Assembly: GCA_020852255.1 (NCBI GenBank)
Contig: JADZBD010000007.1
Location: 1-64,000, forward strand
DNA length: 64,000 bases
Direction of reading: 5' to 3'
Origin: Bacteroidia bacterium
GTDB taxonomy: Bacteria > Bacteroidota > Bacteroidia > JADZBD01
The position numbers and the translations under genes were made by a program. A model generated the notes under the pieces. The model did not search any database. It saw only the letters and a program-made list of their open reading frames with translations, and had not been told where the DNA came from. The number at the start of each line of letters is the position of its first letter. Position 1 is the stretch's first letter. Positions 1 through 64,000 of the stretch are shown here, piece by piece.

Positions 1-450
<450 letters not shown>

Positions 451-511
451 TGTCAGGGTTTCAATTACAATCTTTTGTATTCTCTTTTCAGTGTGTCAAT
501 TCTTATTTACG

Positions 512-626
<115 letters not shown>

Positions 627-630
627 CTTC

Positions 631-666
631 AAAAGCCCCTTCAGAAATGTTGGGGCTTTTGTTTTT
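631..666 (+). terminator. Rho-independent terminator of the rRNA operon
   Basis: A perfect 9-bp stem (AAAAGCCCC / GGGGCTTTT) with a 12-nt loop is followed by GTTTTT. It lies five bases past the 5S gene, so it should end rRNA transcription. Confidence 0.9.
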
Positions 667-733
667 ATCCCCCTCCGGACTCATTTTTTCTTTTCTGAAA
701 ATAGATTAGATTGGTCATTCCAAACTCTACCTC

Positions 734-2710
734 ATGCGATACTTAATCCTGATTCTGTTTACGGCACTTCATTCCCAGCTCACAAATGCACAGGGAAGCT
801 GGTCAGTGGCAGGACCGTTTCCTCTGCCAGTCCGTTCCGGTGCAGTTTCTTTCTCCATTGGTGCAAAAGGTTATGTGTGCACAGGACTAGAATCCCAGCT
901 AAAAAATGACACGTGGGAATTCGATACGCTTTCAAATGGCTGGACCCAAAAAGCAAATTTTCCGGGTACTGCACGTGATAGCGCCGTAGGTTTTTCAATT
1001 GATTCTCTTGGTTATATTGGGCTGGGTGGTGATGGTACCGGTTACCAGTCAGACTTCTATAAATATTCTCCCGCAACAAATACTTGGCAGGCTATCGCAG
1101 CATTTCCGGGCACACTCAGAAGTGATGCTGTTGGATGTTCTGCCAGCGGATTAGGATTCGTGATGTTCGGACGCTATAACGCACAAACACCTTTTGACCA
1201 GTGGAAATACGATCCTGTAGCAGATAATTGGACGCAAATTGCAAATTATCCAGGTTCTCCAACAGATAATGGTACTGCCTTTACTATTGGGAGCAACTTG
1301 TATTATTATCAGTTTTTAGGGAATCCTAACTTTTATGAATATAGCCCTGTCGCTAACACATGGAGTCCAAAAGCTTTTGCCAATTTTGGCTTGGCGCATT
1401 CCGTCGGGTACTCTATTGGAACCCTGGGGTACGTGGCCACCGGAGGAAGTCGTGATGTGTATGAATACAATTCAGTAAGTGATAGTTGGTCCATGATCAC
1501 CCCTTACGCAATATCCGGATATACCACTTCAAGGGCAATAGGTTTCTCCATTGGAAATTTCGGGTATGTAGGATTGGGAGATAGTACAATCGCATACATT
1601 CCATCAATGAATTTTTGGAAATATACGCCATGCAGTATTCCAACACCATCAATTTCTCCATCAGGAACCGTTGATCTTTGCCTTGGAGATTCCGTACTTT
1701 TAACCTCCAGTGCGAGTTCCGGAAATCAGTGGTATCTGAATAGTTCTCCGATTAGTGGTGCAACGGGAACCACTTATTACGCTTCCCAAAATGGAACCTA
1801 TACCGTGCGTTCTGGTTGCTCCGGGATGTCAACCCCATTCAATATTAACCAGATCAGTAATTCAATTCAACCGCCGATTTGCTTGGTAACCGTAGATTCT
1901 CTCTCCCAATACAATGTGATCATGTGGGATAAAACAGGATACAACAATGTTGATTCTTTTATTGTATTCAGGGAGATCACCACCAACAATTATCAGCCGA
2001 TTGGGAGAGTGTCTTTTGATTCATTGAGTTTGTTCATAGATACTACCTCGACACTTTATTTTCCCAACACAGGTAACCCTAATACGGGAACGTATCGCTA
2101 CAAGTTAGGAGCGGTTGACACTTGCAGGAACCTTGGCCAATTGGGACCTTATCATAATACCATTTATATCTCCAACAATGCGGGTACATTCAGCTGGACC
2201 CAGCTGTATACGATTGAAGGATCCGGCAATCCGGTAAATGCTTACGTGTTGATGCGTGACGATTTCAGTAATGGTAACTGGCAGGCTATTAACAGTGTTG
2301 CAGGCACCCAGCAAACCATAATCGATCCGGCCTATGCTGCCTGGGTAGCTACTGCGAGTTGGAGGGTACAAACCTTGTGGAATATCTCCTGTGTCCCTGC
2401 CCGCCTGGATCTCAATACGCAGATTGTAACTACATCGAGATCCAATGTAATTGGAATATCCAGTTCAGCCGACGTGAATGAGTGGGGTGAACTGGTTCTT
2501 GTGTTTCCAAACCCTGCGTCCGATTTTGTCGAAGTGAAACTGAGCGGGCTGAGACTGCGTTCCCTTCAAGTAACGGACATTACCGGACAACTGATTATAA
2601 ATTCCGAGTATTCCAGAGTTGAAACTGGTGCTTTGTCCTCTGGTATCTATCTTCTAAAAATTATAGCGGATGAGGGTACGGTGCAGAAAAGAATCGTAAT
2701 CAACCATTGA
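734..2710 (+). CDS. Kelch-type secreted protein with T9SS sorting domain
   Basis: 658 aa. Residues 1-19 form a signal peptide. Residues about 20-300 contain repeated blades (W-x-x-x-A-x-F-P-G, GF-S-I-x-x-x-G-Y-V/I-G-x-G) of a kelch-like beta-propeller. A short Cys-containing Ig/PKD-like stretch follows (about 303-375), then a fibronectin-like region. About 70 C-terminal residues from VFPNPAS onward, ending in KRIVINH, match the type A T9SS sorting domain, which is removed on export. The protein is therefore probably displayed on or released from the cell surface. The substrate is unknown. It is the first gene after the rRNA terminator. Confidence 0.85.
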   Translation: MRYLILILFTALHSQLTNAQGSWSVAGPFPLPVRSGAVSFSIGAKGYVCTGLESQLKNDTWEFDTLSNGWTQKANFPGTARDSAVGFSIDSLGYIGLGGDGTGYQSDFYKYSPATNTWQAIAAFPGTLRSDAVGCSASGLGFVMFGRYNAQTPFDQWKYDPVADNWTQIANYPGSPTDNGTAFTIGSNLYYYQFLGNPNFYEYSPVANTWSPKAFANFGLAHSVGYSIGTLGYVATGGSRDVYEYNSVSDSWSMITPYAISGYTTSRAIGFSIGNFGYVGLGDSTIAYIPSMNFWKYTPCSIPTPSISPSGTVDLCLGDSVLLTSSASSGNQWYLNSSPISGATGTTYYASQNGTYTVRSGCSGMSTPFNINQISNSIQPPICLVTVDSLSQYNVIMWDKTGYNNVDSFIVFREITTNNYQPIGRVSFDSLSLFIDTTSTLYFPNTGNPNTGTYRYKLGAVDTCRNLGQLGPYHNTIYISNNAGTFSWTQLYTIEGSGNPVNAYVLMRDDFSNGNWQAINSVAGTQQTIIDPAYAAWVATASWRVQTLWNISCVPARLDLNTQIVTTSRSNVIGISSSADVNEWGELVLVFPNPASDFVEVKLSGLRLRSLQVTDITGQLIINSEYSRVETGALSSGIYLLKIIADEGTVQKRIVINH

Positions 2711-2714
2711 TTCC

Positions 2715-3398
2715 TTGAGTTTGATTGAAAAAGAAGCATTTAGTTTTCTCAGATCCCTTTCCCGGAACAACAACCGGGATTGGTTTGCAAAGCACAAAGA
2801 CAAGTATTTAGCAGTACGAGCCAACATTGAGCAGTTTGCTGAGGCACTCTTGTTGGAAATGAATAGTCACGACCAAATCGAAACACCGAGCGGAAAGAAA
2901 GCACTTTTTCGGATCTACAAAGACGTACGTTTTTCCAATGACAAAACACCTTACAATACCCATTGGAGTGGAGCCTTTAGAAGAGCCACGAAGAGTAGGA
3001 GGGGAGGGTATTATTTTCATCTCAAACCCGGGAATAGTTTTCTGGCCTGTGGTTTCTGGGGACCGGAGCCGGCCGATCTGCAGCGGATCCGTCAGGACAT
3101 CGATCTCAATTTTGCAGAGTGGAGAAAAGTTCTGAAAAATAAAACCATCCTGAACACTTTTGGGAAGATGAAGGGGGAAACGGTTAAGTCAGCCCCACGT
3201 GGTTACGCCAAGGATCATCCCGCTATTGAACTACTTCGTTATAAGCAATTTTATTTCCAGCACGATTTTACCGATAAAGAAGTGCTTTCTCCCGGCTTTG
3301 TAAAAAAGATGAGCGAGACCTACAAAAGGGTTCGACCGTTTTTTGATCACATGAGTGAGGTGTTAACGACGGATGCGAATGGGGTGTCGGTGCTATAG
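2715..3398 (+). CDS. DUF2461 family protein
   Basis: 227 aa, matching the DUF2461/TIGR02453 family by its N-terminal FLRSLSRNNNRDWF segment and the FRIYKDVRFSNDKTPY block near residues 66-81. The biochemical role is unknown; members are cytoplasmic and widespread. No ATG fits, and TTG at 2715, four bases after the upstream stop, is the most likely start (TTG at 2721 is an alternative). It probably shares a transcript with the kelch gene. It ends two bases before the convergent fic gene. Confidence 0.85.
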   Translation: MSLIEKEAFSFLRSLSRNNNRDWFAKHKDKYLAVRANIEQFAEALLLEMNSHDQIETPSGKKALFRIYKDVRFSNDKTPYNTHWSGAFRRATKSRRGGYYFHLKPGNSFLACGFWGPEPADLQRIRQDIDLNFAEWRKVLKNKTILNTFGKMKGETVKSAPRGYAKDHPAIELLRYKQFYFQHDFTDKEVLSPGFVKKMSETYKRVRPFFDHMSEVLTTDANGVSVL

Positions 3399-3400
3399 AA

Positions 3401-4546
3401 CTATTGATCTACGCTCTCAAAACCTTTCAGGAACTTCTCAAACACAAAAATGCGATTCCGTTTGAAACCTGTACGTTCTTTCAGAATGTTGAGTTTGAGG
3501 AATTCGTCCAGGAGCACATAGGCTGTTGGTTTGGTGATGTTCAGTTTCTGAACAACATCATCGGCATTGATCACAGGATGGCCGTAGAGGTGCAGCAAGA
3601 GTTCTTGAGCTAATTCTGCACGTCGGCCTAAATTCTTAGAGATCTTCTCACGTAATTTTTTATCCAGGTCAAGGCTGTCGAGCAAGTTTTGTCGGCTTAC
3701 CTGCGCACTTTCTTTGATTGAATAAAGAAAAAAGCGAATCCATCCACTGAGATCGTGATCTACACGAGCTTTGTGCAGGCGTTCATAATATTCCATTCTA
3801 TTTTTCTCGATGAATTGAGAAAAATAGAGGGTGGGTTTTTGCAGGATCTTACTTTCAATGAGGTAGAGTATAATCAGGAGTCGTCCTACGCGACCGTTTC
3901 CATCGAGGAAGGGGTGTATGGTTTCAAATTGATAATGGGCAATACCGATCCGAACGAGATGGGGGATGAGTATCTTCTCGTTATGTAAGAATTTTTCCAA
4001 ATCACCCATGAGCGGAGAAAGTTCTTCGTGCGGGGGTGGGATGAAACTGGCTGTTTGAATAGTTCTACCACCAATCCAGTTTTGAGAGCGGCGGAATTCG
4101 CCCGGACTTTTATGCGCACCGCGAACACCTTTCATCAACTGACTATGACATTCTTTGATTAGCCTTGATGAAAGTGGAATGCTTTTTAAAAGTTTGATGC
4201 TGTGATGGAGCGCTTTCACATAGTTTTGCACTTCCTGCCAGTCGTTTCCGGATTCAGGATCAGCGAAGTCTTTATCATATACAGCTTCTTCCACGCTTGT
4301 TTGTGTTCCTTCTATCTTACTGGAAAAGGTAGCTTCGGTAAAAACATGTAAGCGTACAAATGCTTCGGTTGCGGGAAGCAGTTCAGAAACAGAATTCAGT
4401 GCATGGATAGCAGCGTTTGCCTGCTCTAACAATTGTTGGATCTCCGGATCGGTAATGGTCCAGGCATGGTTTACCTGTTCAGGAATAAAGCTCTTTAGAC
4501 TTTTTTGCTGAATATACTTCCCCGCCTTAAAATCCCTGAGATCCAT
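3401..4546 (-). CDS. Fic domain protein AMP-transferase with C-terminal winged helix
   Basis: 381 aa. The Fic motif HPFLDGNGRVGR lies at 211-222 with the catalytic His and both Arg present, so it should transfer AMP (or another nucleotide group) to target hydroxyls. An N-terminal Fic_N region carries the inhibitory motif (S/T)xxxE(G/N) as SSKIEG at 75-80, which in class II Fic proteins blocks ATP's gamma phosphate. The C-terminal 90 residues look like a winged helix (NADDVVQKLNITKPTAYVLLDEFLKL). The architecture matches standalone Fic family proteins in bacteria. Operator-like repeats sit at its promoter, and its own winged helix could bind them. The target is not known. Confidence 0.93.
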   Translation of the reverse strand: MDLRDFKAGKYIQQKSLKSFIPEQVNHAWTITDPEIQQLLEQANAAIHALNSVSELLPATEAFVRLHVFTEATFSSKIEGTQTSVEEAVYDKDFADPESGNDWQEVQNYVKALHHSIKLLKSIPLSSRLIKECHSQLMKGVRGAHKSPGEFRRSQNWIGGRTIQTASFIPPPHEELSPLMGDLEKFLHNEKILIPHLVRIGIAHYQFETIHPFLDGNGRVGRLLIILYLIESKILQKPTLYFSQFIEKNRMEYYERLHKARVDHDLSGWIRFFLYSIKESAQVSRQNLLDSLDLDKKLREKISKNLGRRAELAQELLLHLYGHPVINADDVVQKLNITKPTAYVLLDEFLKLNILKERTGFKRNRIFVFEKFLKGFESVDQ

Positions 4547-4550
4547 GCTT

Positions 4551-4613
4551 TAAATATACGAATTTATAGTTAAATATAGATGATAAACATTAACTATAAA
4601 TATCCATAGTTAA
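4551..4613 (-). promoter_or_regulatory. fic promoter with inverted and direct operator repeats
   Basis: Reading the minus strand, TATATTTA (4558-4551) resembles the Bacteroidota -7 box and ends five bases before the fic ATG. Upstream lies a perfect 12-bp inverted repeat, ATTTATAGTTAA at 4562-4573 and its complement at 4590-4601 with a 16-bp spacer. A third half-site, ATAGTTAA, lies at 4606-4613. The first and third half-sites are 40 bp apart in the same orientation. This looks like an operator for a dimeric regulator, perhaps the Fic protein itself. Confidence 0.6.
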
Positions 4614-4710
4614 AACGATTTTGTAACCATCAGAAAATCAGCAAGATAATATTGTTTCGATCTTCGCTCTTCAATCTGTATGGAGGATGGAAGACTGAGG
4701 CAAAGGATCT

Positions 4711-4827
4711 CATGCCAGATGGCATGCTCCGACTAGTGCAGACTTACTTGATTTTCAGACGCTTAATAAAATATCCAATAAAAACCTACCTTGTAAGGTA
4801 GTCCAGATTTCAGAAAAACTGGAGATG
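4711..4827 (+). pseudogene. Decayed inverted copy of the transposase gene 3' end
   Basis: Read on the plus strand, 4750-4830 encodes a segment aligning with the last 27 residues of the transposase at 5359-6765: KNLPCKV / KNLPSKV and SEKLEMQ / SEKPEMQ, with about 80% base identity over the last 53 bases. It lies in the opposite orientation and lacks a stop at the equivalent position. It is a remnant of a related element or of an inverted duplication. A perfect palindrome, CATGCCA-GA-TGGCATG, lies at 4711-4726. Confidence 0.65.
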
Positions 4828-4853
4828 CAGTACATTAGCGAAAAACCCAGGCA

Positions 4854-5271
4854 CCTTTGGGCTCATAACCCAAAGGCAATGTATTGTGTTTACCCACGAA
4901 TAGAAGGTAAATCCGGATCTGAAATTGAAGGTATTCTAAATGAGATTTTTAGACGATTATCCGACAACGAAGCGAAAGTTATTTTTTCAACGTGTAACAG
5001 ATTTCGGCTTACCCGCCATATCATTCAGCACAACGGAATAGCCCTGGCTTCGCGCAACTCTTTTTTTCATACTCGAATAAATGCCGGGAATAACGATTGG
5101 CCGGACAATACTCTTATGAGATGTCAGGTCGGTCTCATCAAGCGTGCCCTCAGCGCGATCTTTCCGCTGTTGCTTATCAGTCTTGTATCACCGATTTCTT
5201 TTGTCATCCTATCGCGTTCACGCGATAGCAAAGTTACGGAATTGGTTACTCATTGGTTACTTTAAAAACAA
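4854..5271. other. Intergenic accessory stretch without a recognisable gene
   Basis: No convincing gene is seen. A plus-strand open frame (4825-5265) crosses it but its product resembles nothing I know, and its start lies inside the transposase remnant. Two perfect hairpin-forming repeats stand out: CCTTTGGG (4854-4861) with its complement at 4869-4876, and CTATCGCG-TTCA-CGCGATAG at 5209-5228. The base composition and lack of codon structure suggest relic mobile DNA. Confidence 0.5.
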
Positions 5272-5304
5272 AATCGCCTCTAACCATTTGATTTAGAGGC
5301 GATT
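5272..5304 (-). terminator. Rho-independent terminator, minus strand
   Basis: A perfect 12-bp stem (AATCGCCTCTAA / TTAGAGGCGATT) with a 9-nt loop is followed on the minus strand by TTTTGTTTTTAAAG. It lies just downstream of the tRNA-like fragment and of the transposase gene, so it can end transcription of either. Confidence 0.75.
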
Positions 5305-5318
5305 ACTTTAACTTTTCG

Positions 5319-5350
5319 TAGCCCGTAGGGGAATTGAACACCCTCTCATC
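5319..5350 (-). tRNA. tRNA-like 3' fragment (T-arm and acceptor strand only)
   Basis: On the minus strand, 5343-5339 GGGTG, a 7-nt loop TTCAATT and CCCCT form a T-arm with one mismatch. ACGGGCT and A in discriminator position follow. No matching 5' half (AGCCCGT) is found upstream; that place is taken by the transposase gene. It looks like the 3' end of a tRNA gene left as an integration-site remnant. No amino acid identity can be assigned. It could also be a chance match. Confidence 0.42.
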
Positions 5351-5358
5351 TGACCAAG

Positions 5359-6765
5359 TTACTGCATTTCAGGTTTTTCTGAAACCAAAGTTACCTTAGA
5401 AGGTAGGTTTTTCGTGAGCAAATTATCAGAGTGCTGATTATCAGGCTTGTGTGCGTGATGTCTGGAGTTTGAACAGTCTGCAGGTTTTTTGCACTGTATG
5501 CACGACCCGCAGCGGTTCACTTTCAGGCGTTTTCTGGCCGCATTTCTCATTCTTCGCCTAACTGAAAATTTTAGCGGGATGTTGAAGTAGACTTCTCGCG
5601 GTGTTAGCGGCCGGTGCCTGTAATGCGGCCTCACTTCATTGTATTCTTTCACCGCTGCCTGAAGGTAAAGGTCCAGATCTTCGGTACCTACAAAACTCCT
5701 CCGGTTCAGGTAGCACGACTTCATCACCCGATGGATCACTTCCACCGGGTTGTTGCTGGGAATGAACCCGTGTACCGCAGTGATCTTTTTCATTTTGATC
5801 CCACTCAACCGGCTCAGAAATTCGCTCACATCTTTATTGTTGTTTTCCCTCCCTCCATCTGTCACGAGATTCACATCGTCATGATTCGGATGTTTCATCA
5901 GAACTTCCAATGCATTTTTAAGAGCATCTATCACTAACGAGAACCGCTTTTTCCTGGCGATGGAATAACCCAGTATCATACGGGAGAAATTATCCATGAT
6001 GAAGCAGATGTAAACACGCCCCATCGAAATGGTGTCAACCTGCGTTGCGTCCAGATGCAGGTATTCGTTCGGATAGGTTGTTATTACCCCGGTACCTTTG
6101 GATTTCTTCTTCCATTTTTTTCTCTCATGACCTACAAGCTTCGCATATTTATACCAACTGTACAGCGAAGCGATAATGCTTCCTTTTCTTAGCGCTTGTG
6201 CCGCAATCGAAGACAGCGGCCAATGTTCCAACTCCGGCTTGCTCATCCAACGCTTCATCATTTCTACTTCTTCCAGACTCAATTGATGTGGATGCCGTTT
6301 GGTGCACAAACTGATAAATGAGTCAAAGCACTTGTATTGCGATTCCAGTTTCCATTGCTGAAATTGTGTTCTTGAGATCCCAATGATGCGTAGGGCCGCA
6401 TGAACTCCGGCCACCTCGATCAAATACCGGATGGCACTCAAAACTTCCCTCTGGGTATCAGAATCATTGCCTGATTTCCGGATTACGGGACCCAGGATGT
6501 TTCTAAGAGAGAGATACGAACGCAGAATGCTCCTCATCTGTTGCTTAAGTCGACGGTTCTTATCCTCCAAACCGGCTACCCGGAAAGCCTGATCGTGCAA
6601 ATCACGGTATTCCGATCCTTTGAATTTCTTCGAATGTTCTTTTCTCCAGTTGGAGATCGTAGTGTAGGGGATCTCCCTCCGGAATGTCAAGGGCAGCTTT
6701 TCTTCCTGCCCTGTCGCATACAAATAGGTGATGTACGAATCGTACTTTTCCCGATGTTTTTTCAT
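5359..6765 (-). mobile_element. DDE (rve-type) transposase gene of an insertion sequence
   Basis: 468 aa. An N-terminal helix-turn-helix region (YTTISNWRKEHSKKFKG) is followed by a coiled segment. The integrase-core fold has acidic residues D239 (LHLDATQVD), D303 (VTDGGREN) and E342 (NNPVEVIHRV), a DDE triad with 38 residues between the last two. The motif YNEVRPHYRHRPLTPREVY is typical of IS3/IS481-like enzymes. The C-terminus carries a CxxCxxC...C cluster. It would cut and join element ends. The gene looks intact, but clear terminal inverted repeats and target duplications were not found, so the element limits are unknown. Confidence 0.88.
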
Positions 6766-6810
6766 GCTTGCAGTTTTTTTTGGGCGGCGAAGGTAATACA
6801 GGAAACATCA

Positions 6811-6837
6811 TAGCTGTAACTTATTATTATACAGCTA
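6811..6837. repeat. Perfect 8-bp inverted repeat upstream of the transposase gene
   Basis: TAGCTGTA (6811-6818) and TACAGCTA (6830-6837) are perfect complements around an 11-bp AT-rich spacer. The repeat lies 46 bp before the transposase start and may be an operator or a transposase-binding end sequence. Confidence 0.5.
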
Positions 6838-6858
6838 AATACAAAGGAAATGTTAAAA

Positions 6859-6908
6859 TTACGGATGAATCCGTAAAATATGTATTAAATTTGCGGAAGT
6901 ATCCGTAA
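6859..6908 (+). promoter_or_regulatory. Promoter with two operator-like dyads before the AAA/DUF4143 gene
   Basis: A perfect 18-bp dyad TTACGGAT-GA-ATCCGTAA lies at 6859-6876. A second, imperfect one, TTGCGGAA-GT-ATCCGTAA, lies at 6891-6908, 32 bp (about three helical turns) further on. The -7 box TAAATTTG is at 6886-6893, between and partly inside the second dyad. The second dyad ends two bases before the ATG at 6911. A dimeric repressor bound to both would cover the promoter. Confidence 0.7.
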
Positions 6909-6910
6909 AA

Positions 6911-8047
6911 ATGATAAATCGTCTTATTGAGAAGAAAATATCATCCCGGATGAAGGATAACAAAGCCCTGGTGATCCTTGGTCCGCGACAATCCGGGAAA
7001 ACCACCCTCGTGAAGCAATTGGCGGAAAACACCCCGAAGAAACTTCTTTGGCTCAATGGCGATGAAGCCGAAACCCGCGAAATACTGGCTTCCCCTACCA
7101 TCGCCCGCCTGAAAAATATCCTCGGGAATACGCAATTGCTCGTGATCGACGAGGCTCAGCGTATCGAGAATATCGGACTTTGCATTAAGCTGGTTGTGGA
7201 TAACATTCCCGGAGTGAAAGTCATTGCTACCGGCTCCTCATCCTTTGAATTGGCTAATAAGATCAATGAGCCCCTGACCGGCCGCAAGTGGGAGTTTCAC
7301 CTCCTTCCGCTATCGTATCAGGAAATGGCAGATTATCATGGAAAAATGAATGAAAACAGATCCCTGGAGCAACGCCTCGTGTTCGGGTATTTCCCGGATG
7401 TGATAAACCACCCCGGGGATGAAAAGGAACGCCTGAAATTGCTGGCCGACAGCTATCTTTATAAGGATATACTAACCTGGGAACGGATATTGAAACCGGA
7501 GCGCCTGGAGAGGCTGGTTCAGATGCTGGCCCTGCAAACCGGACAGGAAGTTTCTTTCCATGAACTCGGACAGACCTGCGGATTGAACAACGAAACCGTG
7601 GAGAAATACGTTACGTTGCTGGAGAAATGCTTTATTGTGTACCGCTTGCACTCGTTAAGCCGGAATCTCAGAAATGAATTGAAGAAGAGCAGAAAGGTGT
7701 ATTTCTATGACCTCGGATTGCGAAATGCGGTGGTCAATCAGTTCAATCCGGTTGAATTGCGTAATGATAAGGGGGCGCTATGGGAAAATTTCCTGGTAAC
7801 GGAACGACTGAAGTATTTTTACAACTCCGGCCAGCCCTGCAACCGTTTTTTCTGGCGTACGCTTGCGCAGCAGGAGATCGATTACGTGGAGGAAAGGGAC
7901 GGCGCCATGCATGCCTATGAATTCAAATGGAAGTCAGGCAGGAAGAAGAATTTCTCAGCTGCTTTTCTCAACGCATACCCGGGCGCCAAAACGGAACGCA
8001 TCACCCGGGATCATTTTGCGCAATTTATCTCCTCCGGTAATGACTGA
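6911..8047 (+). CDS. AAA_14/DUF4143 family ATPase
   Basis: 378 aa. Walker A GPRQSGKTT begins at residue 24 and Walker B LLVIDEA ends near 82. A sensor-like ATGSSSFEL and a C-terminal DUF4143 region follow (NFLVTERLKYFYN, then a Tyr/Glu-rich nuclease-like fold with DYVEE and EFKW). This matches the mobile, multi-copy AAA_14/DUF4143 family of Bacteroidota and Archaea. Its physiological role is unsettled; links with toxin-antitoxin-like or defence roles have been suggested. The C-terminal pattern D-x-V/E...E-x-K resembles a PD-(D/E)XK core. It sits beside an insertion sequence and has its own operator pair, both signs of an accessory module. Confidence 0.9.
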   Translation: MINRLIEKKISSRMKDNKALVILGPRQSGKTTLVKQLAENTPKKLLWLNGDEAETREILASPTIARLKNILGNTQLLVIDEAQRIENIGLCIKLVVDNIPGVKVIATGSSSFELANKINEPLTGRKWEFHLLPLSYQEMADYHGKMNENRSLEQRLVFGYFPDVINHPGDEKERLKLLADSYLYKDILTWERILKPERLERLVQMLALQTGQEVSFHELGQTCGLNNETVEKYVTLLEKCFIVYRLHSLSRNLRNELKKSRKVYFYDLGLRNAVVNQFNPVELRNDKGALWENFLVTERLKYFYNSGQPCNRFFWRTLAQQEIDYVEERDGAMHAYEFKWKSGRKKNFSAAFLNAYPGAKTERITRDHFAQFISSGND

Positions 8048-8077
8048 GCACGGACTGGAGATATTTTTTTATACTTC

Positions 8078-8085
8078 TATCTTTG
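8078..8085 (+). promoter_or_regulatory. -7 box TATCTTTG of the GT39-type gene
   Basis: TATCTTTG matches the Bacteroidota TAnnTTTG element and ends five bases before GTG at 8090. This supports that GTG as a start on a leaderless or near-leaderless transcript. Confidence 0.65.
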
Positions 8086-8089
8086 TCCC

Positions 8090-9700
8090 GTGAATCCTTC
8101 ATCGCGCCACTTTCCTCTCCTTCTTGCAGCCTTTGCGCTCCTGATCTTTACCCCATTCCTTGGATCGGCGCATTTGTTTGACTGGGATGAGATCAATTTT
8201 TCGGAATGTGCCCGGGAGATGATCGTTACCGGAAACTACGCCTTCCCGCAGATTAACTTCCTTCCTTTCTGGGAAAAGCCGCCCCTTTTCATTTGGATGC
8301 AGGCTCTTTCCATGCACGCCTTCGGCATCAACGAATTTGCAGCTCGTTTTCCCAACGTGCTGTGCAGCGTGCTAACCCTGCTGACCTTGTTCCGAATCGG
8401 AAAAAAACTCCGAGGCCACACTTTTGGCTTGTATTGGGTACTGCTCTATGCAGGATCTGTACTCCCGCATTTCTATTTCCGGTCAGCGATCATTGATCCC
8501 TGGTTCAATTTGTTCATCTTCCTCGGAGCGGAACAGATTATTCTAGGCCTGCACGAAGAGTCGGCCGGAAAGCGACCCTTGCTGGCGGGCATGTGGACCG
8601 GACTGGCCATGCTTACAAAAGGTCCTGTAGCCCTGCTCATTGTATTGCTTTGCCTTGGCGTGCATTTGCTTATTGTGCGGGGGCGCGGAATTTCATTCCT
8701 GCAAGCACTTCGCTTCGGCTTCGCATTCCTGTTGTCCGGAGGATCATGGTTCATTTATCTTATCCTCAGTGGAAAATCGGAGCTGCTCGGAGAATTTATC
8801 CTCTATCAGGTCCGGCTATTTTCCACCGAAGATGCGGGGCACGGAGGCCCCTTCTTCTATCATGCGCTGGTGCTGCTCTTTGGCTGTTTTCCGGCCTCGG
8901 TATTCGCACTCTCCGGAAACTGGAGGCCGGTGTTTACTGTTTCGAAAGGGCACCGTACGTTGGAACAGGAGTTCCACCGATGGATGCGGATACTTTTCTG
9001 GGTTACGCTGATTCTGTTCTCTGTTGTACAAACTAAGATTGTTCACTATTCTTCGCTGTGTTATTTTCCGCTTACGTTTTTCGCAGCAGTGAATATGCAG
9101 CGCTTGCTTAGCGGTGAACTGCGGTGGAAGTCCCGCGATACTTTTCTGGCAGTGCTCACCGGAGGGGTCTTGTCGCTCGCATTTGTTGCAGCACCTCTGA
9201 TTGAACACCTGGAAACTTACCTGCTTAAACCCGGTGTGTTGCGGGATGAGTTCGCCAAAGCAAATCTGGAAGCGGAGGCCGCATGGATGGGGTGGGAGTG
9301 GATACCGGGACTTGTTTTCGCCGCACTGCTGGGATACCTGATCCTTGCTCAGATAGGGAGGAAAGTTGCATTGCTTCAATGGATTCCCCTGGCTACGCTC
9401 GCGGTTACCTCATTGATGATGGTGCTCGTTGTTCCAAGGGTGGAGGAATACAGTCAGGGTGCGGCGATCGCCTTTTACAAAAGCAAGGCAGGGGAGAATT
9501 GTTCTGTGGAGACTTACGGTTTCAAGAGCTATGCGCATCTGTTTTATGCTGCACAGAAAAAAAACACAGGTCTGCCTTCACCGCACATGTATCTGGTAAG
9601 CAGGATCACGAAGGCGGAGGAGTTGCAGAGACAATGCCCGGAATGTATTGAGTTATTCCGAAAGAACGGATTTGTGTTCTGGGAAAAGCGCCAGCCGTAA
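8090..9700 (+). CDS. Glycosyltransferase family 39-like membrane enzyme (ArnT-type)
   Basis: 536 aa with about ten to twelve hydrophobic segments. The first loop carries FDWDEINFSECAREM, the acidic DE motif that in GT39/GT83 enzymes handles the polyprenyl-phosphate sugar donor, followed by NFLPFWEKPPLFIW. It should move a sugar from a lipid carrier to a protein or lipid on the periplasmic side of the inner membrane. The start is GTG at 8090, placed by the promoter just before it. Donor and acceptor cannot be told from sequence. The gene is adjacent to, but separately promoted from, the AAA/DUF4143 gene. Confidence 0.85.
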   Translation: MNPSSRHFPLLLAAFALLIFTPFLGSAHLFDWDEINFSECAREMIVTGNYAFPQINFLPFWEKPPLFIWMQALSMHAFGINEFAARFPNVLCSVLTLLTLFRIGKKLRGHTFGLYWVLLYAGSVLPHFYFRSAIIDPWFNLFIFLGAEQIILGLHEESAGKRPLLAGMWTGLAMLTKGPVALLIVLLCLGVHLLIVRGRGISFLQALRFGFAFLLSGGSWFIYLILSGKSELLGEFILYQVRLFSTEDAGHGGPFFYHALVLLFGCFPASVFALSGNWRPVFTVSKGHRTLEQEFHRWMRILFWVTLILFSVVQTKIVHYSSLCYFPLTFFAAVNMQRLLSGELRWKSRDTFLAVLTGGVLSLAFVAAPLIEHLETYLLKPGVLRDEFAKANLEAEAAWMGWEWIPGLVFAALLGYLILAQIGRKVALLQWIPLATLAVTSLMMVLVVPRVEEYSQGAAIAFYKSKAGENCSVETYGFKSYAHLFYAAQKKNTGLPSPHMYLVSRITKAEELQRQCPECIELFRKNGFVFWEKRQP

Positions 9701-9703
9701 GAA

Positions 9704-10795
9704 CTAAGTATTACTACGAGTACTACCAAGGGGAAGCCGGATCGTGAAAGTGGTGCCTTGGCCCGTTTCGCTGTGAACACTGATGCTTCCGCCGTGGCGG
9801 GCTGCGATCTTGCGGCATACGGCTAAGCCGATCCCGGACCCCTCGTACTTCTTCCCTTCAAGCCGCTGAAAAAACTGGAAAATTTTTTCGCTGTACTTGT
9901 TGTCAAAACCAATCCCGTTGTCTGTAAAACGTATCTCGCTCACTTCATTTCCTGTCCGCTGGCCCTCTGTGACACAGCTCGTGATCCGGATTACAGGCGC
10001 TTCATTCTCCTTCCGGAATTTAATGGAGTTCGAGAGCAGATTCTGGAAAAGCTGACGGATCTGCGTTCGGTCCGCAGGAAGGTGAGGTAGCCCCGAGGCT
10101 TCAATTCGCGCCCCGCTTTTTTCAATGGAGTGCTCAAGGTCGTCTTGCACTTCTTTCAGCACTTCATTCAGATCAACCGTAGTGAAAACAGAATGTCGTG
10201 AGGAAAGACGAGAGTACGTGAGCAGGTCATCTATCAGCGTTTGCATGCGTGACGAGGCATTCATCATCCGGCTTAAATAATCCTTCCCCGTTTCGGAAAG
10301 CTTCTCCCTCTCAGTTGTCACAAGACGATCACCAAATGACTGGATCTTCCGGAGTGGTTCCTGCAGATCGTGCGATGCCACATACGCAAACTGCTCCAGG
10401 TCGGAATTAGAAAGCTTTAGTTCTTCGGTGAGCCGGAGTAGCACTTCCTGCTGTTGATGAATCAGCCTTTCTCTGCGTTTATAGATCAGAATTCCCACAA
10501 AGGTGATGAGGATGGACCCTACCGACAGAAAACGGTTGGTTAGTACAATGTACATTTCCGTGCCGGGAGGTTTGATAAGCAAGGCGAAAAGTGTCAGCAG
10601 TACTGAAACCACGCTGAAAAGAAGGGTGTTCATCATTCCTCTCATCCACAGCGTAAGCAGCACAACAACCACGTAAACAAATCCCCAGGCAACACCCTGC
10701 GGACTGCTGATATCGGCCCACAAAATCAATCCCGTCAGAACCACCCCTAAGGCGCCAAACAGCGTGGAAATCTTCTTGTCGGTTTTCGTGATCAT
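9704..10795 (-). CDS. Membrane sensor histidine kinase
   Basis: 363 aa. Residues 9-105 contain four hydrophobic segments without an obvious periplasmic sensor domain. A short coiled linker follows, then HisKA with H142 in YVASHDLQEPL. The HATPase_c domain has N-box NLLSNSIKF, G1 FTDNGIGFD, and GSGIGLAVC. The HDLQEPL form is that of the phytochrome-like kinase group. It is transcribed away from a response regulator gene 172 bp distant, which is the likeliest partner. The convergent GT39 gene ends three bases from its stop. Confidence 0.92.
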   Translation of the reverse strand: MITKTDKKISTLFGALGVVLTGLILWADISSPQGVAWGFVYVVVVLLTLWMRGMMNTLLFSVVSVLLTLFALLIKPPGTEMYIVLTNRFLSVGSILITFVGILIYKRRERLIHQQQEVLLRLTEELKLSNSDLEQFAYVASHDLQEPLRKIQSFGDRLVTTEREKLSETGKDYLSRMMNASSRMQTLIDDLLTYSRLSSRHSVFTTVDLNEVLKEVQDDLEHSIEKSGARIEASGLPHLPADRTQIRQLFQNLLSNSIKFRKENEAPVIRITSCVTEGQRTGNEVSEIRFTDNGIGFDNKYSEKIFQFFQRLEGKKYEGSGIGLAVCRKIAARHGGSISVHSETGQGTTFTIRLPLGSTRSNT

Positions 10796-10967
10796 AAAAG
10801 CGAAATTCGGAATATCTGATATGCGTCTGAATGATGGGAGTCACCCCGTTACCTAACAAGTACCCCAGGACCCACTGCTTTTATGATACTTGTCATATTT
10901 TCGGTCAGTGTCTGTGAACGAAATTGTTTTTTACTTTTAATCAGAATTAAAAAGATCAAGGTGCTTA

Positions 10968-11420
10968 ATGAGAATCCCGAAGTCGATCGAAATATTAATT
11001 GCCGATGATGACGCTGAAGACAGGATGCTGATCACGGATGCGTTGTATGAAAGCCGGCTGAAGAACACTATTCAACACGTAGAGAACGGGGAGGAGTTGC
11101 TCCAGTATCTGAGAAATGAAGGAAAGTTTAGCGAAAGACTGCTTTATCCTTTACCCGGAATAATTTTGCTGGATCTCAATATGCCGAAGAAGGATGGACG
11201 GGAAGCCCTGCGTGAAATAAAATCGGATCAGCGCCTCAGTTCCATTCCCGTTATTGTGCTGACCACCTCAAAAGCGGAGGAAGACATTGTGCGGTCCTAC
11301 GGACTGGGAGTGAATTCATTCATTTCAAAACCGGTGAGTTTCAACGCAATGGTAGAGATAATGAGGACCCTCAATAAGTACTGGTTTGATATTGTTGAAC
11401 TCCCGCCAATAATGAAATGA
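10968..11420 (+). CDS. Single-domain response regulator (Rcp1/CheY-like)
   Basis: 150 aa, one receiver domain only. The acidic pocket is D13-D15, the phosphoacceptor D69 lies in ILLDLNMPKKDGRE, Thr in VLTTSKAEEDI, and the conserved Lys in FISKPVSF. The long loop before D69 (about 55-63) is typical of Rcp1-type regulators that pair with HDLQEPL kinases, which fits the divergent kinase next to it. It has no output domain and probably passes phosphate on. Its last four bases overlap the next gene (ATGA), so the two are translationally coupled. Confidence 0.92.
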   Translation: MRIPKSIEILIADDDAEDRMLITDALYESRLKNTIQHVENGEELLQYLRNEGKFSERLLYPLPGIILLDLNMPKKDGREALREIKSDQRLSSIPVIVLTTSKAEEDIVRSYGLGVNSFISKPVSFNAMVEIMRTLNKYWFDIVELPPIMK

Positions 11421-12619
11421 AAGGACCGGAGATAAAGGTGTTGATGATTGATGATGATGAAGAGGATTTCATTATCACCCGGGATATTGTTTCAGGAATA
11501 GAGCACCACAAGTATTCTGTTCAATGGGCCGGCGATTATGATCGGGGGTTGGAGGAGGTGATGAAGCAGGATCACAATGTATATCTTGTGGATTATAACC
11601 TGGGTGTACGAAGTGGCGTTGAGCTGATCCGTGAAGCACGTTCGAGAAATCATACTGCGCCGTTCATTTTACTCACTGGGCAGCATGACTTTCAAGTAGA
11701 TCACAGCGCGTTGGAAGCCGGTGCTTCTGATTTTCTTGTGAAGGGAAGAATTGATGCCAGGCAGCTGGAATCAAGCATCCGCTACAGCATGGAGCATGCA
11801 CGGATACAGGAAGAGCAGAAGCTTCTGAATCTTAACCTGGAGGAACGCATCCGTGAGCGTACTGCCGTGCTGGAAGAAGCGGTGCAAGAACTGAATAAAA
11901 CCCGGAAAGAACTCAGCGATGCGCTCGTCAAAGAAAAGGGACTCAATGAACTGAAATCCCGCTTTATCTCAACCACTTCGCATGAGTTCCGCACGCCGCT
12001 CGCCATGGTGCTTTCATCCCTCACACTTGTACAGAAGTACGGCGATCTGAATGATAAGGATAATCAGTTGCGGCATATTACAAGAATTAAATCTGCGGTG
12101 AATCACCTTACCGATCTGCTGGATGATGTCCTGCTTGTTGGAAAACTCGAGGAGGGTAAGGTAGCGGTTCGTTATGAAGAATTCGATCTGACACAGCTGA
12201 TCAGTGAAACCTTAACATCGTTCCGTCTGTTGCTTAAGGGGAATCAGCTGCTGGATGTAAAACATAAAGGCCGCCCTGTGGTCATGAGCGATGAGAAGAT
12301 TCTGGAGCAGGTGCTCATCAACCTGCTGAGCAACGCCATAAAGTTTTCCCCCGACGGCGGAAAGATTACCCTTAGCTCTGAAACCGGCAAAACGGGCATC
12401 AGGATCAGCGTCAGTGATGAAGGTATCGGTATTTCGGAGGAGGACAAGGAAAATCTCTTTGGCCGGTTCTTCAGAGGAAAGAATGCAGCGGGTATCCAGG
12501 GAACCGGGCTGGGACTGAATATTGTTGTGAAGCAGATGGAATTGCTCAAAGGGAAGATATCCTGCGAGAGCGAATTGGGAAAAGGCTCTACCTTCACGAT
12601 TACCATTCCTATTCCCTGA
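11417..12619 (+). CDS. Hybrid receiver-histidine kinase (soluble)
   Basis: 400 aa. An N-terminal receiver domain has D12-D14 and phosphoacceptor D59 (LVDYNLGVRSG). A coiled coil follows (about 135-180), then HisKA with H189 in TTSHEFRTPL. HATPase_c motifs are NLLSNAIKF, VSDEGIGIS, GTGLGLNIV. No membrane segments are seen, so it should be cytoplasmic. With the single-domain regulator (overlap ATGA) and the divergent membrane kinase it could form a phosphorelay: kinase to regulator to this receiver-kinase. The output is unknown. Its 3' end overlaps tsaC on the other strand by 11 bp. Confidence 0.92.
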   Translation: MKGPEIKVLMIDDDEEDFIITRDIVSGIEHHKYSVQWAGDYDRGLEEVMKQDHNVYLVDYNLGVRSGVELIREARSRNHTAPFILLTGQHDFQVDHSALEAGASDFLVKGRIDARQLESSIRYSMEHARIQEEQKLLNLNLEERIRERTAVLEEAVQELNKTRKELSDALVKEKGLNELKSRFISTTSHEFRTPLAMVLSSLTLVQKYGDLNDKDNQLRHITRIKSAVNHLTDLLDDVLLVGKLEEGKVAVRYEEFDLTQLISETLTSFRLLLKGNQLLDVKHKGRPVVMSDEKILEQVLINLLSNAIKFSPDGGKITLSSETGKTGIRISVSDEGIGISEEDKENLFGRFFRGKNAAGIQGTGLGLNIVVKQMELLKGKISCESELGKGSTFTITIPIP

Positions 12620-13205
12620 TCACTTTCACATCCCCGCCGGTACAGTCCAGTACCCTGGAGGTATGAAGTCCTCCATAGCCTCCCGCAAGCACCAATTCCA
12701 CTTTATCACCGTACAGATCGTGAATGCGATCCGGATCCGACAGGTGTTCTGTCACTTCATCTTCCGCATCGCGAACCGAGGTGTTCAGAATCGGATTTCC
12801 CAGCTCTTTTACCAGTTCCCGGATGATCAGGTTATCAGGTACGCGGATGCCGATGGTCTTTTTCCGGTTGCGGAAAATTCCGGGCAGCCTGTTGTTTGAT
12901 TCAAGAATAAAAGTAACCGGCCCGGGCAGGAGTTTTTTCATTTCACGGAAAATATGGTTGGGAACCGGGCGTGTGTAGTCTGCCAGATGCGACAAGTCGT
13001 AAAAAAGAAAGGAAGGATTCGCCCGCCCAGGATCCAGTCCCCCGATCCGGCAAAGGCGTTCCCAGGCCCTGGAATTCATCATGTCGCAGCCCATCCCGTA
13101 AACCGTGTCGGTGGGATAGATCACCACGCCCCCTGAGCGAAGGATCTCCGCTGCCCTGCGGATGGCATCTGAATTAGGTTTATCAGGATTACAGTGCAGA
13201 ATCAT
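12609..13205 (-). CDS. tsaC: L-threonylcarbamoyladenylate synthase, Sua5/YrdC/TsaC type
   Basis: 198 aa, the length of the short TsaC form without the extra Sua5 domain. The signature GGVVIYPTDTVYGMGCD lies near residues 25-41, with NPSFLFYDLS and RVPDN further on. The enzyme makes threonylcarbamoyl-AMP from Thr, bicarbonate and ATP for t6A37 in ANN-decoding tRNAs. The start ATG at 13205 lies directly upstream of the conserved region. It ends in an 11-bp convergent overlap with the hybrid kinase. Confidence 0.92.
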   Translation of the reverse strand: MILHCNPDKPNSDAIRRAAEILRSGGVVIYPTDTVYGMGCDMMNSRAWERLCRIGGLDPGRANPSFLFYDLSHLADYTRPVPNHIFREMKKLLPGPVTFILESNNRLPGIFRNRKKTIGIRVPDNLIIRELVKELGNPILNTSVRDAEDEVTEHLSDPDRIHDLYGDKVELVLAGGYGGLHTSRVLDCTGGDVKVIRE

Positions 13206-13269
13206 TGTTTTATATTTAGCTGATTATAAGCATAATAGAATATATAATAAAAAGTATATCTTTAACATT

Positions 13270-13566
13270 GTGAAACGCCAGGATCTTGTTCATACGGTAA
13301 CCAGCCTGCAAAGTAAGGTGGAAAAATTGGTACATTTGCATAAGAAGCTGGCGGAAGAGAATCACCGGCTTACGGGGGAAACGGATTCACTCCGCAAAGA
13401 AAAAGAATCCCTAAAAATTAAACTGAAGTCTCTGGAAGAGAAGTTGCAGGTGCGGAACCTGGCAGCGGCAACCGGAGTCAATAGTACAGATAAATCAGAG
13501 TTAAAAAGTAAAATTAATGAGCTGGTGCGGGAAATAGACAAATGCATCGCTCTTCTTAACAGGTAA
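13270..13566 (+). CDS. Small coiled-coil protein upstream of zapA
   Basis: 98 aa from GTG at 13270. An upstream ATG in frame (13162) would run back through the tsaC start and add residues of no coiled-coil character, while TATCTTTA at 13256 suggests transcription starts between them. Nearly the whole chain is heptad-like (LVHTVTSLQSKVEKLVHLHK and onward), rich in Lys, Glu and Leu, with no Cys and no membrane segment. Small coiled-coil genes before zapA in Bacteroidota are uncharacterised. Size and fold resemble ZapB-like division proteins, which is only a guess. The gap to zapA is 17 bp. Confidence 0.8.
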   Translation: MKRQDLVHTVTSLQSKVEKLVHLHKKLAEENHRLTGETDSLRKEKESLKIKLKSLEEKLQVRNLAAATGVNSTDKSELKSKINELVREIDKCIALLNR

Positions 13567-13583
13567 GGGCAATACCCGATCCG

Positions 13584-13889
13584 ATGGCTGAAGTATCCAT
13601 AAAAATAAACATAGCCGGCAGAACGTATCCCATTAAGGTGGAAAAGGGAAGGGAAGGAATGGTGCGTAAGGCGGCAGAACAGATCAACCGTAAAATGGAT
13701 GAACTCAGGTCCAGCTACGCCGTAAAGGACGCGCAGGACCTGTTGGCAATGTCAGCTTTGCAACTATTCACACAGAACCTGCATACAGAACAGCAGATGA
13801 TGGTAGACCAGGACATGGCCTTCCGTCTGGTGGAAATGGAAGCCTTCGTATCCGATTACCTGCGTAAGGAGAGAGAGAGCGTGAACTGA
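13584..13889 (+). CDS. zapA: Cell division protein ZapA
   Basis: 101 aa. The N-terminal part (VSIKINIAGRTYPIKV) and following segment EGMVRKAAEQINRKMDELR match the ZapA head domain, followed by a C-terminal helix suited to the coiled-coil dimer. ZapA bundles FtsZ filaments at midcell. It lies in an apparent operon with the coiled-coil gene before it, and rny follows after 53 bp. Length is normal. Confidence 0.93.
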   Translation: MAEVSIKINIAGRTYPIKVEKGREGMVRKAAEQINRKMDELRSSYAVKDAQDLLAMSALQLFTQNLHTEQQMMVDQDMAFRLVEMEAFVSDYLRKERESVN

Positions 13890-13942
13890 TTCCTCCCGGC
13901 CCGTTTAATTCATTAAATGGGAACCCTAATATCTAAAGTATC

Positions 13943-15505
13943 ATGAATATCCAACTCGACATGATGGACATCATCATCATTGCCGTAACGGGTGTGGTTT
14001 GTCTCTTACTGGGAATAATCCTGACCACCTCGGTGCTTCGCAAGAGTGTCCTCAAAAAAGCACAGCTTAAAGTGAAGGAGGCGGAACTGGAGGGAGAAAA
14101 GATCAAAAACGAAAAGATCCTTCAGGCCAAAGAAAAATTCCTTCAGCTCAAAAGCGAACACGAGAAGCACGTGAACGAAAAGAACAGCTCGATTCAGTCT
14201 GCTGAAAACCGTATCCGGCAGAAGGAGCAGACCCTGAATCAGAAAACCGAGCAGGTACAGCGAAAAGACGCGGAGCTGGAAAACGTACGCAAAAACCTGG
14301 CCCACCAGCTGGAACTTGTTGAGCACAAAAAAGGCGAGATCGAAAAAATGCACCGCCGCCAGGTAGAACAACTGGAAACCATCTCCGGGCTCTCAGCGGA
14401 AGCTGCAAAGACCCAGTTGGTGGAATCACTGAAGGCGGAAGCAAAAACGGAAGCCTTGTCGCATGTGAAGGATGTGGTGGAGGAAGCGAAACTTACTGCC
14501 AATAAGGAAGCAAAGCGCATTGTTATCCAAACCATTCAGCGGGTGGCTACGGAACATGCTATTGAGAATTCGGTGTCTGTCTTTCACATCGAAGGGGATG
14601 AAATGAAAGGACGGATTATCGGCCGTGAAGGCCGTAACATCCGCGCTCTTGAGGCTGCTACCGGAGTGGAAATTATAGTGGATGACACACCGGAAGCGAT
14701 CATCCTTTCCTGCTTTGATCCGGTGCGTCGTGAAACCGCCCGATTGGCGCTGCACCAGCTGGTGTCCGATGGACGTATTCACCCGGCACGTATTGAAGAG
14801 ATCGTGGAAAAAGTAAAAAAGCAACTGGAAGAAGAAATCGTAGAAACCGGAAAGCGAACGTGTATTGATCTCGGCATTCACGCCCTGCATCCGGATCTCA
14901 CCCGTATGGTGGGAAGGATGAAATACCGTTCCTCCTACGGGCAAAATCTTCTTCAACACTCCCGCGAGGTAGCAAATCTCTGTGCCATTATGGCTTCGGA
15001 GCTGGGCTTGAATCCAAAGATTGCCAAGCGGGCCGGATTGTTGCATGACATCGGAAAAGTGCCGGAGGATGAACCGGAATTACCGCACGCAATTCTTGGA
15101 ATGAAACTGGCGGAGAAATGTAAGGAAAAGCCGGAGGTGTGCAATGCAATCGGAGCGCACCACGACGAGGTGGAAATGAATACGCTCTACGCACCCATCA
15201 TTCAGGTGTGTGATGCCATCAGCGGTGCCCGCCCGGGGGCACGGAGGGAAGTGGCGGAACAATACATGAAACGTCTCAAGGATCTTGAAAACCTTGCGGT
15301 TTCGTACCCGGGAGTTGAAAAATCGTATGCCATTCAGGCCGGACGTGAACTGCGCGTAATCGTTACGGCTGAAAAAGTGTCTGATAAGGATGCTGAAACA
15401 TTATCGTTCACTATTGCCCAGCGTATCCAAACGGAAATGACGTATCCCGGACAGGTGAAGGTTACCGTGATCCGGGAAACACGCGCGGTTAATGTAGCGA
15501 AGTAA
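13943..15505 (+). CDS. rny: Ribonuclease Y
   Basis: 520 aa. One N-terminal membrane helix (about 8-30) is followed by a long charged coiled coil (about 33-180), a KH domain with [15 protein letters not shown], and an HD domain with HD at 368-369 (GLLHDIGKV) and the earlier His in LLQHSREV. This is the full domain order of RNase Y, a membrane-bound endonuclease that starts mRNA decay. Its last 17 bp overlap the convergent M14 peptidase gene. Confidence 0.97.
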
Positions 15506-17201
15506 CGCGCGCCACAGGATACCTGCGGTGTGAGCTCTCGTAGTAGGGAGAGTTCAGATAAATAAAATACAATTGTGCGAAAGCATCCGCGGCGAACACC
15601 GGATCGGATGCTTTCTTTTTTTCGAACTGTTCTTTCAATGCCGCGTTTCGGTCCAGGAGTTCTTTTGCCTTCTCTTCAAACACATAATCTGAAAACCATT
15701 CCTTCTGCTGGAGCACCGCATCAAAAAATCCCCACGCGAAATAGGAATCAGGAGCCTGAGGCTCCAGGGTTTCCACCGCAAAACGCCGGGTGATCATGTC
15801 GGGGTACACCAGGTAATCGCCTTTGTAATAATGTACATTCTGCGTATCTCTCCGCACCTGAATATTCGAATGAAGGTAATGTCCTTCATAAGGATTTTTC
15901 CCGGTCTGAATATCCCCGATATAGTATACCTCCACACGTATCGTGCTGTCTTTTTTTAATCGTTTCACCGGAACTTTATTCCATTCTAATCGCCGGATCA
16001 CTTCATCCCAAGCCTGCGGAATCACATAGCATAAGGGTCGTTCAACCTGCAGAGAGGGAGAGTAGGTGTTAAAGTACTTTACAGGGAAGGTTACTTGTTG
16101 TGTGGTATCGTAAAATAAACGGCTCAGGCCGGTAACTTCACTCTTCTTTTTCATGGACCGAAATCCCAGAAAGTCAAACAGGGTATATGCAGCGGTGTCC
16201 AGCTGCCAGTCCAGGATCACGGTTTTTCCGGTTTCGAAACCTGTCTTACGGGAGGCATTACGCGCATTCCGGATATTCGCGTTTTCTTTGGCCGAGATAT
16301 CCAGCAGGGCTTCCAGGAAAACGCGCGTGGCTTTCACCCGCTGATCAAAGGGTTTTAACATATGCGTTTCTACAACATAGCCAATGCAGCTGTACAGGGC
16401 CGCATAACCGGTGCTGTAACGGGGCGTTTCCATATACCCCACGATTCCGCTCTCCGGAGTTTCACCCAGGGTGTTCACATACGGACAATAGCTGAATCCT
16501 CTTTTCGTGCAGTAGTCTTGTAACAGGGGATCCATTCGATCCATTTGTTTGGAAGACATTCCGCCGAGTTTATCCCGCTGCGTATGGATCAGCGTTAATG
16601 TATATTGATAGTCGGCACCATTAGAAACATGGGTGTCAACCAAAATGTGCGGATCCCATTTTCGAAAGAGTTTCGTAAAGCTCTCCGCATTCTTTGAATC
16701 ACATTTAATAAAATCTCTGTTTAGGTCCAGATTCTGTGCGTTGCCGCGAAAGCCGTATTCCTCCGGTCCGAATTGGTTCGCCCGCGAACAGCAGCTGCGG
16801 TTCAATGTGCCGCCTACATTATAGGTAGGAATGATCAGGATCACCACATCCTTCGGAATGCTACCGGTCTTCAGCAGATCCCGGCTCCATTCCATGCAGG
16901 CGTTTATGCCGTCCGGTTCGCCGGGATGAATCCCGTTATTGATCAACAGGATCAACTTCCCCTGTTCCTTCAGTTTCTTCGGCTCAAATTCATTATTCGC
17001 CGACAGGATGAATACATGCAGCGGTTCGCCAATATCCGTTTTCCCTGCCTTTACCAGTTTGCACCTGGAATATTTTTTATCCAGCGACTCGTAAAATTTA
17101 ATGATGGAATCGTAGGTGGGTGTGAAATTTCCCGCGAAGAGGGAACAGGAGATAAAACAGATGCAGAATAAGTACTCCCTACCTCGGCTACCGTACATCA
17201 T
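15489..17201 (-). CDS. M14 family zinc carboxypeptidase-like protein, secreted
   Basis: 570 aa. A hydrophobic N-terminal segment (about 10-24) is a probable signal peptide. The zinc site is visible: H92 and E95 in GIHPGEPDG and H191 in [18 protein letters not shown] near 157-164 supplies the Asn-Arg pair that binds the substrate carboxylate. The C-terminal 250 residues look beta-rich. It would trim peptides in the periplasm or outside; the substrate is unknown. Two ATGs start the frame in tandem and the choice matters little. Confidence 0.88.
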
Positions 17202-17210
17202 CCCCGGTTC

Positions 17211-18125
17211 TTAATTGGCCATAATTTTCTGCCACTTAATGCCGTTGCCGGGATCTATCTCGTTGAGCAGATTCATGATCTTGGTTTTTTCATCCGGAAA
17301 TGATTGGCTGAAGAGATTTACGATCTCATCCGCTTTTCCCTGAAAATATACCTGCATGGTAAAGGACAAGGGTTTGTCGTTATGTACCTTCTTCAGTAAC
17401 AGGAGCGCGTCGGCTGCCACGCTTCTCCCGGAGGTGAGATCCTGCTGCATAATGTCCAGCCCCAGCCGGTGATATTTGTAGTTGCATTCCCGGATCGGTT
17501 TGAATACTCCGTCCAGCATGTTGGTCACCATCCAGTAGCGGTTCTTTTGTCCTTCGAAAGCCTTCCATCCCTTTTCGGGTACGTTCTGTGCATTGTTCAC
17601 AATGGTTTGTGCGAATTGAAAGTAAGGTGTTCCTCCTTCCGGCGAAAAGGTATCGTAGTCTATTCCGATAATCATATAGGCATAAAAGGCGAGAACAGAC
17701 GTGAGGTTGGATAAGTGCGAGGTTTTGGAAAATTCGAGTGGCTGGTATTCCAGGTACTTGAACTGGAAATCTACGTCATTGTGATTAAAAACAAGTGAGT
17801 TATAAGACGTTTTGAAAACGGGGCGGCTGGATTGAATTTGCATCGATCCTTTGAATTCGTCGGATGATAGTTTGTCGTTGATTGTTATCGTCAGATTGCA
17901 GGTGATCCGTTCTTCCTGTTTGAACTGATCGCCGGTCCAGCGTGTATTGTTCATGAATTCGCTGATCGCCAGCTGCAGGGTTTCGAAAATCTTTTTTTCT
18001 GTAGTGCCCTGAATGGTGGGAGAAAGGATCTGTACATTGCAGTTGAGTTCCTGCGCAGATAGAAGGGAAATGTCTGATGTCAGATAGCATGCAATGGATA
18101 TAAACAGAGCCACCAGATGTTTCAT
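17211..18125 (-). CDS. DUF4835 family protein, exported
   Basis: 304 aa. Residues 1-24 form a signal peptide ending near LSAQ, followed by ELNCNVQILSPTIQGT, the recognised start of DUF4835 proteins. No catalytic motif is seen. The family is nearly confined to Bacteroidota and is regularly found next to coaBC, as here: its ATG overlaps the coaBC stop by four bases (ATGA). It is likely periplasmic. The function is unknown. Confidence 0.9.
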   Translation of the reverse strand: MKHLVALFISIACYLTSDISLLSAQELNCNVQILSPTIQGTTEKKIFETLQLAISEFMNNTRWTGDQFKQEERITCNLTITINDKLSSDEFKGSMQIQSSRPVFKTSYNSLVFNHNDVDFQFKYLEYQPLEFSKTSHLSNLTSVLAFYAYMIIGIDYDTFSPEGGTPYFQFAQTIVNNAQNVPEKGWKAFEGQKNRYWMVTNMLDGVFKPIRECNYKYHRLGLDIMQQDLTSGRSVAADALLLLKKVHNDKPLSFTMQVYFQGKADEIVNLFSQSFPDEKTKIMNLLNEIDPGNGIKWQKIMAN

Positions 18126-19324
18126 TTTCCGAGAGTTTTAATAACAAAATTCACAATGTCTTTTGCCACTTCCGCCTTGGGCTTCAACTCAAATTTAATG
18201 GTTTTATTGTTTCGCGTGAGCAGTGTAATCTTGTTAGTGTCGGTACCAAAGCCTGCCCCCTTATCCTGCAGCGAATTCAGTACAATGGCATCCAGGTTTT
18301 TCCGGCGAAGTTTCGCTCTTGCGCTACGGATCCCATCGTCGCTCTCCAGCGCGAAACCGATCAGGATCTGACCTTTCTTTTTTCTTTTTCCCAGCTCCGC
18401 AAGTATATCGGCCGTAGGTTCAAGGGCCAGATGGGCGGGTGCCCTTTCTTTTTTGAGCTTTCCCTTTGCAATATGCACCGGACGAAGATCAGCAACGGCT
18501 GCTGATTTTATGATCAGGCGCACCGCCGGGGCAAATTTCATGCAGGACTTTCGCATTTCTTCCGCGGAACGTACGTTCACACGATGGATCCCTCCGGTTT
18601 GGGTGTCCGGACATCCGGGACCCGCCACCAGGGTTACTTCAGCTCCGGCGCGATTGAGCGCGTCGGCCAGTGAAATCCCCATCTTTCCGCTGGAATGATT
18701 CCCGATGAAACGTACATCGTCAATGGGTTCGTAGGTAGGGCCCGCTGTAACCAGCGCCCTGATTCCGCTCAGGGGAAGGCTCTTCTTAAAGAAACTTTCA
18801 ATGTTCCCGAGAATAATGCCGGGTTCGGCCATCCTTCCTTCTCCACTCAACCCGCTGGCCAACTCCCCTGTTCCAGGTGGAATAACCACAACACCATCTT
18901 TCTGGAGCAAAGCAATGTTCGACCGCGTGGTACGGTGTCGGTACATGTCCAGATCCATCGCCGGAGCTACCATCACCGGACACCGGGCAGACAGGTAAAC
19001 AGCCATGAGCAGATTGTCACAATTCCCATTCGCCATTTTTGCCAGCGTATTGGCCGTGGCGGGTGCCATTATAAGCAGATCACCCCATAATCCCAGCTTT
19101 ACATGACTGTTCCAGCTTCCATGATCGTCTCTGATAAAATCACTGTGAACCGCATTGCCGCTCAGCGTGGCAAGCGTGAGTTTGGTTACGAATTCTCCGG
19201 CGGAAGGACTCATCACAACTTTAACCTCAGCGCCTTTTTTTTTCAGCAGGCGAATAAGAAATGGGATCTTATATGCGGCGATCCCACCGGTAATACCAAT
19301 GATGATTTTTCTTCCCCTGAGCAT
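18122..19324 (-). CDS. coaBC: CoaBC: phosphopantothenoylcysteine synthetase/decarboxylase
   Basis: About 400 aa. The N-terminal flavin domain (CoaC) shows GITGGIAAYKIP and MAPATANTLAKMANG, including the conserved Asn. The C-terminal CoaB ligase has ALVTAGPTYEPIDDVRFIGNHSSGKMG and the Lys-rich KLKKE loop. It makes 4'-phosphopantetheine from 4'-phosphopantothenate and Cys for coenzyme A. The frame opens at TTG 19339, but ATG at 19324 (MLRGRKI) fits the family start best; ATG 19330 is also possible. A hairpin lies directly upstream. Confidence 0.95.
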   Translation of the reverse strand: MLRGRKIIIGITGGIAAYKIPFLIRLLKKKGAEVKVVMSPSAGEFVTKLTLATLSGNAVHSDFIRDDHGSWNSHVKLGLWGDLLIMAPATANTLAKMANGNCDNLLMAVYLSARCPVMVAPAMDLDMYRHRTTRSNIALLQKDGVVVIPPGTGELASGLSGEGRMAEPGIILGNIESFFKKSLPLSGIRALVTAGPTYEPIDDVRFIGNHSSGKMGISLADALNRAGAEVTLVAGPGCPDTQTGGIHRVNVRSAEEMRKSCMKFAPAVRLIIKSAAVADLRPVHIAKGKLKKERAPAHLALEPTADILAELGKRKKKGQILIGFALESDDGIRSARAKLRRKNLDAIVLNSLQDKGAGFGTDTNKITLLTRNNKTIKFELKPKAEVAKDIVNFVIKTLGK

Positions 19325-19339
19325 GGTCATTAAAATCAA

Positions 19340-19370
19340 AAGCCGCAGAAGCTGTTCGTTCCTGCGGCTT
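19340..19370 (-). terminator. Hairpin between rpoZ and coaBC
   Basis: A 9-bp stem AAGCCGCAG / CTGCGGCTT with a 13-nt loop is followed on the minus strand by TTTTGATTTTAATG. It lies 18 bp past the rpoZ stop and ends just before the coaBC start, so it may end rpoZ transcripts or attenuate read-through. Confidence 0.65.
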
Positions 19371-19387
19371 GAAACAGCATGGAAATA

Positions 19388-19726
19388 TTAATTGTTCTCC
19401 GCCTGAGTTTCGTTCAGGGGATTTCTATGGTATACCTTACCGTCCTGAAATTCCGCAATAGACATATCGGAAGGCTTGGGTAAACGCTCATAAAACTTGG
19501 AGATTTCAATCTGCTCCCGGTTCTCAAAAATTTCCTCCAGGTTGTCAGTGTGGGTGGCGAACTCCGCCAGCTTTCCGGTCAGCTCCTCTTTAATGTCGCT
19601 TTGGATCTGATTAGCCCGCTTGCCCAAAATGGCAATGCTCTCATAAATGTTGCCGGTTTCCTTGTCCAACTCGCGTACGTTACGGGTAACGGTCGTTACC
19701 TCTGCATTTGTCTTCTTATAATCCAT
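19388..19726 (-). CDS. rpoZ: RNA polymerase omega subunit, Bacteroidota type
   Basis: 112 aa from ATG at 19726 (MDYKKTNAEV). The frame is open 12 codons further back, but TAAATTCG within that stretch looks like the -7 box, which argues for the downstream start. The segment GNIYESIAILGKRANQIQSD is the Rpb6/omega core. The C-terminal FYERLPKPSDMSIAEF tail is characteristic of Bacteroidota omega. The protein helps assemble and stabilise RNA polymerase. Confidence 0.92.
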   Translation of the reverse strand: MDYKKTNAEVTTVTRNVRELDKETGNIYESIAILGKRANQIQSDIKEELTGKLAEFATHTDNLEEIFENREQIEISKFYERLPKPSDMSIAEFQDGKVYHRNPLNETQAENN

Positions 19727-19892
19727 TGATTCGGCTTTGTTTAGGGATGCGAATTTACGCATTTTTCATAGGATGGCAAAGCATTGATTGTCAGTTTGTT
19801 CCAAAATATAACCACTTGGTATATAAGTTGTTATAATTGCTTAAAGACCTTCTCACGCGCTTAGGTATCTTTAAGGCACAGGTAAGATTGTC

Positions 19893-20930
19893 ATGCACAT
19901 GAATTCAGTGAAAGAACTATTCCTTGTGGTACTGGCTGTGTTTCTGTTTTCAGAGATACAGGCTCAGGATCTGAACCAGGTTGATGCTGCAGGAAAAAAA
20001 CAGGGGAAATGGATCCGGAAATACAGTAATGGAACCAAAGCGTATGAAGGACAGTTTAAGGATGATAAACCGGTCGGGCTTTTCATCTATTACTACGAAG
20101 ATGGTGTGAAAAAGCGGGAGGCTGTTTTCAGTAAGAACGGAACGGTGGCACATACCAAAGTATTTACAACCGGAGGAAAGCTGATGGCCGCCGGGAAATA
20201 TGTTGACGAAAAGAAGGACAGCACATGGCGGTTCTATGCGGAGAAGGGCTGGCTGATCTCGGAGGAAAATTATATAAAGGGAAAGAGAGAAGGTTTATCT
20301 AAGAGTTATTTTGAGGACGGAACGGTCTCGTCGGAAACCACCTATAAGAACGACCGCAGAAACGGAGGAGTGACGGAATATTATGCTGACCGTTCTCCCA
20401 AAATGAAAGGAGCCTACCTGAACGATACGCTGGAAGGAAAGGTAACCTATTATTTCCCCGGAAATATTATCAGCGCGGAAGGCGTATACAAGCGAGGACT
20501 AAAGGAAGGAGTTTGGAAGCACTATACCTCGAAGGGCGTACCCGAAAGTCAGGTATTGTATAAAGGCGGAAAGGAAATTAAAAAGCAGATTGATAACGGG
20601 GTGCTCGAGGAATTTTTCCCGCCCAAAGTCAAAGCAAAGGACACGGTGGGGTATTCTCTCAAAACAAAGCCGGTTCCCCGTGCAACGTATACCATTAAAG
20701 GTGCAAAGAAGGACGGCCCCTTTGTGGAGTATCACGAAACCGGCAGGTGGGTGGTGGAAGCCAGAATGAACGAAGACGGGAAGGAAGAATATATTGAAGT
20801 ACTGCAGGGACAAAAGATTAGATGCAAAGGCACTTATAAGAATGGTCTTCTCGACGGAAAGATTACATGGTTTTCCGTGGATGGCAAAATAGAGAAAGAG
20901 GAGTTCTGGGAGAACGGGGTGAAGAAGTAG
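19893..20930 (+). CDS. Exported MORN-variant (YwqK-like) repeat protein
   Basis: 345 aa with a signal peptide (cleavage near QAQ). It carries at least eight repeats of the pattern G-x-W-x-x-Y-x-x-G-x-x-x-x-x-x-x-x-x-G (for example GKWIRKYSNGTKAYEGQF), the MORN_2 type often named YwqK antitoxin-like. No toxin gene lies next to it, so a toxin-antitoxin role is not supported here. It is probably a periplasmic or surface repeat protein of unknown role. ATGs at 19893 and 19899 are equivalent candidates. Confidence 0.85.
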   Translation: MHMNSVKELFLVVLAVFLFSEIQAQDLNQVDAAGKKQGKWIRKYSNGTKAYEGQFKDDKPVGLFIYYYEDGVKKREAVFSKNGTVAHTKVFTTGGKLMAAGKYVDEKKDSTWRFYAEKGWLISEENYIKGKREGLSKSYFEDGTVSSETTYKNDRRNGGVTEYYADRSPKMKGAYLNDTLEGKVTYYFPGNIISAEGVYKRGLKEGVWKHYTSKGVPESQVLYKGGKEIKKQIDNGVLEEFFPPKVKAKDTVGYSLKTKPVPRATYTIKGAKKDGPFVEYHETGRWVVEARMNEDGKEEYIEVLQGQKIRCKGTYKNGLLDGKITWFSVDGKIEKEEFWENGVKK

Positions 20931-20933
20931 CCG

Positions 20934-20941
20934 TATCTTTG
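20934..20941 (+). promoter_or_regulatory. -7 box TATCTTTG of mnmA
   Basis: TATCTTTG lies six bases before the ATG at 20948. This places the transcript start at or next to the start codon and rules out the longer frame opening at 20867. Confidence 0.7.
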
Positions 20942-20947
20942 CATCCC

Positions 20948-22030
20948 ATGTCTAAAGGAAAAGTACTTGTTGCTATGAGCGGAGGAATAGACTCTTCCGT
21001 TGCCGCCCTTTTGTTGCATGAGCAGGGATATGAAGTGGTGGGAATAACCATGAAAACATGGGACTATGCCGCATCCGGGGGAACAAAAAAGGAAACGGGA
21101 TGCTGTTCCCTTGACTCCATCAACGACGCACGTCAGCTGGCAGTTGATCATGGTTTTCCGCATCTGATATTGGATATCCGTAACGAATTCGGGGATTATA
21201 TCATTGACAATTTTGTTCAGGAGTACATGGCAGGACGTACACCCAATCCCTGTGTGTTGTGCAATACGCATATTAAATGGGAGGCACTGCTGAAACGGGC
21301 GGATCAGCTGAAGTGTGATTTTATTGCTACCGGCCATTATGCACAGGTGCGGAAGGAAAACGGCAGGTATGTGGTGTCAAAGGGAATTGACACGAAAAAG
21401 GATCAGTCCTATGTGCTGTGGGGACTCACCCAGGAGAGCCTGAGGCGAACGATATTTCCTCTGGGGCACATGCAAAAATCCGAGATTCGCAGAATCGCCG
21501 AGCAAAGAGGATACGGCGAGCTGGCTAAAAAGCCGGAAAGTTATGAGATCTGTTTTATCCCGGATAATGATTACAGGAGTTTTCTAAAAAGAAAAGTGAG
21601 CGGATTGGACAAGAAGTTGGAAGGAGGTAATTTTGTACTGTCCGATGGCACCATAGCCGGCAAGCACAAGGGCTATCCTTTTTATACCATTGGTCAGCGC
21701 AAAGGACTGGATATCGCGTTGGGGGAGCCGGTATTCGTTACTCATATTGATGCGCAGACTAACACGGTGTATTTGGGTCGTCAGGAGGATCTTCAAAAGC
21801 AGGAGATGAAAGTGGGTAAGATCAATCTTATCAAATATTCGGAATTACCCCGGGAATTTCAGGGCATTACCCGCATCCGCTATAAAGATCCCGGCACTTT
21901 AGCCACGATTACACAAGAAGGGCAGGAATTGAAGGTACTTTTTCACGCACCCGTGTCGGCTATTGCGCCGGGGCAGAGTGCTGTTATTTACGAGGGCAAC
22001 GACCTTGTGGGAGGGGGAATTATTGAGTGA
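20948..22030 (+). CDS. mnmA: tRNA-specific 2-thiouridylase MnmA
   Basis: 360 aa from ATG at 20948; an upstream in-frame ATG would overlap the MORN gene and lies before the promoter. PP-loop SGGIDSSVAA is at the N-terminus. Catalytic Cys residues are in NPCVLCNTHIKW and YEICFIPDND. GQRKGLDIALGEPVFV marks the C-terminal barrel. The enzyme adds sulfur to U34 of Lys, Glu and Gln tRNAs. Length is as expected. Confidence 0.96.
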   Translation: MSKGKVLVAMSGGIDSSVAALLLHEQGYEVVGITMKTWDYAASGGTKKETGCCSLDSINDARQLAVDHGFPHLILDIRNEFGDYIIDNFVQEYMAGRTPNPCVLCNTHIKWEALLKRADQLKCDFIATGHYAQVRKENGRYVVSKGIDTKKDQSYVLWGLTQESLRRTIFPLGHMQKSEIRRIAEQRGYGELAKKPESYEICFIPDNDYRSFLKRKVSGLDKKLEGGNFVLSDGTIAGKHKGYPFYTIGQRKGLDIALGEPVFVTHIDAQTNTVYLGRQEDLQKQEMKVGKINLIKYSELPREFQGITRIRYKDPGTLATITQEGQELKVLFHAPVSAIAPGQSAVIYEGNDLVGGGIIE

Positions 22031-22063
22031 TTCATTCCATTGGCGTATTTCCATTTCAAGTAG

Positions 22064-22071
22064 TATCTTTG
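22064..22071 (+). promoter_or_regulatory. -7 box TATCTTTG of the lipoprotein gene
   Basis: TATCTTTG ends four bases before the ATG at 22076, implying a leaderless transcript independent of mnmA. Confidence 0.65.
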
Positions 22072-22075
22072 GGTA

Positions 22076-22834
22076 ATGAAGAGGCACGCTTCATGGTGTT
22101 TTACAGCCCTGGTTCCGGTGTTGCTGATTTCCGCCTGTAAAAAGGACGGGCCGGCACCCAACGTAGGTTTTAGTTATTGCCCTGAAAAAACCGGCAGTTA
22201 TATTGAGTACGAGGCAGATAGTTTTGTGATGGATGAACAATGGGCGCCCGGGCAAGACACCACCTACTACTTTCGTATTAAGGAAGTACAACGTTCCGTG
22301 TTCACCGATAACGAAGGACGCCGTTCCATACGTATTGAGCGGTACAAGAAAAAGTTTAATCCTGCGGTGCCTTATTCCCAGCAGAGCTGGACTTTCACCG
22401 ATGCCTGGTACCTTACCCGCACCACCCGGGGAGTAGAAAGGGTGGAGGAGGATATGCGCTACTTACGCCTGATCTTTCCGGTAAAAACAGGTGCCGACTG
22501 GAACGGAAACAGTATGAATGTAATGGAGGAATGGCCCTACACCTATCGCTCGGCCCACTCCCAGGAAACAATTAACGGATTACCTTTTGATTCAGTAGCC
22601 ACCGTAGAGCAGATAAATTATTCGGACCTTGTTACTACCAAATACGGTGTCGAAAAGTACGCCGCGGGGCTCGGCCTGGTATATAAAAAGCTGATATTGC
22701 TGGGAAAACAGCAGTCTTTTCCCAATCAGCCTCCTCCCTACGGAGATACGGTATCACTGCAAAGCCAGTATTGGTATTATCCTGATAAGGCAGTGATCTA
22801 TGAACAACGTATTCTTTCCTATGGCACAGAGTAG
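22076..22834 (+). CDS. Putative lipoprotein of unknown function
   Basis: 252 aa. The N-terminal signal ends in the lipobox LISAC followed by KKDG; Lys-rich residues after the Cys are common in Bacteroidota lipoproteins. The mature part is mostly beta, with several Tyr/Trp-rich stretches and no motif I recognise. It has its own promoter. Probably anchored in the periplasm or outer membrane. Confidence 0.82.
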   Translation: MKRHASWCFTALVPVLLISACKKDGPAPNVGFSYCPEKTGSYIEYEADSFVMDEQWAPGQDTTYYFRIKEVQRSVFTDNEGRRSIRIERYKKKFNPAVPYSQQSWTFTDAWYLTRTTRGVERVEEDMRYLRLIFPVKTGADWNGNSMNVMEEWPYTYRSAHSQETINGLPFDSVATVEQINYSDLVTTKYGVEKYAAGLGLVYKKLILLGKQQSFPNQPPPYGDTVSLQSQYWYYPDKAVIYEQRILSYGTE

Positions 22835-22861
22835 AAACGCAAAATCTTAACCACATCAACA

Positions 22862-22940
22862 CACTCTCCTCTCATATCTTATTTTCATATCTTATATCTT
22901 TTATATCTCTTAACTTTTATATCTTTTATCCTATTTTTCC
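22862..22940. repeat. AT-rich imperfect repeats before the subtilisin-like gene
   Basis: The short word CATATCTTAT/TATATCTTTTA recurs several times in a pyrimidine-rich tract that ends ten bases before the ATG at 22950. No clean -7 box is seen. It could be a promoter region prone to length change. Confidence 0.45.
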
Positions 22941-22949
22941 TCCCCCACC

Positions 22950-24605
22950 ATGCTAAAACTATTATACCTTCTTCCGCTGATACTTTCTGTTGAATGCTTT
23001 GCACAAACCAAATACTGGGTGCAATTCACGGACAAGAACAATACTCCTTATACCGTAACCAATCCAGCGGCATTCTTATCCAGCCGATCAATACAAAGGA
23101 GAGCGAACCAGGGTATACCAGTTACGGTGCAGGACCTGCCGGTGGATCCGAATTACATTCAACAAGTGCTCAATGCCGGGGCGGTTACATTGATTAATCG
23201 TTCAAAATGGTTCAATGCCATTACAATTCAAACTTCAGATGCCAATGCCCTTACTGCAATTCAGGGATTTTCTTTTGTGGTGAACGTGCAGCCGGTACAG
23301 CGTTATGTGCTGAACAACGACATTGAAGAGCAAAGTATTTCGCCTGTGGATTTTACACAGCGTATTGATTTTACCGAAGAGCCAACGGCCTTTAATTACG
23401 GTACATCTTACACACAGGTGAATCAGATCGGGATGGTGTGTATGCACAATCAGGGATGGACGGGGAACAACATGGTGATCGCTGTGCTCGATGCCGGCTT
23501 TCTGAACGCAGATACTCTGCGGATTTTCGATAGTCTTTTTTTACAAAACCGGATTCTCGGTACATGGGATTTTGTAAGCAACAATGCATCAGTGTATGAA
23601 GATAACGGCCACGGCACAATGGTGCTCAGTTGTATGGGAGCAAACTGGCCGGGTGTGATGATTGGCACAGCACCCCATGCTAAATACTGGCTGTTGCGAA
23701 CAGAGGAAGCGGCAACGGAGTATGTGATCGAGGAGGATAACTGGGTTTCAGGTGCAGAATTTGCAGACAGCGTGGGAGCCGATGTGCTAAACACCTCCCT
23801 TGGCTATACGGTTTTTGATAATTCATCCCAGAATCATACGTATCAGGACATGGATGGGAATACCACACGCATTACCATTGCAACAGACATTGCGGTAAGC
23901 AAAGGAATGTTCGCAGTGAACTCAGCAGGGAATTCCGGTAACAATTCATGGAATTTTATCGGTGCTCCCGCGGATGCAGACAGTGTACTTGCGGTGGGCG
24001 CCGTAGACGGAAGCGGAGCCTACGTAAATTTTTCATCGAATGGCCCAACCTATGACGGTCGTGTGAAGCCGAATGTGGCGGCAATGGGGTCGGGTGTGGT
24101 AGTAGCCAATCCATCCGGAGGCATAACCACATCGGGAGGAACATCCTTCGCTTCTCCGCTTACGGCCGGATCGGTTGCCGCACTTTGGGGCGCACACCCT
24201 ACATATAACGTAATGACAATTTTTAATGCCATTCAAACCACCGCATCGCAGTTCGCTAATCCCGATACCCTGCTGGGATACGGAATCGCCAATTTCTGCA
24301 ATGCCAACCTTACGGTGGGAAGTACCGGCCCTTCCCCGTTTAACAACAGTATGATCCTTCAGCTTTTCCCGAATCCTACGTCCGGAGAATTCTATTTCGA
24401 TTTCTATTCAGCGGAAACGCAGGATATCATTGTTAGCCTTACAGATGTAGCCGGAAGAGAGCTGCTGCTTGACGGACGGCATGTGCAAAATAATTCAACC
24501 ACACGGTTCATGGTAAGGGAAGTGCCTTCATTCAACAGCGGGGTTTACATCCTTAAGCTTACCACACGCTCAGGGCAGATTGTAAGAAGAATCGTAAAGA
24601 AGTAA
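22950..24605 (+). CDS. S8 family serine peptidase with T9SS sorting domain
   Basis: 551 aa. Signal peptide 1-18 (…VECFA-Q). A short N-terminal prodomain-like stretch is followed by the subtilase fold with D181 (VIAVLDAGF), H221 (DNGHGTMV) and S399 (GGTSFASPLT), so all three catalytic residues are present. The last 80 residues from LFPNPTSGEF, ending in RRIVKK, are a type A T9SS sorting domain. It should be a secreted or surface-bound endopeptidase. It converges with the beta-lactamase-fold gene two bases away. Confidence 0.94.
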   Translation: MLKLLYLLPLILSVECFAQTKYWVQFTDKNNTPYTVTNPAAFLSSRSIQRRANQGIPVTVQDLPVDPNYIQQVLNAGAVTLINRSKWFNAITIQTSDANALTAIQGFSFVVNVQPVQRYVLNNDIEEQSISPVDFTQRIDFTEEPTAFNYGTSYTQVNQIGMVCMHNQGWTGNNMVIAVLDAGFLNADTLRIFDSLFLQNRILGTWDFVSNNASVYEDNGHGTMVLSCMGANWPGVMIGTAPHAKYWLLRTEEAATEYVIEEDNWVSGAEFADSVGADVLNTSLGYTVFDNSSQNHTYQDMDGNTTRITIATDIAVSKGMFAVNSAGNSGNNSWNFIGAPADADSVLAVGAVDGSGAYVNFSSNGPTYDGRVKPNVAAMGSGVVVANPSGGITTSGGTSFASPLTAGSVAALWGAHPTYNVMTIFNAIQTTASQFANPDTLLGYGIANFCNANLTVGSTGPSPFNNSMILQLFPNPTSGEFYFDFYSAETQDIIVSLTDVAGRELLLDGRHVQNNSTTRFMVREVPSFNSGVYILKLTTRSGQIVRRIVKK

Positions 24606-24607
24606 AT

Positions 24608-26128
24608 TTATTTTTTCCGGAAATCGTAATCGCCGGTTTCAAGAAAATCCGGCAGGCTGAGCGTGAGGCCGGACACATTTCCGCCTTTCAAATCCAGGTG
24701 CAGTATACTCCACCGGAACTCCGGATCGTTGTAAGTGAGATAGAATTCATCCGGCCCAAGGTACAGGAGTTTACCGATCAGATTCGGATGGGCCGAAAAA
24801 CGCATCTGGTAATGATCTTTTTCCGGCTGCACGGTAATCTCACCGTAATGCGTGTTGTGGTATTTGCCCGGAAAACTATTTTTTATATTTCCGGGAATTT
24901 TCGCCTTCGGATCGATCCGCGACAGGAGCAGTTTCTTTTCTTCTTCTCTTTTTTCTTTGAAATAGGTGAATTGTTCATACGCCTTCCGGCAATGATCCAT
25001 ATCGCTTGTGCCCAGGTAGGCATCCAGAATTTTATAAAAAAGACATTCAAACAGCTCCTGATCGTCGTAATTGGTGAGTATAACTACCCCAAAGCCTTCC
25101 TCGGGAAGAAAACCACAGCGCGAAAGCATGCCGTCTACACCGCCGGAATGGGAGATAAGAAGCTTTCCGTGGTAATCGTTCAGAAACCAACCCAATCCGT
25201 AGTTGCCAAAATGCTGCCGCCCGGGGGTTTGTGCATTCGGTAGTCCGGTGAAGATCAGTGTGCGTGCCTTCCATGTGTTCCATATTGCCTGACGCTGAAT
25301 AGGCGCATTCAGTGTGTCCAGCTGGTAAAGAAGCCACTTTGACATATCCGAAACGGAAGAAAGGATGGAGCCACACGGCGCAATGTTGTCAATGTTCCGG
25401 TGAGGGATGGAAATAACTTCTTCTTTGTCATTATAGGTATGGGGAGATGCTACGTTTTTTTGCAGAAGCAGATCATTGGTAGAGGTCAGTGTGTGCGTCA
25501 TCCCAAGCGGAGAGAGAATCATTTCCTTCACAAGTGTATGCCAGTCTTTTCCTGTAGCACGTTTCAGAATCTCTCCCGTTACAGCGTACCCCATGTTGAA
25601 ATAACCGAAGCGTGTGCGGTAGTCGTAAGAAGGCTGAAGATAGCGAAGCCGGTAGATAAGATCCGCAGTAGAGTAGGAAGAACCCCATGCCACAAAGTCG
25701 CCGGCGAATGTTTTGAAGCCTGCGCGGTGCGAAAGCATATCTGCTATGGTGGCATACTTTCCGGCCATGGAATCCATAAGCAGGAAATCGGGAATAAATT
25801 TGCTCACACGATCGTCTGCAGAGAGGTTACCGCGCAGTTCCAGCATACTCACAAGTGTTCCCGTGAACGCCTTGGTATTGGATCCAATGGCGAAAAGCGT
25901 ATGTTCATCCACTTTTTCGGGTTTGCCTGTTTCCCGAACGCCGTAGCCTTGAGAGAAAACAACTTTTCCGTGGTAAACAATAGCCACGGCCATCCCGGGT
26001 ACTTTCCAGCGTTTCATTTCCATCTCAATGATGGAATCCATAAATGGAAACGTTCCAGGAATTTGGGCAAAAAAAGCAGCGCTTTTAAAAGCGAAGCAAA
26101 TCAGAAGAATATAAGATGCTCTTTTCAT
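24608..26128 (-). CDS. Class C beta-lactamase-fold serine hydrolase, exported
   Basis: 506 aa with a signal peptide (about 1-22). The Beta-lactamase (PF00144) motifs are S83-N-T-K86 in AIGSNTKAFTG, YFN in RFGYFNMGYA, and HSGG in ISHSGGVDGM in place of KTG. A C-terminal DUF3471-like domain follows. Such proteins are usually D-Ala carboxypeptidases, esterases or peptidases rather than resistance enzymes, so no drug phenotype is implied. It ends two bases before lpdA's reading frame region begins downstream of lpdA's stop side, which makes a joint transcript with lpdA likely. Confidence 0.9.
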   Translation of the reverse strand: MKRASYILLICFAFKSAAFFAQIPGTFPFMDSIIEMEMKRWKVPGMAVAIVYHGKVVFSQGYGVRETGKPEKVDEHTLFAIGSNTKAFTGTLVSMLELRGNLSADDRVSKFIPDFLLMDSMAGKYATIADMLSHRAGFKTFAGDFVAWGSSYSTADLIYRLRYLQPSYDYRTRFGYFNMGYAVTGEILKRATGKDWHTLVKEMILSPLGMTHTLTSTNDLLLQKNVASPHTYNDKEEVISIPHRNIDNIAPCGSILSSVSDMSKWLLYQLDTLNAPIQRQAIWNTWKARTLIFTGLPNAQTPGRQHFGNYGLGWFLNDYHGKLLISHSGGVDGMLSRCGFLPEEGFGVVILTNYDDQELFECLFYKILDAYLGTSDMDHCRKAYEQFTYFKEKREEEKKLLLSRIDPKAKIPGNIKNSFPGKYHNTHYGEITVQPEKDHYQMRFSAHPNLIGKLLYLGPDEFYLTYNDPEFRWSILHLDLKGGNVSGLTLSLPDFLETGDYDFRKK

Positions 26129-26130
26129 GA

Positions 26131-27522
26131 TCAGAGATGGATCACCTCTCCATAGGCCGCTGCGGCGGCTTCCATTACCGCCTCACTCATGGTGGGATGA
26201 GGATGCACACCCTTGATGATCTCCTGTCCGGTAGTCTCCAACTTTCGTGCCATCACAATCTCCGCGATCATCTCCGTTACATTCATGCCGATCATGTGTG
26301 CTCCAAGTAATTCTCCGTATTTCGCATCGAAGATCAGCTTTACAAAACCATCTTTGTTCCCCCCGGCACTGGCTTTACCCGATGCGGTGAACGGAAACTT
26401 CCCAACCTTGATCTCCAGCCCCTTTTCCCTCGCCATTTTTTCAGTTATACCTACGGATGCCACTTCAGGAGTGGTGTAGGTACAGCCGGGAATATTCCTG
26501 TAATCAATCGGCTCCGGATGGTGTCCGGCGATCTTTTCTACACAGGTGATTCCTTCCGCGGAAGCCACATGCGCAAGCGCCTGCCCGCCCACACAGTCAC
26601 CGATGGCATAATAACCCGGAATATTGGTCTGATAATACTTGTCTGTAACAATTTTTCCTTTGTCGGTAACAATGCCGGTCTCTTCCAACCCAATATTTTC
26701 CAGGTTGGCCTGGATTCCCACCGCGCTCAGCACTACCTCGCATTCAATCTGCTCCTCGCCCTTCGGTGTTTTGATCTTTACCTTGCAGCCGGTACCTTGT
26801 GTATCTACGGACAGCACCTCAGAGGAAGTAAGCACCTGCATACCGGTTTTTTTGAAGGAACGTTCCAGCTGTTTGGAAACTTCCTCGTCCTCCAGAGGCA
26901 CAATTCCCGGGAGAAATTCTACAAGCGTCACCCGGGTTCCCATGGTCTGATAAAAATAAGCGAACTCTGATCCGATGGCGCCTGAGCCTACTACCACCAT
27001 GCTTGCGGGTTGTTTCGGCAAGGTCATGGCTTCGCGGTATCCGATGATTTTTTTTCCGTCCTGCGGAAGATTGGGAAGTACTCTTGAACGTGCTCCGGTA
27101 GCGATAATTATATGTTTTGCTTCAAGCAGCGTAATCTTTCCGCTCTCGTCTTTTACTTCTACTTTCTTTCCGGGTTTCACCTTCCCTGTCCCTTTGATCA
27201 CTTCCACCTTGTTTTTTTTCATCAGAAACTGTACCCCCTTGCTCATGCCTTCGGCCACTTCGCGGGAACGTTTTACCACCGCGGAAAAATCTGCAACTGG
27301 CTTTCCTGATACCGTTATCCCGTAGTCGGCTGCGTGATTCAGGTAATCAAAAACCTGCGCCGATTTGAGAAGCGCCTTCGTTGGAATACATCCCCAGTTC
27401 AGACAGATCCCTCCCAGCTCGGAACGCTCCACCACTGCTGTTTTCAAGCCGAGCTGTGAAGCACGAATGGCCGCTACATATCCTCCCGGACCGGAGCCAA
27501 TGATGATAATATCAAAGTTCAT
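26131..27522 (-). CDS. lpdA: Dihydrolipoyl dehydrogenase
   Basis: 463 aa. FAD-binding GSGPGGYVAAIRA starts at residue 9, the redox-active disulfide is C40/C45 in GGICLNWGCIPTKAL, the NAD domain is VVGSGAIGSEF, and the C-terminal active-site His-Glu pair is in HPHPTMSEAVMEA. It reoxidises lipoamide in pyruvate/2-oxoacid dehydrogenase or glycine cleavage complexes; no other complex gene is adjacent. Full length. Upstream TAATTTCG may be a weak -7 box. Confidence 0.96.
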   Translation of the reverse strand: MNFDIIIIGSGPGGYVAAIRASQLGLKTAVVERSELGGICLNWGCIPTKALLKSAQVFDYLNHAADYGITVSGKPVADFSAVVKRSREVAEGMSKGVQFLMKKNKVEVIKGTGKVKPGKKVEVKDESGKITLLEAKHIIIATGARSRVLPNLPQDGKKIIGYREAMTLPKQPASMVVVGSGAIGSEFAYFYQTMGTRVTLVEFLPGIVPLEDEEVSKQLERSFKKTGMQVLTSSEVLSVDTQGTGCKVKIKTPKGEEQIECEVVLSAVGIQANLENIGLEETGIVTDKGKIVTDKYYQTNIPGYYAIGDCVGGQALAHVASAEGITCVEKIAGHHPEPIDYRNIPGCTYTTPEVASVGITEKMAREKGLEIKVGKFPFTASGKASAGGNKDGFVKLIFDAKYGELLGAHMIGMNVTEMIAEIVMARKLETTGQEIIKGVHPHPTMSEAVMEAAAAAYGEVIHL

Positions 27523-27620
27523 AAGGATCAGATTATTTCCCGACGAAATTAAGGAAATTACCGATGGACGTAGCTTTCTGCGCCGACATCTTTCCGGCTC
27601 ATTTTCAACACTCTATTTAT

Positions 27621-27628
27621 TACCTTTG
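27621..27628 (+). promoter_or_regulatory. -7 box TACCTTTG of the M61 peptidase gene
   Basis: TACCTTTG ends five bases before the ATG at 27634, a leaderless arrangement. Confidence 0.65.
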
Positions 27629-27633
27629 GATTC

Positions 27634-29403
27634 ATGTTGCATTACAGTTTATCCTTACCGCACCCGCAGGATCATTTCATTCATATCCGTTTCCGCGCCG
27701 ATAATATTTGTGGAAAGCATACCGAGGTGGCCCTGCCTGCCTGGAGACCCGGGAGATATGAAATAGGAAATTTTTCGCGGAATATCCGGCAATGGCAGGC
27801 GATGGATGAGAACGGACGCAATCTTAACCACCGCAAAACCGACCGCAATACCTGGCGGGTCGACACGGAAGGCGTAAACACACTTATCATCGATTATTCC
27901 TATTACGCTGCAGAGATCAATGCGGGTTCCTCCTTTCTGGATGAAACCCAGATGTATGTGAACCCGGTCAATCTTGCCCTCTACATCCCCGGACGGCTGA
28001 AAGAGGAATGTACGGTTGAGCTTCGCGTTCCTGCCGTATGGAAAGTAGCCTGCGCAATGAAAAGAGAGGAATGGGTGACCGACGGAGAACCGGAAGGATG
28101 GAAGCGCGAAATCATGCACGCAGAGAATTTTCATGAAGTGGCCGATTCGCCTTTTATTGTAAGTCCCACCCTGCTTCACAATCTCTTCATTATGGACGGA
28201 GTGGAATTCAATCTCTGGTTCCAGGGAGAGATTAAACCCGACTGGCCCAGGCTCATCAACGATTTTTTCATTTTCATCAACGAACAGTTCATGATGATGA
28301 AGGAAGTGCCGACGAAGGTGTACCATTTTCTCTTTCAGATTCTGCCCTACCGTTTTTATCATGGAGTGGAACACCTGAATTCGACCGTGATTGCGCTCGG
28401 ACCCTCCCATAGTATTATGCAGGGCAAAGGATACGAGGATCTTCTGGGTGTTAGTTCGCATGAACTCTTCCATGCCTGGAATGTTAAGTGCATTCGCCCG
28501 GAAGAAATGCACCCCTACGATTACTCAAAGGAGAATTATTCCAGACAGGGCTTTGTCTATGAGGGGGTAACTACGTATTACGGCGATCTTTTTCTTTTCC
28601 GCTCCGGGGCATTCAGCGCCGGCCAGTGGAGACAAACCTTCAATGAGCGACTGCAAAAGCATTTCGATAATCCGGGTCGCTTTAACATGTCTGTAGCCGA
28701 ATCCTCCTTTGATACCTGGGTAGATGGTTATGTCACCGGCATTCCTAACCGTAAGACAAATATTTACGACGAAGGGTGCCTGCTGGCGTTTGCAACGGAT
28801 GTTCTCATCCGTGAAAATTCCAATCATAAGCGTTCACTCGATGACGTGATGCGTACACTGTATTACGATTACGCAAAAAAAGGAGCAGGTTATTCCGAGG
28901 GAGATTATATCAAAGCGGTGAATGCAGCGGCAGGTGCCGATCTCGGATCGGTATTTCAGCGGTATGTTTACGGGAAAGAGGATTACACTCCTCTTCTCCG
29001 GCATGGCCTGGATGTGATGGGAATGGAACTCCGGGAAGAGCCCTCTTCGAGATATCATGAAGCTTTCATCGGATTCAAGATTCAGGAAAGCGCAGGATCA
29101 TGCCGGGTCGCTGCAGTTCATCCCGGATCCGTGGCCGATATTTCCGGAATACGAATCGGCGACGAGATTGTTTCAGTAAATGGATACCGCGTGAACAATG
29201 ACCTGGAGCAGTGGTGCCGTTATTTCGCCGGTGATCCCATGATCTTTTTTGTTTTTCGCGCGGGAGAAATGAAAATGTGTAAGACCATACCGCTGAAAGA
29301 AACGTATTATAAACGATGGACGGTGCAAATGCAGCCCACCCTATCTGAAGCACAGAAACGTGCTTATACCGGGTGGTGTAAAATGCCGCCGGAACCAGTA
29401 TGA
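27634..29403 (+). CDS. M61 family metallopeptidase with PDZ domain
   Basis: 589 aa. The zinc motif is H276-E-L-F-H280 followed by AWN (SSHELFHAWNVKCIRP), diagnostic of M61 glycyl aminopeptidase-like enzymes. An N-terminal beta domain (about 1-170) and a C-terminal PDZ domain (HPGSVADISGIRIGDEIVSVNGY, about 490-560) complete the architecture. No signal peptide is visible, so it is probably cytoplasmic. The last four bases overlap the next gene (ATGA). Confidence 0.93.
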   Translation: MLHYSLSLPHPQDHFIHIRFRADNICGKHTEVALPAWRPGRYEIGNFSRNIRQWQAMDENGRNLNHRKTDRNTWRVDTEGVNTLIIDYSYYAAEINAGSSFLDETQMYVNPVNLALYIPGRLKEECTVELRVPAVWKVACAMKREEWVTDGEPEGWKREIMHAENFHEVADSPFIVSPTLLHNLFIMDGVEFNLWFQGEIKPDWPRLINDFFIFINEQFMMMKEVPTKVYHFLFQILPYRFYHGVEHLNSTVIALGPSHSIMQGKGYEDLLGVSSHELFHAWNVKCIRPEEMHPYDYSKENYSRQGFVYEGVTTYYGDLFLFRSGAFSAGQWRQTFNERLQKHFDNPGRFNMSVAESSFDTWVDGYVTGIPNRKTNIYDEGCLLAFATDVLIRENSNHKRSLDDVMRTLYYDYAKKGAGYSEGDYIKAVNAAAGADLGSVFQRYVYGKEDYTPLLRHGLDVMGMELREEPSSRYHEAFIGFKIQESAGSCRVAAVHPGSVADISGIRIGDEIVSVNGYRVNNDLEQWCRYFAGDPMIFFVFRAGEMKMCKTIPLKETYYKRWTVQMQPTLSEAQKRAYTGWCKMPPEPV

Positions 29404-29861
29404 CCAGGCTGGAAGACGAACTACTGGATCTCGAACCGGGAGAATCACTCGAGAAGGGACGACCTTCCTTCTTGACAGGACTATGTATTCTTTCCTGGGC
29501 GGGATGTGCATTCTCTTTTTTAACCGGTGCTTGGGCTCTGATTCAGGTGATGGAATTGGGAGGAGTAGGGGCGTTAATGCCTGCGTATTATATTCTCTTT
29601 CAAGTGCTCACACTCACCCTGATCATCCTTTGTGCCGCCGGGGTATTCGGTATGTGGAAACTCAAACGCTGGGGTTTCTTTGTCTACCTGATTGGAGAAT
29701 TCGGCCCGGTGACCATTAATGTTATTACCGTAGTGAGTCAATTACAGGGATTGGATACAGGGTTTAATTCCATGCTTTTCAGCTTTTCGGGCATCACCAG
29801 TCTGATCATTCCCGTCGTCTTTTCCGTCCTTTACGGGATCAATTTCAGACACCTCAGGTAG
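29400..29861 (+). CDS. Small integral membrane protein, unknown
   Basis: 153 aa with four hydrophobic segments (about 25-48, 62-82, 90-108 and 125-148) after an acidic N-terminus. No known motif is recognised. It is translationally coupled to the M61 peptidase gene through ATGA, so the two may act together, but nothing more can be said. Confidence 0.8.
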   Translation: MTRLEDELLDLEPGESLEKGRPSFLTGLCILSWAGCAFSFLTGAWALIQVMELGGVGALMPAYYILFQVLTLTLIILCAAGVFGMWKLKRWGFFVYLIGEFGPVTINVITVVSQLQGLDTGFNSMLFSFSGITSLIIPVVFSVLYGINFRHLR

Positions 29862-29944
29862 GCCGACCAGAAGACACGGCGTAACAAATTGTAAATCAAT
29901 AAATTGCGAGACCATTTGCGCTTGATGCTTTGGCCCTGATTGAT

Positions 29945-29952
29945 TACTTTTG
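29945..29952 (+). promoter_or_regulatory. -7 box TACTTTTG of the PPIase operon
   Basis: TACTTTTG lies 34 bases before the ATG at 29986, leaving a short untranslated leader. It would drive the three PPIase-type genes that follow and perhaps moxR. Confidence 0.6.
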
Positions 29953-29985
29953 TTCCCCTTTACAACCGTTTAACCTTCAGAAGCT

Positions 29986-31935
29986 ATGAATATGAAAAGA
30001 TGTGTCTTCCTTTTTGTGATTTTAACCGGCCTGAGTCTTGCGGCACAGAATAATTCCGGTGAGCAGATTCTCATGACTGTTGGCGGCGATGCCGTGACCG
30101 TACGTGAATTTGAAAATGTGTACAAGAAAAATCCTGCCGCAAATACTACGGATCAAAAAAGCCTGGAAGAGTATCTGGAATTGTTCATCAATTTCAAGCT
30201 AAAGGTGCGAGAGGCGAAGACCCTGGGCATGGATACCACCATCGGGTTTAAGAATGAACTCAACGGATACCGAAAACAATTAAGCCAGCCTTACCTGACC
30301 GATACACTCATCACAGACAAGCTACTTAAGGAAGCGTATGACCGCATGCAGTTTCACCTGGGATGCAGTCATATTTTGATCAAAGTGGATCCCAACGCCC
30401 TCCCTAAAGATACAATGGCCGCCTATCTGAAGATTATGAAGATCCGTGACCGCATTGTGAAGGGAAAGGAGAACTTCGGCAAACTGGCCGAACAGGTTTC
30501 TGAAGACCCTTATGCAAAGGGAAATCTCGGAAGTCTCGGCTATTTCACTGCCCTGGCCGGATTTGTTTATCCGTTTGAGAGCGGCGCCTATAACGCCAAA
30601 GTAGGAGAGGTAACCATGCCGGTGCGCACGCAATTTGGTTATCATCTCATTCTGGTTACAGAGAAGGTGGCTCATGTGGATATTTATACATCTCACATCA
30701 TGATTAAACTTTCTAAAACATCCACCAAGGAAGATTCTTTGAATGCGAAGAAAAAAATAGATGAGATTTATGAAAAATTGAAAAATGGCGCGGACTGGAA
30801 TGAGTTGTGCAAGCAGTTTTCCGACGATAACGGCACAAAATCGCGCGGAGGCGAGCTTCCCGCACTTAGTATGTCTTCTAATTTTCCACAGGAATTCAAA
30901 GCAGCGGCAATGAAGCTGGGCAAAGACGGAGACTTCTCGCCGCCCTTCACAACGCGTTTCGGCTGGCACGTAGTAAAACGAAACAGCGCTAAAACATTGC
31001 CTCCTTTTGCCGACATGAAGAACGATCTGAAGAGCCGCGTTGCCAAGGATATGCGATCGAACACCGGCCGCGATGCGCTCATCGGGAAAATTAAAAACTG
31101 GTATGGCTTTAAAGAGAGCAAAATGAATCTTCCGGAACTGAAGAAGATGCTGGATAGCACCGTATTCACCGGCAAGTGGACTTCTGAAAAATGCACCAAG
31201 ATGGTGAAGCCGCTGTTCATTCTCGATGGAAAAACGTATACCCAGTTTGATCTCGCTAAATATATTGAAACGCATATGGTGGTGAAGAACAAGACCGACC
31301 TGGAACTATTTCTGAATACCATGTACAAGACCTGGGTAGAGGAATCGCTCGTAGCGTACGAGGAGACCAAGCTGGAGCAGAAATATCCCAAGTTCAAGTC
31401 GCTGATGGAGGAATACCGCGACGGAATACTGCTATTCGATCTTACAGATAAAAAAGTATGGTCTAAGGCCGTGAAGGATACCGCCGGGTTGCGCAAGTAC
31501 TATGAAGCCAATAAAGGCAAATGGCTCTGGGACGAACGCGCGGATGTAAGTACCTGGTCGTGCAAGGACGCGAAAGTAGCAGGGGCTGTTAAGAAGTTGC
31601 TTGCCAAAGGTGTGTCTGAGAAAGATATTCTGGCAAAGATGAATAAGAAAGTAAAGGATAACGTAACGGTTACCACAAAAATCTACATGAAGGGAGAGAA
31701 TGCAACCGTGGATGCGAACTGGACACCGGGTGTTACAAAAGACCAGACGGAAAGCGGGCGTGTTGTTTTTATGAATGTGAACAAGCTGGTGAAGCCTACG
31801 CCGAAGTCATTGGCTGAATGTAAAGGGCTGGTAACGGCGGATTACCAGACACACCTGGAAAAGGAATGGCTGGCGGAGCTGAAGGGAAAATACAAGGTGG
31901 AGGTGAATAAAGACGTGCTGAAGACCATCAAGTGA
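29986..31935 (+). CDS. Periplasmic peptidyl-prolyl isomerase with two parvulin domains
   Basis: 649 aa. A signal peptide (cleavage near LAAQ) is followed by a SurA-like helical N-domain (about 25-115). Two PpiC/rotamase domains follow: one with CSHILIKV and FGYHLILV (about 124-222) and one with SHIMIKLSK and FGWHVVKR (about 232-330). The C-terminal 320 residues are helical and contain an EVF-less chaperone-like region. It should help fold outer-membrane or secreted proteins. It is the first gene of a three-gene run; its stop overlaps the next start. Confidence 0.92.
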   Translation: MNMKRCVFLFVILTGLSLAAQNNSGEQILMTVGGDAVTVREFENVYKKNPAANTTDQKSLEEYLELFINFKLKVREAKTLGMDTTIGFKNELNGYRKQLSQPYLTDTLITDKLLKEAYDRMQFHLGCSHILIKVDPNALPKDTMAAYLKIMKIRDRIVKGKENFGKLAEQVSEDPYAKGNLGSLGYFTALAGFVYPFESGAYNAKVGEVTMPVRTQFGYHLILVTEKVAHVDIYTSHIMIKLSKTSTKEDSLNAKKKIDEIYEKLKNGADWNELCKQFSDDNGTKSRGGELPALSMSSNFPQEFKAAAMKLGKDGDFSPPFTTRFGWHVVKRNSAKTLPPFADMKNDLKSRVAKDMRSNTGRDALIGKIKNWYGFKESKMNLPELKKMLDSTVFTGKWTSEKCTKMVKPLFILDGKTYTQFDLAKYIETHMVVKNKTDLELFLNTMYKTWVEESLVAYEETKLEQKYPKFKSLMEEYRDGILLFDLTDKKVWSKAVKDTAGLRKYYEANKGKWLWDERADVSTWSCKDAKVAGAVKKLLAKGVSEKDILAKMNKKVKDNVTVTTKIYMKGENATVDANWTPGVTKDQTESGRVVFMNVNKLVKPTPKSLAECKGLVTADYQTHLEKEWLAELKGKYKVEVNKDVLKTIK

Positions 31936-32807
31936 TATTGAGTTCACTCATCGGAAAAGTCGGGCGCGTTTTTTTACAGCGCCCGATTTATTTCATCCTG
32001 TTTCCCCTGTTATTATCCTGCGGAAGCGGAGAGTCCGTGAACCGAAAGGTAGTAGCCCGGGCCGGCGACCAGGTATTGTATGAAGATGAATTGAGGGAGA
32101 TGGTTCCGGTGGATATGACCGGGCAGGATAGCCTTACACTCGTGAAACAGGTGATGGAGACCTGGGCACGGGAGGCGGTGGTGTTGCAAAAGGCAGAGAA
32201 TAATCTCATGGAGATCAAAGATATCGAGCGTAAGATCCGGGATTACCGGCAGTCGCTGATCGTATATGCCTATGAAAAGGCACTGATTTCCCAATACCTC
32301 GATACAAATGTTACCGGCGAGGATATCGAGCAGTATTATAAGGAACACCCGGAGTCTTTTACCCTGAAGGACAATATCATAAAGGTCAGCTACGTTAAAG
32401 CAGAGCGGAAGGCACCGGAGCTGAATAAAGTGAAAAAGTGGTATCGTTCAGACGAGGAATCCGACCGGCAGCACCTGCTGGTGTGGTGCTCGAGGAATGC
32501 CGCCAATTTTTTCCTGGACGACACCTGGCTGCTCTTCGACGATGTGCTCAAGGAAGTGCCTATCAAATTGTATGATAAGGAATCGTTTTTACAGTATAAC
32601 CGCTTTGTGGAAGTGCAGGATTCAACGTATTATTATTTCCTGAATATCCGCGGATTCCGGATTAAGAATACCCTCTCACCTTTACCTTTTGAGCGGGAGA
32701 ATATCCGGAGCCTGTTGTTAAATAAACGCAAACTGGAACTGATAGCCCGTATAAAAGGCGATCTTTACGATGAAGCCGTGAGTGGCGGCGAAGTAGAATT
32801 TTACTGA
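31932..32807 (+). CDS. SurA N-domain-like lipoprotein without a parvulin domain
   Basis: 291 aa from GTG at 31932, overlapping the previous stop. The hydrophobic N-terminus ends in the lipobox LLLSC-GSG, so a lipoprotein. Residues about 40-150 resemble the SurA N-terminal chaperone domain (VVARAGDQVLYEDELREM, then a helical stretch and YYKEHPESF). No rotamase core is visible, so it is probably a pure chaperone or accessory. It sits between two parvulin-type genes with nearly no spacing. Confidence 0.82.
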   Translation: MILSSLIGKVGRVFLQRPIYFILFPLLLSCGSGESVNRKVVARAGDQVLYEDELREMVPVDMTGQDSLTLVKQVMETWAREAVVLQKAENNLMEIKDIERKIRDYRQSLIVYAYEKALISQYLDTNVTGEDIEQYYKEHPESFTLKDNIIKVSYVKAERKAPELNKVKKWYRSDEESDRQHLLVWCSRNAANFFLDDTWLLFDDVLKEVPIKLYDKESFLQYNRFVEVQDSTYYYFLNIRGFRIKNTLSPLPFERENIRSLLLNKRKLELIARIKGDLYDEAVSGGEVEFY

Positions 32808-32808
32808 T

Positions 32809-34173
32809 ATGAAAAAGCTAGTACTTTCATTACTCACCTTATTTTCCGCATCAGGAATTTTGGCCCAGGATACAATAACACTGGACAGGATTGTGGCAGT
32901 GGTGGGAAACAACATTATACTCGAATCGGAGATTGCATCACAAATTGCCGAGTACAAGCGGCAGGGAGAACCAATTCCTCCCAATGCGAAATGCATCCTG
33001 CTCGAACAACTGCTTGTGCAGCGCCTGCTGCTGGCGCAGGCGATCCGGGATAGTGTGGAAGTGTCCGATCAGGAGGTAGAGTCGGAGTTGGATCGTCGCC
33101 TGAAGTATTTTATCGGAAAGGTAGGAGGGGATGTGGCAGCATTCGAAAATTTCTATGGGAAGCCGGTGGAGGTATTCAAAGAGGATTACCGTGACGATGT
33201 GAAGAATATGCTTCTGATTCAGCGCATGACTTCAAAAATTACCGGAGATCTGGACGTTTCCCCGCTGGAGGTTCAGCAGTATTTTGAATCGTTACATCCC
33301 GACAGCGTTCCGTTTATCAACGCCCAGGTGGAGATCGGACAGATTATGAAAAAACCGGTAGTGAATAAAGAAATGAAGGAGTATGCACGGATGAAGGCGG
33401 AGGAGATTTATAAAGATGCAAAAGCAGGGAAGGATTTTACTGTACTTGTGAAAGCCTATTCCTGCGACCCCGGATCCAATGGAAAACAAGGCGCTCCTAC
33501 GTATTATACCAATATAGGGCGAAACACATTCGTACCCGAGTTTGAGCAGTGGGCCTTCTCCCTGAAACCGGGAGAGATTTCTCCGGTGTTCGAATCACCC
33601 TTTGGCTATCATGTACTGAAGCTGCTGGCGCGCAAAGGAGAATTTGTGGATGTGGCTCACGTACTGGTTTGCATTGAAACCTCCGATGAGGATTTGAAGA
33701 AGGCGCGCACTTTTCTGGATTCCCTCGGTTCGATGATCGCAAAGGATTCCATCTCTTTTGTAGAAGCCGCCTCCCGTTTTTCAGACGATGAGGAGACCAA
33801 GATCAGTGGCGGATCAGTTTATAACCCTTTTACGGGAGAATATAAATTTGAAATGGAGCAGCTCAGCCAGTTCGATCCGGCCTTGTTTCTGGTGGTGGAT
33901 AAACTCGGTTCCGGAGAAGTATCCGCTTCTCTTCCAACTTCCGACCGTACAGACGGGAAGCAGGCATTCCGTATAATATATATTAAGAGCAGGACCCAAC
34001 CCCACCGCGCAAACATGAAAGAGGATTACCAACGCCTGAAAGACGATGCACAGGCGGCCAAGGAAGAAAAGCTGTTGCGCGATTGGGTAAATAAAAGAAC
34101 CGGTGGTGTGCACGTTTGGATAGCGGATGATTTTAAATCCTGTTCTTTCGGCTCAGTTTGGATCAAACCTTAA
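32809..34173 (+). CDS. SurA-like periplasmic chaperone/PPIase
   Basis: 454 aa. A signal peptide (cleavage near ILAQ) precedes DRIVAVVGNNIILESEI, the classic start of SurA. Two parvulin domains follow, with INAQVEIGQIMKKP...FGYHVLKLL (about 168-268) and DVAHVLVCI (about 282-385). Order and length are those of SurA, which escorts beta-barrel proteins to BamA. It starts one base after the previous gene. Confidence 0.92.
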   Translation: MKKLVLSLLTLFSASGILAQDTITLDRIVAVVGNNIILESEIASQIAEYKRQGEPIPPNAKCILLEQLLVQRLLLAQAIRDSVEVSDQEVESELDRRLKYFIGKVGGDVAAFENFYGKPVEVFKEDYRDDVKNMLLIQRMTSKITGDLDVSPLEVQQYFESLHPDSVPFINAQVEIGQIMKKPVVNKEMKEYARMKAEEIYKDAKAGKDFTVLVKAYSCDPGSNGKQGAPTYYTNIGRNTFVPEFEQWAFSLKPGEISPVFESPFGYHVLKLLARKGEFVDVAHVLVCIETSDEDLKKARTFLDSLGSMIAKDSISFVEAASRFSDDEETKISGGSVYNPFTGEYKFEMEQLSQFDPALFLVVDKLGSGEVSASLPTSDRTDGKQAFRIIYIKSRTQPHRANMKEDYQRLKDDAQAAKEEKLLRDWVNKRTGGVHVWIADDFKSCSFGSVWIKP

Positions 34174-34192
34174 CTCTGTAAATAGTTACTCC

Positions 34193-35158
34193 ATGTATTC
34201 CTCCGATGTTGATGCAGTAAAAGCCCTTGTTCAAAAGAAAACCGAACTGGAAAATGAGATCGGAAAGATCATCGTGGGGCAGAAAGAAGTGATTCATGAT
34301 GTTCTGATTTCTATTTTCTCAAGAGGCCATTGCTTGCTGGTGGGCGTACCGGGTCTGGCAAAAACGCTGCTGATTAATACACTGGCCGATACGCTGGGGC
34401 TCTCCTTTAACCGGATCCAGTTTACTCCGGATCTGATGCCGAGCGACATTATTGGTTCCGAAATCCTGGACGAAGGCAGGAACTTCCGGTTTGTCAGAGG
34501 GCCTGTGTTTTCAAATATTATTCTGGCCGACGAGATCAACCGTACACCTCCTAAAACACAGTCGGCCCTCCTGGAGGCCATGCAGGAAAGGGCGGTTACC
34601 GCAGCAGGGAAACGCTATCCGCTGGACGATCCTTTCTTTGTGCTGGCTACCCAGAATCCGATTGAGCAGGAGGGAACTTACCCGCTGCCGGAGGCGCAGT
34701 TAGACCGATTCATGTTTAACATCTGGCTCGATTACCCCTCCTTTGAAGAGGAGCTTCAGGTGGTCCGACAAACTACTTCGGACCGCAAAGTAGACATGAA
34801 AAAGGTGCTTGATGCTAAAGAAATCCTCTTTTTTCAGGAATTAATCCGGCGAATTCCGGTGCCGGAAAACGTGCTTTCCTATGCGGTAAAACTGGCCATA
34901 AAAACCCGTCCGAACACCCCCGGTGCTTCGCCCGGAGCAAATCAGTATTTGGCATGGGGAGCCGGCCCGAGGGCATCACAGTTTCTTGTACTTGGAGCAA
35001 AATGCAATGCCGCATTAAAAGGAAAGTATTCTCCTGATATTGAAGATGTTAATGCCATTGCAAGTGCCGTTCTCCGCCATCGTGTAGTGCGGAATTATAA
35101 GGCGGAAGCGGAGGCTATAACCACCGATCAGATCATCCACGGAATGCTCGAAAAGTGA
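34193..35158 (+). CDS. MoxR family AAA+ ATPase
   Basis: 321 aa from ATG at 34193; the frame is open further back to 34127, but that would overlap surA by 47 bases. The Walker A region is the MoxR-type GVPGLAKTLL and Walker B ILADEINRTPPKTQSALLEAMQE. ATQNPIEQEGTYPLPEAQLDRF is diagnostic. MoxR ATPases act as chaperones for metal or cofactor insertion, usually next to DUF58 and von Willebrand A genes; none is found here. It may be cotranscribed with the surA-like gene. Confidence 0.93.
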   Translation: MYSSDVDAVKALVQKKTELENEIGKIIVGQKEVIHDVLISIFSRGHCLLVGVPGLAKTLLINTLADTLGLSFNRIQFTPDLMPSDIIGSEILDEGRNFRFVRGPVFSNIILADEINRTPPKTQSALLEAMQERAVTAAGKRYPLDDPFFVLATQNPIEQEGTYPLPEAQLDRFMFNIWLDYPSFEEELQVVRQTTSDRKVDMKKVLDAKEILFFQELIRRIPVPENVLSYAVKLAIKTRPNTPGASPGANQYLAWGAGPRASQFLVLGAKCNAALKGKYSPDIEDVNAIASAVLRHRVVRNYKAEAEAITTDQIIHGMLEK

Positions 35159-35293
35159 TTTTTTTTTAAACTTTTTGCCAACCTGTTAGCGTTTCGTTTT
35201 CAGCACTTAAGCACCGTGCCTCTTTAAGTCTTTGTTAAAAACCTTGTTCATAAGTGCGTGAGTATCATATTCAAAACCGGTTCATTCAGGGAA

Positions 35294-35301
35294 TAGCTTT
35301 G
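35294..35301 (+). promoter_or_regulatory. -7 box TAGCTTTG of the 66-aa protein gene
   Basis: TAGCTTTG matches TAnnTTTG and lies 22 bases before ATG at 35324. It follows a 130-bp stretch without genes. Confidence 0.6.
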
Positions 35302-35323
35302 CGTAACCAACACAGAAACACCT

Positions 35324-35524
35324 ATGAAGCGTACTGAACTCATCGGGCAGATTACCGGAGCCGACGACTTCTACAAGGGGTTGAATTTTGACCATTTGAG
35401 CGATGACGATCTCATCGTTATCTGGAAGAGCATTGAGGCACACATAAACCAACTCGGTGGTCTTGCTGCTCACCGCACCCTCCAGTTCCAGAAGCAAAGC
35501 GAGAAAACGATCTTCATCAAGTAG
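35324..35524 (+). CDS. 66-aa acidic protein, unknown
   Basis: 66 aa. The first 40 residues are acidic and helical (GADDFYKGLNFDHLSDDDLI), with no signal peptide or membrane segment. It has a consensus promoter and a short leader. Its last eight bases overlap the 3' end of the convergent maf gene. I know no family for it. That it is real rests on the promoter, start codon and codon pattern; 165 bp upstream of it (35159-35323) hold no other gene. Confidence 0.7.
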   Translation: MKRTELIGQITGADDFYKGLNFDHLSDDDLIVIWKSIEAHINQLGGLAAHRTLQFQKQSEKTIFIK

Positions 35525-36212
35525 CGACCATTCGCATTATCTCCTCCCAGCACTCACGCACGGGAAATCCCATCACATTGAAGTAAGAACCGGAAACGGA
35601 CTCCACGCCGTGGAAGGGGATATGCTTGTTTCCCGAAGGGTAACAGTCCTTTTCCAGCTCCGTAAGCCTCATTTCCCTTATGAATTTCATCTCTTCCGTG
35701 CAGCATGCGTTCACATCCGCCTGCAGAAATTCCTGCGCACCGTAGGCGCCGGCCTTGTCGTACGGACAACATGCGTCTACATATTCTTCGATTTTTGTTG
35801 TAGAAAGAGGCAGGAATCGTACTTCACTTTGTACTGCAAAGTACCGGTTTTCAGACCCCAGGTGCAGGCCCACTCCGGAATAAACTTCGTGGGTTTTTCC
35901 CTGAAGCTCCTGCAGCATTCGTATCGCCTCGGCCCGCCCGCCCGGTTTGTTCAGCACCTTTCCGTTGAGCCATACAATCGTGTCGGCGGTAATGAGCAGT
36001 TCATTTTCCTGGAGGGGAAAAAAAGGTTCTGCTTTCTTTTTTGCAAGAAACAATGGAATTTCAGCGCCCTGCAGCCCGGCAGGGAAATCCTCAGAAGTAG
36101 GAATCACCTTCACCTCAAATCGAAGTCCCAGGTGCCTGAGAAGCATTTTCCTCCTTGGAGAAGCGGAACCCAGAATAACTCGGTAATGGTCGGAGAGCGA
36201 GGCGGGCGTCAT
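35517..36212 (-). CDS. maf: Maf family nucleotide pyrophosphatase
   Basis: 231 aa. The N-terminal ILGSASPRRKMLL is the Maf nucleotide-binding motif. LITADTIVW holds the catalytic Asp, and KVLNKPGGRAEAIRML follows. Maf proteins hydrolyse dTTP, UTP and modified pyrimidine triphosphates to monophosphates. The ATG at 36212 overlaps the stop of the upstream UbiA-family gene by one base (TGATG), so translation is coupled. Confidence 0.94.
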   Translation of the reverse strand: MTPASLSDHYRVILGSASPRRKMLLRHLGLRFEVKVIPTSEDFPAGLQGAEIPLFLAKKKAEPFFPLQENELLITADTIVWLNGKVLNKPGGRAEAIRMLQELQGKTHEVYSGVGLHLGSENRYFAVQSEVRFLPLSTTKIEEYVDACCPYDKAGAYGAQEFLQADVNACCTEEMKFIREMRLTELEKDCYPSGNKHIPFHGVESVSGSYFNVMGFPVRECWEEIMRMVAT

Positions 36213-37189
36213 CAGCGAATCAGCCAGTAGCCGTTGCTCAGCATCCAGGCAAACAGGAACCAGTAGCAGATTCCCGCCAGCATAATCACTTTAATGAACA
36301 TGCTGACCTTCCGGAAGTGCTCCTTGTCTTTGGCTTTCCAGAGAAGAAAAACCAGAATGAGTGTCAGAATCAGTATTCCGCAGGTGTAGAGAAAGGAATA
36401 GATACTGTTCATCTCCACTTCCAGGGGATGAGCCAGTAACACCATAGCAATCAGGCTCAGCACCAGCAGCAGCAGAATGGTGCCGAGTATCTTCGAAGCG
36501 CTCATTCCCATCACAATCGGAAATGTTCGGCATCCGAATTGACGATCGCCTTCCGCATCTTCCATGTCCTTTACAAGCTCCCGTACCCAGGAAAGCAGGA
36601 AGGCAAATCCGCAGAGTACGGCAGTGATTACCCAAACGGAATTGTAGCTTACTCCTGTTTGTACAAATTGTTTTCCGAAGTGATTTACCAAAAAAGGTAA
36701 TTCGTACACCACCGGCAGCGCAGCGATCATGCAACTCAGCAAACTGATCAGCAGATTGCCCCATAGAAACTTTCGCTTGAAATCGGTGGAGTAAAACCAG
36801 AGCCCGCTGGCAGCAAAAACAAAAACCAGGGCACCCATGCTGAAAATCCCGCTCTTCCAGGAAACAAAAATACCTGTGAGTACTCCCAGTGCATTCAGCA
36901 CAAAGTGTGCCGCCATAGCAGCGCGACGCGGCACTTCCTTTTCTACTACCACCTCTCCCGGTTTGTTCACCCGGTCTATCTTAATATCAAAGTAATCATT
37001 GATGATATATCCTGCCGCCGCAATCATCACTACACTTGCAACCAGCAGCGCAAACAGCCATTCCGGCATCACCAGATGCATGTCCCAGGAGGCCAGTACA
37101 GCCGCCACCAGAAAGTACCGCACCATGTACATCGTGAACACCACAATGAACAAATTCCAGGGACGTATTAAACGCAGAAAAGGCAGCAT
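36212..37189 (-). CDS. UbiA superfamily prenyltransferase
   Basis: 325 aa with eight to nine membrane helices. The first Asp-rich motif NDYFDIKIDRVNKP begins at N64 and the second is DMEDAEGDRQFGCRTFP. Both bind prenyl diphosphate through magnesium. In Bacteroidota such genes are often called geranylgeranylglycerol-phosphate geranylgeranyltransferase-like, but the acceptor cannot be told from sequence; other choices are menaquinone or heme-linked substrates. A consensus promoter lies before it, and maf overlaps its stop. Confidence 0.88.
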   Translation of the reverse strand: MLPFLRLIRPWNLFIVVFTMYMVRYFLVAAVLASWDMHLVMPEWLFALLVASVVMIAAAGYIINDYFDIKIDRVNKPGEVVVEKEVPRRAAMAAHFVLNALGVLTGIFVSWKSGIFSMGALVFVFAASGLWFYSTDFKRKFLWGNLLISLLSCMIAALPVVYELPFLVNHFGKQFVQTGVSYNSVWVITAVLCGFAFLLSWVRELVKDMEDAEGDRQFGCRTFPIVMGMSASKILGTILLLLVLSLIAMVLLAHPLEVEMNSIYSFLYTCGILILTLILVFLLWKAKDKEHFRKVSMFIKVIMLAGICYWFLFAWMLSNGYWLIR

Positions 37190-37197
37190 ATCCGACC

Positions 37198-37205
37198 CAA
37201 AGGTA
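37198..37205 (-). promoter_or_regulatory. -7 box TACCTTTG of the UbiA-maf operon
   Basis: On the minus strand TACCTTTG ends eight bases before the ATG at 37189, a consensus Bacteroidota position. Confidence 0.65.
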
Positions 37206-37241
37206 AGATATCTGCCTTTTCTTTTAGAGGTAAGTACGACC

Positions 37242-37613
37242 TTACTTCACCTGATCGAGCGGCTGCCCGTCAGTGGAAGCGGTTGCTCCGATGTATTTGG
37301 AGTCGCCAAAAGCCAGTACAGGGATGAAAATGATGCCGAGGAAGATGATTCCTACAGTCATGCCGGCCCCATGACCGAAATTTTTGGAAATTCCGTGGAT
37401 CATCATGATCAGAAACACATAGTTCACGATTGGAACCAGGAGGATCAGGAAAATCCACCACCAGGGCTTCTGTGCTACACGAAGCATTACGATGATGTTG
37501 TAGATGGGCACCAGAATGGCCCAACCCGGTTGACCGGCCTTTGTAAAGATTTTCCACCAGCTGGCGATCATCAATACAATCAGCGCAACGTAAATGATAA
37601 TTACTACTGCCAT
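37242..37613 (-). CDS. DUF5684-like small membrane protein
   Basis: 123 aa with three to four hydrophobic segments. The core KIFTKAGQPGWAILVPIYN followed by a Trp-rich helix (AQKPWWWIFLILLVPIVNYV) matches the DUF5684 pattern found in many Bacteroidota inner-membrane proteins. The function is unknown. It stands alone between the UbiA and DUF2520 genes; a near-consensus TAATATTG lies upstream. Confidence 0.85.
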   Translation of the reverse strand: MAVVIIIYVALIVLMIASWWKIFTKAGQPGWAILVPIYNIIVMLRVAQKPWWWIFLILLVPIVNYVFLIMMIHGISKNFGHGAGMTVGIIFLGIIFIPVLAFGDSKYIGATASTDGQPLDQVK

Positions 37614-37668
37614 TTGTTTAGGTTTTGAGGTTAGTGTTCGGCAATATTATAAAAAAGCCATCAACATC

Positions 37669-38433
37669 TCAGACCATGTTCTTCACAATCGACTGACTCA
37701 TAAGCTTATAGATATTTTTTGTTAATTTGCTGTTTTTCAGCTGCTTGCGATGTTTAAGCATGGTCTTGAGGTCCTGGCGTACCGCCGGCCCTGTTTGTAA
37801 ATGCAGTGCTCTCCCTCTAACCGCCAGCCGGGCAGTTTCCAGAATCAGTTCGTTGAGCAGGGTGGGAGGACAGCTTCCTTTCTTTAGTGTTCGTTGGGCA
37901 AGATGCACCAAATGATTTCCGAAATTATTTGCGAAAACTGCCGCCAGATGAGAGGCCGCCCTTTGCCGCTCGGTCATAATATACACCCCCGGGCTCATGC
38001 TCTTACCGGCTTGCTTTAGTACACGGAGTGCTTCCGTGCTGTTGGCATTAATAACTACCGGAAAGCGCAGCTTTTTGCCCCGGTTGGCAGCGGAAAAAGT
38101 CATGACCGGCCATAACACTCCGTATTTTTTGAATTTTTTCCTGAATACGTCCATCTCCAGGCTGCCCGAAACATGTGCCACCACACCACTTCCCGGATTG
38201 AGCCGGGCTGCCAGGTTACGCACTTCATCGTCTTTGATCGCTATCAAATACAGATCCAGATCTCTGGGCAGTTCAGAGATATCTGCAAACGCTTTCGATG
38301 AAAGCTTACGCGCCAGGGTGCGGGCCTTACGGATATCGCGGCTCCATACCGCACTGATCCGGTGACCTTTGTACTTGAGCTGTAGTCCCAGCGCCGTTCC
38401 GGCATTACCCGCTCCAATGACAGCGATTCTCAT
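37669..38433 (-). CDS. Rossmann/DUF2520 family protein
   Basis: 254 aa. The N-terminal IAVIGAGNAGTALG is a dinucleotide-binding loop, with SRD at strand two. A long C-terminal helical domain (DUF2520; about 125-250) follows. It is built like a beta-hydroxyacid or ketopantoate-type dehydrogenase, with an unknown substrate. The start overlaps the ccmF-like stop by four bases (ATGA), so it closes the cytochrome c maturation operon. Confidence 0.88.
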   Translation of the reverse strand: MRIAVIGAGNAGTALGLQLKYKGHRISAVWSRDIRKARTLARKLSSKAFADISELPRDLDLYLIAIKDDEVRNLAARLNPGSGVVAHVSGSLEMDVFRKKFKKYGVLWPVMTFSAANRGKKLRFPVVINANSTEALRVLKQAGKSMSPGVYIMTERQRAASHLAAVFANNFGNHLVHLAQRTLKKGSCPPTLLNELILETARLAVRGRALHLQTGPAVRQDLKTMLKHRKQLKNSKLTKNIYKLMSQSIVKNMV

Positions 38434-40853
38434 GCATGCTTATTTTTTCTGATTCTGCGCCTTATGGCCATCAATGTTCCTGCCGCCATCACAAGGCATC
38501 CGGTCCAAAGTAAATTAATAGCGGGGAATTCTACGGCCTTCAATACAATAAAATCGTCTCTTTCCTGCTTTTTTCTTACGAAGGAGATGTCGGCCTTCCC
38601 CGTGTTGGGATCAATTTTCCACATCACCACTTTTAGCCCCAGGCGGGGAATTTCGGCTTCTTTTACATGGGCCTCGTCGCCGGTGATGTAATAAATGGGC
38701 ATTACAAGCGTATCCTGTTTGTAAAAATCTACAATGCGGATGCGTGCTCCCACGAGGATGTCGGGTTTGCCGAGAGACATTCCGGCAGTGTCCGGTTTCA
38801 TTTCATATCCTTCAAACACGAGGTAGAAGTTATAACCTGCCACAGTATCACCGGCAGCCATCTGCTCGCTGTTCGGCGCCATATACTCTCCCAGCTGGGT
38901 GGTATCTGTGAGTGAGCTCAAATCCGCGTACATTACATGGGTGTAAATGTCCTTGTGCAAAAAATGCCGTGTATCGGGTTCTGCCGAATTCCCCATTCTT
39001 TCATTCAGCTGAATATATGGATGCAGTGAAAACGCCTCGCTGCCGTTCGGATGAAAATAATCTACCCGGAAAGCCACTTTGTTTCCGTCGGCCGATTTTC
39101 CCTTGTAAACGCCCAGATAATCGCCGAGCTGAACTGTATCGTTCAGCGCCATCATCACGTTATCTCCCTTGCTGAAATCTTCTCCCAGCCAGGAAAAACG
39201 ATCCTGTTCGCTTCGGGAAATAACCTCGCTGCGTCCGGCAGAGATCAGTGCTCCGGCGATCAGCATGCCAAAGCCGGCATGGGCCAGTGGGGCACCGGCA
39301 TGATCCCACTTACCTTTCAGCACACTGAAAATGTACGCGATATTGCCTGAGATGGCGAAGAGTGTGGAGAATAGAAGGAGCAGCCAGAGCAGATGGAAGT
39401 CCTGACCGATCCACCCCGTGAACGCACCAATGATACCGGTGGAAACCAGAGAAAAAATCAGAGGCCATAGCAGCTTTTTCCGGAGATCACGCCAGTCGCT
39501 GTGCCCGAATTTGAGAAACTTTCCTGCTGCCAGGATGATTCCCACAAAAATGGTGAAGCCGGCCTGCCATTTATTATAATCTTCCGGCTCAAGTCCGGCC
39601 AGCGTCAGACCTGAAATTTTATTGATTACCGGAAACGAAGTAGTGAAACAAATATGAAAGGCGGAAAGTAAAAGTATCACCATGCCGGCCAGCATCCAGA
39701 ACTCTCTTGAACTAAGATCATCAGGGCCTGTGTTTTTGGGAATTTCTTTTCGCCGGATAACTAGAAGCGCAAGGCCTAAAATCATGAAGAGCCCGAGGAA
39801 CACGAGCAACTGCCAGTACATACCCAGGTCAGTGAAAGCATGTACACTGGATTCGCCCAGGATACCGCTTCGTGTGAGGAACGTGGAGTAAAGAACAAGA
39901 ACAAAAGTGATGATCATTAGAAATAGTCCCAGCAAATGGTTCCTGTTCCGGCTTTTCATGATGAACAAAATATGACCACCGGCAACCAGTGTGATCCAGG
40001 GAACAAGTGAAGCGTTTTCCACCGGATCCCATGCCCAGAAACCGCCGAAGCTCAGCGCCTCATAGGCCCATGCTCCTCCCATGAGGATACCAAGTCCCAA
40101 TACGAGAACACCCGAGAATGTCCAGGGAAGTACAGGAGCAATCCATCCGGTAATATTTTTTTTCCACAAGGCAGCTACGGCGAAGCAGAAAGGAACCAGC
40201 GTAAGAGCGAAGCCAAGGAACAGGGTGGGCGGATGAATGCTCATCCAGTAATTCTGTAAAAGGGGATTGAGTCCGCGGCCGTCGGCAAACTGCGGGAGAG
40301 TAAGATAATTCTCCATCAGGGTCCATGGCAAGCCGATATTTTCCGGTTGTTCGCGCACCAGCAGAAACGGGCTGCTTCCCCATTTATATCCCAGAATATA
40401 TATTCCGAGCACCATGGACGACAGAAACACCTGCACGAGCATAAACGTACTCATAACGGGCGCTTCCCATTCACCGCCTTTCCGGATCAGAAGTGCTGCG
40501 ATCACAACATGCCAGAACGTCCATAGAAGAAAAGAGCCTTCCTGGCCTTCCCAGAAACAGGCAAAGATGAAATTCATGCTCATGTTCAGGCTGGAATGCT
40601 GCCACACATACTGGTATTCGAAATAATGATTGGCGAGCATAAAGAACAACAGGGCGATGGCAAGAAGAACGCCCAGAGCGTGAAAAAGCCAGGTGATTCT
40701 TCCCAGCCGGAGCCAGGCATCTTCACCGGGCCTGCGCGCTGCTCTGAAATACGCATACGAGGAAATCAATGCTGCGATAAATGCAATGAGTAAAAAAGCA
40801 TGGCCGGTTATCCCGGCCCACGTGCGCTCGCTGATATAGGTGATGTCCTCCAC
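38430..40853 (-). CDS. ccmF: CcmF-type heme lyase
   Basis: 807 aa with about fifteen membrane helices. The WWD-type heme motif GGFWAWDPVENASLVPW lies near residues 271-287, and the cytochrome c assembly core HPPTLFLGF, GGAWAYEALSFGG and VLYSTFLTRSGILGESSVH are all present. It attaches heme to the CXXCH of apocytochromes in system I. It follows ccmE after seven bases. Two periplasmic beta-rich stretches lie at the C-terminus. CcmH and CcmG are not in the window. Confidence 0.94.
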   Translation of the reverse strand: MEDITYISERTWAGITGHAFLLIAFIAALISSYAYFRAARRPGEDAWLRLGRITWLFHALGVLLAIALLFFMLANHYFEYQYVWQHSSLNMSMNFIFACFWEGQEGSFLLWTFWHVVIAALLIRKGGEWEAPVMSTFMLVQVFLSSMVLGIYILGYKWGSSPFLLVREQPENIGLPWTLMENYLTLPQFADGRGLNPLLQNYWMSIHPPTLFLGFALTLVPFCFAVAALWKKNITGWIAPVLPWTFSGVLVLGLGILMGGAWAYEALSFGGFWAWDPVENASLVPWITLVAGGHILFIMKSRNRNHLLGLFLMIITFVLVLYSTFLTRSGILGESSVHAFTDLGMYWQLLVFLGLFMILGLALLVIRRKEIPKNTGPDDLSSREFWMLAGMVILLLSAFHICFTTSFPVINKISGLTLAGLEPEDYNKWQAGFTIFVGIILAAGKFLKFGHSDWRDLRKKLLWPLIFSLVSTGIIGAFTGWIGQDFHLLWLLLLFSTLFAISGNIAYIFSVLKGKWDHAGAPLAHAGFGMLIAGALISAGRSEVISRSEQDRFSWLGEDFSKGDNVMMALNDTVQLGDYLGVYKGKSADGNKVAFRVDYFHPNGSEAFSLHPYIQLNERMGNSAEPDTRHFLHKDIYTHVMYADLSSLTDTTQLGEYMAPNSEQMAAGDTVAGYNFYLVFEGYEMKPDTAGMSLGKPDILVGARIRIVDFYKQDTLVMPIYYITGDEAHVKEAEIPRLGLKVVMWKIDPNTGKADISFVRKKQERDDFIVLKAVEFPAINLLWTGCLVMAAGTLMAIRRRIRKNKHA

Positions 40854-40860
40854 CCGCTGA

Positions 40861-41259
40861 TCAGGGATTGGCCGGCTGATCTTCCGGCCGGGTGTTATTG
40901 TACTTGCTGGGGCATTTCATCAGGATTTCTTTTGCATGAAATGCATCTCCTTCAGCCTTTCCGATGATTACGAGCTTGTCCGATCGCTCAAAGTCGGTGG
41001 GTTTCTCCTTATGAAGAAAAATTTTTTTCTCTACACCGGCGGTGTCACGCATATAAAAAACCGTAAGATTAGGATCCCGGGCCGGTTCATAAATCAGTTC
41101 CTTATCACTGGACCAGGTGCCGATCACATGATATTCATCGCCGGGATTTTCGAAGGCGGTGTTAAAAACATCATAGGTTCCGGCATCCGACAGCGTGGAA
41201 AAGATCACAGCCGAACCCGCCGCGATGATCAATAGCGCTATAATGTGGGTGAATTTCAT
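40861..41259 (-). CDS. ccmE: CcmE heme chaperone, CxxxY variant
   Basis: 132 aa. One N-terminal membrane helix is followed by a beta-barrel-like domain. The heme-attachment region reads EILMKCPSKY, with C116 and Y120 where classical CcmE has HxxxY (the His that binds heme covalently). The Cys form is known from other bacteria and archaea with CcmE variants. It hands heme to CcmF, its neighbour. It overlaps ccmD by four bases. Confidence 0.88.
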   Translation of the reverse strand: MKFTHIIALLIIAAGSAVIFSTLSDAGTYDVFNTAFENPGDEYHVIGTWSSDKELIYEPARDPNLTVFYMRDTAGVEKKIFLHKEKPTDFERSDKLVIIGKAEGDAFHAKEILMKCPSKYNNTRPEDQPANP

Positions 41260-41459
41260 TTCTTGTCTTTTTCCAGTTTGGAAATTTTCCGGTCAAGGAC
41301 AAATACCCAGGAAAGTATTCCCAGCAAGATGGTGAGCAGGCAAACTACCACCACCCAGAATTTGCCGTCCTGTCTTAGTACGTCGGCCATCTCCGGAGTG
41401 TCCTGTGCATGCAGCGCATTAACGGTCAAGAGGACCGGAAGAAGCAGAAGTTGTTTCAT
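41256..41459 (-). CDS. ccmD: CcmD-like small membrane protein
   Basis: 67 aa. A cleavable or anchoring signal (…LHAQ) is followed by one membrane helix (FWVVVVCLLTILLGILSWVF) and a short basic tail. Position between ccmC and ccmE and the size fit CcmD, which links CcmC to CcmE in heme handover. Its first 41 bases overlap the 3' end of ccmC, and its end overlaps ccmE by four. Confidence 0.8.
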   Translation of the reverse strand: MKQLLLLPVLLTVNALHAQDTPEMADVLRQDGKFWVVVVCLLTILLGILSWVFVLDRKISKLEKDKK

Positions 41460-42111
41460 AGTGATTCAGAGTAAGAAGTTTTATCCGCACTTTGAGACTG
41501 CCTAGCCATATACCGAGCAGGATCCAGCCCGCTACGGCAGGGTAAAATACCAGTTTCATCCGGCCGTCCATGTCGTAGTTGGAAAAAGCGGGGTTGCCGC
41601 CATTGCCGGGATGCAGGGAGTCGTACACACGTGGCAGAACCATCAGCAGAACCATCATCATCATGTAAGCAAACACACTGTATACGGCGGAGAGTTTTCC
41701 TCGTTTTATTTCATCCTCTACTGATCCGCGGAGGATGAGATAGGCAAAATAAATGAGCATGGTTACCGCTGCGCCATTGAGTTTAACGTCATTTGTCCAC
41801 CAGGCTCCCCAGGTGTAACGGGCCCACAGACTGCCGGTAACGGTGCCCAGTATACCGAAGATCACACCTGCTTCGGCATACTGGCTGGCGATCACATCAT
41901 GACGAAGTTCTCCTTTTCGGAGGTACAACAGGCTGTACACCAGGGAGACAGTGTAAAGTGTCATCATGGTGAACCACATCGGTACGTGAAAATACAGGTT
42001 GCGTATGGTTTCGTTAAGGATAAAACGGGCGGGAACTTCCCCGTAAAATCCCATCAAAAGCGAGTAGGAGAGCAGAACAACGCACGTTATTTTCCACCAT
42101 GCTCCTTTCAT
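41419..42111 (-). CDS. ccmC: CcmC-like heme transport protein (CcsA superfamily)
   Basis: 230 aa from ATG at 42111, which overlaps the ccmB stop as ATGA. An upstream in-frame ATG (42195) would overlap ccmB by 88 bp. Six membrane helices; the heme-binding motif region is ARYTWGAWWTNDVKLNGAAV, a divergent WWD motif, with flanking His in IRNLYFHVPMWF and DSLHPG. It loads heme onto CcmE. Confidence 0.9.
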   Translation of the reverse strand: MKGAWWKITCVVLLSYSLLMGFYGEVPARFILNETIRNLYFHVPMWFTMMTLYTVSLVYSLLYLRKGELRHDVIASQYAEAGVIFGILGTVTGSLWARYTWGAWWTNDVKLNGAAVTMLIYFAYLILRGSVEDEIKRGKLSAVYSVFAYMMMMVLLMVLPRVYDSLHPGNGGNPAFSNYDMDGRMKLVFYPAVAGWILLGIWLGSLKVRIKLLTLNHYETTSASSGPLDR

Positions 42112-42752
42112 TCTTTCCAAAGGTAGGGAAATAACAAATAGCTGAGACTCAGTACGAGACCATCCATGGCGGCTAGTGATACCATATATTTCCAACCCAA
42201 CGTGAACTCCAATCCGGAGATCGAAAAATGGGTAAGGCGGATGAGCATGAGCAGGAGTGGAAGCAGCAGTGGAAAACTCAGGATGCTCATCAGCGTGAAA
42301 TTCGATCCGCTACGTGAGGCGATTGCCGACATCAGGGTGAGCGTTCCGGAAATACCCAGGCTGCCGAGCAGCAGAGCGGCCAGAAAAAGGGAAGGTGTAT
42401 GGTTAGGATCAGAGTGAAGCAGTGTGAAAAGCAGATAACAAATCAGCCCGATCAGGAAAAGCAGAAGAAAATTATAAAGTGTCTTTCCCATGATAAAACT
42501 CCGGGGCGGCACGGTGTAAAAATAATAGAGCATCCGGCCGGAGGACTCTGCCATAAAACTTTTGGCGGCAGCGTTCACTGCGGCGAAGAGAAGAACGATC
42601 CAGAAAAGGGCGTTCCACACCTCCGGCTCAAGAATACGCATAAAGGCCATATAGGTAATAAATACGGCAGAGGCGACATAGAGAAGAATGCCGCCCAGGG
42701 CATACTTCCGCCGCCGCTCGGTCCGGAAATCGTGAACCAGTATATTCCACAT
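42108..42752 (-). CDS. ccmB: CcmB-like heme exporter membrane subunit
   Basis: 214 aa from ATG at 42752 (GTG at 42761 is possible since the -7 box ends just before it). Six membrane helices; the N-terminal WNILVHDFRTERRRKYAL and the following segment match CcmB. CcmB works with the ATPase CcmA to release heme-bound CcmE. No ccmA is next to it. It heads the ccm operon. Confidence 0.88.
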   Translation of the reverse strand: MWNILVHDFRTERRRKYALGGILLYVASAVFITYMAFMRILEPEVWNALFWIVLLFAAVNAAAKSFMAESSGRMLYYFYTVPPRSFIMGKTLYNFLLLFLIGLICYLLFTLLHSDPNHTPSLFLAALLLGSLGISGTLTLMSAIASRSGSNFTLMSILSFPLLLPLLLMLIRLTHFSISGLEFTLGWKYMVSLAAMDGLVLSLSYLLFPYLWKE

Positions 42753-42766
42753 TGCTTTCACGCCTG

Positions 42767-42774
42767 CAAAGATA
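42767..42774 (-). promoter_or_regulatory. -7 box TATCTTTG of the ccm operon
   Basis: On the minus strand TATCTTTG ends five bases before GTG 42761 and fourteen before ATG 42752. It drives ccmB-ccmC-ccmD-ccmE-ccmF and the DUF2520 gene. Confidence 0.65.
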
Positions 42775-42808
42775 CGAGGCGGACGGGAAAGGCTATGGAA
42801 AATCGTTG

Positions 42809-42816
42809 TACCTTTG
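42809..42816 (+). promoter_or_regulatory. -7 box TACCTTTG of the gpx gene
   Basis: TACCTTTG lies 18 bases before ATG 42835. Its centre is only about 40 bp from the divergent ccm promoter. Confidence 0.6.
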
Positions 42817-42834
42817 TCTTTTAAACATTTGACC

Positions 42835-43383
42835 ATGAGGAAGATACTTTGTATTTCATTGATTACTACGGCCACGATGGGTTTTCGGACCGGTTCGGGA
42901 TCCTTCTACGATTTTAAAGTGAAGGATATAGACGGGAAGGAGTTTGATTTTTCTACCCTCAGGGGTAAGACGGTCATGATTGTAAATACGGCATCCGAAT
43001 GTGGGTACACGCCCCAATACAAAGAACTGGAAGAACTCTACCAGGTATATAAATCTAAGAACTTTATCATCCTCGGATTTCCGTCGAACGATTTCGGCTC
43101 TCAGGAGCCAGGCAGCAATTCGGAAATCAAAGAGTTTTGCAGCAAGAATTACGGCGTCACATTTCCTATGATGGAAAAAATAGTGGTGAAAGGTGAAAGC
43201 TGTCATCCGTTATATCAATGGCTGACACGTAAGGAGAAGAACGGGGTGCTCGACGCAGAAGTACGGTGGAATTTCAATAAGTTCCTGGTGAGTGCAGACG
43301 GGAAAACGGTACGTTATTTTGCCTCCAAAGTTCGTCCTATGGACACGGAAATCACCAAGCATATTTCCTCCGATGGAAAATAA
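42835..43383 (+). CDS. Glutathione peroxidase-like thiol peroxidase
   Basis: 182 aa from ATG at 42835. A short hydrophobic N-terminus may be a signal peptide. The peroxidatic Cys lies in NTASECGYTPQYKEL (in place of Sec), Gln in FGSQEPG, and Trp/Asn in RWNFNKFLV. It reduces H2O2 or lipid peroxides. The family's second Cys in FPCNQF is replaced (FPSNDF), so the reductant is open. It overlaps bshB1 by 11 bases, which suggests a link with bacillithiol. Confidence 0.9.
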   Translation: MRKILCISLITTATMGFRTGSGSFYDFKVKDIDGKEFDFSTLRGKTVMIVNTASECGYTPQYKELEELYQVYKSKNFIILGFPSNDFGSQEPGSNSEIKEFCSKNYGVTFPMMEKIVVKGESCHPLYQWLTRKEKNGVLDAEVRWNFNKFLVSADGKTVRYFASKVRPMDTEITKHISSDGK

Positions 43384-44098
43384 GCCTTTGGATATTCTGG
43401 CCATAGGGGTCCACCCGGATGATGTGGAATTGAGCTGCTCCGGTACACTTCTACGGGAAATCGCGGCGGGTAAGCGCTGCGGCGTGCTTCATCTTACGCA
43501 TGGTGAGATGGGTACCCGTGGCACAGCGGCGTTGCGCCTTAAAGAGAGTGATGCTGCATCAAAGTTGATGGGATTGCATGTTCATGAACAGTTAGACATG
43601 AAGGATTGCGGGATAGTGAACGATGCTCCGTCCCGTACAGCAATTATTCGAATCCTTCGGAAGTACCGGCCAAGGATTGTTTTGGGTAATACGCTATCCG
43701 ACCGGCATCCGGATCACGGGCATGCGGGTAATTTAATTTCGGAGTCCTGCTTTTATTCCGGCCTTGAAAAGCTTGAAACCTCATATGAAGGTAAGACGCA
43801 AAAGGCTTTTCGCCCGCAGCTGGTTCTGCACTATGCGCAGGATCATTTGCTCATGCCTGATCTTATTACGGACATCTCGCCATATATGAAGCAGAAACTC
43901 GAAGTGATCATGTGTTATGCTTCCCAGTTTTATTCCCCCGGCTCCAGCGAGCCCGAGACCTCTATTTCCCGGAAAGATTTTTTGCTTCAGGTAGAAGGGA
44001 GAGCCAGAACCTACGGCCGTCAGATTGGTGTGGAATTCGGAGAAGCATATACCTGTATCCGTCCACTGGGTGTTACGGATATTTCAGCTGTTTTTTAA
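43373..44098 (+). CDS. bshB1: Bacillithiol biosynthesis deacetylase BshB1
   Basis: 241 aa from ATG at 43373. The PIG-L/LmbE fold zinc motif is HPDD (GVHPDDVELSCSGTL) near 14-17, with a second HPDH (SDRHPDHGHAG). It removes acetyl from GlcNAc-malate to give GlcN-malate, the step before cysteine addition by BshC. The start overlaps the gpx stop by 11 bases. A frame open back to 43292 lies inside gpx and is rejected. A terminator follows. Confidence 0.92.
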   Translation: MENKPLDILAIGVHPDDVELSCSGTLLREIAAGKRCGVLHLTHGEMGTRGTAALRLKESDAASKLMGLHVHEQLDMKDCGIVNDAPSRTAIIRILRKYRPRIVLGNTLSDRHPDHGHAGNLISESCFYSGLEKLETSYEGKTQKAFRPQLVLHYAQDHLLMPDLITDISPYMKQKLEVIMCYASQFYSPGSSEPETSISRKDFLLQVEGRARTYGRQIGVEFGEAYTCIRPLGVTDISAVF

Positions 44099-44111
44099 GC
44101 AACCGGTTCAA

Positions 44112-44150
44112 TAAAAAAACCCCGGGCATTCGCCGCGGGGTTTTTTATTT
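44112..44150. terminator. Bidirectional Rho-independent terminator
   Basis: A long stem (AAAAAACCCCG / CGGGGTTTTTT) with A-tract before and T-tract after lies between convergent bshB1 and the BNR protein gene. It can end transcription on both strands. Confidence 0.88.
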
Positions 44151-44164
44151 AATAGAATCTGTGA

Positions 44165-46087
44165 TTACTTGTTGATCACGAGTTTCTTTGTGATGGAGAA
44201 TTCACCTGCTTTTACAGTCACAAAATAGATTCCGGCCTCAAGGTTGCTGCCATCTACATTGATTTCCTGCTTACCTGCAGCCAAACGCTCGTCAGCGATT
44301 ACATTCACCGTCTGGCCAATGGTATTGGTCAGGGTAATGTTCACATGAGACGCGGTGTTCAGGTTCAGAGTGAATGTGCTGTTTCCGCTGCTGGGGTTCG
44401 GGTACGGGTTCGATACGGAGAACAGATTGTTGTTTTCCTCTGAGAAACCTATGTTACATCCCAGCTGCACGGGAGATCCTGCAACGGTCATAGATGCGTC
44501 TGTTACAGTGATTCCCTCACCGAAACGGAACTGGCACACAGCGAGGTCATCGTTGTTGATCAGTACCATGTAAGAAAGCGGAATGTTATGGATTCCTGAA
44601 GCAGAAAGCACATATTGAGGAACCGAACCGAAGGTAGTGATACCGTCAGCACAAGAACCTACGGTGGTATTCTGCGGGGCAGTCCACTGAATAGCGGTAG
44701 CATTTGTAACGTTTGCTCCGATCACATGGTGATCAGGATAAGCGTTACCCTGTCCTGCAAAGGTGTTAGTGTCGGTATCGAACCAGGAGAAGAACAAACG
44801 GTCGCGGTTCCAGTTAGCAGAAACCTGCGGACGGTTATCTTCGCTGATAGGAGTTGTTCCGAAATCACCACGGAAAGTCATGGTTTCAGCAATTTTCTGA
44901 ATATACCAGGTGTTACCGCCGTCCGTAGTGTAAACATCTGACATAATCTTAAGTGATGTGGTGGGAACTGACCATCCGCCGCCGGTAGCCTGTGGGCTGG
45001 TGATGATGGCAATGTGCAGGTTTCCGTTTACATCAACAATCGCATCGAAATCGAAGCCATGGGTGTACATACCGCTTCCCACGTTATTCATGATACCGTC
45101 AATGTTGGTACCAAGGCAAAGACGGGAAGGGGTGCCCCAGGTGGTTCCGCCATCGGTGGTTTTACGGATAATCAGGTAACTCGCTGAGTCGGCAAAGGGT
45201 GGAGCAAATGACTGCTGGTCATGACCGAGTACGATGAGATACCCTGTGCCGCCAGTTTTTGCAAAAGCAACTCCCGCGTGGGTGAGATTGTGGAGGTTGT
45301 TAGCATCCAGAGAAACCGGGAAATAAACCTTGCTCAGGTTCATATCGTAACGGTTTGCACTGGTATTCCAGGTACCTACGTTAACCATAAGTGTATCATT
45401 GTAGTCGTATCCGGAAGGACCAACGTTCATGATATCAATCACTCTCCAGGTTCCGTCTTGCTGGATATCGCTGTTAAACGGGATCAGGCCCTGAGGACTA
45501 TTCACACCAAACTGAAATACCTGCTGAACGGGAGTTCCGCCCATCAGAGGCTGTGCGCAGTTGTGGTAAGATACCCAATTCGTGCCATTGGTGTTCGGAC
45601 CGAATCCGGCCATAAAGCAGTTGGCTGGGTTGCTTTGATTACCCGGGTTGTAGATAACACCCTGAGGGTAGCGTCCGTTTTCTCCGGCAGGAACATAAAC
45701 GGGTCCAACGTTGGCAGTCCATGTGAGACCTCCGTCGGTGGAGCGATCGTACATGATGTTACCGGTGTTGGATGTCATGTCGAGGGTAGGAGCCGAACGA
45801 TGGGTGTAGATAATCGCACCGCAATTCGGATCTGCGTATAGCATGGAACGTCCGGGACGAGTATAAGAGCCGTATGCGTTTCCGGCATGTCCGATGGTGT
45901 CACAGGCACTCACCGTGTTAGGAGATGGGTTGCCGTTCTTGTTAGGAGAAACCGGCGAGGTCACCACCTTGTTAGGGTTGCCGTTTCCATCCTGCAGTGC
46001 AGAGAAAGGGATCTTCTTCACCGAATTCTGCGCACAAAGCGCGAGACCGGTTCCGAACGCTACGGCAAACAGTAACGTTTTTTTCAT
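44165..46087 (-). CDS. BNR/Asp-box repeat protein with T9SS sorting domain
   Basis: 640 aa from ATG at 46087 (the frame is open eight codons further back, across an AT-rich leader). Signal peptide with cleavage near LCAQ. At least three Asp-box motifs SxDGGxTW (STDGGLTW, TTDGGTTW, TTDGGNTW) mark a sialidase-like beta-propeller, though no catalytic Arg triad is evident. Residues about 560-640 from SNPYPNPSSGN, ending in KKLVINK, form a type A T9SS sorting domain. It is probably exported to the surface; a glycan-binding role is only inferred. Confidence 0.88.
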   Translation of the reverse strand: MKKTLLFAVAFGTGLALCAQNSVKKIPFSALQDGNGNPNKVVTSPVSPNKNGNPSPNTVSACDTIGHAGNAYGSYTRPGRSMLYADPNCGAIIYTHRSAPTLDMTSNTGNIMYDRSTDGGLTWTANVGPVYVPAGENGRYPQGVIYNPGNQSNPANCFMAGFGPNTNGTNWVSYHNCAQPLMGGTPVQQVFQFGVNSPQGLIPFNSDIQQDGTWRVIDIMNVGPSGYDYNDTLMVNVGTWNTSANRYDMNLSKVYFPVSLDANNLHNLTHAGVAFAKTGGTGYLIVLGHDQQSFAPPFADSASYLIIRKTTDGGTTWGTPSRLCLGTNIDGIMNNVGSGMYTHGFDFDAIVDVNGNLHIAIITSPQATGGGWSVPTTSLKIMSDVYTTDGGNTWYIQKIAETMTFRGDFGTTPISEDNRPQVSANWNRDRLFFSWFDTDTNTFAGQGNAYPDHHVIGANVTNATAIQWTAPQNTTVGSCADGITTFGSVPQYVLSASGIHNIPLSYMVLINNDDLAVCQFRFGEGITVTDASMTVAGSPVQLGCNIGFSEENNNLFSVSNPYPNPSSGNSTFTLNLNTASHVNITLTNTIGQTVNVIADERLAAGKQEINVDGSNLEAGIYFVTVKAGEFSITKKLVINK

Positions 46088-46141
46088 TGTTTTTTGGGTT
46101 TGGTTTAACATTTAGATGAATTCGGGTTTTGTTGGGAAGGG

Positions 46142-46149
46142 CAAAGATA
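46142..46149 (-). promoter_or_regulatory. -7 box TATCTTTG of the BNR protein gene
   Basis: On the minus strand TATCTTTG lies 54 bases before ATG 46087, leaving a leader of about 45 nt. The leader is AC-rich with the word AAACC repeated. Confidence 0.6.
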
Positions 46150-46216
46150 AAAAACGGCGTTCCCCAACCCAATGGGGTTATCAACAATTTTCAAATCTTC
46201 GTACGGGTCTAAGAAT

Positions 46217-47005
46217 TTAGCCTTGAACGTTGATAATGAAGTGGTTAGTGTGTTCAGGGAAGGGATCGAACGGATAGGATTTTACTTCTTCAGGCAACAT
46301 TACGCAACAGAGGCTGTTGGAGGGCTGGTAAAGCCGGGAATGTTTTTCTGACGGAAGTCCGTCCAGAATTCCCAGAAATACTTCTCCCCGGATGCTCAGT
46401 GGCGAGAAAGCATAGTCATGCCACACTATGATGGAGTTGCTGTCTTTCAGAAGGGGAAGCAGTTTACGGGTGTCTGATATCACGGAGGAATAATGATGGT
46501 CTCCGTCAATGAATATCAGATCAAATTTTCCAAGATGAGAGAGGTCGTCTTTGAGCGAGTTTGCCTGCACATGCTTTACATTCGAAAGTTTTCCGGAATA
46601 CATCCGGTGCGAGTGGATGTAGCGTTCATCCAGGCCCATTTCACGCATGGTGTGATCCGGCAGATTCACAGTTACGCATTCTTTTGCCACGGCGGCCACG
46701 TTGGCAGCACTTTCCCCGCGCCAGGTTCCGATTTCCAGGTACCTGCAATCGGTAAAACGGGCGGCCAGTGCCCTGAGCAAGGCGAGGTCCACTGGGGTGG
46801 AGGTGCCGTCGAGAAAGCTGTACGGCTCTACTTTCCACTCCCGTCCGAGAAAATATTCCAGAGGTAGGGTGGGAAGTGCGCTGATGCCGTATTTTCTCTT
46901 TATGCGGGAAAGGTATTCGCCGTCGCTCTCCACAATATGATTGAGCAACCAGGGTTGGACTGCGATCATGCGCAGGGCCTTGAATAGCTTTCCGATCTTA
47001 CTCAT
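46217..47005 (-). CDS. Class I SAM-dependent methyltransferase (Methyltransf_24-like)
   Basis: 262 aa. Motif I is YLEIGTWRGESAANVA, and motif FDLIFIDGDHHYSSVISDTRKL is the metal-dependent signature found in glycan O-methyltransferases. No signal peptide. Its start overlaps the GT4 gene's stop (ATGA), placing it last in the copA operon. The acceptor is unknown; a surface glycan is plausible from the neighbours. Confidence 0.85.
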   Translation of the reverse strand: MSKIGKLFKALRMIAVQPWLLNHIVESDGEYLSRIKRKYGISALPTLPLEYFLGREWKVEPYSFLDGTSTPVDLALLRALAARFTDCRYLEIGTWRGESAANVAAVAKECVTVNLPDHTMREMGLDERYIHSHRMYSGKLSNVKHVQANSLKDDLSHLGKFDLIFIDGDHHYSSVISDTRKLLPLLKDSNSIIVWHDYAFSPLSIRGEVFLGILDGLPSEKHSRLYQPSNSLCCVMLPEEVKSYPFDPFPEHTNHFIINVQG

Positions 47006-48153
47006 GCCAGTATCCGGTGGTAAAGTTCATCAAATTTTTTTCCCACAGCCTCGTAACTGAATTCGCGCAGGGCATATTCACGAATACGATGGGAATCGTA
47101 TTTATCTTTTTCACGTATCATTTCCCTTAGCGCGGATACCAGAGCCGCTTCGTCTTTTGCATTCACAATTTTTCCGTTCCATTCCTGAATGTGTTCTGGC
47201 ATGCCGCCCACCCGGGTGGCTATCACAGGCAACCCGGCGCTCATCGCTTCTACCACAACACAGGGAAGGTTTTCGTAATTACTGAACAGTACAAAACAAT
47301 CCGCCTGTTTCATGCGTTCTGCCACCTCCTCTGTTGTCATTTCCCCGCCAAACTGGCAAACATCTTCCAGGCCGGATTCCTCCGCTCTTCTTTCCCAGGC
47401 TTTGTAATCCCCGTCACCGGCAATGATAAAGCGGTAATTTCCGCCATCTTTCTTCAGCTCTGCGATTACGCGGAGCATGCCGCTGATGTTTTTATGTTCA
47501 TCTAGCAAAGTGGAAATATGCAGGAACGTAAATGGACGTGCCGGAGACTTTCCGGGTGTAAACAACGAGGTTTCTACCACATTATAAATGATTTCTGACG
47601 GAGTCCGGAATCCGTGATCTTTCATGGCGAGAGCGAGGTCACGGGAAACGGGCGTCAGCCGTTCCGCGTGGTTGGCAATCAGGCGGGTGAACCACTTTCT
47701 GAGTGGGCCCGTATAGGCACCTTTATGTGCGGGAAGATAGCCTGTCCAGTTTTCTGTTACAATATATTTCAGGCCGTGGAACCATTTCAGATATAAGGCA
47801 AATATTCCGGCTGGGAAAAGGATGTTGTGATGTACCAGGTCGGGTTTTCCCCGGTCGCTCCTGATCTGTTTCCAGCCCAGACGGTGGGCATGAAAGTAAC
47901 GTGCGGCATGAAGCAGTTTATTCCGGGAAGGTCTGAAATAGATGTTCCAGGTTCTGACACCGCGGATATCTGTTTTAATGACCTCTACGGGCACCGTCAG
48001 TTTTGGATCCGATACCACGTGGAGAGCAGAAACGGAATGCAGCCGTGCAACGCTTTCCGCGTGTTTCTGTACAAAATTCCCCAGTGTCGGCTGGATCCGG
48101 TTAGGATACCATCCGGACAGAAAAAGGATGTGGAGCGGTTCCTTGGGCTTCAT
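47002..48153 (-). CDS. GT4 family glycosyltransferase
   Basis: 383 aa. GT-B fold: N-terminal FLSGWYPNRIQPTLGNFVQKH and C-terminal SNYENLPCVVVEAMSAGLPVIATRVGGMPEHI, the EX7E nucleotide-sugar motif. It is cytoplasmic, building polysaccharide or glycolipid. It overlaps its two neighbours by four bases each (ATGA), so the three surface-glycan genes are translationally coupled. Confidence 0.93.
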   Translation of the reverse strand: MKPKEPLHILFLSGWYPNRIQPTLGNFVQKHAESVARLHSVSALHVVSDPKLTVPVEVIKTDIRGVRTWNIYFRPSRNKLLHAARYFHAHRLGWKQIRSDRGKPDLVHHNILFPAGIFALYLKWFHGLKYIVTENWTGYLPAHKGAYTGPLRKWFTRLIANHAERLTPVSRDLALAMKDHGFRTPSEIIYNVVETSLFTPGKSPARPFTFLHISTLLDEHKNISGMLRVIAELKKDGGNYRFIIAGDGDYKAWERRAEESGLEDVCQFGGEMTTEEVAERMKQADCFVLFSNYENLPCVVVEAMSAGLPVIATRVGGMPEHIQEWNGKIVNAKDEAALVSALREMIREKDKYDSHRIREYALREFSYEAVGKKFDELYHRILA

Positions 48154-48917
48154 GGTTTTACAGCTGCTCTTACGGAGTAATCAATCCGGTGAAGCATCGG
48201 CGGATGTTCGAGTGTTGCGAAGTATTCATCCACGGCCTTGCGTGCCCCTTTCCAGTGACCGTAATCATCGATAATAAGAATGCCGCCGCTTACCAGCAGC
48301 GGATACAAATGAATGAGTTCATGCAGCGTGGAGGAATACCAGTCGGTGTCCAGCCGTAATAAAGCAATCTGTCCAGGTAGGGTCCCCGGAATTGTATCTT
48401 CCACTTTTCCACGGATGAATTTCATTTTATCCTTCGGGTACCCGGTTTCATTCATGTTTGCCTGCACCTCTTCCAGCGGACTCACGCACCAGACGTTTTT
48501 ATATTCCATCCCTTTGGGCTGTGTGGAAAGGAGGTCGGAGGCACTATCTCCGCGGAAATCCACATCCATTTCACCGGGGGCGCTCATCCCTTCAAATGTG
48601 TCGTACATCCAGATCTCGCGATCGGTTTTGTTATTTTTAAGTAATGAGAGCGCCATCATCATGGCACTTCCTCCCTTCCATACTCCGCATTCAACAAACA
48701 CACCCGGTAAAGCTGCACGGGTTGTGTGCTGTACCGCCTCGTAGAGGTGATACAGAGGCTCCACCGATGTGACCGAGGCGTTTTTAACACGCATGAACAG
48801 ATCTCCGAATCCGGTTCCATGGAGATCGGCAGGAATTTCCCCCTCTTCCGGGTGTACTCCTTTTTTAATAATATCATACCCGAAGGAGCGTACCAGATAT
48901 TTAAGAGGTCGCCGCAT
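48150..48917 (-). CDS. TylF/macrocin O-methyltransferase family protein
   Basis: 255 aa from ATG at 48917, which overlaps the copA stop as TGATG. A longer frame to 49061 lies inside copA and is rejected. FVECGVWKGGSAMMMA and YDTFEGMSAP are the SAM-binding and TylF signature motifs, and ALLRLDTDWYSSTLHEL with IIDDYGHWKGARKAVDEY follows. Such enzymes methylate sugar hydroxyls. It lies between a copper ATPase and a GT4 gene. Confidence 0.9.
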   Translation of the reverse strand: MRRPLKYLVRSFGYDIIKKGVHPEEGEIPADLHGTGFGDLFMRVKNASVTSVEPLYHLYEAVQHTTRAALPGVFVECGVWKGGSAMMMALSLLKNNKTDREIWMYDTFEGMSAPGEMDVDFRGDSASDLLSTQPKGMEYKNVWCVSPLEEVQANMNETGYPKDKMKFIRGKVEDTIPGTLPGQIALLRLDTDWYSSTLHELIHLYPLLVSGGILIIDDYGHWKGARKAVDEYFATLEHPPMLHRIDYSVRAAVKP

Positions 48918-51052
48918 CAGTGAAGTTTTTTCGTTTTGAGGCGGAGCGAATTTCCAATCACCACCAGGTCGGAAAAGGCCATAGACAACGCCCCGATCAT
49001 GGGATGCAGCATTCCTGCTGCTGCCAGGGGGATGGCGATGATGTTGTAGGCAAATGCCCAAAACAGATTCTGCTTGATGGTGAGCAGGGTATGGCGGCTG
49101 ATCAGGCAGGCTTCTGTGAGTTTCGAGAGATCACTCTTCCCTGTAAGGATCACCTGAGCGGATCGAATCGCAATCTGGGTTCCGCTTCCAAGAGACACGC
49201 CTACCGTAGCGGCCGCCAGTGCAGGGGCATCGTTGATTCCATCTCCCACCATCATCACCGGCTGCAGTTTCTTCTTTTCTTCCACAATGTGCAGCTTTTC
49301 ATGCGGCAGTTTTCCGGAATAGATTTCCGTGATCCCGATTTCAACCGCGCGTTTGCATTTTTCCTCACGGTCGCCGCTGACCAGCGTGGTTTGGATGCCT
49401 ATTTTTTTCAGGCCGGCGATGACTTCAGCCGCTCCCGTTCTCCACTCCTCTCCCAGACGGATAAAATAAACCGCTCGTGTTCCAATCGTCAGATACAAAT
49501 CAGCAGGCGGAACATTCGCGCCCGAGGAAAGAATTCTTGCGGATCCGAATTGCACCGGTGTGCCGTCTTCCAGAGTCCCTTCCATTCCGAATCCTTTATT
49601 CTCACGGATGGCACTGATGGTCACCGGAGATGTCTTTCCTTTAAGGTAAGCCAGAAGGGAACGCGCGATGGGATGGGAGGAGAACATTTCCAGCTGGTAG
49701 ATCACCGAAAGGCAATACGCTTCAGTGACTTCGCCGGTAACTCCGCTCGCCTCCACACGCAGAACACCCGTAGTGAGTGTGCCGGTTTTATCCAGAAGAA
49801 TCTCCTTGATACCCGCCATTTCTTCCAGCGTTCTTCCTCCGCGGATGAGAATACCTCTGCGTGCGGCACGTCCTAATCCTACCATCACAGCGGTTGGTGT
49901 AGCCAGCCCCATGGCACAGGGGCAGGAAATTACCAGTACCGCCAGCGCGGGCATGAGGGCTTCCGTCCATTCTTTTTGCAGCGCAAACTTCCATAGAAGA
50001 AAGGTCAGTAGAGCAATCATTAAAACAGTAGGAACAAAGATACCGGCTACCTTATCTCCCAGTCGCTGAATTTCCGGTTTCGAACGTTGCGCCTCCTTTA
50101 CCAGCTCAATGATTTTTCCGAGTACAGAATCTCCGGCACGCGATTCTACTCTGATGCGAAGGCTTCCCGAGGTAAGTAGAGTACCTTTATACACTCTACC
50201 GCCGGTTTGTTTGGAAATTGGCACACTTTCACCGGTGATCATACTCTCATCGGTTACTCCTTCACCCTCCGAGATGATACCGTCGGCCGGAAGAGTGTCG
50301 CCGGTATTCACCCGGCACTCGTCGCCCAATACCAGGCTAACTGATTCCTCCTGACGGATGACCTCCCGTCCATTTTCAATGATAATTTTTTTTGCCGTTG
50401 TATCCTGTAACTTGTACAGATCCGTTAGGGCAGACGACGTTTTTTTGACAGAACGCTGTTCGATCCAGTTACCCATCAGCACCAGTGTAATAATGGTAGC
50501 ACCTGTTTCAAAAAACAGGTAATGGTGGGCATGATCACCAGGATGAAAAATAAAAGCACCAAGTATGCTGTAAATAAATGCTGAGAAAGAGCCGGTAAAG
50601 ATCAGCACATCCATGTTCGGCCATCCTGTGCGGAGAGAACCCCATGCGCTGCGGCCAAAATGAAGCAGCCCAATAATCATTACCGGAATGGCGCAAAGCA
50701 GTTGGAACAGCGGATTTGCGAGCAGAGGTAAATCCGAAAACATGTGCAGCAACAACGGAGCAGTGAAAACAGCCGATAGGAGAAGTAAGGGTGCTATAGC
50801 ATGCGTGTGATCGTGACTATGCTCCTGTTTTTCACCTGTGCCGGTGACTTTATACCCTGATTTTTGAATGGCGCCGGTGATTTTTTTAAGAACATCTGCA
50901 TCCACCGTATCAAAAACAGCCTCCCCGCCAATAAAGTCAACATGTACATTCCTGGAGCCGGACTTTAGAATAATTTGGGTAATAGTGTTGGCACAGGAGG
51001 CGCAGTCCATTCCCTCGATCCTCAGGGTGATCGTTTTGTTACTGCTCATCAT
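48917..51052 (-). CDS. copA: Copper-translocating P1B-type ATPase
   Basis: 711 aa. One N-terminal HMA domain with GMDCASC (C17, C20) and a His-rich linker (EHSHDHTHAI). Eight membrane helices, the CPC metal site (ISCPCAMGLATP), the phosphorylated Asp in DKTGTLTTG (about 420), HP in SSHPIARS, and GDGINDAPAL. CPC with a CxxC HMA indicates Cu(I) export from the cytoplasm. It leads an operon with three glycan genes and has no adjacent copper regulator. Confidence 0.95.
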   Translation of the reverse strand: MMSSNKTITLRIEGMDCASCANTITQIILKSGSRNVHVDFIGGEAVFDTVDADVLKKITGAIQKSGYKVTGTGEKQEHSHDHTHAIAPLLLLSAVFTAPLLLHMFSDLPLLANPLFQLLCAIPVMIIGLLHFGRSAWGSLRTGWPNMDVLIFTGSFSAFIYSILGAFIFHPGDHAHHYLFFETGATIITLVLMGNWIEQRSVKKTSSALTDLYKLQDTTAKKIIIENGREVIRQEESVSLVLGDECRVNTGDTLPADGIISEGEGVTDESMITGESVPISKQTGGRVYKGTLLTSGSLRIRVESRAGDSVLGKIIELVKEAQRSKPEIQRLGDKVAGIFVPTVLMIALLTFLLWKFALQKEWTEALMPALAVLVISCPCAMGLATPTAVMVGLGRAARRGILIRGGRTLEEMAGIKEILLDKTGTLTTGVLRVEASGVTGEVTEAYCLSVIYQLEMFSSHPIARSLLAYLKGKTSPVTISAIRENKGFGMEGTLEDGTPVQFGSARILSSGANVPPADLYLTIGTRAVYFIRLGEEWRTGAAEVIAGLKKIGIQTTLVSGDREEKCKRAVEIGITEIYSGKLPHEKLHIVEEKKKLQPVMMVGDGINDAPALAAATVGVSLGSGTQIAIRSAQVILTGKSDLSKLTEACLISRHTLLTIKQNLFWAFAYNIIAIPLAAAGMLHPMIGALSMAFSDLVVIGNSLRLKTKKLH

Positions 51053-51102
51053 TCAAAATTACGAATTATTGTCCCCGGCTTTTTTACAAGGATAAAAAGA
51101 AT

Positions 51103-51110
51103 TACATTTG
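51103..51110 (+). promoter_or_regulatory. -7 box TACATTTG of tRNA-His
   Basis: TACATTTG matches TAnnTTTG and lies 31 bases before the tRNA, the usual distance for a processed tRNA leader. Confidence 0.6.
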
Positions 51111-51141
51111 CAACCCGTTAGAAAGCAAAGCTTTCCAACAT

Positions 51142-51216
51142 GGTGGCCATAGCTCAGGTGGTTAGAGCATCAGATTGTGGTTCTGAGGGTCGTGGGTTCA
51201 AGTCCCATTGGCCACC
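51142..51216 (+). tRNA. tRNA-His (GTG)
   Basis: A complete cloverleaf. The acceptor strands GTGGCCA (51143-51149) and TGGCCAC (51209-51215) pair, with the extra G-1 at 51142 typical of tRNA-His. The D-arm is AGCTCAGGTGGTTAGAGC. The anticodon loop TTGTGGT gives GTG. The T-loop is TTCAAGT. CCA is not encoded. The 3' half from 51181 recurs at 51483, see the second-copy entry. Confidence 0.96.
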
Positions 51217-51228
51217 CTCCTTTTTCAG

Positions 51229-51507
51229 ATGTATTACGTTTATGCCATTGCCAGTTTACGGCGCGACTACATCTATGTGGGACTCACGGATCACGTAATC
51301 CGGCGTTTTACGCAACACAATCGCGGGTACGAACCAACCACATGTCATTACACACCTTACGTGTTAATTTATTCAGAGGAATTTTCCACCCGGGTATTAG
51401 CGCGTGCACGGGAGAAGCAGATGAAGCGCGCCTGGGGGAAGCAAAAATTAAGGAAAATCAGAGGTGCGTTCAAGGCATGGAGTTCTGAGGGTCTTGGGCC
51501 TGTCTGA
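51229..51507 (+). CDS. Small GIY-YIG nuclease fused in position to tRNA-His
   Basis: 92 aa from ATG at 51229 (the frame opens at 51208 inside the tRNA 3' end). It starts only 12 bases after the tRNA. The GIY-YIG core is YYVYAIAS and DYIYVG, with Arg in VIRRFTQHN and Glu in YSEEFST, all conserved catalytic positions. Its last residues (SSEGLGPV) are encoded by a second copy of the tRNA anticodon/variable/T-stem sequence, and the stop TGA (51505-51507) lies in a palindrome inserted there. It is of the single-domain URI/UPF0213 type; its substrate is unknown. It may be carried as a mobile unit. Confidence 0.9.
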   Translation: MYYVYAIASLRRDYIYVGLTDHVIRRFTQHNRGYEPTTCHYTPYVLIYSEEFSTRVLARAREKQMKRAWGKQKLRKIRGAFKAWSSEGLGPV

Positions 51508-51619
51508 CTGTCTGGCGACAGCCAGACAGGTAGATTCAAGTCCCATTGGCCACCCTCCTTTTTCAGATGTATGACGTTTATGCCATTGCCAGTTTACGGC
51601 GCGACTACATCTATGTGGG
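51483..51619 (+). pseudogene. Second copy: tRNA-His 3' half and truncated GIY-YIG start
   Basis: 51483-51498 repeats tRNA-His 51181-51196 with one change. The insert 51499-51534 follows, then 51535-51619 repeats 51197-51281 with a single mismatch in 85 bases. The repeat thus covers the tRNA from the anticodon stem to its end, the 12-base spacer and the first 53 bases of the nuclease gene. At 51620 it stops inside the codon run for YVG and joins unrelated sequence. It is a tandem second unit cut short. Confidence 0.9.
51499..51534. repeat. 36-bp palindromic insert in the duplicated tRNA T-arm
   Basis: The insert sits exactly where the T-stem meets the T-loop in the second tRNA copy. CTGTCTGGC (51508-51516) and GCCAGACAG (51521-51529) form a perfect 9-bp stem with loop GACA. 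CCTGTCTG at 51499-51506 can pair with CAGACAGG (51523-51530) as an alternative. It looks like a REP-type element and supplies the stop codon of the nuclease gene. Confidence 0.8.
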
Positions 51620-51665
51620 GTACTTCCCGTTTATTTCCTTCCCCGCCACCCATTCCTCGAAACTA

Positions 51666-51896
51666 TTATGGTTTTACTTTTTCCAGTTCCATTCCGCATT
51701 TCGGGCAATCGCCCGGTGAAGAGCTCCCTTCAAATCCGCAGTGACCGCACGGACATAAATAGGAAGCAGAGACTTTAGTGCTGTCGCCGGACAGCGTATC
51801 TGTGTGTGCCGGCGGTTCAGCAGGAGCGGAAGGGGATGATGCTTCCCCGCAACTGAACATCATCCACATCAGAGAGAGAAAAAAAATGTATTTCAT
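51666..51896 (-). CDS. Small lipoprotein with heavy-metal-binding (HMBD-like) zinc ribbon
   Basis: 76 aa. Lipobox MFSC at the signal end gives a lipid-anchored Cys. After a Ser/Pro/Ala-rich linker comes YLCPCGHCGFEGSSSPGDCP followed by KCGMELEK. The C-x-C...PGxCPxCGMxL order is that of the YHS/HMBD-type metal-binding motif found at the ends of copper efflux proteins, here alone. It should bind metal in the periplasm. Last gene of a three-gene operon, overlapping the XRE-like gene by four bases. Confidence 0.8.
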   Translation of the reverse strand: MKYIFFLSLMWMMFSCGEASSPSAPAEPPAHTDTLSGDSTKVSASYLCPCGHCGFEGSSSPGDCPKCGMELEKVKP

Positions 51897-52267
51897 GACT
51901 TTTCTTTTAGTTCTTGTTCAAGCGCCTTTATCAGCAGGTCCTTCTCGGCGCAGATGATTTTGAGTTGTTCAATTTCTTTTTTCATGGCACTCAGTTCCAG
52001 TTCCAGCGACCGGCTCTCATCTTCCCAGATATTCTCCGTGTAGAATGGTTCGCGGTATTCGATGCCTGGACGTGAAGGATCGCGGAAAAAGCTGTACAGA
52101 GGAATACGTAGTTCTTTGGAGATGAGTTCCAGCGTTCGAACTTCCATGGAATTATTGGCAAAGGTGTGATCCAGCTGTGCCTCTGTAACACCAAGGTATT
52201 TGGCGAGATCCGCATAGGTATAACTGCGCTTTTTCAGTATCAGGATCACCCGTTCTTTCAGATTCAT
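51893..52267 (-). CDS. XRE-like helix-turn-helix protein with coiled-coil tail
   Basis: 124 aa. Residues 15-60 form a helix-turn-helix of the lambda-repressor type (TYADLAKYLGVTEAQLDHTF). The C-terminal 45 residues are a Glu/Lys/Leu coiled coil, suited to dimers. No ligand domain is visible. It overlaps the metal-binding lipoprotein (ATGA) and follows the thioredoxin-like gene by five bases, so it may regulate this operon. Confidence 0.82.
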   Translation of the reverse strand: MNLKERVILILKKRSYTYADLAKYLGVTEAQLDHTFANNSMEVRTLELISKELRIPLYSFFRDPSRPGIEYREPFYTENIWEDESRSLELELSAMKKEIEQLKIICAEKDLLIKALEQELKEKS

Positions 52268-52272
52268 GTCAG

Positions 52273-52839
52273 TTATTGAATTTCTCCGGTGAATGTTTCC
52301 TGGAAAGTGGGCCAGGGTGTGGTTTTATACGCTTCGTCTCCATAATAATGCAACACTGCTTCCAGTGTCTTCGGATCAAGGAATCCCTGCAAAGGGCCGA
52401 GCATCTTTAGATCCTCATCGAGGTACACAGTGGTTGGATATCCCAGCTTGTTATTGAGCAGAGAAAGGGCAAGCTGATGAGTGGCACGCGCTCCGCCCGG
52501 ATTAGTGGAAGTGTACGTATGTCCGTTGAACCGGATTGTATCTTTCGTCTCTGCATTGAATTTTACTGCGTAAAACTTAGTTCCGAGGTACTTGACGATA
52601 ACAGGGTGGGTAAGAGATTGGGCGTCCATTTTTTTGCACCAGCCGCACCAGTCGGTATATACATCAATGAACACTTTTCTCGGCTCCTTTATCTGGGCTG
52701 CGGCCAGGTCCTCAAAGCGTATCCATTCTACCGAACCAGGTACCTTTTTGTTTTCGGTGCTGCCAGTGCTCAGCGATTTCCGGTGACAGGAAAGCGCGAA
52801 GGCCGCCAGAATCAATAGAACGATCGTGATCTTGTTCAT
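52273..52839 (-). CDS. Thioredoxin-fold lipoprotein
   Basis: 188 aa. Lipobox FALSC-HRK. The active site is DWCGWCKKMD near residues 64-73, in a DUF255/Thioredoxin_7-type fold with cis-Pro in KLGYPTTVYL. It is probably a periplasmic disulfide reductase or isomerase. It is transcribed divergently from guaB; TAACTTTA on the minus strand (52854-52847) may be its -7 box. Confidence 0.88.
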   Translation of the reverse strand: MNKITIVLLILAAFALSCHRKSLSTGSTENKKVPGSVEWIRFEDLAAAQIKEPRKVFIDVYTDWCGWCKKMDAQSLTHPVIVKYLGTKFYAVKFNAETKDTIRFNGHTYTSTNPGGARATHQLALSLLNNKLGYPTTVYLDEDLKMLGPLQGFLDPKTLEAVLHYYGDEAYKTTPWPTFQETFTGEIQ

Positions 52840-52887
52840 TGTACCTTAAAGTTACGGAAATATTGAATAATGGAGGCCTTTTTTGCA

Positions 52888-52922
52888 TACCTTTGCACGA
52901 ATTTTAGAATTCGCTAAAATTC
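52888..52922 (+). promoter_or_regulatory. guaB promoter and 5'-leader dyad
   Basis: TACCTTTG at 52888-52895 is the -7 box. A perfect 9-bp inverted repeat, GAATTTTAG (52899-52907) and CTAAAATTC (52914-52922), with a 6-bp spacer covers the expected transcript start and ends six bases before the guaB ATG. It may be an operator or a leader hairpin. Confidence 0.65.
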
Positions 52923-52928
52923 ATACCC

Positions 52929-54404
52929 ATGCCATTAGATTCTGAAAAAATTTTAGGTGAAGGTCTCACGTATGACGATGTACTTCTGGTGCCCGCTTAC
53001 TCGGAAGTTCTTCCCAGAGAAACTGATATCAGCACCCGGTTCACACGCGAAATCCGTCTGAACGCTCCTTTGGTATCCTCCGCAATGGACACCGTAACGG
53101 AGTACCAGCTGGCTATCGCGTTAGCCCAGGAAGGAGGGATCGGTGTGATTCATAAGAACATGACGATCGAACAGCAATCGGAGCAGGTGCGCAAAGTGAA
53201 GCGTTCTGAAAGCGGAATGATCATTGATCCGGTTACACTCTCAGAGGAGGCGGTGGTTGGCGATGCACTCACACTGATGCGAGAGAATAAGATCGGGGGT
53301 ATACCGGTGGTGGATAAACACAAACGATTGATAGGGATTGTTACCAACCGTGATCTGCGCTTTGAAAAGAAAATGAAGCGACCGATCCGGGAAGTCATGA
53401 CTTCGGAGCATATCATCACTGCCAGGGAGGGAACGGATCTCGGAAAGGCGGAGGAAATTCTCCGGAAACATAAGATCGAGAAATTGCCGGTGGTGGATAA
53501 GAACAACAAACTCATCGGGTTAATTACGTTTCGAGATATTGTGAAAGTAAAGGTGCGGCCTTATGCCAATAAGGACGGGGTAGGAAGGTTGCGTGTGGCA
53601 GCCGCGGTGGGAATTACGGCAGATGTAATTGACAGGGTGGAGGCGCTGGTGAGGGCAGGGGTAGATGCCATTTGCATTGACACGGCTCACGGACACACCA
53701 AGGGGGTGATTGATATTCTTAAAAAAGTGAAAAGCGCGTTTCCTGACCTGCAGGTAGTAGTGGGAAATATTGCCACCGGAGAAGCGGCGCTGGCACTGGT
53801 AAAAGCCGGTGCGGATGCGGTAAAAGTGGGAATTGGTCCCGGTTCTATATGCACTACACGGGTGATTGCCGGCGTTGGAGTACCTCAGCTAAGCGCCATT
53901 AGTATGGTAGCCAAAGCACTTAAAGGAAAAAATATTCCAATTATCGCCGACGGCGGAATCCGTTTTACCGGAGATATTGTGAAGGCACTTGCCGGAGGCG
54001 CCAGCTGCGTGATGATGGGATCAATGTTCGCCGGTACTGAGGAATCGCCCGGAGAAACGATCATCTTCGAAGGGAGAAAGTTCAAATCTTACCGCGGTAT
54101 GGGATCCATCGAAGCAATGCAGGCCGGATCGAAAGACCGGTATTTCCAGGACGTCGAAGATGACATCAAAAAACTGGTACCGGAAGGAATCTCCGGTCGT
54201 GTGCCGTACAAAGGAACGTTATCAGAAATTGTTTACCAGCTGATCGGCGGATTGCGCGCCGGAATGGGATACTGCGGAGCGAAGGATATCCCCGCGCTTC
54301 AGAAAGCCAGATTCATCCGTATCACGGCAGCAGGAATGGCGGAAAGCCACCCCCACAATATCATGATAACACGCGAAGCCCCTAATTACAGCCGCCGAGG
54401 ATAA
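52929..54404 (+). CDS. guaB: Inosine-5'-monophosphate dehydrogenase
   Basis: 491 aa, full length. The TIM barrel is interrupted by two CBS domains (about 95-205). Catalytic Cys is in [18 protein letters not shown], and the flap carries the Arg-Tyr pair (KSYRGMGS, then RVPYKG). It oxidises IMP to XMP for GTP synthesis. The dyad before it may link expression to purine supply. Confidence 0.96.
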
Positions 54405-54459
54405 TTTTTTCTTAACACAATTTAGGAATCCGGGAGGCGTCAGAAACGTAAAACCCATC

Positions 54460-55140
54460 ATGAACGGATTCAAAAAAAAGCTTCGCCTCGCGCTTCGCCT
54501 GCTCCTGATTATTCCCCTGATGGTTGGCCTCTATATCCTGACAGCATGGATCATGACTTTTTTCCGATCCAACCCTGAGGCGGATAATACAAAAGGTGAC
54601 ATTGAGATTCGTGTGGTATCCAACGGAGTGCACACAGACATTCTCCTGCCTGCGATTTCCGGTTCACACTCCTGGTTCACACTCTTTGACCCCGCAAATA
54701 CGGTTGTTGCGGACAGCAATTACGGCTTTGTGGCCATTGGATGGGGTGATAAAAAATTTTATACTGAAACACCCGCCTGGAAAGATCTCAGCCTGGCTAC
54801 AGCTTTGCAGGCAGCATTCGGGCTGGGTACAGGAGCATTGCACATTACTCATTATAGTGATCCGCCTGCAGAGGGGGAACGATGCAAGATCATCCGGCTT
54901 AGCGCTGCCGCGTATAAAAAACTGGTTCACAGTATTTCTGAAGATGTGATAATGCGGGGTGACAAGGCTTCCAGAGTGGCACATCCCGGTTATGGGGAAA
55001 ACGATGCATTTTATGATGCCGGATGCAGGTATAATCTTTTCAGGACCTGTAACGTTTGGACAGGTCAGAAACTCAGGGATGCAGGAGTAGGAGTGGCCCC
55101 CTGGACTCCCTTTACCTGGGGCGTCTTTGCCAGGCTCTAG
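54460..55140 (+). CDS. TIGR02117/DUF2459 family protein
   Basis: 226 aa. One N-terminal membrane helix (about 14-35). VVSNGVHTDILLP and IGWGDKKFY are the TIGR02117 signatures, and GCRYNLFRTCNVWTGQKLRDAG near the C-terminus carries a conserved Cys-Asn. The fold may be a papain/NlpC-like peptidase (Cys near 196 and His in GVHTD), but this is unproven. Probably faces the periplasm. Confidence 0.85.
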   Translation: MNGFKKKLRLALRLLLIIPLMVGLYILTAWIMTFFRSNPEADNTKGDIEIRVVSNGVHTDILLPAISGSHSWFTLFDPANTVVADSNYGFVAIGWGDKKFYTETPAWKDLSLATALQAAFGLGTGALHITHYSDPPAEGERCKIIRLSAAAYKKLVHSISEDVIMRGDKASRVAHPGYGENDAFYDAGCRYNLFRTCNVWTGQKLRDAGVGVAPWTPFTWGVFARL

Positions 55141-55164
55141 CAAGGTAAATCCACTGAAGGGTGC

Positions 55165-55172
55165 TATATTTG
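55165..55172 (+). promoter_or_regulatory. -7 box TATATTTG of the TPR/PD40 gene
   Basis: TATATTTG lies 18 bases before ATG 55191, a consensus promoter element. Confidence 0.6.
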
Positions 55173-55190
55173 CACCCCTAAGAAAATACC

Positions 55191-56762
55191 ATGAAAAAGG
55201 TTTTTGCATTTGTTCTTGTCCTGCTCAGTTCAGGCATGTTTTTGTTCTCCCAGAAATCCAAGGATGTGACACCGAAAGGGGCCAATGACAAATTTGTGAA
55301 TGGCAATTACGAAGATGCCCTGGAGGATTATCTTGTGCTCCTAAATCAGGAACCCAAAAATGAAAAGTACAACTACCGGACCGGAGTCTGCTACCTGAAT
55401 TCCAATGTGAGCAAAGCAAAAGCAGTTCCTTATCTGGAGATTGTGACCCGGATTACTAAAACAGAGTTCGATGCGTGGTACCTGCTTGGAAGAGCTTATA
55501 TGTTCGCGTTCCGCTACGACGATGCCATAAAAACATTTAATGCCTTCAAGGATATGAATAAAGGCAAACTGGAAAATATTAACGACGTGGCCCGCCAGAT
55601 CCAGTTCTGCCTCAATGCGAAAGAACTTCTCAATTTCGGAATGGACATGTCGTTCGATAACCTGGGTGCCGGAGTGAATTCGGAGTACAATGATTTTTAT
55701 CCCTTCATTCCGTCGGACGAATCCTTTCTGATCTTCAATAGCCGCAGACCGGAAGGCGGAGAAGAAAAACAGCCGGATGGTGCCTATACCAGTCGCATCT
55801 ACATCTCCAAAGTAAAAGATGGTATTTTTATGAACGCCCAGCCCCTGGGAAAATTGGTGGAAGGACGGTATGATCATGAGGAAGTGATCGGGCTGTCTTC
55901 CAAAGGAGACATCCTGCTGATCTATGCGGAAGATTTTGACGGCAACGGAGATATTTTTATTTCTTATTCCGATGAAAGCAGGAATTTTAAAACCGCCACC
56001 AAGCTCCCGGAAACAATCAATTCTTCCAAAGGAGCAGAAATCGCTGCGTCTATCTCCTCTGATGGAAGTACGATCTATTTTGCAAGCGACCGCAGCGGAG
56101 GATTGGGCGGCACAGATCTGTATATGAGCAAAAAACTTCCGAACGGAAGCTGGGGGCCCGCACAAAACCTGGGACCAACAGTTAATACTCCCAAAAACGA
56201 GGATTTCCCCAATATTTCCCCGGACTCAAAAACACTTTTTTTTAGTTCAGACGGACATACTTCCATGGGAGGATATGATATCTTCAAAGCGGAGGCAGAT
56301 CCTTCTACCGGCCATTTCGGACAGCCGAGAAACCTGGGGTTTCCCATCAATAGCTCAGCGGATAACATGAACTTCCGTATCTCTGACAACGGACGATACG
56401 GCTATATTGCCGCCCTGCGTGAAAAGGGACTCGGTGATTATGATATATACCGGGTTACGTTCAATGAAGTTGATCCCGAATACACTGTTTTTACCGGTAT
56501 CGTGGGAGTGAACGGCGGAAAAAAGGTAGTGAATTACACCGATGTGCTCATTACTGTGACCAATTCCTCCTCGCAGGAGATTGTCGGTAACTACCTTCCC
56601 AATCCTTTTTCAGGAAAATATGTGATTATTCTCCCCCCAGGAGAGTACGAGATCATGGTTGATGCTCCCGGTTATGTTGGCAGCATCGAGAAAATAAAGG
56701 TGCTGGATAAAAGTTCCTATGTCAGGGAGATACAGAAAGATATAATGCTGAACGTGAAGTAG
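55191..56762 (+). CDS. TPR and WD40-like (PD40) repeat exported protein
   Basis: 523 aa. Signal peptide (cleavage near LFSQ). TPR-like helices (about 30-150) are followed by a PD40 beta-propeller with repeats of the type DG-x-x-I-Y-F-A-S-D-R-x-G-G-x-G-G-x-D-L-Y (about 165-420). A C-terminal domain like a carboxypeptidase-regulatory beta sandwich follows. It is built like the T9SS/gliding OmpA-like proteins such as PorE or SprE but lacks the OmpA domain. Probably periplasmic. A terminator follows. Confidence 0.85.
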   Translation: MKKVFAFVLVLLSSGMFLFSQKSKDVTPKGANDKFVNGNYEDALEDYLVLLNQEPKNEKYNYRTGVCYLNSNVSKAKAVPYLEIVTRITKTEFDAWYLLGRAYMFAFRYDDAIKTFNAFKDMNKGKLENINDVARQIQFCLNAKELLNFGMDMSFDNLGAGVNSEYNDFYPFIPSDESFLIFNSRRPEGGEEKQPDGAYTSRIYISKVKDGIFMNAQPLGKLVEGRYDHEEVIGLSSKGDILLIYAEDFDGNGDIFISYSDESRNFKTATKLPETINSSKGAEIAASISSDGSTIYFASDRSGGLGGTDLYMSKKLPNGSWGPAQNLGPTVNTPKNEDFPNISPDSKTLFFSSDGHTSMGGYDIFKAEADPSTGHFGQPRNLGFPINSSADNMNFRISDNGRYGYIAALREKGLGDYDIYRVTFNEVDPEYTVFTGIVGVNGGKKVVNYTDVLITVTNSSSQEIVGNYLPNPFSGKYVIILPPGEYEIMVDAPGYVGSIEKIKVLDKSSYVREIQKDIMLNVK

Positions 56763-56783
56763 TCCGGGTCAGAGGGGAAAAAG

Positions 56784-56829
56784 AAAACCCCTCGAATCCG
56801 AGACCAGGAAGAGGATCGAGGGGTTTTTC
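56784..56829 (+). terminator. Rho-independent terminator after the PD40 gene
   Basis: The stem AAAACCCCTCGA / TCGAGGGGTTTTT with a 20-nt loop that can itself pair (GGAAGAGGAT) is followed by TTTTTC. Confidence 0.85.
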
Positions 56830-57017
56830 AACAAGCAAGAAGGCATTAATTACGGCTGGCTCAAGCTTTCTTGGTTGTTTACGTGACAGAACTCAAAGAA
56901 CGATTCACGTTTCTACTGATTAGACCAACTGAGAGGACAGAAGGTTGCCTGTGGTGCATAAAAAAATGATAAAGTGGGACATTTAAAGGGTAAGGCACTG
57001 ACATACAATAATATATA
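56830..57017. other. Intergenic region before the rhomboid gene
   Basis: 188 bp of AT-rich sequence without a gene I can support. A minus-strand open frame (57109-56879) overlaps the rhomboid start and has no recognised product. No clean TAnnTTTG was seen; the rhomboid promoter is not placed. Confidence 0.5.
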
Positions 57018-57677
57018 ATGATAATACCCCTTACATATATTATCATTGGCGCAACTATCCTGGTTTCTGTTAAGGCACTCTCCGACAGAAGTCTGCAGTA
57101 CCGGTTCATGCTGATTCCCTCACAGATGAGCGGGGGAAATGGGATGTATCGCCTCTTTTCGCATGCATTGGTTCATGCCGATTATTTCCATCTTTTCTTC
57201 AATATGTTCGCGCTTTTTATGTTCGGACGCAATGCCGATGCCGGAGGTGCGGGAGTAGAGATGAATTACGCGCTATACTTCGGAGTGTGGAAAGGTGCGC
57301 TGTTTTATTTACTTCTGTATGTGGGAGGAATTATGGTTTCAGCGTTTCCTTCCTACGAAAAGCATAAGCGCAATACCGGGTACATGTCGCTCGGAGCATC
57401 TGGAGCAGTAAGCGCCGTTGTTTTTTCCTACATCGTGATGGACCCTCTCGCCGGCTTCGGTCTTCTGTTTATTCCGGTGAGCATCCCTGCCTGGATATTC
57501 GGTGCGGCTTACCTGGCCTACAGCTGGTACCGTGCAGGAAGGTCGGCCGATCATATTGATCATTACGCCCACTTTTGGGGTTCCGTATACGGCCTTATCT
57601 TTACCATCCTGATCCGCCCCTCGTTTGCTGCAGAATTTGTGGAAGCGATCGGATCTTATTTCGGATATGGATTCTAA
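57018..57677 (+). CDS. Rhomboid family intramembrane serine protease
   Basis: 219 aa with six hydrophobic segments. The catalytic Ser lies in SLGASGAVSA and His in DHYAHFWGSVYG, and the HxxxN region is HLFFNMFALFMFG. It cleaves membrane proteins within the bilayer. The last 11 bases overlap gmhB. Confidence 0.93.
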   Translation: MIIPLTYIIIGATILVSVKALSDRSLQYRFMLIPSQMSGGNGMYRLFSHALVHADYFHLFFNMFALFMFGRNADAGGAGVEMNYALYFGVWKGALFYLLLYVGGIMVSAFPSYEKHKRNTGYMSLGASGAVSAVVFSYIVMDPLAGFGLLFIPVSIPAWIFGAAYLAYSWYRAGRSADHIDHYAHFWGSVYGLIFTILIRPSFAAEFVEAIGSYFGYGF

Positions 57678-58149
57678 AGCAATTTTTCTGGACCGCGACG
57701 GGGTAGTGAACCGTGAAAGGAGTTTTACCTGGAAATTGGAGGATTTTGAAATTCTGCCAGGTTTTGTGCCTGCCTTAAAAATATGGCAGGCAAAGGGCTA
57801 CCGCTTTATTATTGTTTCCAACCAAAGCGGGATCGCCAAGGGGCTGTACCGGCAGGAAGATACGGAGTTGCTTCATTCCCATTTGGTGAAGGAAATGGCC
57901 GCCGAGGGTATTGAATTTGACGAGATCTATTACTGCGTACACCATCCCGACGTGTCTGCATGTATCTGCCGGAAGCCGGATTCTCTTTTTATCGAAAAGG
58001 CACTCAGCCGGTTCAGACTCAAGGCTTCGGCCTGTTATTTTATCGGAGACAAGGACCGTGACGTTGAAGCCGCCCGAAAGGCGGGTGTTACAGGAATACT
58101 TATTGAGGCGAATCGTTCCCTGTTGGAAATAATTCAATTAATTGACTAA
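57667..58149 (+). CDS. gmhB: HAD phosphatase GmhB-like (heptose-1,7-bisphosphate 7-phosphatase)
   Basis: 160 aa from ATG at 57667 (MDSKAIFLDRDG). The HAD nucleophile is D9 in FLDRDGVVN, followed by SNQSGIAKG. The GmhB zinc ligands C-x-H and C-x-C are in YYCVHHPDVSACICRKP. The enzyme removes the 7-phosphate in heptose activation for LPS core. The start is inside the rhomboid stop region, so translation is coupled. HisB-N is less likely because of the zinc motif. Confidence 0.9.
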   Translation: MDSKAIFLDRDGVVNRERSFTWKLEDFEILPGFVPALKIWQAKGYRFIIVSNQSGIAKGLYRQEDTELLHSHLVKEMAAEGIEFDEIYYCVHHPDVSACICRKPDSLFIEKALSRFRLKASACYFIGDKDRDVEAARKAGVTGILIEANRSLLEIIQLID

Positions 58150-58163
58150 TTTGCAGGCAGTTT

Positions 58164-59012
58164 ATGTCGCTTGTGTTTCAGGTAAACTATAACGGGAATC
58201 TTCTTTCCGCTGATTCTCCGGTCCTGCGAGCCGATAACCGCTCCTTCCGGTACGGCGATGGCGTATTTGAGACTATCCGGCATGCCAATGGAAAGCCCCA
58301 GTTCCTGGCGCACCATGTGGCCCGCCTGAAATCTTCTCTGGAAGTGTTGCACATCTCTTTTCCGCCGGCACTCGAAGAAAGCTCACTTCGGTCCATGATC
58401 GTGGAGCTTTCCGCCCGGAATGCTGTAGAGAGGGGAGGAAGAATACGGCTTACCGTTTTCCGTAAGGAAGGAGGGTATTATACTCCCGATTCTAATGAAG
58501 GGTGTTTTCTTCTTGAGTGTGACCCCATTGACGAGTCGAACTACAACCTTAACCCGGCCGGACTTGTTGTGGACATCTTTCCGGATTTTAAGAAGCAGGT
58601 GAATAAACTTTCTTCGATAAAGAGCAATAATGCCCAGGTGCCTGTACTTGCTGCACTCTACAAGAAACAAAATGAGCTGGATGATTGTATCATTCTGAAT
58701 TCCAATTTCAGTATAGCGGAGGCTATCAACGCTAACGTTTTCGCCGTTAAGAACGGCGTGCTGTATACTCCGCCTATTGCCGATGGCTGTGTCGACGGCA
58801 TAATGCGCAAACAGGTGATTCATGTGGCTAAGCAAAACAGGATTTCTGTATATGAAGTCTCCCTGGCTATGAACGTATTGTTGAATTCGGACGAGCTGTT
58901 CCTGACGAACGTCGTAAGTGGCATCAGCTGGATCTCGGCTTATAAAGCCAAGCGATTCACCAACACCATGAGTAAAATGCTGGTCGAGAAGCTGAACGAA
59001 AGCCTCGAGTGA
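58164..59012 (+). CDS. Class IV PLP aminotransferase (PabC/IlvE/Dat-like)
   Basis: 282 aa. Fold type IV PLP enzyme: FRYGDGVFETIR at the N-terminus, catalytic Lys in LSSIKSNN, and NFSIAEAINANVF. This could be aminodeoxychorismate lyase, D-amino-acid aminotransferase or branched-chain aminotransferase; the short length and missing large insert favour PabC-like, not certain. It converges with yqgE with no gap and is followed by the family pdxH, a common Bacteroidota order. Confidence 0.85.
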   Translation: MSLVFQVNYNGNLLSADSPVLRADNRSFRYGDGVFETIRHANGKPQFLAHHVARLKSSLEVLHISFPPALEESSLRSMIVELSARNAVERGGRIRLTVFRKEGGYYTPDSNEGCFLLECDPIDESNYNLNPAGLVVDIFPDFKKQVNKLSSIKSNNAQVPVLAALYKKQNELDDCIILNSNFSIAEAINANVFAVKNGVLYTPPIADGCVDGIMRKQVIHVAKQNRISVYEVSLAMNVLLNSDELFLTNVVSGISWISAYKAKRFTNTMSKMLVEKLNESLE

Positions 59013-59588
59013 TCAGTTAAGTGATGGATCTTCCGGAAGGTCGGCCACAACAGCAAAATCCTTCCCCATCCTGCGCAGTACTTTTTTCCAGAGATCATCG
59101 GGAGGAGTTTCAAAGAGATCTGAAGGTCCGCCGCGTGCAACGATCCAGGAGTTGATCTCCAGTTCTTTATCCAACTGCCCGCTATCCCAACCCGAATAAC
59201 CAACAAAGAAGCGAACGTTGCCGGCATGAAGTTCTCCCCGGGCAAGCAATTTCTTCACCTCCTCATAATCTCCTCCCCAGAATAATCCGTGGGTTATCTC
59301 CAGTGCTCCCTTGATCCGGCCGCCCAGGCTATGAATAAAAAAAAGGTTGTCTTTCTGCACCGGCCCGCCCAGCAGCAAAGGGTGATCAAATTCCGGAAAA
59401 TCTGTTATGGCTTCGTGTGGCTTCACTTCCAGTTCCTTGTTCAGAACAAACCCCACCGTTCCTTTTTCATCGTGTTCCGTAATCAATACCACCGTTCGGC
59501 GGAAGTTGGGGTCCATCATGAACGGCTCCGAAACCAGAAACATTCCCCTGGCAGGCTTTTCATTTCCGAATATCTTATCGAAGAGCAT
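59013..59588 (-). CDS. YqgE/AlgH family protein
   Basis: 191 aa. FLVSEPFMMDPNFRRTVVLI and GFVLNKELE are family signatures, with GGPVQKDNLFFIHS and VGYSGWDSGQLDKELE. The function is unknown; it is cytoplasmic and often sits beside pdxH or RuvX genes. It abuts the aminotransferase gene end-to-end. Confidence 0.92.
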   Translation of the reverse strand: MLFDKIFGNEKPARGMFLVSEPFMMDPNFRRTVVLITEHDEKGTVGFVLNKELEVKPHEAITDFPEFDHPLLLGGPVQKDNLFFIHSLGGRIKGALEITHGLFWGGDYEEVKKLLARGELHAGNVRFFVGYSGWDSGQLDKELEINSWIVARGGPSDLFETPPDDLWKKVLRRMGKDFAVVADLPEDPSLN

Positions 59589-59723
59589 TGAAGAACCGGT
59601 TTGTTTGCGGCGAATATCGAAACATTCAGTTTCTCCTGCCAGCTCTGCATGTGTTTTTTATTTTATTTTTTAAAACAGAAAGAGCATGAAAATCAGGCAG
59701 ATGCAATGTATGATGGCTTTATT

Positions 59724-59731
59724 TACCTTTG
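59724..59731 (+). promoter_or_regulatory. -7 box TACCTTTG of pdxH
   Basis: TACCTTTG ends five bases before the ATG at 59737, a leaderless arrangement that sets the pdxH start. Confidence 0.65.
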
Positions 59732-59736
59732 TACGC

Positions 59737-60387
59737 ATGGAGGATCTGAGAGCCTATATCAATAAGTTGCGTCACGATTTCGGGAAAAGGGAGTTAACCG
59801 AGGAAATGGCAGGGAATGATCCCCTCGCACTTTTTTCAAGATGGTTCCATGAAGCGGTGGAAGGAAATATCCCCGAACCGAATGCCATGGTGTTGTCTAC
59901 TTCAGGTGCAGCGGATTTTCCGGGTGGACGTATTGTGCTCCTCCGAAATTTCGGGGATGAGGGTTTTGTGTTCTATACGAATTACAATTCCCGTAAGAGT
60001 GAAGAACTGAAACAGAACCCGCGGGCCTCGCTCTTATTTTTCTGGCCCCACCACGAACGACAGGTCAGAATAAAGGGAACCGTTTCACAACAAACTGAAG
60101 CGGAAAGCGATGTCTATTTCCGGTCGCGGCCCAGAGAATCACAAATCGGCGCCTGGATTTCGGAACAAAGCAAGCCGGTTGAATCTCGGGAGGATCTTTA
60201 CAGCGCATTCATGGACTTTGACCGTAAGTACGAGGGAAAAGAAATTCCACGACCTCCTTTTTGGGGAGGTTTCATTGTAAAACCTGTGTATTATGAATTC
60301 TGGCAGGGACGACCCGGACGCTTACACGACCGTATCACGTTTTCTTTTTCGGAGCCTGTATGGCAAAGGCTCCGGTTGGCTCCCTGA
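59737..60387 (+). CDS. pdxH: Pyridoxamine 5'-phosphate oxidase
   Basis: 216 aa from ATG at 59737; an in-frame ATG at 59686 lies before the promoter. The FMN-binding stretch GGRIVLLRNFGDEGFVFYTNY, the following NSRKSEELKQNPRASL and RSRPRESQIGAW are diagnostic, ending in RLAP. It makes pyridoxal 5'-phosphate, the cofactor of the neighbouring aminotransferase. Cytoplasmic. The end touches the zinc-ribbon gene. Confidence 0.95.
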   Translation: MEDLRAYINKLRHDFGKRELTEEMAGNDPLALFSRWFHEAVEGNIPEPNAMVLSTSGAADFPGGRIVLLRNFGDEGFVFYTNYNSRKSEELKQNPRASLLFFWPHHERQVRIKGTVSQQTEAESDVYFRSRPRESQIGAWISEQSKPVESREDLYSAFMDFDRKYEGKEIPRPPFWGGFIVKPVYYEFWQGRPGRLHDRITFSFSEPVWQRLRLAP

Positions 60388-61506
60388 TTACTTGTTGCCG
60401 AACAACCACCAGGCAATGGCGGCTGCCGCAATAACTCCCACGGCGAGTCCAACGATCTTCCACACGCTCCAGGGGCGTTCACCCTGGACTTCTCCGGTAC
60501 GGCCATTCACCATGAACCGGTACACTTTATCATTGTAGCGGAACGCACTGATCCATATCGGCAGCAGAATATGCTTAAAAGTGATGTTGCTGTAAGTGGT
60601 ATTCACGGTAAGTACCTGTTGGTGATCACCGCCTATATCGCGGCGACAGGTATTCCGGATCTCATCGGTCATTCGAACTTTCGCCTTGTCAAATCCCGCA
60701 CGTACATCTACCTGGTAGGTTTCAGCCCGGAACCCTGACAGGAACCGGTCGTCATAACCGGCAAGGTTGGCAAGGTCCCAGGGTTCAAGTGCGTTTGCAT
60801 AATTCTCAGGCAAGGATTTGCTGGCCAGAACCAGCACATCGTCAAACTCATTGCTGACATGCCCTGCGCAGGGAGTCCACCGGATCTTTGTTACCGTGCG
60901 CGTTCGGGAAACCGATTTTCCGTTTTCAATTGTGGTATATGATTCTGTAGTTGTGTAATTCATTCCGCGCATTCCTGTGTACGCTGATGCTGTGTCTGAA
61001 TCATACGTCCAGTACGGAAGATACATTCCCGCAAGTTTGTCGGCATTCTGCGCATACTTCTTCAAGTCGCCCGGAGTAAACCAAAGGCCGTCCACCCATT
61101 TACGGAAGGCTTCCATGCCTTTCTTACTATCAATGCTAAAAGGAAGTACATATTTAGGCCGGATAATGGAGCAGGTGCTGGCATTTTTGATCACCAGAGA
61201 GTTTCCGCAGAACGGACATTCATCGGAACTTACGTTCGGTTGAAGCGTAGTGGTGGCCCCGCAGCCCTCGCATTTAACAGCAGATACCTCCTGTTTATCG
61301 GAAGCCGCAACATTATTTTCTGACAGAAACTTTTCAAAGTCAATTTCCTCCTGGTCCACTTCCTGAGAGGCTACAGGGGAGGTAATTTCGTTTTCTGCAC
61401 CGCAGTAATCGCATTTCAGGTGATTGGTTCCTGGTGCAAATTTCAGTACGGCGCCGCAATCACGGCACTTGGTCTCATTACTGACCTGTTGAACGGTTTC
61501 TTCCAT
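60388..61506 (-). CDS. Membrane protein with two zinc ribbons (YdjG/YdjH-like)
   Basis: 372 aa. Two zinc ribbons at the N-terminus (C14-x2-C17 with C32-x2-C35; and CxxC...CxxC near 79-101) are followed by a beta-rich central domain and a single C-terminal membrane helix (WSVWKIVGLAVGVIAAAAIA). The partner SPFH gene lies 17 bp upstream. The pairing recalls B. subtilis YdjG and YdjI of the PspA-associated cluster, in which zinc-ribbon proteins anchor an SPFH protein to membrane. No PspA homologue is in the window. Confidence 0.82.
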   Translation of the reverse strand: MEETVQQVSNETKCRDCGAVLKFAPGTNHLKCDYCGAENEITSPVASQEVDQEEIDFEKFLSENNVAASDKQEVSAVKCEGCGATTTLQPNVSSDECPFCGNSLVIKNASTCSIIRPKYVLPFSIDSKKGMEAFRKWVDGLWFTPGDLKKYAQNADKLAGMYLPYWTYDSDTASAYTGMRGMNYTTTESYTTIENGKSVSRTRTVTKIRWTPCAGHVSNEFDDVLVLASKSLPENYANALEPWDLANLAGYDDRFLSGFRAETYQVDVRAGFDKAKVRMTDEIRNTCRRDIGGDHQQVLTVNTTYSNITFKHILLPIWISAFRYNDKVYRFMVNGRTGEVQGERPWSVWKIVGLAVGVIAAAAIAWWLFGNK

Positions 61507-61523
61507 AATGTGGTTTGATCAGA

Positions 61524-62633
61524 TCATCCTGCGGGAGGAGGGGGTGGGGGGGGTACCTGATTGAAAACAGCAGCCAGTTCCGGAACCTGTTCTGCCGGGA
61601 GCCAGCCTGACATGCCGGCTTTCCATACCAATGATTCTTTTTTGAATTGTCCGGCCGTAGCAGCCTGGCCAAGCTGTTCCATTGTGAATGGTCCTGATTG
61701 CTGCCCGTTCACCGCTACAAAAAACTGAAGCACCGGCGGAGGAGGTGGCATATTGGTGTTCTGTTGTTGCTGGGGATTCATCATGCCTCCCATCACATTC
61801 GCCATCATATTTCCCATGCCGAATCCCATGCCCATTCCCATGGCACCGCCCATGGCGCCCTGGTTCTGTGCCGCCGTCTCAATGCTCTTGGCGGCTTTCA
61901 TTTGCGCAAGTTTGTTGATGTCAATTTTGCTCAGACGGCTCAACTCGAATATTTCTTTCTTGAGTTCCTCCGGCATGCTCACGTTTTCTACTGAAAGATC
62001 TGTCACCTTGAGCCCGTAGGTATCAAACCGGTTGCCCACCTTAGATTGTACCAGATCGGAAAGTTCATTAACGCTTCCGGCAATTTTTTCGATGGGAATA
62101 CCGCTCTCACCAAGGGCATCGGTGATCTCCCGAACTACCCAGGTGCGTAATTGTTCCTGGATCTTTGCAGTGTCAAAATCCGGATTCGTGCCAGCAATTT
62201 CACGGAAAAACTTTGGCCCGTCGTCTACTTTCATTGAATAATTACCGAACGCGCGGAATTCCACGAAGCCAAAGCGCTGATCCTCCAGAGTAATCGGGTT
62301 TTTAGTTCCCCATTTTAAATTTGGAAAATTCTTCTTGCTCACAAAGTAGACATCCGCCTTGAACGGAGAGTTGAAACCATATTTCCATCCCCGCAACGTG
62401 GTCATGATGGGCATGTTCTGTGTGGTGAGAGTGTGCATCCCCGGTTCAAACACGTCGGCGATCTTCCCTTCATTCAGAAATAATGCCACCTGCGATTCAC
62501 GTACCGTCAGTTTCGCCCCCATTTTGATCTCGTCCTGGTAACGGGGAAATTTCCAGATCATCGTATCCTGAGTGTTGTCAACCCATTCGATGATGTCAAT
62601 AAATTCACCTTTAATTTTGTCAAAGAGTCCCAT
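61524..62633 (-). CDS. SPFH protein (YdjI-like) with C-terminal GYF domain
   Basis: 369 aa. Residues about 20-240 are an SPFH/YdjI-type domain (RESQVALFLNEGKIADVFEPG, and NELSDLVQSKVGNRFDTYGL). A Met/Gly-rich linker (about 258-290, GAMGGAMGMGMGFGMGNMMA) follows. PPPPP leads into a GYF_2 domain (FFVAVNGQQSGPFTMEQLGQ, WKAGMSGWLPAEQV), which binds proline-rich peptides, and the chain ends in a second polyproline (PPPPPPPAG), a possible self-ligand. It is the promoter-proximal gene of the pair with the zinc-ribbon protein. Likely a membrane-organising scaffold. Confidence 0.88.
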   Translation of the reverse strand: MGLFDKIKGEFIDIIEWVDNTQDTMIWKFPRYQDEIKMGAKLTVRESQVALFLNEGKIADVFEPGMHTLTTQNMPIMTTLRGWKYGFNSPFKADVYFVSKKNFPNLKWGTKNPITLEDQRFGFVEFRAFGNYSMKVDDGPKFFREIAGTNPDFDTAKIQEQLRTWVVREITDALGESGIPIEKIAGSVNELSDLVQSKVGNRFDTYGLKVTDLSVENVSMPEELKKEIFELSRLSKIDINKLAQMKAAKSIETAAQNQGAMGGAMGMGMGFGMGNMMANVMGGMMNPQQQQNTNMPPPPPVLQFFVAVNGQQSGPFTMEQLGQAATAGQFKKESLVWKAGMSGWLPAEQVPELAAVFNQVPPPPPPPAG

Positions 62634-62746
62634 GCCTAGGTTTTTAGTTTTTCCGGCCCTGAAGTTACACCTTGTGCCACTGAAAACCTACGTTTATACC
62701 TTGAAATCTGTCTACGGAGCTAGTTTTTTTTACGGAATATTGCAGC

Positions 62747-63967
62747 ATGGATAAACGCCGCATTGCAGTTGTAGGAGGAGGTGCAGCTGGCTTTTTCGGA
62801 GCATTGCAGATAATTGAAAATGAGCCGAATATAGAGGTAACGATTTATGAAGCAGGTCAGCGGCTTCTCAATAAGGTCCGGGTCAGCGGAGGGGGTAGAT
62901 GCAATGTAACCCACCAGTGTACGGACCCTTCTCTTCTGGTCGACTATTATCCGAGAGGAAACAAGGAATTACGGCAGGTTTTTTCAAGATTCTGCGTCGA
63001 GGACCTGGTGAACTGGTTCGAAAAAAAGGGAGTGCGCCTTCACACAGAGCCTGACGGCAGAATGTTTCCGGCTACCAACCAGTCTCAAACCATTGTCAAT
63101 TTTTTTCTCGATGCGGCCGGGAAGTCGGGAATCCGGGTGCGGAGGGAATTTAAAGTGGTGCGCATCGGGAAGGAGAATGGAATGTTCCAAATTTACTCAC
63201 AGGGAGGAGAAGTGGAAAATGCAGATAGGGTTTTATTCACAACGGGGGGCAACACCACGCCGGCACATTTTGATGTCCTGCGAAATCTTGGGGTGAGCAT
63301 AGTGGAGCCCGTACCGTCATTGTTTACATTTAATATTCCGGATCGGGGCTTGAATAGCCTAATGGGCGTTACGGTTCCGGAAGCAATCATTTCTCTGCCT
63401 GAACCGGGATTGGAAGCCGCCGGCCCACTGCTTGTTACTCATTGGGGTCTGTCAGGTCCGGCGGTACTGAAGCTATCCGCCTCCGCCGCCCGCATCCTGA
63501 GTGCCTGTAACTATCGCTGTTCGGTTCACGTTCGCTGGACGGATAGCATATTGCTCGAGGAGCGAATAGCTTCAGGGGCGGGAACTCAGATGAAGAATAT
63601 TATTACCGGTCTGCCTTCCCGGTTGTGGGAGTACCTTCTGAAGCGGACTGCGATAGACCCTTTAAAACGGGCTGCTGATTTAAGTAAGGCAGACAAAAGT
63701 GTGCTGCGAAATGTCATAGAAAGGGATGAATACATGATGGAAGGAAAGACCACATTTAGGGAAGAATTTGTTACCTGCGGAGGGGTCTCATTGAAAGAGG
63801 TAAATATGAAAACAATGGAAAGCCGCCAGGTGCCCGGGCTATTCTTCGCCGGGGAGGTACTGGATATTGACGGGTTTACCGGAGGGTTTAATTTCCAGGC
63901 GGCCTGGAGTACAGCCTATGTAGCCGCTATGGGTGTTATTAGCTCAAAATCAGTAAATTTGCCCTGA
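62747..63967 (+). CDS. HI0933/YhiN-family flavoprotein
   Basis: 406 aa. FAD-binding VVGGGAAGFFGAL at the N-terminus, KVRVSGGGRCNVTH typical of HI0933, and at the C-terminus FFAGEVLDIDGFTGGFNFQAA. It is a NAD(P)/FAD-dependent oxidoreductase of unknown substrate. The remaining 33 bases of the window hold nothing recognisable. Confidence 0.92.
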   Translation: MDKRRIAVVGGGAAGFFGALQIIENEPNIEVTIYEAGQRLLNKVRVSGGGRCNVTHQCTDPSLLVDYYPRGNKELRQVFSRFCVEDLVNWFEKKGVRLHTEPDGRMFPATNQSQTIVNFFLDAAGKSGIRVRREFKVVRIGKENGMFQIYSQGGEVENADRVLFTTGGNTTPAHFDVLRNLGVSIVEPVPSLFTFNIPDRGLNSLMGVTVPEAIISLPEPGLEAAGPLLVTHWGLSGPAVLKLSASAARILSACNYRCSVHVRWTDSILLEERIASGAGTQMKNIITGLPSRLWEYLLKRTAIDPLKRAADLSKADKSVLRNVIERDEYMMEGKTTFREEFVTCGGVSLKEVNMKTMESRQVPGLFFAGEVLDIDGFTGGFNFQAAWSTAYVAAMGVISSKSVNLP

Positions 63968-64000
63968 TCAAAAACATTCACATGACCAGGAAAATTATTT

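Follow-up and report, generated by a model that had tools for sequence, protein, structure and literature searches.

Why should a complete tRNA-His gene be followed at once by a small nuclease gene, and that gene in turn by a second, interrupted tRNA copy running into the start of a second nuclease? For this arrangement, found in a 64,000-nucleotide stretch of a Bacteroidia genome (the window), an initial annotation had proposed a two-unit array of a small selfish or site-targeted module, joined through a tRNA 3' half. The reading that we favour, with a probability of roughly 0.7, is that the unit is a minimal mobile element nested in tRNA genes, with nuclease-driven break and repair as its likely mechanism.

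The unit at the tRNA-His locus

The complete tRNA-His, the 92-residue GIY-YIG gene and the second tRNA copy leading into a second nuclease start were all confirmed, by ARAGORN, Pfam and repeat analysis, respectively (Table 1). The nuclease does adjoin the tRNA as annotated, although the gap to the ATG is 11 nt rather than 12. Two direct repeats locate the junction: one of 90 nt (97% identity; 51192-51281 and 51530-51619, offset 338) and one of 17 nt (51180-51196 and 51482-51498, offset 302), the offsets differing by exactly the 36-nt insert at 51499-51534. The insert lies between GGG (tRNA position 54) and TTC (position 55), that is, at the T-stem/T-loop border where the annotation had put it; it is not the simple palindrome described there, consisting instead of an outer stem with a nested hairpin and ending in unpaired TAGA. 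The duplication of the tRNA 3' half likewise held, with the amendment that the last 17 nt before the insert copy tRNA positions 38-54 and belong to the 3' end of the nuclease reading frame.

Table 1. Features of the unit in the window and related tRNA loci of the same genome (G000)
Feature	Location	Strand	Basis or content
tRNA-His (GTG), intact	51143-51217	+	ARAGORN
tRNA-His positions 1-54, belonging to the host and ending at the insertion point GGG^	51143-51196	+	Repeat offsets 302/338; homologous empty/filled tRNA-Ser site
Unit left end: 21-bp copy of tRNA positions 55-75 (TTCAAGTCCCATTGGCCACCC), restoring a working tRNA	51197-51217	+	Identical 21-mer at 51535-51555
Spacer, 11 nt, tRNA to nuclease start	51218-51228	+	Sequence; repeated at 51556-51566
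GIY-YIG nuclease gene (92 aa), the unit's only gene	51229-51507	+	PF01541, E=1.6e-13
Copy of tRNA positions 38-54 in 3' end of nuclease frame, joining the palindrome; candidate microhomology	51482-51498	+	17-nt repeat, 94%
Unit right end: 36-bp palindrome CCTGTCTGACTGTCTGGCGACAGCCAGACAGGTAGA	51499-51534	+	Same end recurs in displaced T-arms of other tRNAs
Displaced host tRNA 3' remnant, positions 55-75	51535-51555	+	Repeat; counterpart of remnant abutting the downstream gene in the G132/G319 pair
Second, truncated unit: spacer and first 53 bp of second nuclease copy (ATG at 51567)	51556-51619	+	Offset-338 direct repeat ends at 51619
tRNA-Ala locus	G000		GIY-YIG gene and two degenerate copies with TCCCGCGTGAAACGCGGGA and CCCCGAGACATCGGGG
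tRNA-Met locus	G000		Partial copy with TCCGCCGCGGCGGA upstream; truncated GIY-YIG frame downstream
tRNA-Ser locus	G000:C16, L009 1489-1636		Two tandem 5'-half copies upstream, with CTGTCTGGCGACAGTCAGACAG or a one-base variant of it in the D-arm; nuclease gene absent

The unit in the window measures 338 bp and is inserted in tRNA-His between T-stem and T-loop; unit lengths here and elsewhere were about 306-338 bp. A unit consists of a copy of the tRNA 3' end, a spacer, one GIY-YIG gene, a short tRNA stretch and the palindrome; the host 5' part of the tRNA and the left end of the unit together form a complete tRNA, and the host's own 3' end is displaced to the far side of the palindrome. The 21-bp tRNA 3'-end repeat stands at both ends of the insert (51197-51217 and 51535-51555), as it does at other T-arm insertions. 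The palindrome is the terminus of the inserted unit rather than something that landed there later by chance, and it interrupts the displaced copy of the tRNA while the working one stays whole; in both the window and a second genome (G132) the restored tRNA keeps its site intact. When the window locus was searched against Rfam, the tRNA, which is contiguous, was the only match, and no intron RNA was detected.

The predicted GIY-YIG fold class of the window protein is settled by its matches to Pfam and to PDB entries 1YWL and 1ZG2, the closest solved structures by sequence (E=2e-6 and 1e-4). A residue-pattern scan was carried out on an alignment of the window's nuclease family (A2), a six-sequence alignment (A1) being too diverse; the window nuclease keeps Y5, Y16, G18, R26, H30 and E62, the conserved active-site residues. 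Among closely related readable nuclease pairs from other loci, dN/dS was about 0.2-0.45 in most cases; a value near 1 for L107/L136 was set aside as unreliable and probably due to misalignment, and L110/L123 was unusable because dS was saturated. A tRNA-like stretch of about 6-38 nt recurs at the 3' end of the nuclease gene across loci.

Empty and filled sites

Comparison of empty and filled sites of the same tRNA had been suggested as a check, and such sites were found. In one genus (g22), the tRNA-Ser locus of G319 is empty and reads GCGGG, TTCGAATCCCGCCCTCTCCGC, ATGAATAGC, the tRNA being followed directly by ATGAATAGC. G132, of the same genus, carries a 311-bp insertion that starts with the TTCGAATCCCGCCCTCTCCGC 21-mer, continues with the spacer and the nuclease and ends in CCTGTCTACCGACAGGTAGA, and the displaced remnant abuts the same downstream gene as in G319. 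The tRNA-Ser insertion is base-precise, at GGG^TTC. Of the tRNA-Met loci fetched from a second genus (g82), seven lack the unit and four carry it in differing numbers. The counterpart of the window locus in G007 has the tRNA-His, the terminator and the same HTH gene, and the unit is absent; this comparison is looser, since a small HMBD gene is apparently missing there as well. G001, from the same family, was rejected as an empty-site control, its tRNA-His context being different. At the level of sequence, then, insertion is shown by unfilled orthologous sites in two genera and, less tightly, by the G007 counterpart of the tRNA-His locus.

Many relatives of the nuclease lie beside tRNA genes

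When the window nuclease (P0001) was used as a query, relatives were found in 48 of 80 genomes. Sixty-nine relative loci were picked by protein score rather than context (29 top-scoring and 40 fetched by place), and in 30 of them a complete tRNA gene of the same strand lay no more than 500 bp away; the rough chance expectation, assuming about 45 tRNA genes per genome, is one or two of the 69. A scan of named genomes for family A2, by protein search alone, returned 40 loci, 35 with an intact tRNA, mostly tRNA-Leu, within about 500 bp. Four of the other five (L101, L104, L128 and L134) are at contig edges, which suggests that repeats break assemblies, and the remaining one, L124, has a palindrome-interrupted T-arm remnant. 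The A2 hosts are Flavobacteriaceae isolates, other Bacteroidia and five Patescibacteria; because cultured hosts carry units (Aequorivita viscosa, Altibacter lentus, Flavivirga and Salinimicrobium sediminis), the system is testable. The Patescibacteria, from several candidate phyla, have the A2 gene beside tRNA-Leu (L112, L120, L127, L132 and L133), suggesting horizontal spread or a binning error.

The architecture was found in dozens of genomes, at genes for tRNA-His, Leu, Ser, Arg, Met, Asp, Ala, Val, Pro, Glu and Asn. This recurrence across genomes and tRNA loci, whose lack would have refuted the annotation's proposal, supports a selfish, site-targeted module, and the dozens of independent assemblies in which the layout appears dispose of an assembly artefact at a single locus. 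In a 3'-type layout, the intact tRNA is followed by the nuclease, and the displaced copy retains the tRNA 3' end, often with a copied terminator; in a 5'-type layout, the palindrome-bearing copy retains the tRNA 5' end and stands before the nuclease and the intact tRNA. The partial tRNA copies are broken by the palindrome at defined tRNA positions, in some lineages at the anticodon or D-arm; two palindrome-bearing copies (L001 and L055) are still called by ARAGORN. Tandem arrays have up to 10 units, repeated at an identical 457-bp period, and never more than one intact tRNA was present per array among those examined. The stricter rule that every array keeps one intact tRNA was weakened by L217, L218 and L220, which have none even in a wider stretch and which count against the element reading. 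The L217 array begins with a 5'-truncated tRNA-Met.

Searches for a phage or plasmid home gave no indication of one: P0001 had no match in phage records or PHROGs, and a viral contig scan, plasmid and phage tblastn, PHROGs and NCBIfam were all without a match for the nuclease.

Nuclease lineage, site and palindrome

To relate the nucleases to their surroundings, characters were mapped onto a tree of 71 rows and 99 columns in which many forks are open. Adjacency to a tRNA required 6 changes, against 23.7 after shuffling, and a supported clade of 31 nucleases had no tRNA adjacency at all; under this post hoc split, 33 of 40 rows outside the clade and 0 of 31 inside it were tRNA-adjacent (Fisher p=1e-13). 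The 7 of 40 outside rows that lack adjacency count against the element reading. Isotype required 16 changes (23.4 shuffled), and, with classes assigned by hand, palindrome class required 5 (10.2 shuffled; 0 of 500 shuffles as low) and insertion site 6 (10.1 shuffled). On this tree, nuclease lineage predicts tRNA adjacency, isotype, palindrome class and insertion site; vertical inheritance can be a part-cause of the clustering of isotype and palindrome.

In the displaced T-arms of four kinds of tRNA (His, Ser, Leu and Met), GGG and TTC are separated by the 20-bp end CCTGTCTRCCGACAGGTAGA or a variant of it. In TCC-type lineages, the palindrome replaces about 10 nt, so that the insertion is not clean, which counts against the element reading. 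The Met-type palindromes covary, with 100% of cells paired, six two-sided changes and 0 of 500 shuffles as high, in a set of seven short sequences that were chosen as palindromes. In the window's genome (3.28 Mb), the window palindrome core (up to three mismatches) occurs three times, always in a partial tRNA copy beside an intact tRNA, while a reversed-pattern control had 0 matches in the same genome; its placement is thus not due to chance. Three further tRNA loci there have a related pattern (Ala, Met and Ser; Table 1), of which the tRNA-Ser copies are a non-autonomous form, and three nuclease lineages and three palindrome classes occur together in this one genome. Restriction of the palindrome to tRNA copies holds in that genome for the window sequence and fails as a general rule, a related palindrome being dispersed in G008 and G036.

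Such dispersal bears on two alternatives. In the first, the palindrome itself is the real mobile unit and the GIY-YIG enzyme processes it, a functional parallel to RAYT/REP, with tRNA genes merely a favoured nest. We regard this as unlikely, though it would account for the tracking of nuclease lineage by palindrome class and for palindromes that lack a nuclease gene (tRNA-Ser, L009) or lie outside tRNAs. It would also suit the CCTGCCTG palindrome, which was present in 15 of 39 genomes with an A2-like nuclease (38%) and in 29 of 256 without one (11%; Fisher p=8e-5, phylogeny ignored); against it stand those same 29 genomes, which have the palindrome and, at the same cut-off, no A2-like nuclease. 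Some genes of the tRNA-free clade (L042, L052, L064 and L069) lie amid other palindromes, of ATTCCC..GGGAAT and CCTGAAACAAGTTCAGG types, hinting at a wider nuclease-palindrome link, for which this alternative has room. The L042-type palindromes were rejected as the same repeat, being a different, non-tRNA one.

The second alternative extends the plain tandem duplication followed by decay that the initial annotation had put forward: the tRNA 3' half and downstream gene would have been duplicated and have decayed, and a dispersed palindrome would have landed by chance in the spare copy. The units are indeed tandem and have tRNA halves in common, truncated copies occur, and CCTGCCTG is scattered through some genomes, with 107 copies in G008. 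As the whole story it is not supported: the G132/G319 pair shows that the unit entered at GGG^TTC and that the remnant borders directly on the downstream gene, the 20-bp end sits at one T-arm point in four kinds of tRNA, palindrome class and position follow the nuclease tree, and the window palindrome is confined to tRNA copies in its own genome. We consider this account very unlikely.

Proposed mechanism

For the tRNA-nested mobile element, we reasoned, from evidence that is comparative throughout, that the nuclease would be transcribed together with the tRNA and would cut or nick tRNA genes at a palindrome-marked site, and that repair of the break via short tRNA homology would insert or amplify the unit; the palindrome could either block re-cutting of displaced copies or be the DNA structure that the nuclease recognises. 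That the nuclease makes the break is the best mechanism we can infer, because SegB of phage T6, another GIY-YIG enzyme, is reported to prefer a T-loop motif and to drive tandem amplification of a tRNA segment. According to the SegB report (PMC13096335), the enzyme cuts within tRNA genes with a preference for RAWTSGAAC (reverse complement GTTCSAWTY, in the T-loop). Tandem amplification of tRNA-Tyr together with segB requires it, and the authors propose that the 5' region of the tRNA and the 3' region of segB recombine through microhomology. The tRNA-like stretch at the nuclease 3' end would be a suitable microhomology for a comparable step. A free-standing nuclease should also cut the restored tRNA beside which it is encoded, which counts against the element reading. 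The unit matches the resident isotype wherever it is placed, so simple copy-and-paste of a fixed sequence is not the whole mechanism.

Relation to known systems

SegB and the free-standing GIY-YIG homing endonucleases of T-even phages (PMC13096335; PMC2988022) resemble the present system in having a small GIY-YIG gene next to tRNA genes. The units described here differ in being chromosomal, in Bacteroidia and Patescibacteria, and in encoding about 90 residues, the catalytic domain only; they also lie inside a tRNA with its restoration, have a palindromic terminus and form arrays with at most one working tRNA, none of which is described for SegB in the available portion of that report (PMC13096335). 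As for homing endonucleases generally, both a GIY-YIG domain with active-site residues and orthologous alleles with and without the gene (G132/G319, the tRNA-Met series and window/G007) were seen. Group I introns with GIY-YIG homing endonucleases also place a nuclease gene inside a tRNA gene, but the tRNA here is restored by a duplicated end, not by splicing, and no Rfam intron was found at the window locus. The minimal domain lacking an extra DNA-binding module is shared with UPF0213/Slx1-like stand-alone proteins (PDB 1YWL, 1ZG2; PMC1564403); the two PDB entries are 'hypothetical' proteins, and the part of the cited account available describes no tRNA-nested element for them. REP/REPIN sequences with their RAYT proteins (PMC2817692, PMC3116915) likewise combine short palindromes with one small nucleic-acid enzyme whose lineage the palindrome class follows; the enzyme here is a GIY-YIG protein instead of a Y1 (HUH) tyrosine transposase of the IS200/IS605 kind, and is nested in tRNA genes with restoration.

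A similar layout is that of the tyrosine-integrase elements and genomic islands at tRNA 3' ends, in which a copy of the tRNA 3' end restores the gene and a direct repeat stands at both ends. A conventional element of this kind, its integrase lost or borrowed in trans, would have the 21-bp repeat as att core in a classic attL/attR layout, and a circular unit recombining at that core would yield exactly such a structure. We nevertheless judge this origin quite improbable: the units have no integrase gene, are only about 0.3 kb (310-340 bp) with a single nuclease gene and a palindromic end, form arrays of up to 10, enter the D-arm or anticodon in other lineages, and have an isotype and site that nuclease lineage predicts. 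Highly improbable is a tRNA-processing or toxin-antitoxin role, in which the nuclease would cut tRNA as RNA and the broken copies would be a decoy or type III-like antitoxin RNA; nuclease, terminator and tRNA-like repeats do adjoin and one palindrome set covaries in hairpin fashion, but the presence/absence polymorphism, the precision of insertion and the tandem arrays are in keeping with a DNA element, and GIY-YIG enzymes are known mainly as DNases.

A search of open-licence papers found no description of the palindrome, the tRNA restoration or such arrays, and the units are apparently an undescribed family of minimal mobile elements. They can be placed as a variant of the free-standing GIY-YIG nucleases associated with tRNA genes; that they form a separate class is a serious possibility. 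More tentatively, at somewhat less than even odds, we suggest that the units would make up a new class of autonomous element, about 0.3-0.45 kb long and composed of a stand-alone GIY-YIG gene and a cognate palindrome that is its recognised end. With neither transposase nor integrase, such an element would invade tRNA genes at points particular to its lineage, reconstitute the tRNA, grow into tandem arrays and spread across Bacteroidia and Patescibacteria. If the element reading is true, these units would rank with the smallest mobile elements that carry a gene, and would inhabit an essential gene class without breaking the tRNA; they would provide a function for part of the large, unassigned set of stand-alone GIY-YIG genes in Bacteroidia, explain broken, palindrome-bearing tRNA copies beside intact tRNAs, and provide a chromosomal setting for SegB-like nuclease-driven amplification.

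Other GIY-YIG loci

At L219 (3237-4100; G107:C10), with no tRNA nearby, a GIY-YIG gene appears to interrupt a transposase-like frame. At L053 (G008:C31), a GIY-YIG gene lies about 125 bp downstream of the tmRNA gene, on the same strand in the oriented locus.
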